In this document: piece by piece, positions 1-32,062 of the stretch
Position numbering within the stretch: position 1 is the stretch's first letter
How the letters are laid out: every line of letters begins with the position of its first letter
Origin: Burkholderiales bacterium
GTDB lineage: Bacteria; Pseudomonadota; Gammaproteobacteria; Burkholderiales; Burkholderiaceae_C
Reading direction: 5' to 3'
DNA: 32,062 bases
Assembly: GCA_018971105.1 (NCBI GenBank)
Contig: JAGWVB010000016.1
Location: forward strand, 1-32,062
Notes under the pieces: generated by a model
Databases searched by the model: none
Told to the model about the DNA's origin: nothing
What the model saw: only the letters and a program-made list of their open reading frames with translations
Translations under genes and position numbers: made by a program

Positions 1-153
1 GACGAGATCCTGCACGTGCGCCACCACAGCCTGTTCGCGCCGCGCGACTTCGACGTCTCGCCCTATTTCGCCATCATCAAGCCGACCCTGGTGGCGGGTT
101 TCGACCCCCGCAGGCTGGCCTGGCAGGACGCGCGCGAGGCCGTCGAGGCATGA
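1..153 (+). CDS. C-terminal end of an unrecognised protein (partial)
   Basis: Frame 1 is open from the left edge to TGA at 151-153, giving the last 50 residues of a protein that starts outside the window. The visible part begins DEILHVRHHSLFAPRDFDV and ends DAREAVEA. I do not recognise the family from this fragment. Codon use fits the rest of the window (strong G/C at third positions), and the gene runs in the same direction as the FAD oxidoreductase 73 bases downstream, so the two may be co-transcribed. Confidence 0.6.
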   Translation, partial: DEILHVRHHSLFAPRDFDVSPYFAIIKPTLVAGFDPRRLAWQDAREAVEA

Positions 154-226
154 GGCCGGCGCGGGTCATCGTCGTCCCCCGGCTCGACGCGGTGCCGACC
201 CGCGCGGCCGGCCCGGTTCGGCGGCG

Positions 227-1351
227 ATGAAGCGGCTCGTGCTGCTGGGCGGCGGCCACGCCCATGTCCAGGTGCTGGCCGACCTGGCGGCGCGGCCCCT
301 GGCCGGCTGGGACGTGCAACTGGTCTCGCCGTACCGCCGCCAGATCTATTCCGGCATGCTGCCGGGCTGGATCGCCGGGCATTACCCGATCGAGGCCTGT
401 GCGATCCCGCTCGACCGGCTCGCGGCACGCGCTGCCGTCGCCTTCCGCGAGACCTCCGGCACGGGGCTCGACCTCGCGCGGCAGACGGTCCGGTGTGCCG
501 ATGGCCGCGCGCTGCCTTTCGACCTGCTGTCGATCGACACCGGGCCCCTGGCCGCCCTCGACGGCCTGCCGGGAGCGGCGGAACATGCGTTGCCCGTGCG
601 GCCCATCGAACGCTTCATCGCCGCCTGGCCAAGCCTGGTCGAGCGCATCGTGGGTCGTTGCCGACGCTTCGACCTGGTCGTGCTGGGCGCCGGTGCGGCA
701 GGCATCGAACTGGCGTTCGCGATCGGCCACCGCGCGCGGCTCGAAGGCTGGTCGCACCTCTACGTCACGCTCGTGGGCAGCGAAGACTGGCCCCTGCCCG
801 GAGCGCCGCCGGCGGCGCGCAGGCGCGCCGCGACGTTGCTCGAGCAACGCGCGATCCGATGGCTGGGAGGATGCCGTTCGACGCGGCTGGAGCCGCAGCG
901 GCTGCGCCTCGACGGCGCGCCGGACCTGCCGTTCGACGCCTGCATCGTCGCCACCGGGGCGGCGGCGGCGGCGTGGCCGGCCGCTGCGGGCCTGGCCACC
1001 GACGCGCAGGGCTACATCCGGGTCGACCGGTCCCTGCAGAGCATTTCACACCCCGGCGTCGTCGCCGCCGGCGATGTCGCGGCCTACGCGGACCCGCGCC
1101 CCAAGTCGGGCGTCTATGCCGTGCGGGCCGGGCCCGCGCTCGTGCGCAGCCTGCGCGCGCTCTGCGCGGGGCACAGTCCGCCTGCGTGGCGGCCGCAGGC
1201 GCGCGCGCTCTACCTCATCAGCACCGGCGACCGCCATGCGCTCGCGACCTGGGGACGCTGGTGCTGGAGCGGGCGCTGGGTGTGGCATTGGAAGGACCGC
1301 ATCGATCGCCGCTTCATGCGGCGTTTCGGCGCGGCGGCCGGGGCGCGCTGA
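227..1351 (+). CDS. FAD/NAD(P)-dependent oxidoreductase of the SelD-associated NDH-like family
   Basis: This 374-residue protein is a pyridine-nucleotide-disulfide-type flavoprotein. It opens with a dinucleotide-binding motif (LGGGHAHVQ, residues 6-14) followed by the family signature YSGMLPGWIAGHY. A second Rossmann motif (LGAGAAGIE) lies near residue 152, and a C-terminal FAD-binding stretch (GVVAAGDVA) near residue 277. The combination GGGHAHV plus SGMLPG is typical of the NADH-dehydrogenase-like domain often fused to the N-terminus of selenide water dikinase; here it stands alone. The electron acceptor cannot be read from sequence. The ATG at 227 places the nucleotide-binding motif at the usual distance from the N-terminus. 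The gene looks intact and is read in the same direction as the bufferin-like operon after a 356-base gap. Confidence 0.85.
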   Translation: MKRLVLLGGGHAHVQVLADLAARPLAGWDVQLVSPYRRQIYSGMLPGWIAGHYPIEACAIPLDRLAARAAVAFRETSGTGLDLARQTVRCADGRALPFDLLSIDTGPLAALDGLPGAAEHALPVRPIERFIAAWPSLVERIVGRCRRFDLVVLGAGAAGIELAFAIGHRARLEGWSHLYVTLVGSEDWPLPGAPPAARRRAATLLEQRAIRWLGGCRSTRLEPQRLRLDGAPDLPFDACIVATGAAAAAWPAAAGLATDAQGYIRVDRSLQSISHPGVVAAGDVAAYADPRPKSGVYAVRAGPALVRSLRALCAGHSPPAWRPQARALYLISTGDRHALATWGRWCWSGRWVWHWKDRIDRRFMRRFGAAAGAR

Positions 1352-1707
1352 GCGATGAGGCGGGCGAGGTCCTTCGACCCGGAAGTGCACGCTCCCGCAT
1401 CGGCCACGTCGTGCGGGAATCCAAGACCCGCCCCGGACCGCTTTCATGCAGCGCCGCAACTTTGCTTGCGTTGCAGCGTCGATGCTGCGCGCCGACGCCG
1501 CTTGGACGCGGCGCAGGGTGCGCCCGTGACGACCGCCGCGCCGATCCGGCGCCGCGCAGGGGCGCCGGGTTCGCGTCGCTGCGGCTGTAAGGACTCGCCG
1601 CCGCACGCCGTCTAAGAACCACGAAGGTCGAACTCGACTTCCGGCGTCGAAGCGACGGCGCCCAAGCTCGCTGATCGAACCGTCCACCCACCGACCCGGA
1701 GCCCACC
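1352..1707. other. Intergenic region upstream of the bufferin-like operon
   Basis: The 356 bases hold no convincing gene; open frames here are typical of high-GC DNA and resemble nothing known. The only structured signal is a candidate ECF promoter at 1587-1612, about 95 bases before the precursor remnant. Confidence 0.5.
1587..1612 (+). promoter_or_regulatory. Candidate ECF (SigF-type) promoter of the bufferin-like operon
   Basis: GTAAGG (1587-1592), a 16-base spacer, then CGTC (1609-1612) followed by TAA. The -35 block and spacer length match the two GTAACC-N16-CGAA elements in the sigma-factor gap at 5720-5801, with two base changes in each core box. It sits at the right place to drive the DUF2282 remnant and the MNIO enzyme. 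No experimental support is available here. Confidence 0.5.
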
Positions 1708-1845
1708 ATGCATGCGCATACCACCCCGCTCGCGGCCGTCGCCCTCGCGCCGGGCGCGGCGCTCGCGGCGCTCCCTGACACCTTCCGCGCGACCGACGAA
1801 GCGCAATGTCTCGGCGTCGCGCTCGAGGACAGGCAGGGCCGATAA
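1708..1845 (+). pseudogene. Truncated DUF2282-like bufferin precursor remnant (BufA1-like)
   Basis: A 45-codon frame starts at ATG 1708 and ends at TAA 1843-1845, three bases before the MNIO enzyme. It has an Ala/Leu-rich hydrophobic N-terminal half resembling a signal peptide, then TDEAQCLGVAL, which recalls the first cysteine block of DUF2282 precursors (a Cys-(F/Y/L)-Gly-Val/Ile pattern). Family members normally continue for about 50 more residues with three further cysteines; here the frame ends eleven residues after Cys34. Position directly before DUF692 is canonical for BufA1. I infer that the precursor has lost its middle and C-terminal core. It could instead be a chance frame, as the N-region also lacks the usual lysine or arginine. 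Confidence 0.5.
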
Positions 1846-1848
1846 ACC

Positions 1849-2730
1849 ATGTCCGGCGCGACCTTCGAGCTGCCCGCGCGCATCGGCGTCGGGCTCAAGT
1901 CCGAGCATTTCGCCGACGTGCTGGCGTGCCGGCCGGACCTCGGTTTCTTCGAGGTCCATGCCGAGAACTACATGGTCGACGGCGGACCATTCCACCATTA
2001 CCTGGGCCGCATCCGCGAGCGCCACGCGCTGTCGATGCATGGCGTCGGGCTGTCGATCGGCGGCGAGGCGCCGCTCGACGAGGACCATCTGGACCGGCTG
2101 GCGCAGCTCGCCCAGCGCTACGAGCCGGCCTCGTTTTCCGAGCATCTGGCCTGGTCCAGCCATGGCGGCGCCTTTCTCAACGACCTGCTGCCGCTGCCCT
2201 ATGACGCGGCGACGCTGGACCGGGTGTGCCGGCATGTCGAGCGGCTGCAGGAGCGGCTTGGTCGGCGCATCCTGCTCGAGAACCCGGCGACCTACGTCGA
2301 ATTCGAGGCCTCGACGATGAGCGAGGCCGAGTTCCTGGGCGCCGTCGTGCGGCGCAGCGGCTGCGGATTGCTGCTCGACGTCAACAACGCCCATGTCTCC
2401 TGCACCAACCATGGACGCGATGCTTGGCACTACATCGATGCGCTGCCGCTGCATGCGGTCGGCGAGGTTCATCTGGCCGGATTTGCGCGCGACATCGACG
2501 CCGCCGGCGCGCCGCTGCTGATCGACAGCCATGGCAGCCCCGTCGACGCTGCCGTTTGGGCGCTGTACGAACGCCTGATCGAGCGCCTCGGGCCGTTGCC
2601 GACGCTGCTCGAACGCGACCACGACGTGCCGGCGCTGGACGTCCTGATCACCGAAGCGCGCCGCGCCGAGGTCGTGATGGCGGGCGCGCGGTCCGCGCCG
2701 CGCCAGGCGGCCCCGCAGGAGGCCGCATGA
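1849..2730 (+). CDS. bufB: MNIO (DUF692) iron-dependent oxidase, bufferin maturase BufB
   Basis: The 293-residue TIM-barrel protein belongs to the multinuclear non-heme iron-dependent oxidative enzymes (DUF692). Known members modify cysteines of ribosomally made precursor peptides, for example to thiooxazoles in copper-binding bufferins. Visible signatures are GVGLKSEHF near residue 11, FFEVHAENYM near 34, the conserved SMHGVGLSIGG block near 62, FSEHLAW near 96, LLENPATYVEFE near 142, LLLDVNNAHVSCTNHG near 173, VHLAGF near 204, DSHGSPVD near 221 and LLERDHDVPA near 251. These carry the His, Glu, Asn and Asp residues used as metal ligands in the family, so the enzyme looks active. It overlaps the degraded partner gene by ATGA (2727-2730). 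Its usual precursor is broken, so its present substrate is uncertain. Confidence 0.9.
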   Translation: MSGATFELPARIGVGLKSEHFADVLACRPDLGFFEVHAENYMVDGGPFHHYLGRIRERHALSMHGVGLSIGGEAPLDEDHLDRLAQLAQRYEPASFSEHLAWSSHGGAFLNDLLPLPYDAATLDRVCRHVERLQERLGRRILLENPATYVEFEASTMSEAEFLGAVVRRSGCGLLLDVNNAHVSCTNHGRDAWHYIDALPLHAVGEVHLAGFARDIDAAGAPLLIDSHGSPVDAAVWALYERLIERLGPLPTLLERDHDVPALDVLITEARRAEVVMAGARSAPRQAAPQEAA

Positions 2731-2945
2731 AGGCGGCGCAGGTCGCGAAGCCGGCGCATGCGCGCGCCGATTTCCGCGCCCGCCCTGATCGACCCGGACC
2801 GGCCCGGCCCGGCCGGGCCGCGGGCATGGAACGGCTCGCTTCCGGCGGCGCGGCAGCCGATCTCGGTCTCGCTGCGGCGCTGGCGCTGCCGCAGCGCCAT
2901 GGCGCCGACATTTCGATCCATCTAGCGCGGAGATTCGACGCATGA
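2727..2945 (+). pseudogene. Degraded DUF2063-like bufferin partner (BufC remnant)
   Basis: A frame of 72 codons lies exactly where the roughly 250-residue DUF2063 partner (BufC) belongs, coupled by ATGA overlaps to DUF692 on one side and DoxX on the other. Its early residues ADFRA continue, after a one-base shift near 2785, as [11 protein letters not shown] and then WNGS. This matches the F-A-A-L-L-D-P-x-x-P-V-P-x-G opening of DUF2063 proteins. The final part, [15 protein letters not shown], resembles the usual C-terminal helix of the family. The conserved middle (the YRNNV block onwards) is absent. I read this as a gene reduced by a large internal deletion plus a frameshift, leaving the translational coupling intact. 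The assignment is by eye and the C-terminal match is weak. Confidence 0.55.
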
Positions 2946-3466
2946 ATACGCAGACCCTGGGCAGCGAACGGGCCGCCGCCACCGACGGTGCGCGCTGGCC
3001 GGCGAGCGCGATCGCCCTTTGCAAACGCATCCCCGACAGTTTCATCGCGCTCATCGCCCGCATCTCGATCGCCGCCGTGTTCTGGACCTCGGGGCAGACG
3101 AAGGTGCAGGGCTTCGTCGTCGACGTCATCACCGGCGAGGTCCATCTGGGCTGGCCGCGCCTGTCCGACAGCGCCGTCGCGCTGTTCCGCGACGAATACA
3201 AGCTGCCCTTCATCGCGCCCGGCATCGCCGCGCCGCTGGCGGCGACGGCCGAGCATCTGTTCCCGCTGCTGCTGCTGCTGGGGCTGGCGACGCGCTTCTC
3301 GGCGCTCGCGCTGCTGGGCATGACGCTGGTGATAGAGATCTTCGTCTACCCCGATGCCTATCCGACCCATGGCACCTGGGCCGCGATCTTCCTCTACCTC
3401 ATGGCCCATGGCCCCGGCAGGCTGTCGATCGACCATTGGCTGGCGACACGCCGGCAGCCGCGATGA
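2942..3466 (+). CDS. DoxX-family membrane protein (BufD-like)
   Basis: This 174-residue protein has four predicted membrane segments in DoxX order: about residues 36-52 ([17 protein letters not shown]), 90-115 ([26 protein letters not shown]), 117-137 ([21 protein letters not shown]) and 143-160. The family motifs R-I-x-x-A-x-x-F-W-x-S-G and the glutamate-containing [23 protein letters not shown] are present. DoxX proteins commonly close DUF2282-DUF692-DUF2063 operons, where their role is unsettled; a quinone-linked redox partner for the oxidase is one possibility. The gene is intact and its ATG overlaps the stop of the degraded partner (ATGA), so it is likely translated by coupling. Confidence 0.85.
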
Positions 3467-3528
3467 ATCCGCGGCCCGGCATGCGATCCGCCGCGCATGC
3501 ACCAGGGCGCAGCGCGGCCCCCGATGCG

Positions 3529-3549
3529 ATGGATCGCGCCGCGATCCAT
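3529..3549. repeat. Inverted repeat (9-bp stem, 3-base loop)
   Basis: ATGGATCGC (3529-3537), loop gcc, GCGATCCAT (3541-3549). It lies in the 158-base gap between DoxX and the small cysteine-rich gene. There is no T-tract, so it may be an attenuator, an operator or a processing site rather than a classic terminator. Confidence 0.5.
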
Positions 3550-3624
3550 GCATGCCCGCGCCGGCGCTCCGGCGCGGTGGCGTACCCGACCCCTCGTTCT
3601 TTCCACCGCAGGCGATCCTCGATC

Positions 3625-3834
3625 ATGAACGGACTTTCATACCGGCTCGCCCAGGCGCTGGCATCCGCCGTCGTCACCGCCGCCGCCCTGAGCGGCAACG
3701 CCTTCGCGGCCACCTGCGCGGGCGCCCCGTGCGCGCCCAGGGCGGGCGCCGCGAAGTGCGGCGCCTGCAAGGCCCGCGGTGCGACGGCCGCGCACAAGGC
3801 CCGGGCCAAGGCCAAGGGTGCAGCGAAGCGGTGA
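3625..3834 (+). CDS. Small secreted cysteine-rich peptide, candidate MNIO substrate
   Basis: A 69-residue protein starts at ATG 3625, with a plausible ribosome site (aggcga, 3610-3615). Residues 1-29 form a classic signal peptide (Arg7, hydrophobic core LASAVVTAAAL, cleavage near AFA-AT). The mature part is about 40 residues with four cysteines at 31, 36, 45 and 48 (TCAGAPC and KCGAC), then a Lys/Arg/Ala tail. The layout of signal peptide plus short Cys-Gly core is that of bufferin-type MNIO precursors, and KCGAC recalls the EGKCG repeats of the BufA2/HvfA class. It is not an obvious member of DUF2282. Its position after DoxX, not before the MNIO enzyme, is unusual. I infer it may serve as the substrate now that the first precursor is broken. 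It could instead be an unrelated periplasmic peptide. Confidence 0.65.
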   Translation: MNGLSYRLAQALASAVVTAAALSGNAFAATCAGAPCAPRAGAAKCGACKARGATAAHKARAKAKGAAKR

Positions 3835-3843
3835 TAGACACCG

Positions 3844-4518
3844 GTGCCCCACCGTCGCAAGGCGGCGGACGGGCTCCTCATCGCCGATGAATGGATCCCG
3901 GACATCGCAGCGCGATCGGCGCCGGGCCGCCGCCCCGCAGCTGGCGGCGGACCTGGCGATCGCGCGCCGTTGCATCGCGTCGTTTGCCGCCGCGACGGCG
4001 GCGTCGGGATCTTGCTGCAAAGCTGGATCGGCAGTCGCGAGGTGGTCGAGTTCGATCACTGCCCGGACAACGATATCGTCGACACGCGGCACGGATCCCA
4101 GTTCTGTTACCACGCCCATCGCGACGGCGAACTGGAGCATGGCCACCTGCACCTGTTCTGGCATGCCACCGCCTCGGGCCGGCGTCGCTACTTGCGGCCC
4201 GGTCGGCCGCGCTGGTCGCGTACCGCGCCGAGCCACCTGTTCGCGATCTCGCTGGACGCGCGCGGCCTGCCGGTCGCCTTGTTCACCGTCAATCGCTGGG
4301 TCACCGAAGGCCACTGGTTCGACGCCGCGACGACGATGTCCCTGGTCGATCGCTTCGCGCTCGACGGCATCGACGACCACTCGTGCCGCTGGTTGGCGCG
4401 ACGCGCCGTTCGGGACTCGGCGCTCCGTGACCACCGGCTCGAGGTGTTGAGCACTCCCCTCGATTGGGCCGCCGATCTGGACGCCCTGGAAGCCGAGGGG
4501 CCGCGGCGCGGATCGTGA
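3844..4518 (+). CDS. DUF6969-like protein, probable frameshift near its N-terminus
   Basis: From about position 4006 the frame encodes a conserved-looking domain: ILLQSWIGSREVVEFDH, then SQFCYHAHRDGELEHGHLHLFWHA (rich in His), then HLFAISLDARGLPVALFTVNRWVTEGHWF. This pattern resembles DUF6969, a family of unknown function. The N-terminus in this frame (MPHRRKAADGLL...) looks unlike protein, while a second frame starting at ATG 3887 reads PQLAADLAIARRCIASFAAATAA, a natural helical lead-in, and would join after a one-base shift near 4000-4006. So the gene is probably 3887-4518 with a frameshift, either real or a sequencing error. The His-rich centre could bind metal, which would suit the neighbourhood. 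It converges with the anti-sigma gene, with four bases between stops. Confidence 0.55.
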   Translation: MPHRRKAADGLLIADEWIPDIAARSAPGRRPAAGGGPGDRAPLHRVVCRRDGGVGILLQSWIGSREVVEFDHCPDNDIVDTRHGSQFCYHAHRDGELEHGHLHLFWHATASGRRRYLRPGRPRWSRTAPSHLFAISLDARGLPVALFTVNRWVTEGHWFDAATTMSLVDRFALDGIDDHSCRWLARRAVRDSALRDHRLEVLSTPLDWAADLDALEAEGPRRGS

Positions 4519-4522
4519 TCTG

Positions 4523-5158
4523 CTACCAGCGCAGCCAGCGCGGCCCGAGCGCGGCGCCCACCGCTGCCGGCGCCAGGATGCCGAGCGTATACCAGACCAG
4601 CACGAACAGCGGCGACCACTCGGGGCAATGGAGCGCGTAGCCCAGGGCGCCCAGGCAGCCCGCGAGCAGTCCGGCGGCCCAGCCGGCCAGCCGCGGCCGC
4701 GTCGGCGCCAGCCCCCGCATCGCGACGATCACCGCGCCGAAGGCGGGCAGCGACAGCGCTGCGACACGCCACGAACAGGAGACCCAGGAATGCCCGAGCA
4801 GCAGTGCCGACCGCTGCGTTTGCGCCGTCGTGGCGTAGACCGTCGCCGCGAACGCCGCCATCACGAGCACGACGGCTGCAAGGCCCAGGGCGGCCCCGCG
4901 CCAGGCGGTCGCCGGCCGCGAAACTCGGTCAGCCAGCCGGGCAGCGCCGAACATCAGTCCGGCGACATAAGCCAGCTTCACCGCCAGGGCCGAGCCCATC
5001 GCGAGCAGGCCCGGGTTGAGTCCGAGCGCGGCCAGCGCTGCGGCGGCACTGAGCAAGGCCCCCAGACCCGCAGCCAGCGTCAGGCGCGTCTGCACCGCCC
5101 GGCGCGGTGCCGGGCCGGCCTGGGTGGCCAGCAGTTCGATGAGTTGATCGGTCTTCAT
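4523..5158 (-). CDS. NrsF-type (DUF1109) membrane anti-sigma factor
   Basis: The 211-residue protein has a short cytoplasmic N-terminus (MKTDQLIELLATQAGP) and six hydrophobic segments, roughly at 26-48, 52-72, 88-110, 131-149, 157-177 and 183-204. This is the plan of DUF1109 proteins, which hold a cognate ECF sigma factor at the membrane; in Caulobacter NrsF the response to metals depends on conserved cysteines. Here Cys128 (SWVSCSW, start of the fourth segment) and Cys178 (ALHCPE, near the fifth/sixth segment loop) are candidates for sensing residues, with Cys168 an extra one within the membrane. Its start overlaps the sigma gene stop (ATGA, 5155-5158), so both come from one mRNA in the order sigma, anti-sigma. 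Confidence 0.85.
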   Translation of the reverse strand: MKTDQLIELLATQAGPAPRRAVQTRLTLAAGLGALLSAAAALAALGLNPGLLAMGSALAVKLAYVAGLMFGAARLADRVSRPATAWRGAALGLAAVVLVMAAFAATVYATTAQTQRSALLLGHSWVSCSWRVAALSLPAFGAVIVAMRGLAPTRPRLAGWAAGLLAGCLGALGYALHCPEWSPLFVLVWYTLGILAPAAVGAALGPRWLRW

Positions 5159-5712
5159 GATCCGCCCCGGATGAGCAAGGCCAGCCGCTTCAGCCCGCGA
5201 TGCACGTTGATCTTGACGGCCGACTCGGACACGCCTTCGCGCCGCGCCGCATCCACGACCGACAGACCCTCGAGCTTGGTCGCGACGATCGAGCGGCGTT
5301 GCGCGCCCGGCAGTTGCGCGAGCAGTTGCACCAGGTCATGCCGGCTGCCGGAAGCCTCCTCGGCCGCCGGATGCAAGGCCTCGGGCAGCTCGTCGAAGGA
5401 GTCGAAGAGCCGGTCCTGGCGTCCACGCCGGCGCCAGGCGTCGACGAGCTTGTGGCGCGCGATGCCATGCACCCAGGCCGTCACCGGGGTGCCGTTGTCG
5501 TAGGTACCCCGCTGCAGATGCAGCGCCAGCAAGGTTTCCTGCACCAGATCCTCGACGTCTTGTGAAAGGCCGTTCAACCGGCTCGCAAAGTACCCCCGAA
5601 GCCGGTCGGCCACCAGGCCCAGGGCCTGGCGGTAGGCTGCTTCGTCGCCCATCTGGGCGCCGAGCCACAGCGGACGAAGCCGTTGTTCGAGATCTTCGGG
5701 CACGGGGCTCAC
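5155..5712 (-). CDS. ECF RNA polymerase sigma factor, SigF-like
   Basis: The encoded protein is 185 residues from a GTG at 5712 (VSPVPEDLEQRLRPLWLGAQMGDEAAYRQ). Region 2 is visible as DVEDLVQETLLALHLQRGTYDNGTPVTAWVHGIARHK, and region 4 as LPGAQRRSIVATKLEGLSVVDAARREGVSESAVKINVHRGLKRL with its helix-turn-helix. Pairing with an NrsF-type anti-sigma places it in the SigF group that controls bufferin and sulfur-redox genes in other proteobacteria. The frame stays open upstream but has no good start there. The GTG at 5712 lies about eight bases from the CGAA box of the candidate promoter, so the message would be leaderless or nearly so; GTG at 5703 is an alternative. Autoregulation is likely because its own promoter matches its predicted target. 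Confidence 0.88.
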   Translation of the reverse strand: MSPVPEDLEQRLRPLWLGAQMGDEAAYRQALGLVADRLRGYFASRLNGLSQDVEDLVQETLLALHLQRGTYDNGTPVTAWVHGIARHKLVDAWRRRGRQDRLFDSFDELPEALHPAAEEASGSRHDLVQLLAQLPGAQRRSIVATKLEGLSVVDAARREGVSESAVKINVHRGLKRLALLIRGGS

Positions 5713-5719
5713 TGCGTAT

Positions 5720-5745
5720 TTCGCCGTCGCGGGCAGATCGGTTAC
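5720..5745 (-). promoter_or_regulatory. SigF-type ECF promoter of the sigma/anti-sigma genes
   Basis: Read on the minus strand: GTAACC (5745-5740), 16-base spacer, CGAA (5723-5720). This is the GTAACC-N16-CGAA form that I recall for Caulobacter SigF promoters. The start point would fall near 5712-5714, next to the GTG start. Confidence 0.7.
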
Positions 5746-5785
5746 AGCGTCGCCGCAAAAAAAGTCCGATGGCCTGTAACCGATC
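5736..5785. repeat. Perfect 11-bp inverted repeat spanning both -35 boxes
   Basis: GATCGGTTACA (5736-5746) and TGTAACCGATC (5775-5785) are exact reverse complements, 28 bases apart. Each contains one promoter's -35 box plus five flanking bases. Matching beyond the -35 core suggests a duplicated promoter unit or a second protein that binds here. Confidence 0.8.
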
Positions 5786-5801
5786 GCCGGGCGGACGCGA
5801 A
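5776..5801 (+). promoter_or_regulatory. SigF-type ECF promoter of the thioredoxin-CcdA operon
   Basis: GTAACC (5776-5781), 16-base spacer, CGAA (5798-5801) followed by TTA. It is identical in boxes and spacing to the leftward promoter at 5720-5745. The start point would lie near 5808, leaving about 40 bases before the thioredoxin ATG at 5848. Confidence 0.7.
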
Positions 5802-5847
5802 TTAGGAGTTCATACCCTCCTGCAACGCATCTCGCGAAAGGCCCCCG

Positions 5848-6228
5848 ATGAAACTTGCCAAGACCATTGTCGCCGCACTCCTGGTCGGTACCGCCGCCCT
5901 GGCGCACGCCCTCGCCATCAAGCCTTACACCCCGCAGGCGCTGGCCCAGGCCGAGGCCGGCGGCCAGCCGCTGGCGCTGCATTTCCGGGCCGACTGGTGC
6001 CCGACTTGCCGCGCGCAGGACAAGGTGTTCCAGGCCATGAAGTCCGAGAAGGGGCTGGACCTGACCATCCTGAGCGTCAACTACGACACCGAGCGGGACC
6101 TGAAGAAGCGCTTCAGGATCAATTCGCAATCGACGCTCGTGGTGCTCAAGGGACGCAAGGAGGTCGCGCGCCTCGTCGGCGACACCTCGGCCGACGACCT
6201 GCGCCAGGCGCTGAAGTCGGCGCTGTAA
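5848..6228 (+). CDS. Periplasmic thioredoxin-fold protein
   Basis: This 126-residue protein has a signal peptide (MKLAKTIVAALLVGTAALAHALA, cleavage near residue 21-23) and a compact thioredoxin fold with the active site WCPTC (Cys51, Cys54). The later part (QSTLVVLKGRKEVARLVGDTSADDLRQAL) matches the last strands and helix of the fold, although the usual cis-proline position reads Ser-Gln-Ser-Thr. The gene ends 14 bases before a CcdA-like gene, so the protein is probably kept reduced by that transporter and passes electrons to periplasmic targets. The ribosome site gaaagg precedes the ATG. A SigF-type promoter lies directly upstream. I cannot tell the final substrate; oxidised cysteines of the secreted peptide or a metal-stress target are options. 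Confidence 0.88.
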   Translation: MKLAKTIVAALLVGTAALAHALAIKPYTPQALAQAEAGGQPLALHFRADWCPTCRAQDKVFQAMKSEKGLDLTILSVNYDTERDLKKRFRINSQSTLVVLKGRKEVARLVGDTSADDLRQALKSAL

Positions 6229-6242
6229 GAGGAGCCGGCGCG

Positions 6243-6977
6243 ATGTCGATCGCCTTCTCGCTGCCGCAGCTGGGCCTGAGCCTGGCCGCGGGCAGCCTGA
6301 CCACCTTGTCGCCCTGCGTCTTCCCGCTGCTGCCACTGGTCCTGGGCGGCGCCTTGCAGCGCAACCGCTACGCGCCGCTCGCGATGGGCACGGGAATGAT
6401 CGCCTCCTTCGCCGTCATCGGCATGGCCCTGGGTGCGCTCGGGCCGGCCCTGGGGATCGACGAGCAGACGGTGCGGACCGGCGGCGCGGCACTGCTGATC
6501 GCCTTTGCGCTGGTCATGCTGGTGCCGGCACTCGGCGAGCGCTTTGCCGGCTGGATGCTGCCGATCGCGAGTTCCGCCCATGCCGCTTCGACGCGGCTCG
6601 ACAGCGGGTCGTTGATCGGCGCCTTCACCCTCGGCGGTGTGCTCGGCCTGGTCTGGAGCCCCTGCTCCGGCCCGCTGCTGGGCTCCGCGCTGACCCTGGT
6701 CGCGAGCCAGGGCGGCGTGACGCGCGGGGGCATCGCCCTGGGCATCTTCGGCCTCGGCGCGGCGATCCCGCTGGTGGGCGTCGCCTACCTGACCCGGCGC
6801 GGATTCGTCGGCGTGCGGGATTGGGTGCTGGCGCGCATCGAGCGCGTGCGCTTTGTCTTCGCGCTGCTGCTGGGCTTGATGGGTGTCGCCATCCTGACCG
6901 GCGGCGACAAATGGCTGGAAGCCCAAGTGCTGAATCGGCTCCCCGACGCCTGGGTGAATTTCGCCGTCAGCCTTTGA
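6243..6977 (+). CDS. CcdA/DsbD-type transmembrane thiol-electron transporter
   Basis: The 244-residue protein has about six hydrophobic segments and the two half-repeats of the CcdA family. The first carries LSPCVFPLLPLVLGG (Cys25), the second VWSPCSGPLLGSALTL (Cys141). These two cysteines pass electrons from cytoplasmic thioredoxin across the membrane. The protein lacks the extra domains of full DsbD, so the thioredoxin encoded just upstream is the natural periplasmic acceptor. Start at ATG 6243 follows a ribosome site (aagagga) overlapping the stop of that gene. The pair is probably the reducing arm of the sigma-controlled stress response. Confidence 0.88.
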   Translation: MSIAFSLPQLGLSLAAGSLTTLSPCVFPLLPLVLGGALQRNRYAPLAMGTGMIASFAVIGMALGALGPALGIDEQTVRTGGAALLIAFALVMLVPALGERFAGWMLPIASSAHAASTRLDSGSLIGAFTLGGVLGLVWSPCSGPLLGSALTLVASQGGVTRGGIALGIFGLGAAIPLVGVAYLTRRGFVGVRDWVLARIERVRFVFALLLGLMGVAILTGGDKWLEAQVLNRLPDAWVNFAVSL

Positions 6978-7014
6978 CGGCATCTTGAACGCTTCATACC
7001 AACGAGGAAGATCC

Positions 7015-8088
7015 ATGTTCAAAACAGTTATTGCCCTGGTCGTCGCGGTCGTCGCGGCCGCCGGTTGCGCCACCTCGACGGCGCCGCTCGAGCGCACGCT
7101 CGCCACCGCAGCCTCGCCGATCAGCTTCGACGGCAACGTCACCGGGCAGCCGACCAATATGGTGTTCGTCCTGAACCCGGACTCGAGTCCGGCGACGCCC
7201 GGCTTCGGCATGCAAGCCGGCGACACGTTGCGGCTCACGCTGCCGCAGAGCTTCAGGCGCAACCCCCGCGCGCCGATCAGCGCCGACACCGACCGCAACC
7301 TGGTGCTGACCAAGGGCTGGCCGCAGCGCGACGTGCATCTGGCCGGCCAGTACCGCATCGCCTACGACGAGGCCGGCCATGCGATGGTGGTCACGGCCAC
7401 CCGTGACATCGCCATCGACGGCGCGAACGCGCCGGGCATCAAGGTCATCCATCTGCGCGGCGAGACTTTCATCGATCCGGCGCCGGGTTCCTATCCGGTG
7501 ACCGTCACCCATGCCGCCGCCGACGGTCATGCGATCGAGGTCTGGAAGGGCCACATCGACATCCTGGCGCAGGCACCGCAGGCACGTCTGGCGCCGACCG
7601 ATTTCCAGCTCGCCCCGCCGCTGAACTCGACCATCCAGCGCACCGCTCCCGGCCAGCTCGCGCCCCTGCTGCTGGGCGTGCTGCTGTGGGATGCGCAGGG
7701 CAAGCCGATGAACGGCGTCGGCATCGCGCCGCGCGACCTCGTCCATTACCCGCGCTACACCGGCGGCCTGCTGGTGCAGGACACGAATGGCGACCACCGG
7801 CTCGATCCGGCCGTCGACAAGGTCGTCGGCGGCATCATCGGCGCGGCGCCGCAGGGCGCCACCGGCCAGTCCGCGACGAGCCCGCTGCGCGCCGACGGCA
7901 CGCCGCTGCTGTCGGGCGAGGTGCTGCGCAGCGCCGGCTATCCCGCCGCGATGGGTGGCGGCAAGCCGAATCCGGGCCTGCTCGCGATCCAGTTCAAGGC
8001 CGGCGACAAGCCGGGCTGGTATCGGCCGACGGTCGAGCTGATCGGCGGCAACGGCTTCCAGTTCGCGATCAAGGCGAAGGCGCCCTGA
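7015..8088 (+). CDS. Uncharacterised secreted lipoprotein
   Basis: This 357-residue protein starts at ATG 7015 behind a good ribosome site (gaggaag). Residues 1-17 form a lipoprotein signal with lipobox AAGC (Cys18). The mature protein is beta-rich with repeated short hydrophobic strands (TNMVFVLNP, DTLRLTLPQSF, AMVVTATRDIAID, VKVIHLRGETFIDPAPGSYPVTVTH) and a likely calcium-loop-like stretch DTNGDHRLDP near residue 257. It ends in NGFQFAIKAKAP. It contains only the lipobox cysteine. I do not recognise a named family. It follows ccdA by 37 bases and precedes the DsrE-like gene, so it probably belongs to the same SigF-driven operon and acts in the periplasm. Confidence 0.75.
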   Translation: MFKTVIALVVAVVAAAGCATSTAPLERTLATAASPISFDGNVTGQPTNMVFVLNPDSSPATPGFGMQAGDTLRLTLPQSFRRNPRAPISADTDRNLVLTKGWPQRDVHLAGQYRIAYDEAGHAMVVTATRDIAIDGANAPGIKVIHLRGETFIDPAPGSYPVTVTHAAADGHAIEVWKGHIDILAQAPQARLAPTDFQLAPPLNSTIQRTAPGQLAPLLLGVLLWDAQGKPMNGVGIAPRDLVHYPRYTGGLLVQDTNGDHRLDPAVDKVVGGIIGAAPQGATGQSATSPLRADGTPLLSGEVLRSAGYPAAMGGGKPNPGLLAIQFKAGDKPGWYRPTVELIGGNGFQFAIKAKAP

Positions 8089-8175
8089 GCCGCCGCTGCG
8101 CAGGCAGGGCAAGCGCCGATGGCGCCAGGCACCAGCCTGCGCGATGCTTGCGCGATCACAAAGAGGAGACAGAAC

Positions 8176-8748
8176 GTGCACAAGCTTTCGTACCGGCTGA
8201 TCCTGGCCCTCGGCCTGATGTCGGGTGTGGTGTCGGCGCTGGCTCAGGACAAAACCGCCGGCCCCTACGGCACGGCGCATTTCAGCAGCTACGGCGACAT
8301 CGAGAGCCTGAAGACGCTCAAGGTCGTCTGGGACTTCAACTTCTCCGACCCGAAGACCGTCGGCATCGTCTTCAACAATCTGGCCGCCCTCATGAAGGCG
8401 ACGACGGAGTTCGGCCCGCGCGACTTCGACCCGCTCAAGGTCGTGATCGTCTCCCACGGGCCCGAGGTCGTGCTGTGGGCGAAGCAGAACTACGCCAAAT
8501 ACAAGGACATCGTCGACCGCGCGGCCAGCTTCGCCCAGCAAGGCGTGAAATTCGAGGTCTGCCGCAACGATGCCGCGGCCCTGGGGTTCAAGCCCGAGGA
8601 CCTGCACGGGTTCGTGACGGTGATTCCCGCCGGGCCTTACGCCCTGACCTACTGGCAGAACAAGGGCTATGCCTTGATGGCGATCGGCGCCACGGCACCC
8701 ACCAAGCCGATCACGGAATTCAACAAGGCCGACATCAAGGCCCAGTGA
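8176..8748 (+). CDS. Secreted DsrE/DsrF-like protein
   Basis: A 190-residue protein starts at GTG 8176, chosen because aaagaggag (8160-8168) lies seven bases upstream and because it places a signal peptide first (HKLSYRLILALGLMSGVVSALAQ). The mature part shows the DsrE-like layout: a Rossmann-type start (KVVWDFNFSDPKTVGIVFNNLAALMK), LKVVIVSHGPEVVLWAKQNY, then QGVKFEVCRNDAAALGFKPEDL with the single cysteine at the position where sulfur-carrying Cys occurs in family members, and a C-terminal GYALMAI strand. DsrE proteins carry or move sulfane sulfur; periplasmic forms are poorly understood. Its operon with thioredoxin and CcdA suggests thiol or sulfur redox chemistry outside the cytoplasm. Confidence 0.8.
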   Translation: MHKLSYRLILALGLMSGVVSALAQDKTAGPYGTAHFSSYGDIESLKTLKVVWDFNFSDPKTVGIVFNNLAALMKATTEFGPRDFDPLKVVIVSHGPEVVLWAKQNYAKYKDIVDRAASFAQQGVKFEVCRNDAAALGFKPEDLHGFVTVIPAGPYALTYWQNKGYALMAIGATAPTKPITEFNKADIKAQ

Positions 8749-9220
8749 TCGCCGGCCATTGGCCGACAGATGGCCGACCGATGGCCGACCGATCGGATGC
8801 GAGCGCCTGCGGCAAGGTGCGCAGATGCCCTGCGCGATCCGTGCGGCCGTCGTCGACGAAATCGTCGCCGCGGTCCGGATTCGAAACCGGCAGGCCCTCC
8901 GGACCGCCTGCATCGGTTCGACGCCCGAGCGCGTTGCGGCGCGAGACGTCGACCACCAGCGGCCTCGGCGGCATCGTGAACCGCACCGCGGGGCGCGACC
9001 GGCGCAACTCGGCCGGCGCCGGCGCGACGTCGGGCCAGGCGTCCCGCGCATGCCCATGGCGCCGAGGCGATCGCCCTCTTCCGCGGTCATGGCCCGGAGG
9101 CCGAAATGCGCGCGACCCGTCCCGGGTGCGGTGCTGGACATCGCCCATGTTGAACGCAGGCCGGACCTGCCCCAAGATGGCTGGCATCGTCCTGCGACCC
9201 CAGTGGTCGACGCGCGCCGG
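8749..9220. other. Non-coding gap between convergent genes
   Basis: Nothing convincing is encoded in these 472 bases. A minus-strand frame (8735-9187, 150 codons) is open but Arg/Pro-rich, low in hydrophobic residues and resembles no family I know. The left end carries a short tandem repeat and a palindrome that may end transcription. Confidence 0.45.
8753..8791. repeat. Palindrome and tandem 11-mer repeat after the DsrE-like gene
   Basis: CGGCCA-T-TGGCCG (8753-8765) is a perfect 6-bp inverted repeat. It overlaps a tandem series with unit ATGGCCGACCG: a diverged copy at 8758-8768, exact copies at 8770-8780 and 8781-8791. Position five bases after a stop codon fits a transcription end signal, though there is no T-run. 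Confidence 0.6.
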
Positions 9221-10156
9221 TCAGGCCAAGGCCCGATCGGGCGTGAACGCCGGGCCGTAGGTGATGCGGGCGAAGTACGAGGTCCAGGCGGGGGAATGCG
9301 CCGGCCATTGGGCCAGAAACGCCTGCTGCCAGCGCTCCACCGCGTACCTCACGGGCAGCAACGCGACGAACGCCTCGCCTGCGCGAATCTCCTGCAGCAC
9401 GGGGTGCGGCGAGGGCGTCGCCGCGATGCGCGTGCAAAGCCCAGCGAGATCGCCTTTGAAGTTGGGCATGCCGGCCGCGCCGTTGTTCGCCACCCAACCG
9501 CTACGACCGCCGTCTTGCGCAAAGCGGCGCATCACCGGCAGGCAGGTATGGGTGCTGGCGAAGACATCGACATCGGCATCGGAAAAGACCGATAAGAGCC
9601 AGGGCAGGCGGGCTGGATCGTCCAGTGCCTCGATGCCAAATTCCCAGCCCGCGAGCGATTCGGCGTCGCCGTGGACGACGCCGATGCGGCAGCCGGCCAC
9701 TTCGTAGCGGGCGAGCATCGGCAGCCTCGCGATGCGGCCGAGCAGGTCCGGATGGCGCGCTGCCGTCTGCGCGAGGCGGGCGTGGATCCGGTTCGAGCGC
9801 TCGACGACACCGTCATCGACTTGATCAGGGTAGGCACAGCCGCAACCGGCGTCGTCGCCCGGGGCCAGGAGTTCGGCCTCGACGTTGCCGAGGATCGCTG
9901 CATGCGCGAGCACGCGCCGATTGACGACTTCGAATTCGGCGTCGTCGACGTTGAACCAGTTGAAATCGCCGTTGAAGCACAGGACCGGCGTTGCGGCCTC
10001 GGCCGCCGCCATCGACTCGACGGCATCCAGCGCAGGCCGATTGCCGTACAGGCCGCCGACGACATAAAGCGTCTGCGCCGGCTGCGCAGGCGCGCTTTTC
10101 AGGGCCGCCGATCCATAGCGATAGTGCAACGGACAGGACCTGCCCGGTCCTTTCAA
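9221..10156 (-). CDS. Metallophosphoesterase-like protein in the ArsS operon
   Basis: The 311-residue protein shows a calcineurin-type order of motifs: YVVGGLYGNRPALDAVE, CFNGDFNWFN, ILGNVEAEL, GVVHGDAESLAGW and FASTHTCLPV, corresponding to the D-x-H, GDxxD, GNHD/E, GH and GHTH blocks with several substitutions. An N-x-G-A-A-G-M-P-N-F block follows. The replaced ligands (for example Leu-Tyr-Gly-Asn where Asp-x-His is usual) mean phosphatase activity is not certain. The start is TTG 10156, overlapping the symporter stop (TTGA) with GGGAG seven bases before it. Being third in an operon with ArsS and a symporter, it may act on a phosphorylated arsenical intermediate; that is inference from context only. 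Confidence 0.7.
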   Translation of the reverse strand: MKGPGRSCPLHYRYGSAALKSAPAQPAQTLYVVGGLYGNRPALDAVESMAAAEAATPVLCFNGDFNWFNVDDAEFEVVNRRVLAHAAILGNVEAELLAPGDDAGCGCAYPDQVDDGVVERSNRIHARLAQTAARHPDLLGRIARLPMLARYEVAGCRIGVVHGDAESLAGWEFGIEALDDPARLPWLLSVFSDADVDVFASTHTCLPVMRRFAQDGGRSGWVANNGAAGMPNFKGDLAGLCTRIAATPSPHPVLQEIRAGEAFVALLPVRYAVERWQQAFLAQWPAHSPAWTSYFARITYGPAFTPDRALA

Positions 10157-11550
10157 GCCGGCGCTCCCGAGGGGCCGGTGCGCCGGCGCGCCAGCAGCAG
10201 CGGCACGAAGAACGCGGCCGTGCAGAGCAGCAGCCCGTACAGGTTCGTTCCCAGCAGCAGGCCGAACTTGCCGCTGCCGATGGCCCAGGACTGTGGCACA
10301 AGGCCGAAGGCGTCCATGAATCCGAGCCCGATGCCGGTCCAGAAAGCGAGATGGAACGAGGCCGGCGAGCGCTCGACGAGCCCCGAGAAGATGAAGATCG
10401 GCGCCAGCCCGATGACCATCGTGCCGCTGATGGTCGTCGCCGCGAGGATGCTCGTGCCGGCGATCATCGGCAGGTTGCCGAGCAGGGCGAAGCTGACCAT
10501 CGTCAGCGATCCGACCGTCATCGCCTTGGGCGACGGCATGCGGCCGGCGAGCAGCGGCAACTCGCGCGCCACGAGCTTGGACAGCGAGGTGAAGGTCGAA
10601 TCCAGCGTCGATCCGGCCGAGGTCACCATCACGACGATCATGGCGAAATAGCCGGCGAAACCGAGGCCGCGCGCGACCTGGGCCGGCACGTTGGCGCTCG
10701 GCGCCAGGCCATGCAGCCGCGCCTGCACGCCGACGAGGCTGAACGCGAAGATGGCGCTGAAGCCGAGCAGTCCGGCGACGACGAAAGCCCTGAGCATCGT
10801 GCGTTCGCGCGTGATGAAGCCGCGATCGGTGAGCACCGGGTCGTGGAAGGGGTACGACAGCGATTGCAGCAGCGCGACGAGCAGCAGGTCGCCGCCCGAG
10901 TCGAGCGCGAAACGGCCCTGCGACAGCAGCTCGCGCGGCGGCTGCGCCGGCAGCACGTAGATCAGCACGACGACGAGGAAGACGATGAACACGACGGCCT
11001 GGATGACGTCGCTGTACAGCGAGCTGCGCAGGCCGCCCTTGAGGCTGTAGAACAGCACGGCCGCGGTGAACAGCAGCGCCGAGGCGATGAAGGTGCCCGA
11101 GCCGCTGTCGCCGTAGTAGCCGCCGACGACCGAGGTGTTGCTCCAGACCTCGTTGAACAGCCGGATCAGGATCGCGAGCGAGAACGCCATCGCCGCGCCG
11201 CGCCCGTATTTGCCGATCAGGAACGGGATCAGTCCGGTCGCCCCCTGGCGCGTGCGGATGCGATAGATGACGATGCCGGCCACCGGGATCGAGAGCCAGT
11301 AGGCCGCGTAGGCCAGACCGCCGACGATGCCGTAGCGGGCGCCGAGATTGGCCGCGTTGGTGACCGACTTGGCGAAGATCCAGCTGATGAAGATGCTCAT
11401 CATCAGCGTCCCCTCCGAGGCCGGCCGGCCGGCGTCGTTGTGGCCGCGGAAGAAGCCGCCCTCGTTTCTCGAGCGCGGCACGACGAGGTACATCACGACG
11501 CCGAAGACGAGCAGGAAGCCCCAGAAGAACAGGCCTTGGAGTGAATTCAT
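10153..11550 (-). CDS. Sodium:solute symporter family (SSS) transporter
   Basis: This protein of 465 residues has about 12-13 hydrophobic segments in SSS order. Recognisable blocks are FISWIFAKSVTNAANLGARYGIVGGLAYAAYW, FNEVWSNTSVVGGYYG, FYSLKGGLRSSLYSDVIQ (the typical GG(L/M)R-x-x-x-x-x-D-x-x-Q of the family) and MIVVMVTSAGSTLDSTFTSLSKLVARE. The last matches the SxxST-type sodium-binding part near segment 8. Its start (ATG 11550) lies 31 bases after the ArsS stop and its stop overlaps the phosphoesterase start, so the three genes form one operon. The substrate cannot be read; the neighbours suggest an arsenic-containing or precursor small organic molecule. Confidence 0.85.
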   Translation of the reverse strand: MNSLQGLFFWGFLLVFGVVMYLVVPRSRNEGGFFRGHNDAGRPASEGTLMMSIFISWIFAKSVTNAANLGARYGIVGGLAYAAYWLSIPVAGIVIYRIRTRQGATGLIPFLIGKYGRGAAMAFSLAILIRLFNEVWSNTSVVGGYYGDSGSGTFIASALLFTAAVLFYSLKGGLRSSLYSDVIQAVVFIVFLVVVLIYVLPAQPPRELLSQGRFALDSGGDLLLVALLQSLSYPFHDPVLTDRGFITRERTMLRAFVVAGLLGFSAIFAFSLVGVQARLHGLAPSANVPAQVARGLGFAGYFAMIVVMVTSAGSTLDSTFTSLSKLVARELPLLAGRMPSPKAMTVGSLTMVSFALLGNLPMIAGTSILAATTISGTMVIGLAPIFIFSGLVERSPASFHLAFWTGIGLGFMDAFGLVPQSWAIGSGKFGLLLGTNLYGLLLCTAAFFVPLLLARRRTGPSGAPA

Positions 11551-11581
11551 CTTTTGCCCTCGCGATGGATAGGCGCCACGC

Positions 11582-12580
11582 TCAGAGGCCGCAGCCGGGA
11601 GCCGCAGCGGTTGCGGGTTCGAGCGCGCCGCCGCAGCTCGAACCCTGGCCGGCGGTGCAGCCGAAGCAGTGATCGGCGACCCGTATGGGTTCCCCTTCGA
11701 GTCGGCCCGCGCCGACCTCGCCGAGATGCACGCGCGTCCGGCCATCGAGCCGGATCGGCAGGGCTAGCTGCTGATTGAAATCGCAGTCGTAGAGATAGCC
11801 CTGCCAGTCGACGCTGAGCAGCTTGCGGCACATGACCTGGGGCAGATTCTCGTCGCGGTGCGCATCGCGCAGCAGCGTCATGTAGGCGTTGAACTGGCCC
11901 TTGGAGACCAGCATCGAGCCGAAGCGCTGGATCGGCATGTTGGCCAGCGTGTACAGCTCGTTGAACACCACCCCATGGCGCTCGCCGAGCAGGCGCTGGT
12001 AGTCGCGCTCGAGCGGCCCCTGGGCCGGCGGTAGGCTGGCGCCCTGCGGGTTGTACACGAGGTTCAGGATCAGGCCCGACCCGGGCTTGCCGTAGCCCAG
12101 CGCGTTCAGGCGCTGCAGGGCGCGGATGCTGGCCTCGAAGGTCCCCTTGCCGCGCTGGCGGTCGACGTTGTCTTCGAGGTAGCAGGGTAGCGAGGCCACG
12201 ACCTCGACCTCGTGCGCGGCGAGGAAATCCGCCAGCGTCTCCTGACCCGGGACTTCGAGGATGGTCAGGTTGCAGCGGTCGACGACGCGCACGCCGCGTC
12301 GCCTGGCGGCGACCACGAGGGCGCGGAAATGCCGGTTCAGCTCCGGTGCGCCGCCGGTCAGGTCCAGCACGCGCACGCCCGCGTTCGCGGCCAGGAAGTC
12401 GATGACGACGGCGACCGTGTCGGCCGACATGTCCTCGGTTCGATGGGGTCCGGCGTTGACATGGCAATGCACGCAACTCTGGTTGCATCGATAGCCGAGG
12501 TTGACCTGTAGCGTCTCGACGGCGACGCGTCGCAGCGCCGGAAAGTCGGTCTGGGTGAGCAGTGGGAGGGTGGCGTGCAT
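11582..12580 (-). CDS. arsS: Arsenosugar biosynthesis-type radical SAM protein ArsS
   Basis: The 332-residue protein carries the radical SAM cluster motif CNQSCVHC (Cys32, Cys36, Cys39) followed by HVNAGPHR, the SAM-binding LDLTGGAPELN near residue 93, and the family blocks SLPCYLEDNVDRQRGKGTFEASI and GLILNLVYNPQGASLPP. The C-terminal DUF3641-type part has DCDFNQQL and the cysteine cluster HCFGCTAGQGSSCGGAL. ArsS proteins are linked to arsenosugar formation from methylated arsenic, normally with ArsM; no arsM is in this window. Some family members use selenocysteine, but no in-frame TGA occurs here. It is the first gene of a three-gene minus-strand operon. Confidence 0.9.
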   Translation of the reverse strand: MHATLPLLTQTDFPALRRVAVETLQVNLGYRCNQSCVHCHVNAGPHRTEDMSADTVAVVIDFLAANAGVRVLDLTGGAPELNRHFRALVVAARRRGVRVVDRCNLTILEVPGQETLADFLAAHEVEVVASLPCYLEDNVDRQRGKGTFEASIRALQRLNALGYGKPGSGLILNLVYNPQGASLPPAQGPLERDYQRLLGERHGVVFNELYTLANMPIQRFGSMLVSKGQFNAYMTLLRDAHRDENLPQVMCRKLLSVDWQGYLYDCDFNQQLALPIRLDGRTRVHLGEVGAGRLEGEPIRVADHCFGCTAGQGSSCGGALEPATAAAPGCGL

Positions 12581-12944
12581 GAGCTGGTGCCGAGGATGGT
12601 GTCGGTTTGGACGAGCCGGCCGCGCGGTTCCTTACACCCGCGCCGCCGGCGGCGCAAGAAATCCGGCCGCGGCCACGTCGATGCTCCCGGGGCAGGGCCG
12701 GGGATGCACGCTGGCATCCCGTGCGCGCCGGCGCGCTCGAATCGGCTGACAGGACATCACCGTCGGCGAGCAGGGGTCCGTTCGAGTCCGGCGCGTGGCG
12801 ATGAACGACCTCATGCCCGGTTGCGTGTCGGGCTGCAGCGGCGCGCCCATCGGGACGCCGACGACGGCGGTCGGACACAGCAGAGGCCGCCATGGATGGC
12901 GTCGGCACGGCCGCTTGCGCCACCCGAAGCGGCGAGGCCCTGGA
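12581..12944. other. Intergenic region upstream of arsS
   Basis: These 364 bases contain no gene I can support. Palindromic GC-rich stretches such as CGCCGCCGGCGGCG near 12640 occur. No clear promoter for arsS was identified by eye. Confidence 0.4.
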
Positions 12945-13049
12945 CAGGTCAAGGGCGGCGTCCGGCGCGACGGCGGCATGACCGCGGGCAACGCCGGCGG
13001 CCTGAACGACGGCGCCGGTGCGCTGCTGCTGGCCGGCGAGCAGGTCTGA
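12945..13049 (+). pseudogene. Thiolase gene fragment
   Basis: The plus-strand frame ending at TGA 13047-13049 reads VKGGVRRDGGMTAGNAGGLNDGAGALLLAGEQV. The core MTAGNAGGLNDGAGALLLAGE is a clear match to the conserved TAGNxSGxNDGAAALxLxSE block of acetyl-CoA acetyltransferases. After the stop, a shifted frame reads AGLSPSPPRLGPG, which fits the following GLTPLARxxG part of thiolases. Only about 40-55 residues out of the usual 390 remain, so this is a remnant with a frameshift. It lies at the left end of the accessory region, just beyond the 3' end of the LysR gene. Confidence 0.7.
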
Positions 13050-13105
13050 GCCCCTCACCGCCGCGCCTAGGCCCAGGGCGTCCAATTCCTGGCGCCAGCC
13101 TTCGA

Positions 13106-14005
13106 TCACGCCGGCCAGCCCCGCATCCTGAAAGCATCGACCAGGAACTCGATCATGATGCGGACCTTCGGCGAGACGAATTTGCGAGAGGGGAAGACCG
13201 CGTAGACGCCGAGCTCGATCGAGCGCCACGCCGGCATCACCTCCACCAGCGTGCCGGCCAGCAGGTCCGGGCCGACCAGGAAGCTGGGCTGCAGCACGAT
13301 GCCCTGGTGGCGCAGCGCAGCCACGCGGCAGGTGTCGCCGCTGTTGCTCCGCATGCGCGGCGTCACCTTGACCGAGGCAGAACCCTGGGGCCCGGTGAAC
13401 TCCCATTCATCCCCCATCGACAACAGGCTGTAGGACAGCACATCGTGGCTCGCCAGATCGGATGGGCGCGCCGGCTGGCCTCGGGCCTGCAGGTAGGCCG
13501 GCGACGCGCACAACACCATGCGCGTCGACGTCAGCAGCCGGCTGACCAATGTCGAGTTGGGCAGGCGGGCGATGCGCACCGCCATGTCGAAGCCTTCCTC
13601 GACGAGATCGACCACGCGGTCGGCCAGCGTCACGTCGAGCACCACCTTCGGGTGCAGCGCCATGAACTCCGCCCACAGCGGCGCCAGGTGCAGCAGGCCG
13701 AAGGAAAAGGGCACGTTGATGCGCAGCACGCCGCTGGCCTCGCCACTCTTCGAGGTGATCTCGCTCTCGGCCTCGTCGACGCCCCCCAGCAGCTCGCGGC
13801 AGCGGCCGTGGAAGACCTCGCCTTCAGGCGTCAGCGACAGTTTGCGCGTGGTGCGGTGCAGGAGCCGCACGCCCAGGCGCGATTCCAGCTCGGCGACGCG
13901 CCGCGACACCGCGGCCTTGGACATCAGCAGCGCGTCGCTGGCGCCGATGAAGCTGCCGGCATCGACCACGGCGGCGAACACGCGCATTTCCTCGAAGCGG
14001 TCCAT
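13106..14005 (-). CDS. LysR-family transcriptional regulator
   Basis: The 299-residue protein has an N-terminal winged helix-turn-helix (FAAVVDAGSFIGASDALLMSKAAVSRRVAELESRLGVRLLHRTTRKLSLTPEG) and a LysR substrate-binding domain from about residue 90 (GVLRINVPFSFGLLHLAPLWAEFMALHPKVVLDVTLADRVVDLVEEGFDMAVRIARLPNSTLVSR). It belongs to the large group resembling AaeR/DmlR-type regulators. It is divergent from the DoxX-dioxygenase operon over a 120-base AT-rich gap, the normal arrangement for a LysR activator and its target. An aromatic or quinone signal is likely from the target genes. Confidence 0.92.
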   Translation of the reverse strand: MDRFEEMRVFAAVVDAGSFIGASDALLMSKAAVSRRVAELESRLGVRLLHRTTRKLSLTPEGEVFHGRCRELLGGVDEAESEITSKSGEASGVLRINVPFSFGLLHLAPLWAEFMALHPKVVLDVTLADRVVDLVEEGFDMAVRIARLPNSTLVSRLLTSTRMVLCASPAYLQARGQPARPSDLASHDVLSYSLLSMGDEWEFTGPQGSASVKVTPRMRSNSGDTCRVAALRHQGIVLQPSFLVGPDLLAGTLVEVMPAWRSIELGVYAVFPSRKFVSPKVRIMIEFLVDAFRMRGWPA

Positions 14006-14125
14006 CGGCGTCCTTGATTGTTTCGATTTTTGAGACAGTTGATTTCATTTAAGCATGTTTATCTTCTGCTTCGCAACTTCTAAAGTCCCTCCATCGATCC
14101 ACAACTCCTCACGAAGGAACCCGAC
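14006..14125. promoter_or_regulatory. Divergent regulatory region of LysR and the DoxX operon
   Basis: The 120-base gap is markedly AT-rich between about 14012 and 14085 compared with its GC-rich surroundings, as expected where divergent promoters and LysR binding sites overlap. TTGATT (14039-14044) could be a plus-strand -35 box, but I cannot assign a matching -10 with confidence. A ribosome site (gaagga) precedes the DoxX ATG. Confidence 0.55.
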
Positions 14126-14623
14126 ATGAACACCCGCACCCTCGAAATCACCCGGCCCGCCGCCGCCCTGAGCGCACCGTCGTACGTACTGCAGCGCTTG
14201 CTGGCCACCCGCGCCGGCTGGGCCCCGCTGGCCCTGCGCATCCCCATCGGCATCATCTTCGTCGCCCACGGCGCGCAGAAGCTGTTCGGCGCCTTCGGCG
14301 GCTACGGCCTGGAAGGGACGGGCCAGTTCATGGCGTCGATCGGCCTCACTCCGGGCTACCTGATGGCGCTGCTGGCCGGCAGTGCCGAGTTCTTCGGCGG
14401 CCTGGCATTGCTGTTGGGCCTGCTGGTTCGGCCTGCCGCAGCGGCGCTGGCCTTCGCGATGCTGGTGGCCATCCTCTCGGTGCACATCGGCAACGGCCTG
14501 TTCCTGGCCAAGAACGGCTACGAGTACGCGCTGGCGCTGCTGGCCGTGTCGGTGTCGCTGCTGCTCAGCGGCGCCGGGCGGCTGTCGGTGGACGCGGCGC
14601 TGGCCGACCGGGCTGCGCGCTGA
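14126..14623 (+). CDS. DoxX-family membrane protein (quinone-detoxification type)
   Basis: A 165-residue protein with four membrane segments (about residues 31-53, 71-91, 97-118 and 132-153). Signature parts are ALRIPIGIIFVAHGAQKLFGAFGGYGLEGTGQFM near residue 32, and GSAEFFGGLALLLGLLVRPAAAALAFAMLVAI. The GAQKLFGxFGG pattern is typical of the DoxX proteins found with LysR regulators and ring-cleaving dioxygenases; Bacillus MhqP is a DoxX protein induced by quinones. It is the first gene of the LysR-linked operon. It is distinct in sequence from the bufferin-linked DoxX at 2942-3466. Confidence 0.9.
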   Translation: MNTRTLEITRPAAALSAPSYVLQRLLATRAGWAPLALRIPIGIIFVAHGAQKLFGAFGGYGLEGTGQFMASIGLTPGYLMALLAGSAEFFGGLALLLGLLVRPAAAALAFAMLVAILSVHIGNGLFLAKNGYEYALALLAVSVSLLLSGAGRLSVDAALADRAAR

Positions 14624-14666
14624 ACCGAGCGGACATCGCCTTGACCGCTTCAGGAGCCCCTGCGCC

Positions 14667-15467
14667 ATGAACCGCCTGCCCAGCCTGTTCGTCTCCCACG
14701 GTGCGCCGACCTTCGCCATCGAGCCCGGCCTGGCCGGCCCGAAGCTGGCGGCATTGGGCCGCGCGCTGGCCCGGCCGCGCGCGGTGCTGGTGGTGTCGCC
14801 CCACTGGATGACGGTCAGCCCCTCCGTGGGCCTCGCCGCCCGCCCGCGGACGATCCACGATTTCGGCGGCTTCGACCCGTCGCTGTACGAGATCACCTAC
14901 GCCGTCGACGGCCACCCGGCACTGGCACAGCGCGCGCTGGACCTGCTGAGGGAGGCGGGCTGGGCACCGCTGCCCGACGAGCGCCGCGGCCTGGACCATG
15001 GCGCCTGGGTGCCGCTGCGGCACCTGTATCCCGCGGCCGACGTGCCGGCCTTCCAAGTCTCGCTGCCGTCGCGCCTGGACGGCGACAGCGCATGGGCCTT
15101 CGGCGCAACGCTGGCACCGCTGGCCGACGAGGGCGTGCTGATCGTCGGTTCGGGCAGCCTGACACACAACCTGGGCGAATTCCGCGCGGGCCCGGGGGCT
15201 GACGAGGCGTATGTCGCCGAGTTCGCGGCGTGGGTGCGTGACGCCGTCGTCAGGGGCGACAGCGCCAGTCTGCGCCAGACGCTGACCCTGGCGCCGCACG
15301 CGCGGCGTGCGCATCCGACCACGGAACACTTCTGGCCGCTGCTGGTGGCCGCAGGCGCTGCGGCGGCGGCCCTGCCGGCCGCGCCGATCGACGGCGGCAT
15401 CACCCACGGTGTGCTGTCGATGGACGCCTTCGTGTTCGGCACGGCCTGCTCAACGAGAAACTCATGA
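14667..15467 (+). CDS. DODA-type extradiol aromatic ring-opening dioxygenase (YgiD-like)
   Basis: The 266-residue protein matches the class III (LigB-like) 4,5-DOPA dioxygenase family. Key blocks are LFVSHGAPTFAIE (metal-binding His near residue 10), VVSPHWM (His near 45), YEITYAVDGHPALAQRAL, LDHGAWVPLRHLYP (His near 112), GVLIVGSGSLTHNLGEF and HPTTEHFWPLLVAAGA (His near 218). These hold the Zn/Fe ligands and active-site histidines of the family. The start ATG 14667 has cagga upstream. The last residues overlap the hydrolase start (ATGA, 15464-15467). It probably opens catecholic or quinol rings as part of aromatic detoxification. Confidence 0.92.
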   Translation: MNRLPSLFVSHGAPTFAIEPGLAGPKLAALGRALARPRAVLVVSPHWMTVSPSVGLAARPRTIHDFGGFDPSLYEITYAVDGHPALAQRALDLLREAGWAPLPDERRGLDHGAWVPLRHLYPAADVPAFQVSLPSRLDGDSAWAFGATLAPLADEGVLIVGSGSLTHNLGEFRAGPGADEAYVAEFAAWVRDAVVRGDSASLRQTLTLAPHARRAHPTTEHFWPLLVAAGAAAAALPAAPIDGGITHGVLSMDAFVFGTACSTRNS

Positions 15468-15946
15468 ACACCCACACGATGATCGTCCAGAACCCTTCGG
15501 CGCCACGGCGGCTGGTGCTGCTGTTCCACGGCGTCGGCTCGAACGCCCGCGACTTGCTGCTGGGCGAGGCGCTGGCGCCACACCTGCCCGACGCGCTGAT
15601 CGTCAGCGTTCAGGCGCCGCAGCCTGCGGGGCGCGGCTGGCAGTGGTTCCCGGTGCAGGGCGTCACCGAGGCGAATCGGCCGGCGCGGGTGGCGGCGGCC
15701 ATGGCCGGCTTCGTACAGACGGTGCAGCAGTGGCAGCAGGCCAGCGTGCTGACGCCGACCGAGACGACGCTGATCGGCTTCTCGCAGGGCGCGATCATGG
15801 CCCTCGAATCGACGCAGCTCGAACATGCGCCGGCCAGCCGCGTCGTGGCGCTGTCGGGCCGTTTCGCGCAGCCGCCGCGCGTGGCCGACCCCGCTGTCCG
15901 CATCCATCTGATGCATGGCGACGCCGATGCCGTGATGCCGGTGTAG
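15464..15946 (+). pseudogene. Alpha/beta hydrolase (YpfH/MhqD-type esterase), broken by an internal stop
   Basis: The first 160 codons give a carboxylesterase-like fold: RRLVLLFHGVGSNARDLL, SVQAPQPAGRGWQWFP, the nucleophile elbow GFSQGAIMAL and the acid LMHGDADAVMPV. A TAG at 15944-15946 then ends the frame. Past the TAG the same frame goes on as GALAQLQGLRAMATLDRFPGLGHGIDGRAVDAIVRRL, which is the rest of the esterase, including the catalytic histidine in GLGHGID. The product that stops at TAG has Ser and Asp but lacks His, so it should be inactive. A single substitution or a sequencing error explains it. The gene overlaps the dioxygenase by ATGA and belongs to the same operon. Confidence 0.8.
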
Positions 15947-16543
15947 GGCGCTGTCGGCGCGTTGGCGCAGCTGCAGGGCCTGCGCGCCATGGCCACGCTG
16001 GACCGCTTTCCCGGACTGGGCCATGGCATCGACGGGCGCGCGGTCGACGCCATCGTTCGGCGCTTGAACGAGGCGGTTGTGCCGTCGACCTGGCTGCAGT
16101 TCGGCGAAGAAGCATTCGTCGTGCGGGCGCGTATGGGCGACCGGCCCGAGGCCGAGCGCCGCCTCGATCTGGGCGCGGCTCGCATCGCCCGGTATTTCTT
16201 TCACCACGATCCGCCCACCGCACCGGAGATCGAGCGCGCCATCGACGCCACCGAAGACGAAATCATGCGGCTGGGCCCGCGCGCACTCGCCGCCGGCCCG
16301 CTCTGCAGCAACTCCCCTGCCCTGCGCCCGTGGGCGGCCGTGTGCGGACCGCTGATGAGCGTCGAGCTCGTCGAGTCCTGGTTCAGCCGCCTGGCGTTGG
16401 CGGCGCAGGGCCAGCCCCAGTCGATGCAAGGCCTGCCCGCCGGTCGCGAAGCGGCTGCAACCTTGCTCGTGCTGCGCGAGTTCATGCACCACCGCGGCCA
16501 CCCGTCCATCGAGTACCTGGAACCGCAGCCCGGCCCGTCCTGA
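15947..16543 (+). pseudogene. C-terminal esterase part joined in frame to an unrecognised domain
   Basis: The frame of the hydrolase stays open after its TAG to the stop at 16541-16543. Its first 45 codons complete the esterase (to about VRRLNEAVVP). From about 16085 it encodes another 150 residues (STWLQFGEEAFVVRARMGDRPEAERRLDLGAARIARYFFHH..., later EIERAIDATEDEIMRLG and LRPWAAVCGPL). That part has no signal peptide or membrane segment and I cannot name it; it looks like a separate conserved protein whose own start is unclear (GTG 16079 is possible). Either the two genes are naturally fused or a small deletion joined them. The C-terminal part has good codon use and may still be expressed. 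Confidence 0.5.
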
Positions 16544-16598
16544 TCGCGGGCCCGGGCGCAAGGCGGCGCTTCCCCCACCCACTTCACAGGAGCAACCC

Positions 16599-17172
16599 AT
16601 GGCCACCTACAAAGTCGGATATCTCATCGGCAGCCTGTCCTCGACATCGATCAACCGCCTGCTTGCCAAGGCGCTGGTCAAGCTGGCGCCGCCCGATCTG
16701 GTGCTGGGCGAGATCGCCATCAAGGACCTGCCGCTCTACAGCCAGGACTTCGATGCCGACTACCCGCCCGTCGCACGGACCTTCAAGCAGGCCATCGCCG
16801 ATGTCGACGCGTTGCTCTTCGTGACGCCCGAATTCAACCGCTCGATCCCGGGGGGGCCTGAAGAACGCGATCGACTGGGGCACGCGGCCCTGGGGCCAGA
16901 ACGCCTTCTCGCGCAAGCCCACGGGCGTGATCGGCGCCTCGCCGGGTGCCATCGGCACCGCGGTCGCGCAAAGCCACCTGCGCGGCGTGCTGAGCTTCTG
17001 CAACGCGCCGCTGATGAACGCGATGGAAGCCTATGTGCAGTTCAAACCCGGGCTCATCACCGCCGACGGCGACATCACCGACGACGGCACGAAGAAGTTC
17101 CTGCGGAACTACATCGGCGAACTGCATGCCTTCATCGTGCGCGAGCTGACCTTGCCGCCCCGCAAGGCCTGA
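16599..17172 (+). pseudogene. NAD(P)H-dependent FMN reductase, frameshifted at a G run
   Basis: The first frame (from ATG 16599, ribosome site cagga) reads YKVGYLIGSLSSTSINRLLAKAL, the phosphate-binding start of flavodoxin-like FMN reductases, and runs to VTPEFNRSIPGG. The continuation expected for the family, LKNAIDWGTRPWGQNAFSRKPTGVIGASPGAIGTA, lies in another frame and goes on to RKA at 17172. The switch falls on seven G's (16850-16856), where six would restore one frame of about 190 residues similar to ChrR/azoreductase-type quinone reductases. This may be a true mutation, slippage-based switching or a homopolymer sequencing error. Everything on both sides looks functional. Confidence 0.85.
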
Positions 17173-17210
17173 AAGTCCCTCAGCCAACCATCCACCATAA
17201 GGAGAGAACC

Positions 17211-17972
17211 ATGTCCCAACGCGTACTCATCACCGCCGGCGCCGGCGGCATCGGCCTGGCCATCGCCAAGGCATTCGTGGCCCGCGGCGCGCGCGTGCAC
17301 ATCGCCGACGTCAATGCGCAGGCCGTCGCGGAGATCACCCGGCAGACGCCCGCGATCACCGGCACCGTCGGCGACGTGAGCAAGCCGGCCGATCTCGACA
17401 AGCTCTTCGCGGACGTGGCACGGAAGCTGGGCGGCCTGGACGTGCTGGTCAACAACGCGGGCATCGCCGGCGCCACGGCGCCCGTCGCCGACTATCCGGT
17501 GGACACCTGGAACGCCGTCGTCAACGTCAACCTGAACGGCACCTTCATGGTCACGCAGCGGGCCATTCCGCTGCTCAAGCAGTCCCCGGCCGGCTCGATC
17601 ATCGTGATGTCTTCGCTGGCAGGCCGATTCGGCTATCCGAATCGGGTGGCCTACTCCACCACGAAGTGGGGACTGGTCGGCTTCGCCAAGACCTTGTCGA
17701 TGGAGCTGGGCCCGTTCGGGATCACGACCAACACCATCCACCCGGGCGCGGTCGACGGGCCGCGCATTCAATCGGTCTTCGAGGGGCGCGCCAAGCTGTC
17801 CGGGCGCACCGTCCAGGAAGAGACCGATTCCGCGCTGGCCAATCAATCGGTGAAGAAGTTCATCGACCCCGCCGACATCGCGGAGCTGGCCGTCTTCCTC
17901 GCGGGGCCGCATGCCCGCACGATCTCCGGTCAGATGTTCCCGATCGACGGCGATTCAAAGGCGGCATCGTGA
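17211..17972 (+). CDS. Short-chain dehydrogenase/reductase (SDR)
   Basis: The 253-residue enzyme has the cofactor motif ITAGAGGIGLAIAKAF (residues 7-22), D34 after strand 2 (favouring NAD over NADP), NNAG at 81-84, the catalytic Ser135 region VMSSLAG, and Tyr148-x-x-x-Lys152. The C-terminal part IHPGAVDGPRIQSVF... and SGQMFPIDGDSKAAS is normal for classical SDRs. The ribosome site aaggaga precedes the ATG at 17211. The next gene, an MFS transporter, starts inside its stop codon (GTGA). Substrate is not evident; the operon context suggests an aromatic-derived alcohol or carbonyl. Confidence 0.9.
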   Translation: MSQRVLITAGAGGIGLAIAKAFVARGARVHIADVNAQAVAEITRQTPAITGTVGDVSKPADLDKLFADVARKLGGLDVLVNNAGIAGATAPVADYPVDTWNAVVNVNLNGTFMVTQRAIPLLKQSPAGSIIVMSSLAGRFGYPNRVAYSTTKWGLVGFAKTLSMELGPFGITTNTIHPGAVDGPRIQSVFEGRAKLSGRTVQEETDSALANQSVKKFIDPADIAELAVFLAGPHARTISGQMFPIDGDSKAAS

Positions 17973-19255
17973 ACATCAGGTCCACCCACGCGGCACTGCG
18001 CGTCCCTGTCGCTGCGCAGGCCGACAACCCGGCCCCATCGAGGCCCGGCCTGTGGCAGGGCCGGGCGGCAGTCCTCCTCGGACTCGTGCTGCTGGGCGTC
18101 ACGCTGCGGCATGCCGTCACCGGCCTGTCGCCGCTGCTCGGCGACGTCCGCAGCGCGCTCGGCATCGGCACGGCGGGGGCGACGCTGATCGGCATGCTCC
18201 CCACCTTGTGCTTCGGCGCAGCCGGCTTCCTGGCACCCGTGATCGTGCGCAGGCTCGGTGCCGAATCCACCGCGCTGCTGGCCATGGCACTGGCCGCGGC
18301 AGGGACCCTGGCCCGTCCTTTCATGGCCAGCGCACCCCTGTTCATGGCCCTGAGTGCCGTGGCCTTGACGGGCATGGGCATCGGCAATGTCGTCGGCGCC
18401 CCGCTGGTGAAGAAGTACTTTCCCGACCGCCAGGCCTCGATGGTGATGGTGTTCGCCTTGCTGATGCAGTCCGGCGCGACGCTGCCCGCGATGACGGCCG
18501 TGCCGCTGGCGAACGCCTTCGGCTGGCAGGCTTCCTTGGCGTCATGGGGGATGCTGTCTCTCTTCGCCGTGATCCCCTGGGCGATCCAGCTGGTGACCAT
18601 GCGGCGCGGCGATCCCATCGCCGTGCAGAGCGGTTCCGTGTTGGCAACCGGGGCACCGAAGCTGGGCCTGGGCCGGCTGGTCACGAGTCCGGTGGCCGTC
18701 GGCACCGCCCTGTTCTACGCGATGGCCTCGCTGAACATCTACTCGATGCTGGCTTGGCTGCCCACCGTCATGCAGCAGCAGTTGGGCCTGGACCGGACTG
18801 CGGCCGGCTTGGCCTTCTCGATCTACACCTTCATGACCCTGCCGATGGCCGCCATCACGCCGCTCATCGCCAACAGGATGAAGAACCCCATCCCCTTGGC
18901 TGCCTTGCTGGCCGCGGCGGGACCTCTGGGCTACGTGGGCATGATCCTCGGCGTCGGCCCGGCCTGGCAGATGGCCCTGGTGGCCGGCCTGGCCGGCGGC
19001 GCGTTCCCGCTCGCGATCACGATGTTCAACCTGCGCACCCGAACCCCGATGGGGTCGGCGGCCATCGCCGGCTTTGCCATGGGCATCGGCTACCTCGCCG
19101 GCACCCTGGGCCCTGCGCTGGGTGGCTGGCTCTACGCCCGCACCGGCAGCTGGACCCCGGCCCTCTGGCTCTACGCCGCCACGATCGTTCCGATGACCCT
19201 GGGCGGATGGATGATGGCGAGGCCAGGCCGCTACCTCGAAGACAAGTTCGCTTGA
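17969..19255 (+). CDS. MFS transporter (CynX/NimT-like)
   Basis: The 428-residue protein has twelve hydrophobic segments and resembles the CynX branch of the major facilitator family. Typical parts are VLLGVTLRHAVTGLSPLLGDVRSALGIGTAGATLIGMLPTLCFGAAGFLAPVIVRRLGAE (segments 1-2 with the loop-2 R-R-x-G block), ALTGMGIGNVVGAPLVKKYFPDRQASMV, and GFAMGIGYLAGTLGPALGGWLY. The start is GTG 17969, overlapping the SDR stop by four bases, so it is translated by coupling and is the last gene of the operon. It may export the detoxified product or import the SDR substrate. The gene is intact, in contrast with the other MFS gene at 21345-22569. Confidence 0.88.
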   Translation: MNIRSTHAALRVPVAAQADNPAPSRPGLWQGRAAVLLGLVLLGVTLRHAVTGLSPLLGDVRSALGIGTAGATLIGMLPTLCFGAAGFLAPVIVRRLGAESTALLAMALAAAGTLARPFMASAPLFMALSAVALTGMGIGNVVGAPLVKKYFPDRQASMVMVFALLMQSGATLPAMTAVPLANAFGWQASLASWGMLSLFAVIPWAIQLVTMRRGDPIAVQSGSVLATGAPKLGLGRLVTSPVAVGTALFYAMASLNIYSMLAWLPTVMQQQLGLDRTAAGLAFSIYTFMTLPMAAITPLIANRMKNPIPLAALLAAAGPLGYVGMILGVGPAWQMALVAGLAGGAFPLAITMFNLRTRTPMGSAAIAGFAMGIGYLAGTLGPALGGWLYARTGSWTPALWLYAATIVPMTLGGWMMARPGRYLEDKFA

Positions 19256-19280
19256 CGGCCGGCGATCGAGCTTCGACGCG

Positions 19281-20222
19281 CTACGGAATCTGCGACTGCG
19301 TCCTCTTGGCCGCGATCAAGCGAATCAACAAGTCATCGCGCTGGCGCAGCATCGCGGCCAGGTCGCGGCCCTCCAGTTCTGCGTCCACGCCTTGCGCGAT
19401 CTGCCGGATGTAGTCGTCGGTCTGCGGATATTTGCCGAGGTCGGCTGCCCAATCGCGCTGGGAAGGGCCCAGGTGCTGCAGCAGGTGGGTGATGCCGCCG
19501 GCACCACCGGAGGCATGCAGATTGAGGAAAGGACCGAGCAACGCCCAACGCAGACCGGGGCCGTACGCGATCGCGGTGTCGATGTCCTCGACCGATGCCA
19601 CGCCTCGCTGCACCAGCGAGATGGCTTCCTGCCAAAGCGCCACCTGCAGCCGGTTGGCGATATGGCCCTTGACCTCCTTGTGAATCCGGATCGCCTTCTT
19701 GCCCGTCGACGCGTAGAACGCCATCGCCTTGCCCACGTTCTGCGGGGACGTCAGTTGGCCGCCCCCGACCTCCACCAAGGGAATGAGGTGAGACGGATTG
19801 AACGGGTGGCCGAGCACGATGCGTTGCGGATTCCCGGCACCGGCCTGGATCTCGCTGGCGGAAAGGCCGGACGAAGACGACGCGATGATGACGTCCGGAT
19901 TCGCGGCGGCTTCGATGGTCGCGATCAACGCCTGTTTGACGTCCAATTGCTCCGGCCCGCTTTCCTGGATGAAGTCGGCGTTTCGCACGGCGCTCGCCAC
20001 GTCGGTCGTGAAGGACAGCTTGTCCCGCGACGCGCCGTCGGCCAGGCCGAGCGCCTCGACCGTGGGCCAGGATTCGTCGATCCAGGCTTGCAAACGAGAC
20101 TCCGCACCCGGGGCCGGGTCCGTTGCGGCGACTTCGAAGCCCTGGGCCAGGAAGTGCGTGGCCCAGCCCGCGCCGATGACGCCGGTGCCGACGACGGCCA
20201 CCTTGATGTTCGTTTTCTTCAT
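19281..20222 (-). CDS. 3-hydroxyacyl-CoA dehydrogenase-family enzyme, L-carnitine dehydrogenase-like
   Basis: The 313-residue enzyme starts VAVVGTGVIGAGWATHFLAQGFEVAATDPAPGAE (NAD-binding GxGxxG, with Asp after strand 2). It continues with FIQESGPEQLDVKQAL, IIASSSSGLSASEIQ, IVLGHPFNPSHLIPLVEVGGG (catalytic His) and KEVKGHIANRLQVALWQEAISLVQRGVASVEDIDTAIAYGPGLRWALLGP. The length and the RWALLGP...GG block fit L-carnitine dehydrogenases rather than fatty-acid oxidation enzymes. With the BKACE enzyme next door it would oxidise a beta-hydroxy acid (carnitine or similar) to the beta-keto acid that BKACE cleaves. The ATG at 20222 starts MKKTN. Confidence 0.82.
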   Translation of the reverse strand: MKKTNIKVAVVGTGVIGAGWATHFLAQGFEVAATDPAPGAESRLQAWIDESWPTVEALGLADGASRDKLSFTTDVASAVRNADFIQESGPEQLDVKQALIATIEAAANPDVIIASSSSGLSASEIQAGAGNPQRIVLGHPFNPSHLIPLVEVGGGQLTSPQNVGKAMAFYASTGKKAIRIHKEVKGHIANRLQVALWQEAISLVQRGVASVEDIDTAIAYGPGLRWALLGPFLNLHASGGAGGITHLLQHLGPSQRDWAADLGKYPQTDDYIRQIAQGVDAELEGRDLAAMLRQRDDLLIRLIAAKRTQSQIP

Positions 20223-20365
20223 GGGTTCAGTCTTCCGATGCGGGGCCGGACCTGCGCCAAGCGGCATGCACTCGACGTGGGCGAGTCTGCTGGCCGCATG
20301 GCGAGCGCTCTCCGCTGGGTCCGTGAGCAGGGGCCACGGGCATGGGCCGCTTGGCGACGGGTCGA

Positions 20366-21256
20366 TCAGCGCAGCGGGGGCAGGCCGATGATTTCGCGCG
20401 CCTGGGTCGGCGTCGCCGGCTCGTAGCCCATCTCGCGAAGCAGCCGCACGAGCCGCTCGACGAGCTGCACGTTGGTGGCCAGCACGCCGTGTTCGTAGTA
20501 GAGGTTGTCTTCGAGCCCGACCCGGACATGGCCACCCAGCAGCAGCGAGTTCATCGCCGCAGGCAACTGTGCGGCGCCGATCGCGCTGACATTGAACACC
20601 GTCTTCGCCGGCAGGTGGTCCACCATCGTCTGCAGCAGCTTCGGCGTGTACGGCAGGGCCCCCTGGAAGGCGTTGGCGCCGATCACGATGTTGATGAAAT
20701 GCGGCGCGTCGTCGAGGCCTTCGTTGATCGAACGCTGGACGTCCTGGACGATGTCGGCCAGGCCGAACACTTCCCATTCGGGCTTGATGCCGCGCGCCTT
20801 CATCATCGCGGCGATGCGGCGGATCCATGTCGGTGGCGTCGCCACCAGGACCTCCTTGCCGCCGAAGCTCGCGATCACGGTCTGCGCGTCGAGCGTGCAC
20901 ATCTCGACGCCTTCGCCCTGCATGCCCTTCAGGCGCTCTTCCCACTGGATTTCCCACAATCCGTTCGGCAGCTCGCGCACCATGTCGCCGTTGATGCCCC
21001 CGCCGGTGGAGTTGTTCAGGATGATGTCGCACTTGTCGCGGATCAGCCGATTGATCCGCGTGTAGACCGCTGGCTCGCAGGTCGCTTCATCGTCGAGGCG
21101 GCGCGCGTGCACGGCCACCAGGCTGGCACCGGCGTTGTAGCAACGGTAGGTGTCGTCGGCGATCTCCCTGGGCTGCGTCGGCAGGTTCGGGTTCATCTTC
21201 TTGGTCGCCATGCCGCCGGTCGGGGCGATGGTCACGATGACTTTGGGCTTGCTCAT
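20366..21256 (-). CDS. BKACE (DUF849) beta-keto acid cleavage enzyme
   Basis: The 296-residue protein begins [11 protein letters not shown] and has the BKACE family blocks [15 protein letters not shown] (metal-binding His), [26 protein letters not shown] and [38 protein letters not shown] enzymes use acetyl-CoA and a beta-keto acid to make acetoacetate and an acyl-CoA; the characterised dehydrocarnitine form gives betainyl-CoA. The usual His-x-His metal pair reads HAR here, as in a subset of the family, so substrate choice should not be read from motif alone. It lies 143 bases upstream of the dehydrogenase on the same strand, forming one catabolic unit. Confidence 0.9.
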
Positions 21257-21344
21257 GATTCGGGCTTCCAGTGCGGGGAACTGCGCAGAGATCAGGCCGC
21301 CGCGTCGAGCGAGCGAGCCGCCGGATCCAGGTCGGGTGGTGTGA

Positions 21345-22569
21345 CTACTGCGCTGCTGAGTCGCCTGCGGTGCCGACCCGCACCGCGCTCTTGGGCAGTG
21401 CCATCAGGATCGTCAGGCCGCCGACGACGACCAATGCCGTCAAGGCCCCCAAGCCCATCTGCATACTGCCCGTGGCAGCCTTGATCCAGCCGATCAGCGT
21501 CGGGCTGACGAAGCCGCCGAGGATGCCGAGCGAGCTGATCACGGCGATGCCGGAGGCCGCTGCCTCACGGCTCAGGTAGGTCGGCGGAATCGACCAGAAC
21601 AGCGAGCCGCCGCCGAAGATGAAGAAGGCGGCAATGCACAGCAGCACCATCACCGGCGCCAAGGCGCCGCCGAGGAAGGAGGTGCCAAACAGCGCGATCA
21701 CCCCGACCAGCAGCGTGCCGCCGACGTGCCAGCGGCGTTCCTTGAAACGATCCGAACTCCGGCTGATCACCAGCACGCCGATGGAACCGAAAACGTAGGG
21801 TACGGCGGTGATCCACCCGATCGAGGCGATCGACGCGATGCCCAGGCCCTTGATCATCGTCGGCAGCCAGAAGGTGACCGTATAGACCGCGCAGGCGCAG
21901 CAGAAGTAGACGAAGGCCAGCACGTAGGTCTTGGGGTCGGCCAGCGCGGCGGCCAGCCTGCCGTGATGGCCCGGCTTGACGTCGACCCGGTGGTCCGCAT
22001 CGAGCACCGACTGCACGACGGCCTTTTCGCGGTCGTCCAGCCAGCGGGCCGCCGAGCACGCCCGTGATGGGCATGCCGAACAGGAACAGCCCGGTCACGC
22101 GGCCGCGGCGGTGGCTCGGATACCAGTACGTCAGGAACAGGATGATGCCGGGAAAGAAGCCGGCCTCGAACACGCCCAGCAGCAGCCTGACCAGATAGAA
22201 GTGCCAGGCCTGCGTGACGAAGGCGGTGGCCGCGGACGTCAGGCCCCACAGCACCATGATGCGCAGGAAGGTCAGGCGCGCGCCGATCTTCTCGAGCAGC
22301 AGGTTGCTCGGGACCTCGAACAGCAGGTAGGTGACGAAGAAGATGCCGGCGCCCAAGCCGTAGACGGCATCGGAGAAGGCCAGGTCCTGCTTCATCTGCA
22401 GCTGCGCGTAGCCGATGTTGATGCGGTCCAGGAACGCAAGGATGTAGGCGATCAGCACGATGGGCATCACGCGCCAGCTGATCTTGCGATAGACCTGGTC
22501 TTCCGTGGACTCGGCGGGCAGCGGCCGGGCGGCCGCGTCCGCCGGGGTCGCGGTGGCTGCGTGGTTCAT
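21345..22569 (-). pseudogene. MFS transporter (ACS family) with internal deletion and frameshift
   Basis: From ATG 22569 the frame encodes segments 1-5 of an anion:cation-symporter-type MFS protein: WRVMPIVLIAYILAFLDRINIGYAQLQM, TYLLFEVPSNLLLEKIGARLTFLRIMVLWGLTSAATAF and FLFGMPITGVLGGPLAG. It then runs into unrelated sequence. A second frame picks up as RWLDDREKAVVQSVLDADHRVDVKPGHHG, then ALADPKTYVLAFVYFC and segments 7-12 to TAG 21345. Relatives have about 40-45 further residues (segment 6) between GGPL and WLDD. So about 120-130 bases are missing near 22045-22055 and the frame is lost. The transporter cannot be functional as read. It lies between BKACE and the Crp-type regulator. Confidence 0.8.
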
Positions 22570-22570
22570 G

Positions 22571-22607
22571 GCGTGTCTCCTGGTGATGGCGCTATGCCAT
22601 GACACGC
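22571..22607 (-). promoter_or_regulatory. Possible hairpin over the MFS ribosome-binding site
   Basis: On the minus-strand message GCGTGTC pairs with GACACGC (plus-strand 22601-22607 and 22571-22577), enclosing an inner ATGGC/GCCAT stem. The AGGA of the ribosome site lies in the single-stranded bulge and the stem ends at the start codon. This could tune translation; the evidence is base pairing only. Confidence 0.35.
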
Positions 22608-22658
22608 ATCATTGCGGGCGGCCCGAAATGCCGCAGTCGATCAGCCGACAGTTCGGCT

Positions 22659-22673
22659 CAGGGTAAACACGGG
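22659..22673. promoter_or_regulatory. Candidate operator for the Crp-type regulator (MFS side)
   Basis: CAGGGTAAACACGGG (22659-22673) shares the 10-base string CAGGGTAAAC with the palindrome at 23482-23497 on the other side of the regulator gene. Its second half is imperfect. It lies 90 bases before the MFS start. Confidence 0.5.
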
Positions 22674-22722
22674 CCGAGCACCATGCCATGGACGCGGCCC
22701 CGGCGGGGCCCGGTGCATGGTT

Positions 22723-23430
22723 CTATTGACGGGCCAGCTGCTGCAGGCCGGGCAGGTCGATCACGACGATGCCGCCGTACTCGCTGCGCACCAGGCCGGC
22801 ATCCTTGAAGCGCATCAGGGCGCTGTTGCAACTCTGGCGCGACACGGCTGCGAGGTTGGCGAGCTCCTCCTGCGACAACTGCAGATGGCGTTCGCCGCGA
22901 GGGTTCAGCAGCGGATGCACCATGCCCACGAGCGCACGGGCCACCTGGCTCTCGGTATCCAGCAGGCCCTGCGCCGCGAAGCTGCCCATGAACCAGTGAA
23001 GTCGCTCGTTCAGTTGGTTCAGCAGAAAGTTGTTGAACGCAGGGCTTTGCTGTCGCAACCAGTCGAAAGTGTCGAGCGGGATCGTCGCGACGCGGCTGTG
23101 GCGCAAGGCGATGAGGTCCGACTGGCGCGGCGCGTTGCGGATCAGCGTGCCCTCGCCGAACCAGCTGCCCACGGATTGCCCGCCGAGGGTCACGCTACGC
23201 CCGTCGCGCGCGGTGATCGACCACTTGACCAGGCCCTCGAGGACGCCGAACCAGGCATGCTGCCGCTCGCCATGGTGGCCCAACGACTCGCCCAGCGCGA
23301 TGGCGCGCTCCGAGGCATCGGCGCGCACCTGCTTTCTTGCCGGCTCGTCGAGCCGGGTGAACCACGCCGACTGCGCGAGCAGCTCATCGAGGCTGAGCGA
23401 CGTGGGGCGGGCGCGTTGCGCTCGAGGCAT
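22723..23430 (-). CDS. Crp/Fnr-family transcriptional regulator
   Basis: The 235-residue protein has a cyclic-nucleotide-binding-like beta barrel (about residues 20-140, with HAWFGVLEGLVKWSITARDGRSVTLGGQSVGSWFGEGTLI) and a C-terminal helix-turn-helix (LQLSQEELANLAAVSRQSCNSALMRFKDAGLVRSEYGGIVVIDLPGL). No Fnr-type cysteine cluster is present and the cAMP-binding arginine block is not evident, so it probably senses another ligand. Start ATG 23430 is supported by caggaga upstream. It is divergent from the thioesterase gene and faces the BKACE genes; shared CAGGGTAAAC elements on both sides suggest it controls both units. Confidence 0.9.
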   Translation of the reverse strand: MPRAQRARPTSLSLDELLAQSAWFTRLDEPARKQVRADASERAIALGESLGHHGERQHAWFGVLEGLVKWSITARDGRSVTLGGQSVGSWFGEGTLIRNAPRQSDLIALRHSRVATIPLDTFDWLRQQSPAFNNFLLNQLNERLHWFMGSFAAQGLLDTESQVARALVGMVHPLLNPRGERHLQLSQEELANLAAVSRQSCNSALMRFKDAGLVRSEYGGIVVIDLPGLQQLARQ

Positions 23431-23481
23431 CTCGGTCTCCTGAATCGCGACGCTCAAGCCTTGGCGCGAGTCACTGGGGGC

Positions 23482-23497
23482 CCAGGGTAAACCCTGG
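23482..23497. promoter_or_regulatory. Palindromic operator in the regulator-thioesterase gap
   Basis: CCAGGGTAAACCCTGG is a perfect 7-bp inverted repeat around AA. It lies midway between the divergent regulator (start 23430) and thioesterase (start 23578). The same left half recurs at 22659-22668, which supports a shared binding protein. Confidence 0.65.
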
Positions 23498-23577
23498 TCT
23501 CGACTGTCGGTGCGTCGACTGCGGCCGCGCGCGCGGCGCAGAAGAATGATCGCTGTCGGCACATCAGCTTAAACCCC

Positions 23578-24036
23578 ATGAGCAAGACCATCGTCTACGG
23601 CGTCGACGTGCAGTTCGGCGACTGCGATCCCGCGGGCATCGTCTTCTTCCCCAACTACTCGCGCTGGATGGATGCCGCTTCGCACCAATATTTCGTGGCT
23701 TGCGGTCTGCCCCCGTGGCGCGAGATGGCCCAACTGCCGGGCTGCATCGGCGCGCCCTTGCTGGAGATCCACACGCGCTTCCACGCCGCGGTGACCTATG
23801 GCGAACGGATCGACTTCGCCACCTGCATCGAGGAATGGCGCGGCAAGGTCTTCATCCAGCGCCACCGCGTCACGCGGGGCGACGCGCTGATCTGTGAAGG
23901 CCGGGAAACACGGGCGCTGTGCGTGCTCGACGGCGGCGGCAAGCTCAAGGCCGTGCCGGTACCCGATTTCATCCGTTCTGCGTGCGAAGGATCGCCGCAA
24001 GTCCCATTCGCCTTCGACGAGGACGGTTCCCGATGA
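23578..24036 (+). CDS. Acyl-CoA thioesterase, 4-hydroxybenzoyl-CoA thioesterase family
   Basis: The 152-residue hotdog-fold protein carries the 4HBT signature VQFGDCDPAGIVFFPNYSRWMDAASHQYF with the catalytic Asp in DCDPAG. It also has LLEIHTRFHAAVTYGERIDFATCIEEWRGKVFIQRHRV. Members release CoA from aromatic or other short acyl-CoAs. Its closest relatives by motif act on hydroxybenzoyl- or benzoyl-type substrates rather than the betainyl-CoA thioesterase of carnitine catabolism, so a direct role downstream of BKACE is uncertain. The stop overlaps the start of a truncated SDR (ATGATGA), showing that an operon once continued here. Confidence 0.88.
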   Translation: MSKTIVYGVDVQFGDCDPAGIVFFPNYSRWMDAASHQYFVACGLPPWREMAQLPGCIGAPLLEIHTRFHAAVTYGERIDFATCIEEWRGKVFIQRHRVTRGDALICEGRETRALCVLDGGGKLKAVPVPDFIRSACEGSPQVPFAFDEDGSR

Positions 24037-24200
24037 TGCCGAGCGAGCGCCGACGGGTCCTGGTCTCGGCGGGCGCAGGCGGCATCGGCCGCGACATCGC
24101 GACGGCCTGTCCCGCGGCCTGGGCAGGAATCCAGTCCTGCGAGCAATGGTCACCGAACGGTCACCGGAGCCTCGATTTGCTGCGATGCGCAGTCGCTTGA
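24033..24200 (+). pseudogene. Truncated SDR N-terminus beside the tRNA
   Basis: A 55-codon frame starts with RRVLVSAGAGGIGRDIATAC, the strand-turn-helix of an SDR nucleotide-binding motif (compare ITAGAGGIGLAIA in the intact SDR at 17211). After about 25 residues the similarity stops (PAAWAGIQSCEQW...) and the frame ends at 24200, 35 bases from tRNA-Pro. The missing 220 residues and the position suggest the gene was cut by a deletion or integration event at the tRNA. Confidence 0.7.
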
Positions 24201-24234
24201 CGACCTTGAATGCGCTCTAAGTTATTGATTTCAT

Positions 24235-24311
<77 letters not shown>

Positions 24312-24319
24312 AGCGCTCG

Positions 24320-24325
24320 ATTGTA
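24320..24325 (-). promoter_or_regulatory. Candidate -10 box of the tRNA-Pro gene
   Basis: TACAAT on the minus strand, eight bases before the tRNA 5' end, fits a sigma-70 -10 box. The best -35 candidate (CTGAAG, 24350-24345) is weak and 19 bases away. Confidence 0.45.
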
Positions 24326-24346
24326 CGGTTCGCGGCGCCGCGCCCT

Positions 24347-24847
24347 TCAGGCCGGCGCCGGCAATTGCAGCCGCTGCGCGACCCCCAGGCATTCCCGGAT
24401 ATGCTGCTCGCAGACATAGCGCAGCGCGGTGTAGGTCAGCAGCGCCGACACGGCCTGCCCCGCCACGGGGACGAACTTGGCCGCCTGCTGCGCCGTCAGC
24501 CGCACACCGACCAAGCGCATCAGGCGCAGCACCAGCCGATGTGTCACGACCTTGCCGACGAGGACGCCGCCGCCGGCGCTGATCGCCCGGTAGACGACGA
24601 CGCGGCGATCCGGCGCAAGACGTTCGATCTGCGCCGGCGTGAGGCCGAATTCGCGGCTGATCTCGGGCAGCAGCTGCATCAGCAGGCCGATGTCGGTCGC
24701 CCAGTCGAGACCCGGCACCGGCACCACGGCGACGCCGGCCGCGAACAGCGCGCGCGACCGGACGCGGCGCCGGCAGCGCGCGGCCACGGCCTGCAGGTCG
24801 TCGACTGCGGACGGTGCGTCGAGGATCTCGATCGTCGCGGCTGTCAC
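24347..24847 (-). CDS. DUF697/EcsC-like small membrane-associated protein
   Basis: The 166-residue protein starts at GTG 24847, preceded by ggagag. An ATG further upstream (24877) would add MCCLTPESRP, which looks less natural. Two hydrophobic, glycine-rich stretches stand out: ALFAAGVAVVPVPGLDWATDIGLLMQLLPEISREFGL (about 31-67) and KFVPVAGQAVSALLTYTALRYV (about 124-145). Between them is AISAGGGVLVGKVVTHRLVLRLMRLVGV. The pattern VPVPGLD...DIxLLxQLLxEIxREFGL resembles DUF697 proteins, whose role is unknown. It is read toward the tRNA-Pro gene and ends 35 bases before it. Confidence 0.65.
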   Translation of the reverse strand: MTAATIEILDAPSAVDDLQAVAARCRRRVRSRALFAAGVAVVPVPGLDWATDIGLLMQLLPEISREFGLTPAQIERLAPDRRVVVYRAISAGGGVLVGKVVTHRLVLRLMRLVGVRLTAQQAAKFVPVAGQAVSALLTYTALRYVCEQHIRECLGVAQRLQLPAPA

Positions 24848-24965
24848 AGGGCGGCTCTCCGGGGTAAGGCAACACAACGCGGGCCGCCGCAGCCGGTTGA
24901 CACGCCGCGCGAACCGGCAGCCTCCGGTCGATCGAACGAGCGCCCGGCTCGCCTACGATAGCGCG

Positions 24966-25880
24966 ATGACGAGCGGCGCGCCCCCATCGAGCGACCCGGT
25001 GGCACCGGGCCGGGCCATCGTCGCCGCCTGCCTGGGAGCGACCTGGTTCCTCTGGGGCTCGACCTACCTGGCGATCAAATGGGCGCTCACCAGCCTGCCG
25101 CCGCTGTTCCAGATGGGCAGCCGCTTCATCGCCGCCGGGCTCATCGTCGGCGCCTGGGCGCACTGGCGCGGCGCGCGCTGGCCGTCGCGGCGCGAGTGGG
25201 TCAGCGCCGCCTGGCTCGGCGCATTGATGCTCGCCGGCGGCTATGGCGGCACGGCCTGGGCCGAGGTCACGGTCGGCTCGGGCCTGGTGGTCGCCTTCAT
25301 CGCCGTCACGCCGGCGCTCGTGGCCGTGGCGCAATGGCCCTATGGCGTGCGCCCGACGGCGCTCGAGGCGGCCGGCATCGTGCTCGGACTCGCCGGGGTG
25401 CTGCTGCTCGTGCGCGGCCAGGGATTCGCGGCCTCGCCGGTCGGCCTGGGCGCGATGGTGCTCGCCTGCACCACCTGGGCCCTGGGCAGCGTGTGGTCGC
25501 TGCGCGGCCTGCCCGGCGGGCGCGATCTGGCACTGGCCCCGGGTGCGGCCGGCTATGCGAGCCAGATGCTGGTCGGCGGCGCGATGCTGCTGCTGGGGTC
25601 GCTCGTCGCAGGCGAGCACCCGCGCTGGCCGCCCGACGCGCGCGCGCTCGCCTGCTGGGCCTACCTCGTCGTCGCCGGTTCGCTGCTCGGCTTCCTCGCC
25701 TATATGGAGCTGCTGCGGCGCACGAGCATGACGCTGGCGTCGAGCTACACCTTCGTCAACCCGGTGATCGCGCTGCTGCTGGGCGTGGGGCTGGGCGGCG
25801 AGCAGGTGAGCCGCCTCGAATGGTCCGCCGCCGGCGTCGTGCTGCTGGGCGTGGTGCTCCTGCTGGGTCGCCGGCGCTGA
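24966..25880 (+). CDS. EamA/DMT-family transporter (YedA/RhaT-like)
   Basis: The 304-residue protein has ten hydrophobic segments in two EamA repeats. The first opens with [37 protein letters not shown], which is the N-terminal signature of the drug/metabolite transporter superfamily (WGSxYLAIKxAL...P...RF). The second ends with [43 protein letters not shown], matching the typical last two segments. Such proteins usually export amino acids or small metabolites; no specific substrate can be read. It starts 118 bases from the divergent DUF697-like gene. Confidence 0.9.
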
Positions 25881-25977
25881 GCGCCGCCGCCGCGGCGCCG
25901 GTGCTCCGAGCGGGGCCGCCGTCCGGCGGCAGGTCCGGCGCGACCGGGTTACGATCCTGTCACAAGATGAGCGCCGC

Positions 25978-27090
25978 ATGACCCAGATCGCCTACGACTA
26001 CACCCGGCCCGATGCCCAGGGCCGCAGCTGCACCGCCCGCGCCTGGGCCCAGGTGCCGCCGGCGCTCAGCGGCGACGAGCGCGCCGCCGCGATGGCGCGC
26101 GCCGCCGCGCTGCTCGCGTCCGAGGGCGCGGTGCTGGTCGCGCATTACTACGTCGACGGCGATATCCAGGACCTGGCGCTGGCCAGCGGCGGCATCGTCG
26201 CCGATTCGCTCGAGATGGCGCGCTTCGGCCGCGATCACCCGGCCCGCACGCTCGTCGTCGCCGGCGTGCGCTTCATGGGCGAGACCGCCAAGATCCTGAG
26301 CCCGCACAAGCGCGTGCTGATGCCCGATCTCGACGCCACCTGCTCGCTCGACCTGGGCTGCCCGGCCGATGATTTCGCCGCCTTCTGCGACGCCCACCCG
26401 GCGCATCAGGTCGTCGTCTACGCCAACACCAGCGCGGCGGTGAAGGCGCGTGCGCACTGGATGGTGACGAGTTCCTGCGCCCTGGCCATCGTCGCCCACC
26501 TGAAGGCGCAGGGCCATGCGGTGCTGTGGGCGCCCGACCGCCACCTGGGCCGCTACATCCAGGAGCAGACCGGCGCCGAGATGCTGCTGTGGGACGGCGC
26601 CTGCATCGTCCACGACGAGTTCAAGGGGCTCGAGCTCGAACTGCTCAAGCGCGAACACCCGGGGGCGCAGATCCTCGTGCACCCGGAATCGCCGCGCAGC
26701 GTGGTCGAGCAGGCCGATGTCGTCGGCAGCACCTCGCAGCTGCTCGACGCCGTCGTGCGCGGCAGCGCGCCGGCCTACATTGTCGCCACCGACAACGGCA
26801 TCCTGCATCGCATGCGCCAGCTCGCGCCCGGCAAGACGCTGATCGAGGCGCCGACCGCCGGCACGAGCGCGACGTGCAAGAGCTGCGCCCACTGCCCCTG
26901 GATGGCCATGAACGCGCTGCAGGGGATCGTCGCCTGCCTGGAACAGGGGCGCGGCGAGATCCGCGTCGACGAAGCGGTGCGCAGCCGGGCCCAGGTCTGC
27001 ATCGACCGCATGCTGGACTTCGTGCGCCGCCACCCCGAGAGCCTGGTGCGGCCGCAGCGCGGATTCGTGCCGAAGATCGGCGCCGCGTAA
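25978..27090 (+). CDS. nadA: Quinolinate synthase NadA
   Basis: The 370-residue enzyme condenses iminoaspartate with dihydroxyacetone phosphate to give quinolinate in NAD synthesis. Signatures are [15 protein letters not shown] near residue 54, [97 protein letters not shown], and the C-terminal [16 protein letters not shown]. Cysteines from the first, second and last blocks are placed to hold the single [4Fe-4S] cluster. The partner nadB is about 2.3 kb downstream on the opposite strand. No nadC is visible in the window. Confidence 0.97.
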
Positions 27091-27197
27091 GAATTTGTTC
27101 GCTCGCGCGGGCCAGGAAATGCGACCATCGGGTTTGAGTCTGATCCCGTCGTGGCCGATATCCGCGACGTACCCCGCGATGGGGTGAAGGACCCGCC

Positions 27198-27512
27198 ATG
27201 CCCGCCACCCAGCCCGCTGCCATCGGCACCGATTTCAGTTCGGTGCGCAACCACAACGAGCGCGCCGTCTACGAACTGGTGCAGCAACTCGCCGAACGCT
27301 ACCCGGGCATCAGCCACAACGCCGAACTGCTGGCCGATGTCGCCTGCGTGGCGCTGAACCGGCTGCCGCCGCGCTACATCCGGCACGAGGTCGATTTCGT
27401 GTTCTACCTGAGCGAACGCGAGCGCAGCGAGAGCGAGCGCCACCTCTACGACGCCGTCGACTACGCCTTCGGCTTCGTGCAGGCGCGAACCGCCATGCGA
27501 GCCCGTGCCTGA
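27198..27512 (+). CDS. ComFB-family protein (possible c-di-GMP receptor)
   Basis: The 104-residue protein reads SSVRNHNERAVYELVQQLAERYPGISHNAELLADVACVALNRLPPRYIRHEVDFVFYLSERERSE. This matches the late-competence ComFB family, including the LADVACVALNRLPPRYIRHxVD block. ComFB proteins were named in Bacillus and have more recently been described as cyclic dinucleotide receptors, as I recall it. The start ATG 27198 follows gaaggac. Its last eight bases overlap the start of a diguanylate cyclase gene, so a maker and a likely binder of c-di-GMP share one message. Confidence 0.85.
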   Translation: MPATQPAAIGTDFSSVRNHNERAVYELVQQLAERYPGISHNAELLADVACVALNRLPPRYIRHEVDFVFYLSERERSESERHLYDAVDYAFGFVQARTAMRARA

Positions 27513-29367
27513 AGACCGAGCCGACGCGCCGGATTGCGGCAGCCTGCCGCCGCTCGGTCCCGAGCAGCCGGCGCTGGCGCGCCTGCTCGCCGACCCCGGC
27601 GTCGACACCGCCGAGCTCGTCGCCGCGGCCTGGGAGCTCTGCTACCTCGACGCCGTCGCCGCGCGCGAGATCGGCCGCGCGCTGATCGAACGCGGCGGCG
27701 CGGCGCTGGCCGACGGCTGGTTCCATGTTGCGCTGGGCGAAGTGCGCTTTGGCGACGCCGTGATCGCCGCCGACGCGACCAAGCGTGCGCGCCAGGCCTA
27801 TCGCGAGGCCGGCGACGCCCGCGGCGTCGCGATGTGCGACGAGATCCGCGGCATCGAACTGCGCCGCGCCGGCGACCTCGCCGGATCGGCGGCGCTGCAG
27901 GCGGCGCTGGACGCGCAGCAGGCGTGCGAGCGCGACCCGCTGCATGCCTACCTTGCGCACAACTCGCGCGCGATCACCTGCAAGCACCTCGGGCTCAGCG
28001 ACGCCGCGCTCGAGCATTTCTATGCCGCCAGCGACGCCGCGCTGCGCACCGGCTGGGCCGGCCCGCGCATCACGGCCGCCTGCAACCTGGGCGGCTATCA
28101 CCAGACCCTGTTCAACCTCGACGATGCCCGCCAGCTGAGCGAGGAGGCGCTGGCGGCCGCGCGCCAGGTCGGCGCGCGCCAGGCGGTGGGCGTGTCAGCC
28201 AAGAACCTCATCATCGTCTACTACGCCGCGGGCGATTTCGTCCAGGCGCGGGCGATGGCCGAATTCATGCTCAGCCATCCCGACGAATTGTTGCCGGGCG
28301 AGTTGCAGCGCTCGGCGCTCCAGCTCGCGATGGGCCATCTCGCCGTGGGCGAGATCGACGCCGCGATGGGCCGCCTCGAAGGCGGCGCCGTGAAGGAGCT
28401 CGGCCAGAGCGACGGCCAGACGCAGTGGACCTGGCTCACCGCGCGCTGCCTGATGGCGCGCGGCGACGCGCAGGCGGCGCGGCGCATCGCCGAGACGACG
28501 CTGGCCGCGCGCCAGCACAACCGTCTCGAGGATGAACCCTACGACCTGATGCAGCTCTACAGCGTGCTCGCCGACGCCTGCGAGGCCGGCGGCGACGCCG
28601 CGGCCGCGCTGCGCCACATGCGCGGGATGCACGCCGTCTACGAAAAGCTGGTCGGCCGCAGCGCGCGCGCGCGCTTCATCGCGATCCAGGTCAGCCACCA
28701 CCTGGCCGAGGTGCAGCGCGAGCGCGACCTGGCGCTGGATTCGCGCCGCTCGGCCGAGGACGACCGCATGCGGCTCGTGCAGCTCAACCGCGCGCTGCAG
28801 GCGCAGATCGCCGAGACCGAGATGCTGCACGCCAAGCTGCGCGAGCAGGCGCTGCGCGATCCGCTGACCGGGCTGCACAACCGGCGCTACCTGTTCGAGA
28901 TCGGCCCCGGCCTGATCGAGCTGGCGCGGCGCCAGGGCGGCCAGCTCTGCGTCGTGCTGATGGACCTGGACCATTTCAAGCTGCTCAACGACACCTACGG
29001 CCATCAGGCCGGCGACCTCGTGCTGCAGCGCTTCTCGGGCCTGCTGACGCAGATCCTGCGCCGCAGCGATGTCGTGTGCCGCCACGGCGGCGAGGAATTC
29101 GTCGCCGTCATGCCCGACATCGACGGCGACGGCGCGCAGCAGGTCATCAACCGCCTGCTCGAGTCGTTCCACGACTTGCAACTCGAGATCGGCCGCCGCC
29201 GCCTGCCGCGCGGCGCGTTCTCGGCCGGCATCGCGCAGTTCCCGCGCCACGGCAACACGCTCGAGCAGCTGCTGATGCGCGCCGACCGCGGCCTCTACGC
29301 GGCCAAGAACCATGGCCGGGCGCGCGTCGAGATGGCACCGCGCACCGGCTTCGGCACCCTCACCTGA
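27505..29367 (+). CDS. Diguanylate cyclase with N-terminal TPR-like repeats
   Basis: The 620-residue protein starts at GTG 27505 inside the ComFB gene. Residues about 30-390 are helical pairs rich in Ala with TPR-like spacing (for example ARQAYREAGDARGVAMCDEIRGIELRRAGDL and GVSAKNLIIVYYAAGDFVQARAMAEFML). A coiled linker (about 400-445) leads to the GGDEF domain: RDPLTGLHNRRYLFE, MDLDHFKLLNDTYGHQAGD, and active site GGEEF at 528-532. An inhibitory-site motif RxxD (Arg519-Asp522) lies five residues before it, so the enzyme should be active and product-inhibited. There is no signal peptide or membrane segment: it is cytosolic and probably controlled through protein contacts of the TPR part. Confidence 0.92.
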   Translation: MPEDRADAPDCGSLPPLGPEQPALARLLADPGVDTAELVAAAWELCYLDAVAAREIGRALIERGGAALADGWFHVALGEVRFGDAVIAADATKRARQAYREAGDARGVAMCDEIRGIELRRAGDLAGSAALQAALDAQQACERDPLHAYLAHNSRAITCKHLGLSDAALEHFYAASDAALRTGWAGPRITAACNLGGYHQTLFNLDDARQLSEEALAAARQVGARQAVGVSAKNLIIVYYAAGDFVQARAMAEFMLSHPDELLPGELQRSALQLAMGHLAVGEIDAAMGRLEGGAVKELGQSDGQTQWTWLTARCLMARGDAQAARRIAETTLAARQHNRLEDEPYDLMQLYSVLADACEAGGDAAAALRHMRGMHAVYEKLVGRSARARFIAIQVSHHLAEVQRERDLALDSRRSAEDDRMRLVQLNRALQAQIAETEMLHAKLREQALRDPLTGLHNRRYLFEIGPGLIELARRQGGQLCVVLMDLDHFKLLNDTYGHQAGDLVLQRFSGLLTQILRRSDVVCRHGGEEFVAVMPDIDGDGAQQVINRLLESFHDLQLEIGRRRLPRGAFSAGIAQFPRHGNTLEQLLMRADRGLYAAKNHGRARVEMAPRTGFGTLT

Positions 29368-29368
29368 A

Positions 29369-29398
29369 GCCGGCTGCGCTCAGTTGCTGCGCGCCGGC
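29369..29398. terminator. Hairpin between convergent cyclase and nadB genes
   Basis: GCCGGC-t-GCGC pairs with GCGC-GCCGGC around a nine-base loop, with one bulged base. It starts two bases after the cyclase stop and covers the end of nadB, so it could end transcription from both sides. No T-run is present. Confidence 0.4.
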
Positions 29399-31008
29399 CG
29401 CGTCAGCACGGTCGGGAAGCTGACCGGCAGCGTGTCCGGGAAATCGCGGCTGTAGTGCAGGCCGCGGCTCTCGTGGCGGCGCAACGCCGAGCGCACGATC
29501 AGCTCGGCGCAGCAGACCAGGTTGCGCAGCTCGAGCAGGTCGCGGTTGACGCGGAAATTGGCGTAGTACTCGTCGATCTCGCTGCGCAGCAGCTTGATGC
29601 GGTGCAGCGCGCGCTCGAGCCGCTTGGTCGTGCGCACGATGCCGACGTAGTTCCACATCAGCAGCCGCAGCTCGTCCCAGTTGTGCGCGATCACGACCTG
29701 CTCGTCGGCATCCTCGACCTGGCTCTCGTCCCAGATCGGCAGCCGCGGCGGCTCGCCCGGACCCTGCGCCAGGATGCGCTCGGCGCAGGTGCGGCCGAGG
29801 ACGACGCATTCGAGCAGCGAATTGCTCGCCAGCCGGTTCGCGCCGTGCAGCCCGGTGTAGGTCGTCTCGCCGACCGCGTACAGCCCCGGCAGGTCGGTGC
29901 GGCCGTCGAGATCGGTGACGACGCCGCCGCAGGTGTAATGCGCCGCCGGCACGACCGGGATCGGCTGGCGCGCGATGTCGATGCCCAGCGCCAGGCAGCG
30001 CGCGTGGATGGTCGGGAAATGCGACTTCAGGAAGGCCTCGCCGAGGTGGCGCGCGTCGAGCCAGACATGGTCCAGGCCATGCTTCTTCATCTCGAAGTCG
30101 ATCGCGCGCGCGACGATGTCGCGCGGCGCCAGCTCCAGCCGCGCGTCGTGCGCGGCCATGAAGCGCGCGCCGCCCGCATCGCCGGGGCCGGTACTGGGCA
30201 GCGTCAGGTAGCCGCCCTCGCCGCGCAGCGCCTCGGTGATGAGGAAGCTGCGCTCGAGCGGGTGGTACAGGCAGGTCGGATGGAACTGGATGAACTCCAT
30301 GTTGCCGACCCGGCAGCCGGCGCGCCAGGCCATCGCGATGCCGTCGCCGGTCGCGGTGTCGGGATTGGTCGTGTAGCGGTAGACCTTGCCGGCGCCGCCG
30401 GTGGCGAGCACGACGGCGGTGGCGGCCAGCGTCTGCACGCGCCCGCTGTCGATGTCCAGCGCGTAGACGCCGTAGCAGCGCGGCGCCTCCTTGCGCTTGA
30501 GGTGGCGCGAGGTCACGAGGTCGACCGCCATCCAGCGCTGGCGCAGGCTGATGTTGGGGTGCGCCAGCGCGCGCGCCAGCAGCGCCTCGTGGATCGCGCG
30601 CCCGGTGGCGTCGGCGGCGTGGGCGATGCGGCGCACCGCGTGCCCGCCCTCGCGCGTCAGGTGCAGTCCCAGCGGGCCGTCGGGATCGGCCGAGAAGGGC
30701 ACGCCGCAGTCGACCAGCCACTGGATCGCGCGCTGGCTGTTCTCGGCGATGAAGCGCGCCGTGTGCTCGTCGACGATGCCGGCGCCGGCCTCCTGGGTGT
30801 CGCGCACATGCGAGGCGATGCTGTCGTCCTCGCCCAGCACGCCGACGATGCCGCCCTGCGCCCAGGACGTCGCGCTCTCGTGGAGTTCGCGCTTCGCCAG
30901 CACGATGACCGGGAGCCGATCGGCGAGTTGCAGCGCCACCGCCAGGCCCCCGAGCCCGGCGCCGACGACGACGACGGGCGCTGGCGCGGGGTTGAGCTGC
31001 TGATTCAT
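29380..31008 (-). CDS. nadB: L-aspartate oxidase NadB
   Basis: This 542-residue flavoenzyme oxidises L-aspartate to iminoaspartate, the substrate of NadA. It starts PVVVVGAGLGGLAVALQLAD (FAD-binding), then SATSWAQGGIVGVLGEDDS, EGGHAVRRIAHAADATGRAI, TAVVLATGGAGKVYRYTTNPDTATGDGIAMAWRAGC, MEFIQFHPTCLYHP, LITEALRGEGG, HYTCGGVVTDLDGRTDLPGLYAVGETTYTGLHGANRLASNSLLECVV and a C-terminal helical domain. All family blocks are in order and the length is normal. The ATG at 31008 is chosen because it directly precedes the FAD motif. It converges with the cyclase gene (12 bases between stops). Confidence 0.97.
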   Translation of the reverse strand: MNQQLNPAPAPVVVVGAGLGGLAVALQLADRLPVIVLAKRELHESATSWAQGGIVGVLGEDDSIASHVRDTQEAGAGIVDEHTARFIAENSQRAIQWLVDCGVPFSADPDGPLGLHLTREGGHAVRRIAHAADATGRAIHEALLARALAHPNISLRQRWMAVDLVTSRHLKRKEAPRCYGVYALDIDSGRVQTLAATAVVLATGGAGKVYRYTTNPDTATGDGIAMAWRAGCRVGNMEFIQFHPTCLYHPLERSFLITEALRGEGGYLTLPSTGPGDAGGARFMAAHDARLELAPRDIVARAIDFEMKKHGLDHVWLDARHLGEAFLKSHFPTIHARCLALGIDIARQPIPVVPAAHYTCGGVVTDLDGRTDLPGLYAVGETTYTGLHGANRLASNSLLECVVLGRTCAERILAQGPGEPPRLPIWDESQVEDADEQVVIAHNWDELRLLMWNYVGIVRTTKRLERALHRIKLLRSEIDEYYANFRVNRDLLELRNLVCCAELIVRSALRRHESRGLHYSRDFPDTLPVSFPTVLTRPARSN

Positions 31009-31054
31009 GTCCGGGATGGTGCGATCGTGGTGCCTTCGAGGCATTCTACGGACA

Positions 31055-31067
31055 GCCGGGACCCGGC
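31055..31067. repeat. Short inverted repeat between nadB and the right-edge gene
   Basis: GCCGGG-A-CCCGGC, a perfect 6-bp inverted repeat in the 98-base divergent gap. TAGAAT on the minus strand (31048-31043) and TATCAT on the plus strand (31094-31099) are possible -10 boxes. In DNA this rich in G and C the repeat could be chance. Confidence 0.35.
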
Positions 31068-31106
31068 CGGCAGGCGCGCCCGCGCCAGCGCGCCTATCAT
31101 CCAAGG

Positions 31107-32062
31107 ATGAACGGCCATCGCGACGACAGCCCGAGGAACGAAGCGCAGCGCGCGGGCAACCGCGACGAGTTGCTCGACCCGCGCACCCAGATCGTCAGCG
31201 ACCGCGACGATTACCTGGGCCAGGACCGCAGCGACATCGGCCGGCGCATCGCCGACGACCAGGTCGAGCTCTTCGTCAGCACCGACGTGGCGCAGGCGCT
31301 GCAGGCCGAATTCACGCGCCAGCAGCCGGAATTCGTCGCCCTGCACGACGTCGGATCGAGCGCCTCGCTGCGCCTGCTGACGAGCCTGGCCGGGCCCGCC
31401 GGGGCGCGCGTGCAGCGCCTGTCGATCCGGCGCCAGGGCCACGGCGTGGCGCTGGCGGTGCTCCAGTTCGTCGAGGCGCCGCTGGCCGACGGCACGCCGG
31501 TGCGCGTCTACGCCACCGAGACCGACGCCGAGGGCGTGGCGCGCAACCAGATCGCCAAGGTGTTGCTGGCGCACAGCCGGCTCGGCGTGCTGCTCGTGGG
31601 CCAGGTCGCGCCGCATGCGCTGACGGCGCAGCTGACGCCGCTGCGCGACGCGATGCTGCGCGGTTCCTGGCCGAACCGCGACCTGCTCATGGTGCCGCTG
31701 GGTTCGGGCACGGCGCTGGCGGCGCAGGCGACCCAGCTCGCCGGCAACAGCGGCGTCGCGGTGCATGTCACGCCGCATGCGTCGCGGCCGCGCCAGGTCT
31801 GGACCTTCATCGGCGGCGCCTGGAACCGGCTGCACGGCGGCGTGCGCGGCGAGCGCGCGCTGTCGACCGACATCGCCCAGGTCGTCGCGCCGCGGCGCGT
31901 GCCCAACACCGAGGCCGAGACGCAGCCGATGGATCTCGACGGGCAGTCCCGCACGGCACCCGCGGCGCCGTTCGTGAGCCTGGCGCCGGCGCCCGCGACC
32001 CCGATCGCCGCCCCGCCCGCGGCGCCGAAGCCGCGCCCGGCGCTGGCGCCGCAGCCGATGCC
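31107..32062 (+). CDS. Unrecognised protein, runs off the right edge
   Basis: An uninterrupted frame from ATG 31107 gives at least 318 residues and has no stop before the window ends. The N-terminal 45 residues are charged (RDELLDPRTQIVSDRDDYLGQDRSDIG). A globular part follows (VELFVSTDVAQALQAEF, RVQRLSIRRQGHGVALAVLQFVEAPLADGTPVRVYATETDAE, KVLLAHSRLGVLLVGQVAPHAL, DLLMVPLGSGTALAAQATQLAGNSGVAVHVTPHA). From about residue 280 it becomes Ala/Pro-rich, like a disordered linker. There is no signal peptide or obvious membrane segment so far. I cannot name the family. It is divergent from nadB with 98 bases between starts. Confidence 0.8.
   Translation, partial: MNGHRDDSPRNEAQRAGNRDELLDPRTQIVSDRDDYLGQDRSDIGRRIADDQVELFVSTDVAQALQAEFTRQQPEFVALHDVGSSASLRLLTSLAGPAGARVQRLSIRRQGHGVALAVLQFVEAPLADGTPVRVYATETDAEGVARNQIAKVLLAHSRLGVLLVGQVAPHALTAQLTPLRDAMLRGSWPNRDLLMVPLGSGTALAAQATQLAGNSGVAVHVTPHASRPRQVWTFIGGAWNRLHGGVRGERALSTDIAQVVAPRRVPNTEAETQPMDLDGQSRTAPAAPFVSLAPAPATPIAAPPAAPKPRPALAPQPM

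Follow-up and report, generated by a model that had tools for sequence, protein, structure and literature searches.

The window analysed here, a stretch of DNA of 32,062 nucleotides, carries at positions 1586-3466 a bufferin (Buf1) operon of a type common to the sister species, in which the promoter motif, the MNIO maturase gene bufB and doxX are intact and the precursor gene bufA and the partner gene bufC are remnants (Table 1). It is a degenerate version of a known operon type. The best explanation, to which a probability of about 0.4 can be given, is that the operon was inherited within the genus, that bufA and bufC were shed in the lineage of the window by deletions and one frameshift, and that bufB was kept, most likely working in trans with a partner and a precursor from a second operon on contig C9. 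A maturase that keeps its conserved residues after loss of partner and precursor in cis offers a natural test of partner sharing between operons, or of partner-free function. A sequence-only reading had described the locus as a whole enzyme beside an eroded precursor and partner, and this was confirmed by profiles, tblastn with sister proteins and clade profiles. Of the four components that together make a complete bufferin cluster (precursor, MNIO, partner, DoxX), only MNIO and DoxX are whole, and both ATGA overlaps of that reading are there (2727-2730 and 2942-2945).

Table 1. Features of the operon and its neighbourhood, with the evidence for each
Feature	Position	Strand	Evidence
ECF-type promoter motif TGTAAG-N17-CGTCTA, kept	1586-1614	+	motif scan
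bufA remnant	1708-1845	+	sister BufA tblastn; clade profile
bufB, MNIO bufferin maturase, intact	1849-2730	+	PF05114; NF050167; conserved columns; PDB 3bww
bufC remnant	2727-2945	+	frame open between two ATGA overlaps; sister alignments
bufC N-terminal piece, not in the frame of the bufC start	2776-2838 (2776-2853 by tblastn)	+	L035 BufC tblastn; relatives' alignment
bufC C-terminal piece	2838-2942	+	L035 BufC tblastn; relatives' alignment
doxX, intact	2942-3466	+	PF07681 58 bits; omega 0.04
Small signal-peptide Cys/Lys peptide (KCGACK type), 4 Cys	3625-3834	+	relatives compared
DUF6969 gene, broken	3844-4518	+	PF22308 131 bits, profile 21-153 of 201
NrsF anti-sigma factor	4523-5158	-	PF06532 185 bits
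ECF sigma factor adjoining NrsF	5158-5757	-	Sigma70_r2 48 bits; Sigma70_r4_2 46 bits

BufB scored 348 bits with PF05114 and 383.9 bits with the NF050167 MNIO_BufB model (cut-off 310), and matched PDB entry 3bww with an E value of 1.7e-42. In an alignment of 109 rows, the conserved H/E/D/N/C residues of the clade are kept at 30/30 columns; deviations were found at 0/98 columns conserved at 97% or more and at 3/139 conserved at 90% or more. Family score and kept residues point to a bufferin maturase, with thiooxazole chemistry on cysteine as its predicted activity. DoxX lies above the PF07681 cut-off of 23.6 bits, while the HvfX-family model gave it 50.8, under its cut-off of 80. Both proteins had been described as full length with conserved motifs, and the family scores and the 30 kept residues agree.

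General Pfam and NCBIfam models are blind to the two remnants, and closer comparison was therefore needed. The general DUF2282 and DUF2063 profiles, by which the sequence-only reading had proposed to recognize them, gave no match in either remnant at E values up to 10, and in whole-genome searches the two sites were not among the matches; clade profiles built without the window placed both. The suggested comparison with sister species also located both at the locus. For bufA, the sister protein of locus L034 (DUF2282, 84 bits) aligned at the remnant with a tblastn E value of 4.5e-6 (next place in the window 0.036), and the clade profile put it at the top of 592 six-frame segments, with an E value of 2.5e-4 against 0.71 for the next. 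This syntenic match and the profile argue for descent from a DUF2282 gene. The remnant retains the signal region and the first cysteine (EAQCLGVAL) and ends ahead of the other three, so that one is left of the four conserved cysteines described for Buf1 DUF2282 precursors (PMC12452194), in line with a precursor cut after its first cysteine block.

For bufC, the sister protein of locus L035 (DUF2063, 90 bits) matched in two pieces in different frames, both at E 1.1e-5 by tblastn, with the next place at 0.005. The N-terminal piece came first of the 592 segments with the clade profile (E 0.0039; next 0.56), while the C-terminal piece had no match with that profile. Descent from a DUF2063 gene is indicated by the two tblastn pieces and the profile match of the first. 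The open reading frame measures 219 bp (72 residues) against about 780 bp in L034 and 798 bp in L035, which leaves some 560-580 bp missing and fits the earlier description of a partner without its middle. Partners of PME-type 1 are described as carrying DUF2063 and an RRE at a length near 250-260 aa (PMC12452194); the remnant has neither the DUF2063 signature nor the length. The open frame of bufC was dropped as a sign of selection, as shuffling a stretch of this composition leaves it open with a probability of 0.37, before a factor of one in three for the frame.

This state is rare. Where the downstream flank reached at least 900 bp (117 distinct loci), bufC is present at 116, the window being the sole exception, and bufA is present at 115 of the 121 loci with 700 bp or more upstream; where both flanks were available (n=113), only the window had neither gene.

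Conserved columns also separate the remnants from their neighbours. At the 90% level, deviations fall at 8/16 columns in the bufA remnant, 3/9 in the bufC pieces and 4/67 in doxX, so that the remnants jointly depart at 11/25. The difference between bufA+bufC and bufB+doxX has a p value of 5e-8 at 90%, 7e-6 at 95% and 1e-5 at 97%, and with four bufA junction columns removed by hand the remnants (7/21) still differ from bufB (p 2e-5). Taken alone, bufC differs significantly from bufB at 90% (p 0.003), but the difference loses significance at 95% (1/7 vs 1/114, p 0.11) and 97% (0/3 vs 0/98). Converted to a rough unconstrained share of the branch, with the nonsynonymous share assumed to be 0.73, these counts give at most about 0.04-0.06 for bufB, at least about 0.15 for bufA+bufC and at least 0.08 for bufC alone, and such bounds suggest that selection kept acting on bufB, if perhaps only for a while, once its partners had gone.

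Branch tests gave omega values on the window branch of 0.167 for bufB and 0.042 for doxX, with omega=1 rejected for both (2dlnL 17.95 and 33.92). The bufB value is twice the background (2dlnL 5.69); with L034 and L130 as foreground bufB gave nothing (0.00 and 0.07), while doxX gave 4.60 with L130, which makes the control picture mixed. For the remnants, omega reached 0.28 in the bufC pieces and 0.63 in bufA, values used as support only because branch lengths were fixed, the choice of pieces rested on similarity, alignment of the bufA signal region is poor and the profile ranges of bufB and bufC partly overlap. The counts and the rejection of neutrality support the view, already held in the sequence-only reading, that selection preserves the enzyme, and indicate that it persisted after the losses of bufA and bufC, although dN/dS has doubled. 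That doubling would also fit a gene on its way out, which speaks against use in trans.

A gene under selection after such losses has presumably kept a job. The second bufA-bufB-bufC operon, on contig C9, has open frames throughout and the same DUF2282-MNIO-DUF2063 order, but is complete (DUF2282 82 bits with four cysteines, MNIO 290 bits, DUF2063 57 bits); no doxX match was found beside it. Its presence makes use in trans simpler than a new substrate or a changed mechanism, which the sequence-only reading took to be implied and which was not borne out, as the C9 operon could supply partner and precursor. BufB, if expressed, would take both from there, with its chemistry unchanged: the partner would activate the iron centre, cysteines would be converted to thiooxazoles, and the product would bind copper in the periplasm. 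The C9 operon already has a maturase of its own, a point against sharing. That enzyme is 41-45% identical to BufB of the window and reaches 298.5 against the BufB model, under the cut-off of 310, so C9 BufC may not fit the window enzyme. Loose sharing is also made less easy by the Haemophilus enzymes HvfB and HvfC, described as active only if co-expressed or fused (PMC13419390).

The same C9 operon could have rendered the window operon dispensable. On this somewhat doubtful account the operon is redundant and dying, with bufA, bufC and the DUF6969 gene dead, the function of bufB recently lost and doxX maybe still used; the bufB frame would stay open for translation of doxX, perhaps coupled through the two ATGA overlaps. 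The doubled omega of bufB, the broken DUF6969 gene and the cysteine-poor peptide agree with it, and coupling would account for an open frame without protein function. Coupling leaves unexplained, however, why bufB departs so rarely at conserved residues (0/98 and 3/139), and the bounds on the unconstrained share indicate that it survived its partners under selection for some time. Redundancy alone need not force loss either, since genome G306 keeps two loci (L134 and L149), each with bufA, bufB, bufC and doxX.

BufB could instead have been retargeted to the Cys/Lys peptide encoded after doxX, either without a partner or with one acting in trans, which we consider improbable. The peptide, whose signal region is conserved, follows doxX in L034 (where a contig end cuts it), L035 and others, and MNIO genes occur in 8/8 peptide-bearing genomes tested against 49/81 across the genus. 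Precursors with multiple Cys-Lys motifs (PMC13097082) and tandem precursors (PMC12452194) have been described. Here, though, four cysteines stand against 8, 10, 11 and 15 in four relatives counted (six in the G067 copy), the peptide leader has an omega of 0.59 versus L035 where other pairs give 0.13-0.37, and the peptide-DUF6969 pair has no buf operon next to it in 4/12 loci read. The adjoining DUF6969 gene is broken, its N-terminal part (3878-4012) and body (4006-4512) being in different frames with about 22 aa absent inside by tblastn with intact relatives. It is quite improbable that BufB, freed from its own DUF2282 and DUF2063 proteins, was selected for this peptide as part of a conserved peptide-DUF6969 module, the partner being supplied in trans or dispensed with; if true, the peptide would represent a further MNIO-linked metal-binding family. 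The pair, uncharacterised and often encoded next to buf operons, offers a lead of its own. Searched by sequence against the PDB, an intact DUF6969 relative had no match with an E value under 0.05; an AlphaFold model of that relative was discarded (mean pLDDT 37.8), and a relative of the peptide matched nothing when searched against plasmids.

A further possibility is that bufB (and doxX) arrived recently by homologous recombination from a relative whose operon was intact, its constraint having been earned elsewhere. Such an import would account for a constrained bufB beside decayed neighbours. It is very unlikely: the gene groups with L034, L035 and L036 of the sister species (supports 0.999 and 0.900) on a long terminal branch, and the closest bufB is at most 81% identical among 81 genus genomes and, outside the genus, 76% among the 399 family genomes drawn; for public contigs the scan covered its best 80 loci. 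An assembly or sequencing artefact is given equally little weight. In its favour, the locus comes from a single assembly of 499 contigs, a few other genes of the window look broken, and the ORF coverage of the window is low (0.735). The coverage of the genome sample is 0.788, near the 0.81-0.82 of three relatives, by a simple GC-based ORF count that took in the window and contigs of at least 4.5 kb, about 194 kb in all. Genome-wide riddling with frameshifts was rejected on this value as a general explanation, the window lying at the low end. The doxX-peptide-DUF6969 order is that of the sisters, and the loss of 560-580 bp, the diverged remnants and the shifted frame argue against a simple base-call error. 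On the upstream side, the window and L034 have different neighbours.

A partner-independent MNIO of changed mechanism, for which the lack of a whole cis partner and the case of MovX, described as working without a separate partner (PMC12452194), could be cited, is hardly credible, as MovX has an extra fused domain whereas BufB is of ordinary family length and unchanged at every column that reaches 97% conservation, HvfB is reported to make no product in vitro without its DUF2063-type partner HvfC (PMC13419390), and the genome has a DUF2063 gene at another place.

Compared with the Buf1 cluster of precursor, MNIO, DUF2063 protein and DoxX described in PMC12452194, the window agrees in BufB family, gene order, DoxX and the nearby sigma factor and NrsF, and differs in the remnant state of bufA and bufC and in the Cys/Lys peptide and broken DUF6969 gene that follow. 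The Haemophilus oxazolin hvf operon (PMC13419390) shares an MNIO, a partner that contains an RRE, and a DoxX-like protein, but has another precursor type and requires HvfC, where the window lacks an intact cis partner. In Caulobacter, the sigmaF-dependent genes CC3252-CC3257 likewise include DUF2282, DUF692, DUF2063 and DoxX proteins beside sigmaF and a negative regulator; unlike in the window, all are listed as present, and the published motif is GTAACC-N16-CGAA (PMC3511200). The strict form of the window motif matched twice in the window against 0.01 expected. It stands 122 bp ahead of the bufA remnant, compared with 127-150 bp ahead of BufA in nine close relatives, and occurs within 320 bp at 22/103 loci with bufA against 32/2060 control windows. 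The adjacent ECF sigma factor is a candidate regulator of the operon.

The sequence-only reading had taken the two short ORFs flanking the MNIO gene for remnants of the precursor and partner genes, and had named a lack of DUF2282/DUF2063 similarity as evidence to the contrary. General profiles of the two families gave no match to either ORF at E values up to 10, which on that reading's own terms counts against remnants. The identification was borne out by proteins of sister species, which place both genes at their operon positions. Sister locus L034 has a full-length precursor above the DUF2282 cut-off (84 bits), and L035 a full-length partner above that for DUF2063 (90 bits); the L036 precursor and L034 partner match the clade profiles. 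In a search of the whole window, the sister precursor aligned best at the first ORF (E 4.5e-6, against 0.036 for the runner-up). The sister partner matched in two pieces, 2776-2853 and 2838-2942, which lie in different frames (E 1.1e-5, against 0.005 for the runner-up). Clade profiles made from 101 BufA and 106 BufC sequences, with the window left out, ranked the bufA remnant (E 2.5e-4) and the N-terminal bufC piece (E 0.0039) first among 592 six-frame segments of the window, among which the C-terminal bufC piece had no match to the BufC profile. Judged from these comparisons, the two ORFs are genuine bufA and bufC remnants. The MNIO gene scored 383.9 bits with the bufferin-maturase model (cut-off 310), and both ATGA overlaps are present, as had been noted.

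Features of the window and positions of the peptide-DUF6969 pair
Feature	Position	Strand	Basis
ECF-type promoter motif TGTAAG-N17-CGTCTA	1586-1614		
Short ORF, bufA remnant	1708-1845	+	sister BufA search
MNIO gene, bufB	1849-2730	+	bufferin-maturase model
Short ORF, bufC remnant	2727-2945	+	sister BufC search
doxX	2942-3466	+	
Small Cys-containing ORF (Cys/Lys peptide)	3625-3834	+	
DUF6969 gene	3844-4518	+	
NrsF and ECF sigma factor genes		opposite to operon	
Radical SAM/DUF3641 gene	11582-12580	-	
Second exact promoter motif match	12610-12636	-	
Carboxylesterase	15464-15946		
FMN reductase	16599-17172		
MFS transporter	21345-22016		
Peptide-DUF6969 pair	window 3625-4518; L037 7373-8667; L045 7330-8600; L164, L170-L172		

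The precursor remnant retains the signal region and the first Cys only. Since the modified Cys of a bufferin precursor are the central ones (PMC12452194), it cannot act as a normal precursor.

The combined loss of bufA and bufC is unusual. In a census of 132 loci (125 once identical copies were removed), bufC was present in 116 of the 117 with at least 900 bp downstream of bufB, the window being the sole exception, and bufA in 115 of the 121 with at least 700 bp upstream. Besides the window, five loci lack bufA, all with bufC present; among the 113 loci with both flanks, the window alone has neither. Maturase loci L049, L146, L025, L028 and L031 carry a partner gene and show no DUF2282 match just upstream of the maturase. 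Table 3 of PMC12452194 lists 27 genomes in which DUF2282 and MNIO genes occur with no type-1 partner, against 4072 with DUF2282; the window genome does not belong to that type, because a partner gene lies elsewhere in it.

In a FastTree phylogeny of 18 bufB sequences, the window clustered with L034, L035 and L036 (support 0.999), and those three formed a subgroup of their own (0.900). Codon branch tests on a fixed tree (eight taxa for bufB, seven for doxX) gave a dN/dS (omega) on the window branch of 0.167 versus 0.083 elsewhere for bufB (2dlnL 5.69) and 0.042 versus 0.071 for doxX (2dlnL 1.30); omega=1 on that branch was rejected for both (2dlnL 17.95 and 33.92), so bufB is constrained yet somewhat relaxed. 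Where 90% or more of the relatives agree in an alignment column, the window departed at 8/16 in the bufA remnant, whose signal region aligns poorly, 3/9 in the short bufC pieces, 3/139 in bufB and 4/67 in doxX. The contrast of bufA plus bufC with bufB plus doxX had p values of 5e-8, 7e-6 and 1e-5 at the 90, 95 and 97% levels; with four bufA deletion-junction columns removed by hand, bufA plus bufC (7/21) still differed from bufB (3/139; p 2e-5). For bufC alone against bufB, p was 0.003 at 90% and 0.11 at 95% (1/7 vs 1/114), with no contrast at 97% (0/3 vs 0/98). Assuming a nonsynonymous share of 0.73, the unconstrained share of the window branch would be at most about 0.04-0.06 for bufB, at least about 0.15 for bufA plus bufC and at least about 0.08 for bufC alone. 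On balance, omega and conserved columns, estimated from one assembly, support the earlier proposal that selection on the enzyme continued beyond the loss of its partners, unless bufB was recently imported.

The window genome (98% complete, 499 contigs) carries a second operon on another contig, C9, with open frames for a four-Cys DUF2282 precursor, an MNIO (298.5 with the BufB model, just under the cut-off) and a DUF2063 partner; no further place in the genome exceeded the DUF2282 or DUF2063 cut-offs. In PMC13419390, HvfB yielded no product without HvfC, which was required for the active iron state. By this dependence the window enzyme, too, requires a partner; C9 holds the sole one found. Use of the C9 components in trans by the window BufB is tentatively the leading reading (probability about 0.4). 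An operon that is dying comes just after it, as a somewhat less probable reading. Damaged or shortened genes make up four of the six on the operon strand, with bufB and doxX spared. Redundancy alone is insufficient to explain the loss, because relative G306 keeps two loci (L134, L149) with all four genes each. G093, G079 and G085 are among the relatives with two or three MNIO genes; G093 holds two window-type maturases (L035, L036), 93% identical to each other, and one C9-like.

Downstream lies a pair formed by a signal-peptide, KCGAC-repeat peptide and DUF6969. The window DUF6969 is split across two frames and lacks about 22 residues found in intact relatives, and its peptide has 4 Cys, where counts for four relatives were 8, 10, 11 and 15. 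DUF6969 follows the peptide in all 12 peptide-holding loci inspected, and in eight of these the pair adjoins a buf operon. Among 81 genus genomes, the peptide model matched nine, DUF6969 nine, and both eight; one of the peptide matches, in G072, was weak and did not stand up as a further locus. MNIO was present in 8/8 peptide-bearing genomes tested, versus 49/81 overall. Within a limited literature collection, no paper was found on DUF6969, nor one combining MNIO, precursor, partner and pseudogene; the papers drawn on were PMC12452194, PMC13097082, PMC13419390 and PMC3511200.

The second exact match to the operon promoter motif lies just upstream of the radical SAM/DUF3641 gene, suggesting that both matches may belong to a shared sigma-factor regulon. 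The carboxylesterase, FMN reductase and MFS transporter genes look truncated or split, each covering part of its Pfam profile only.
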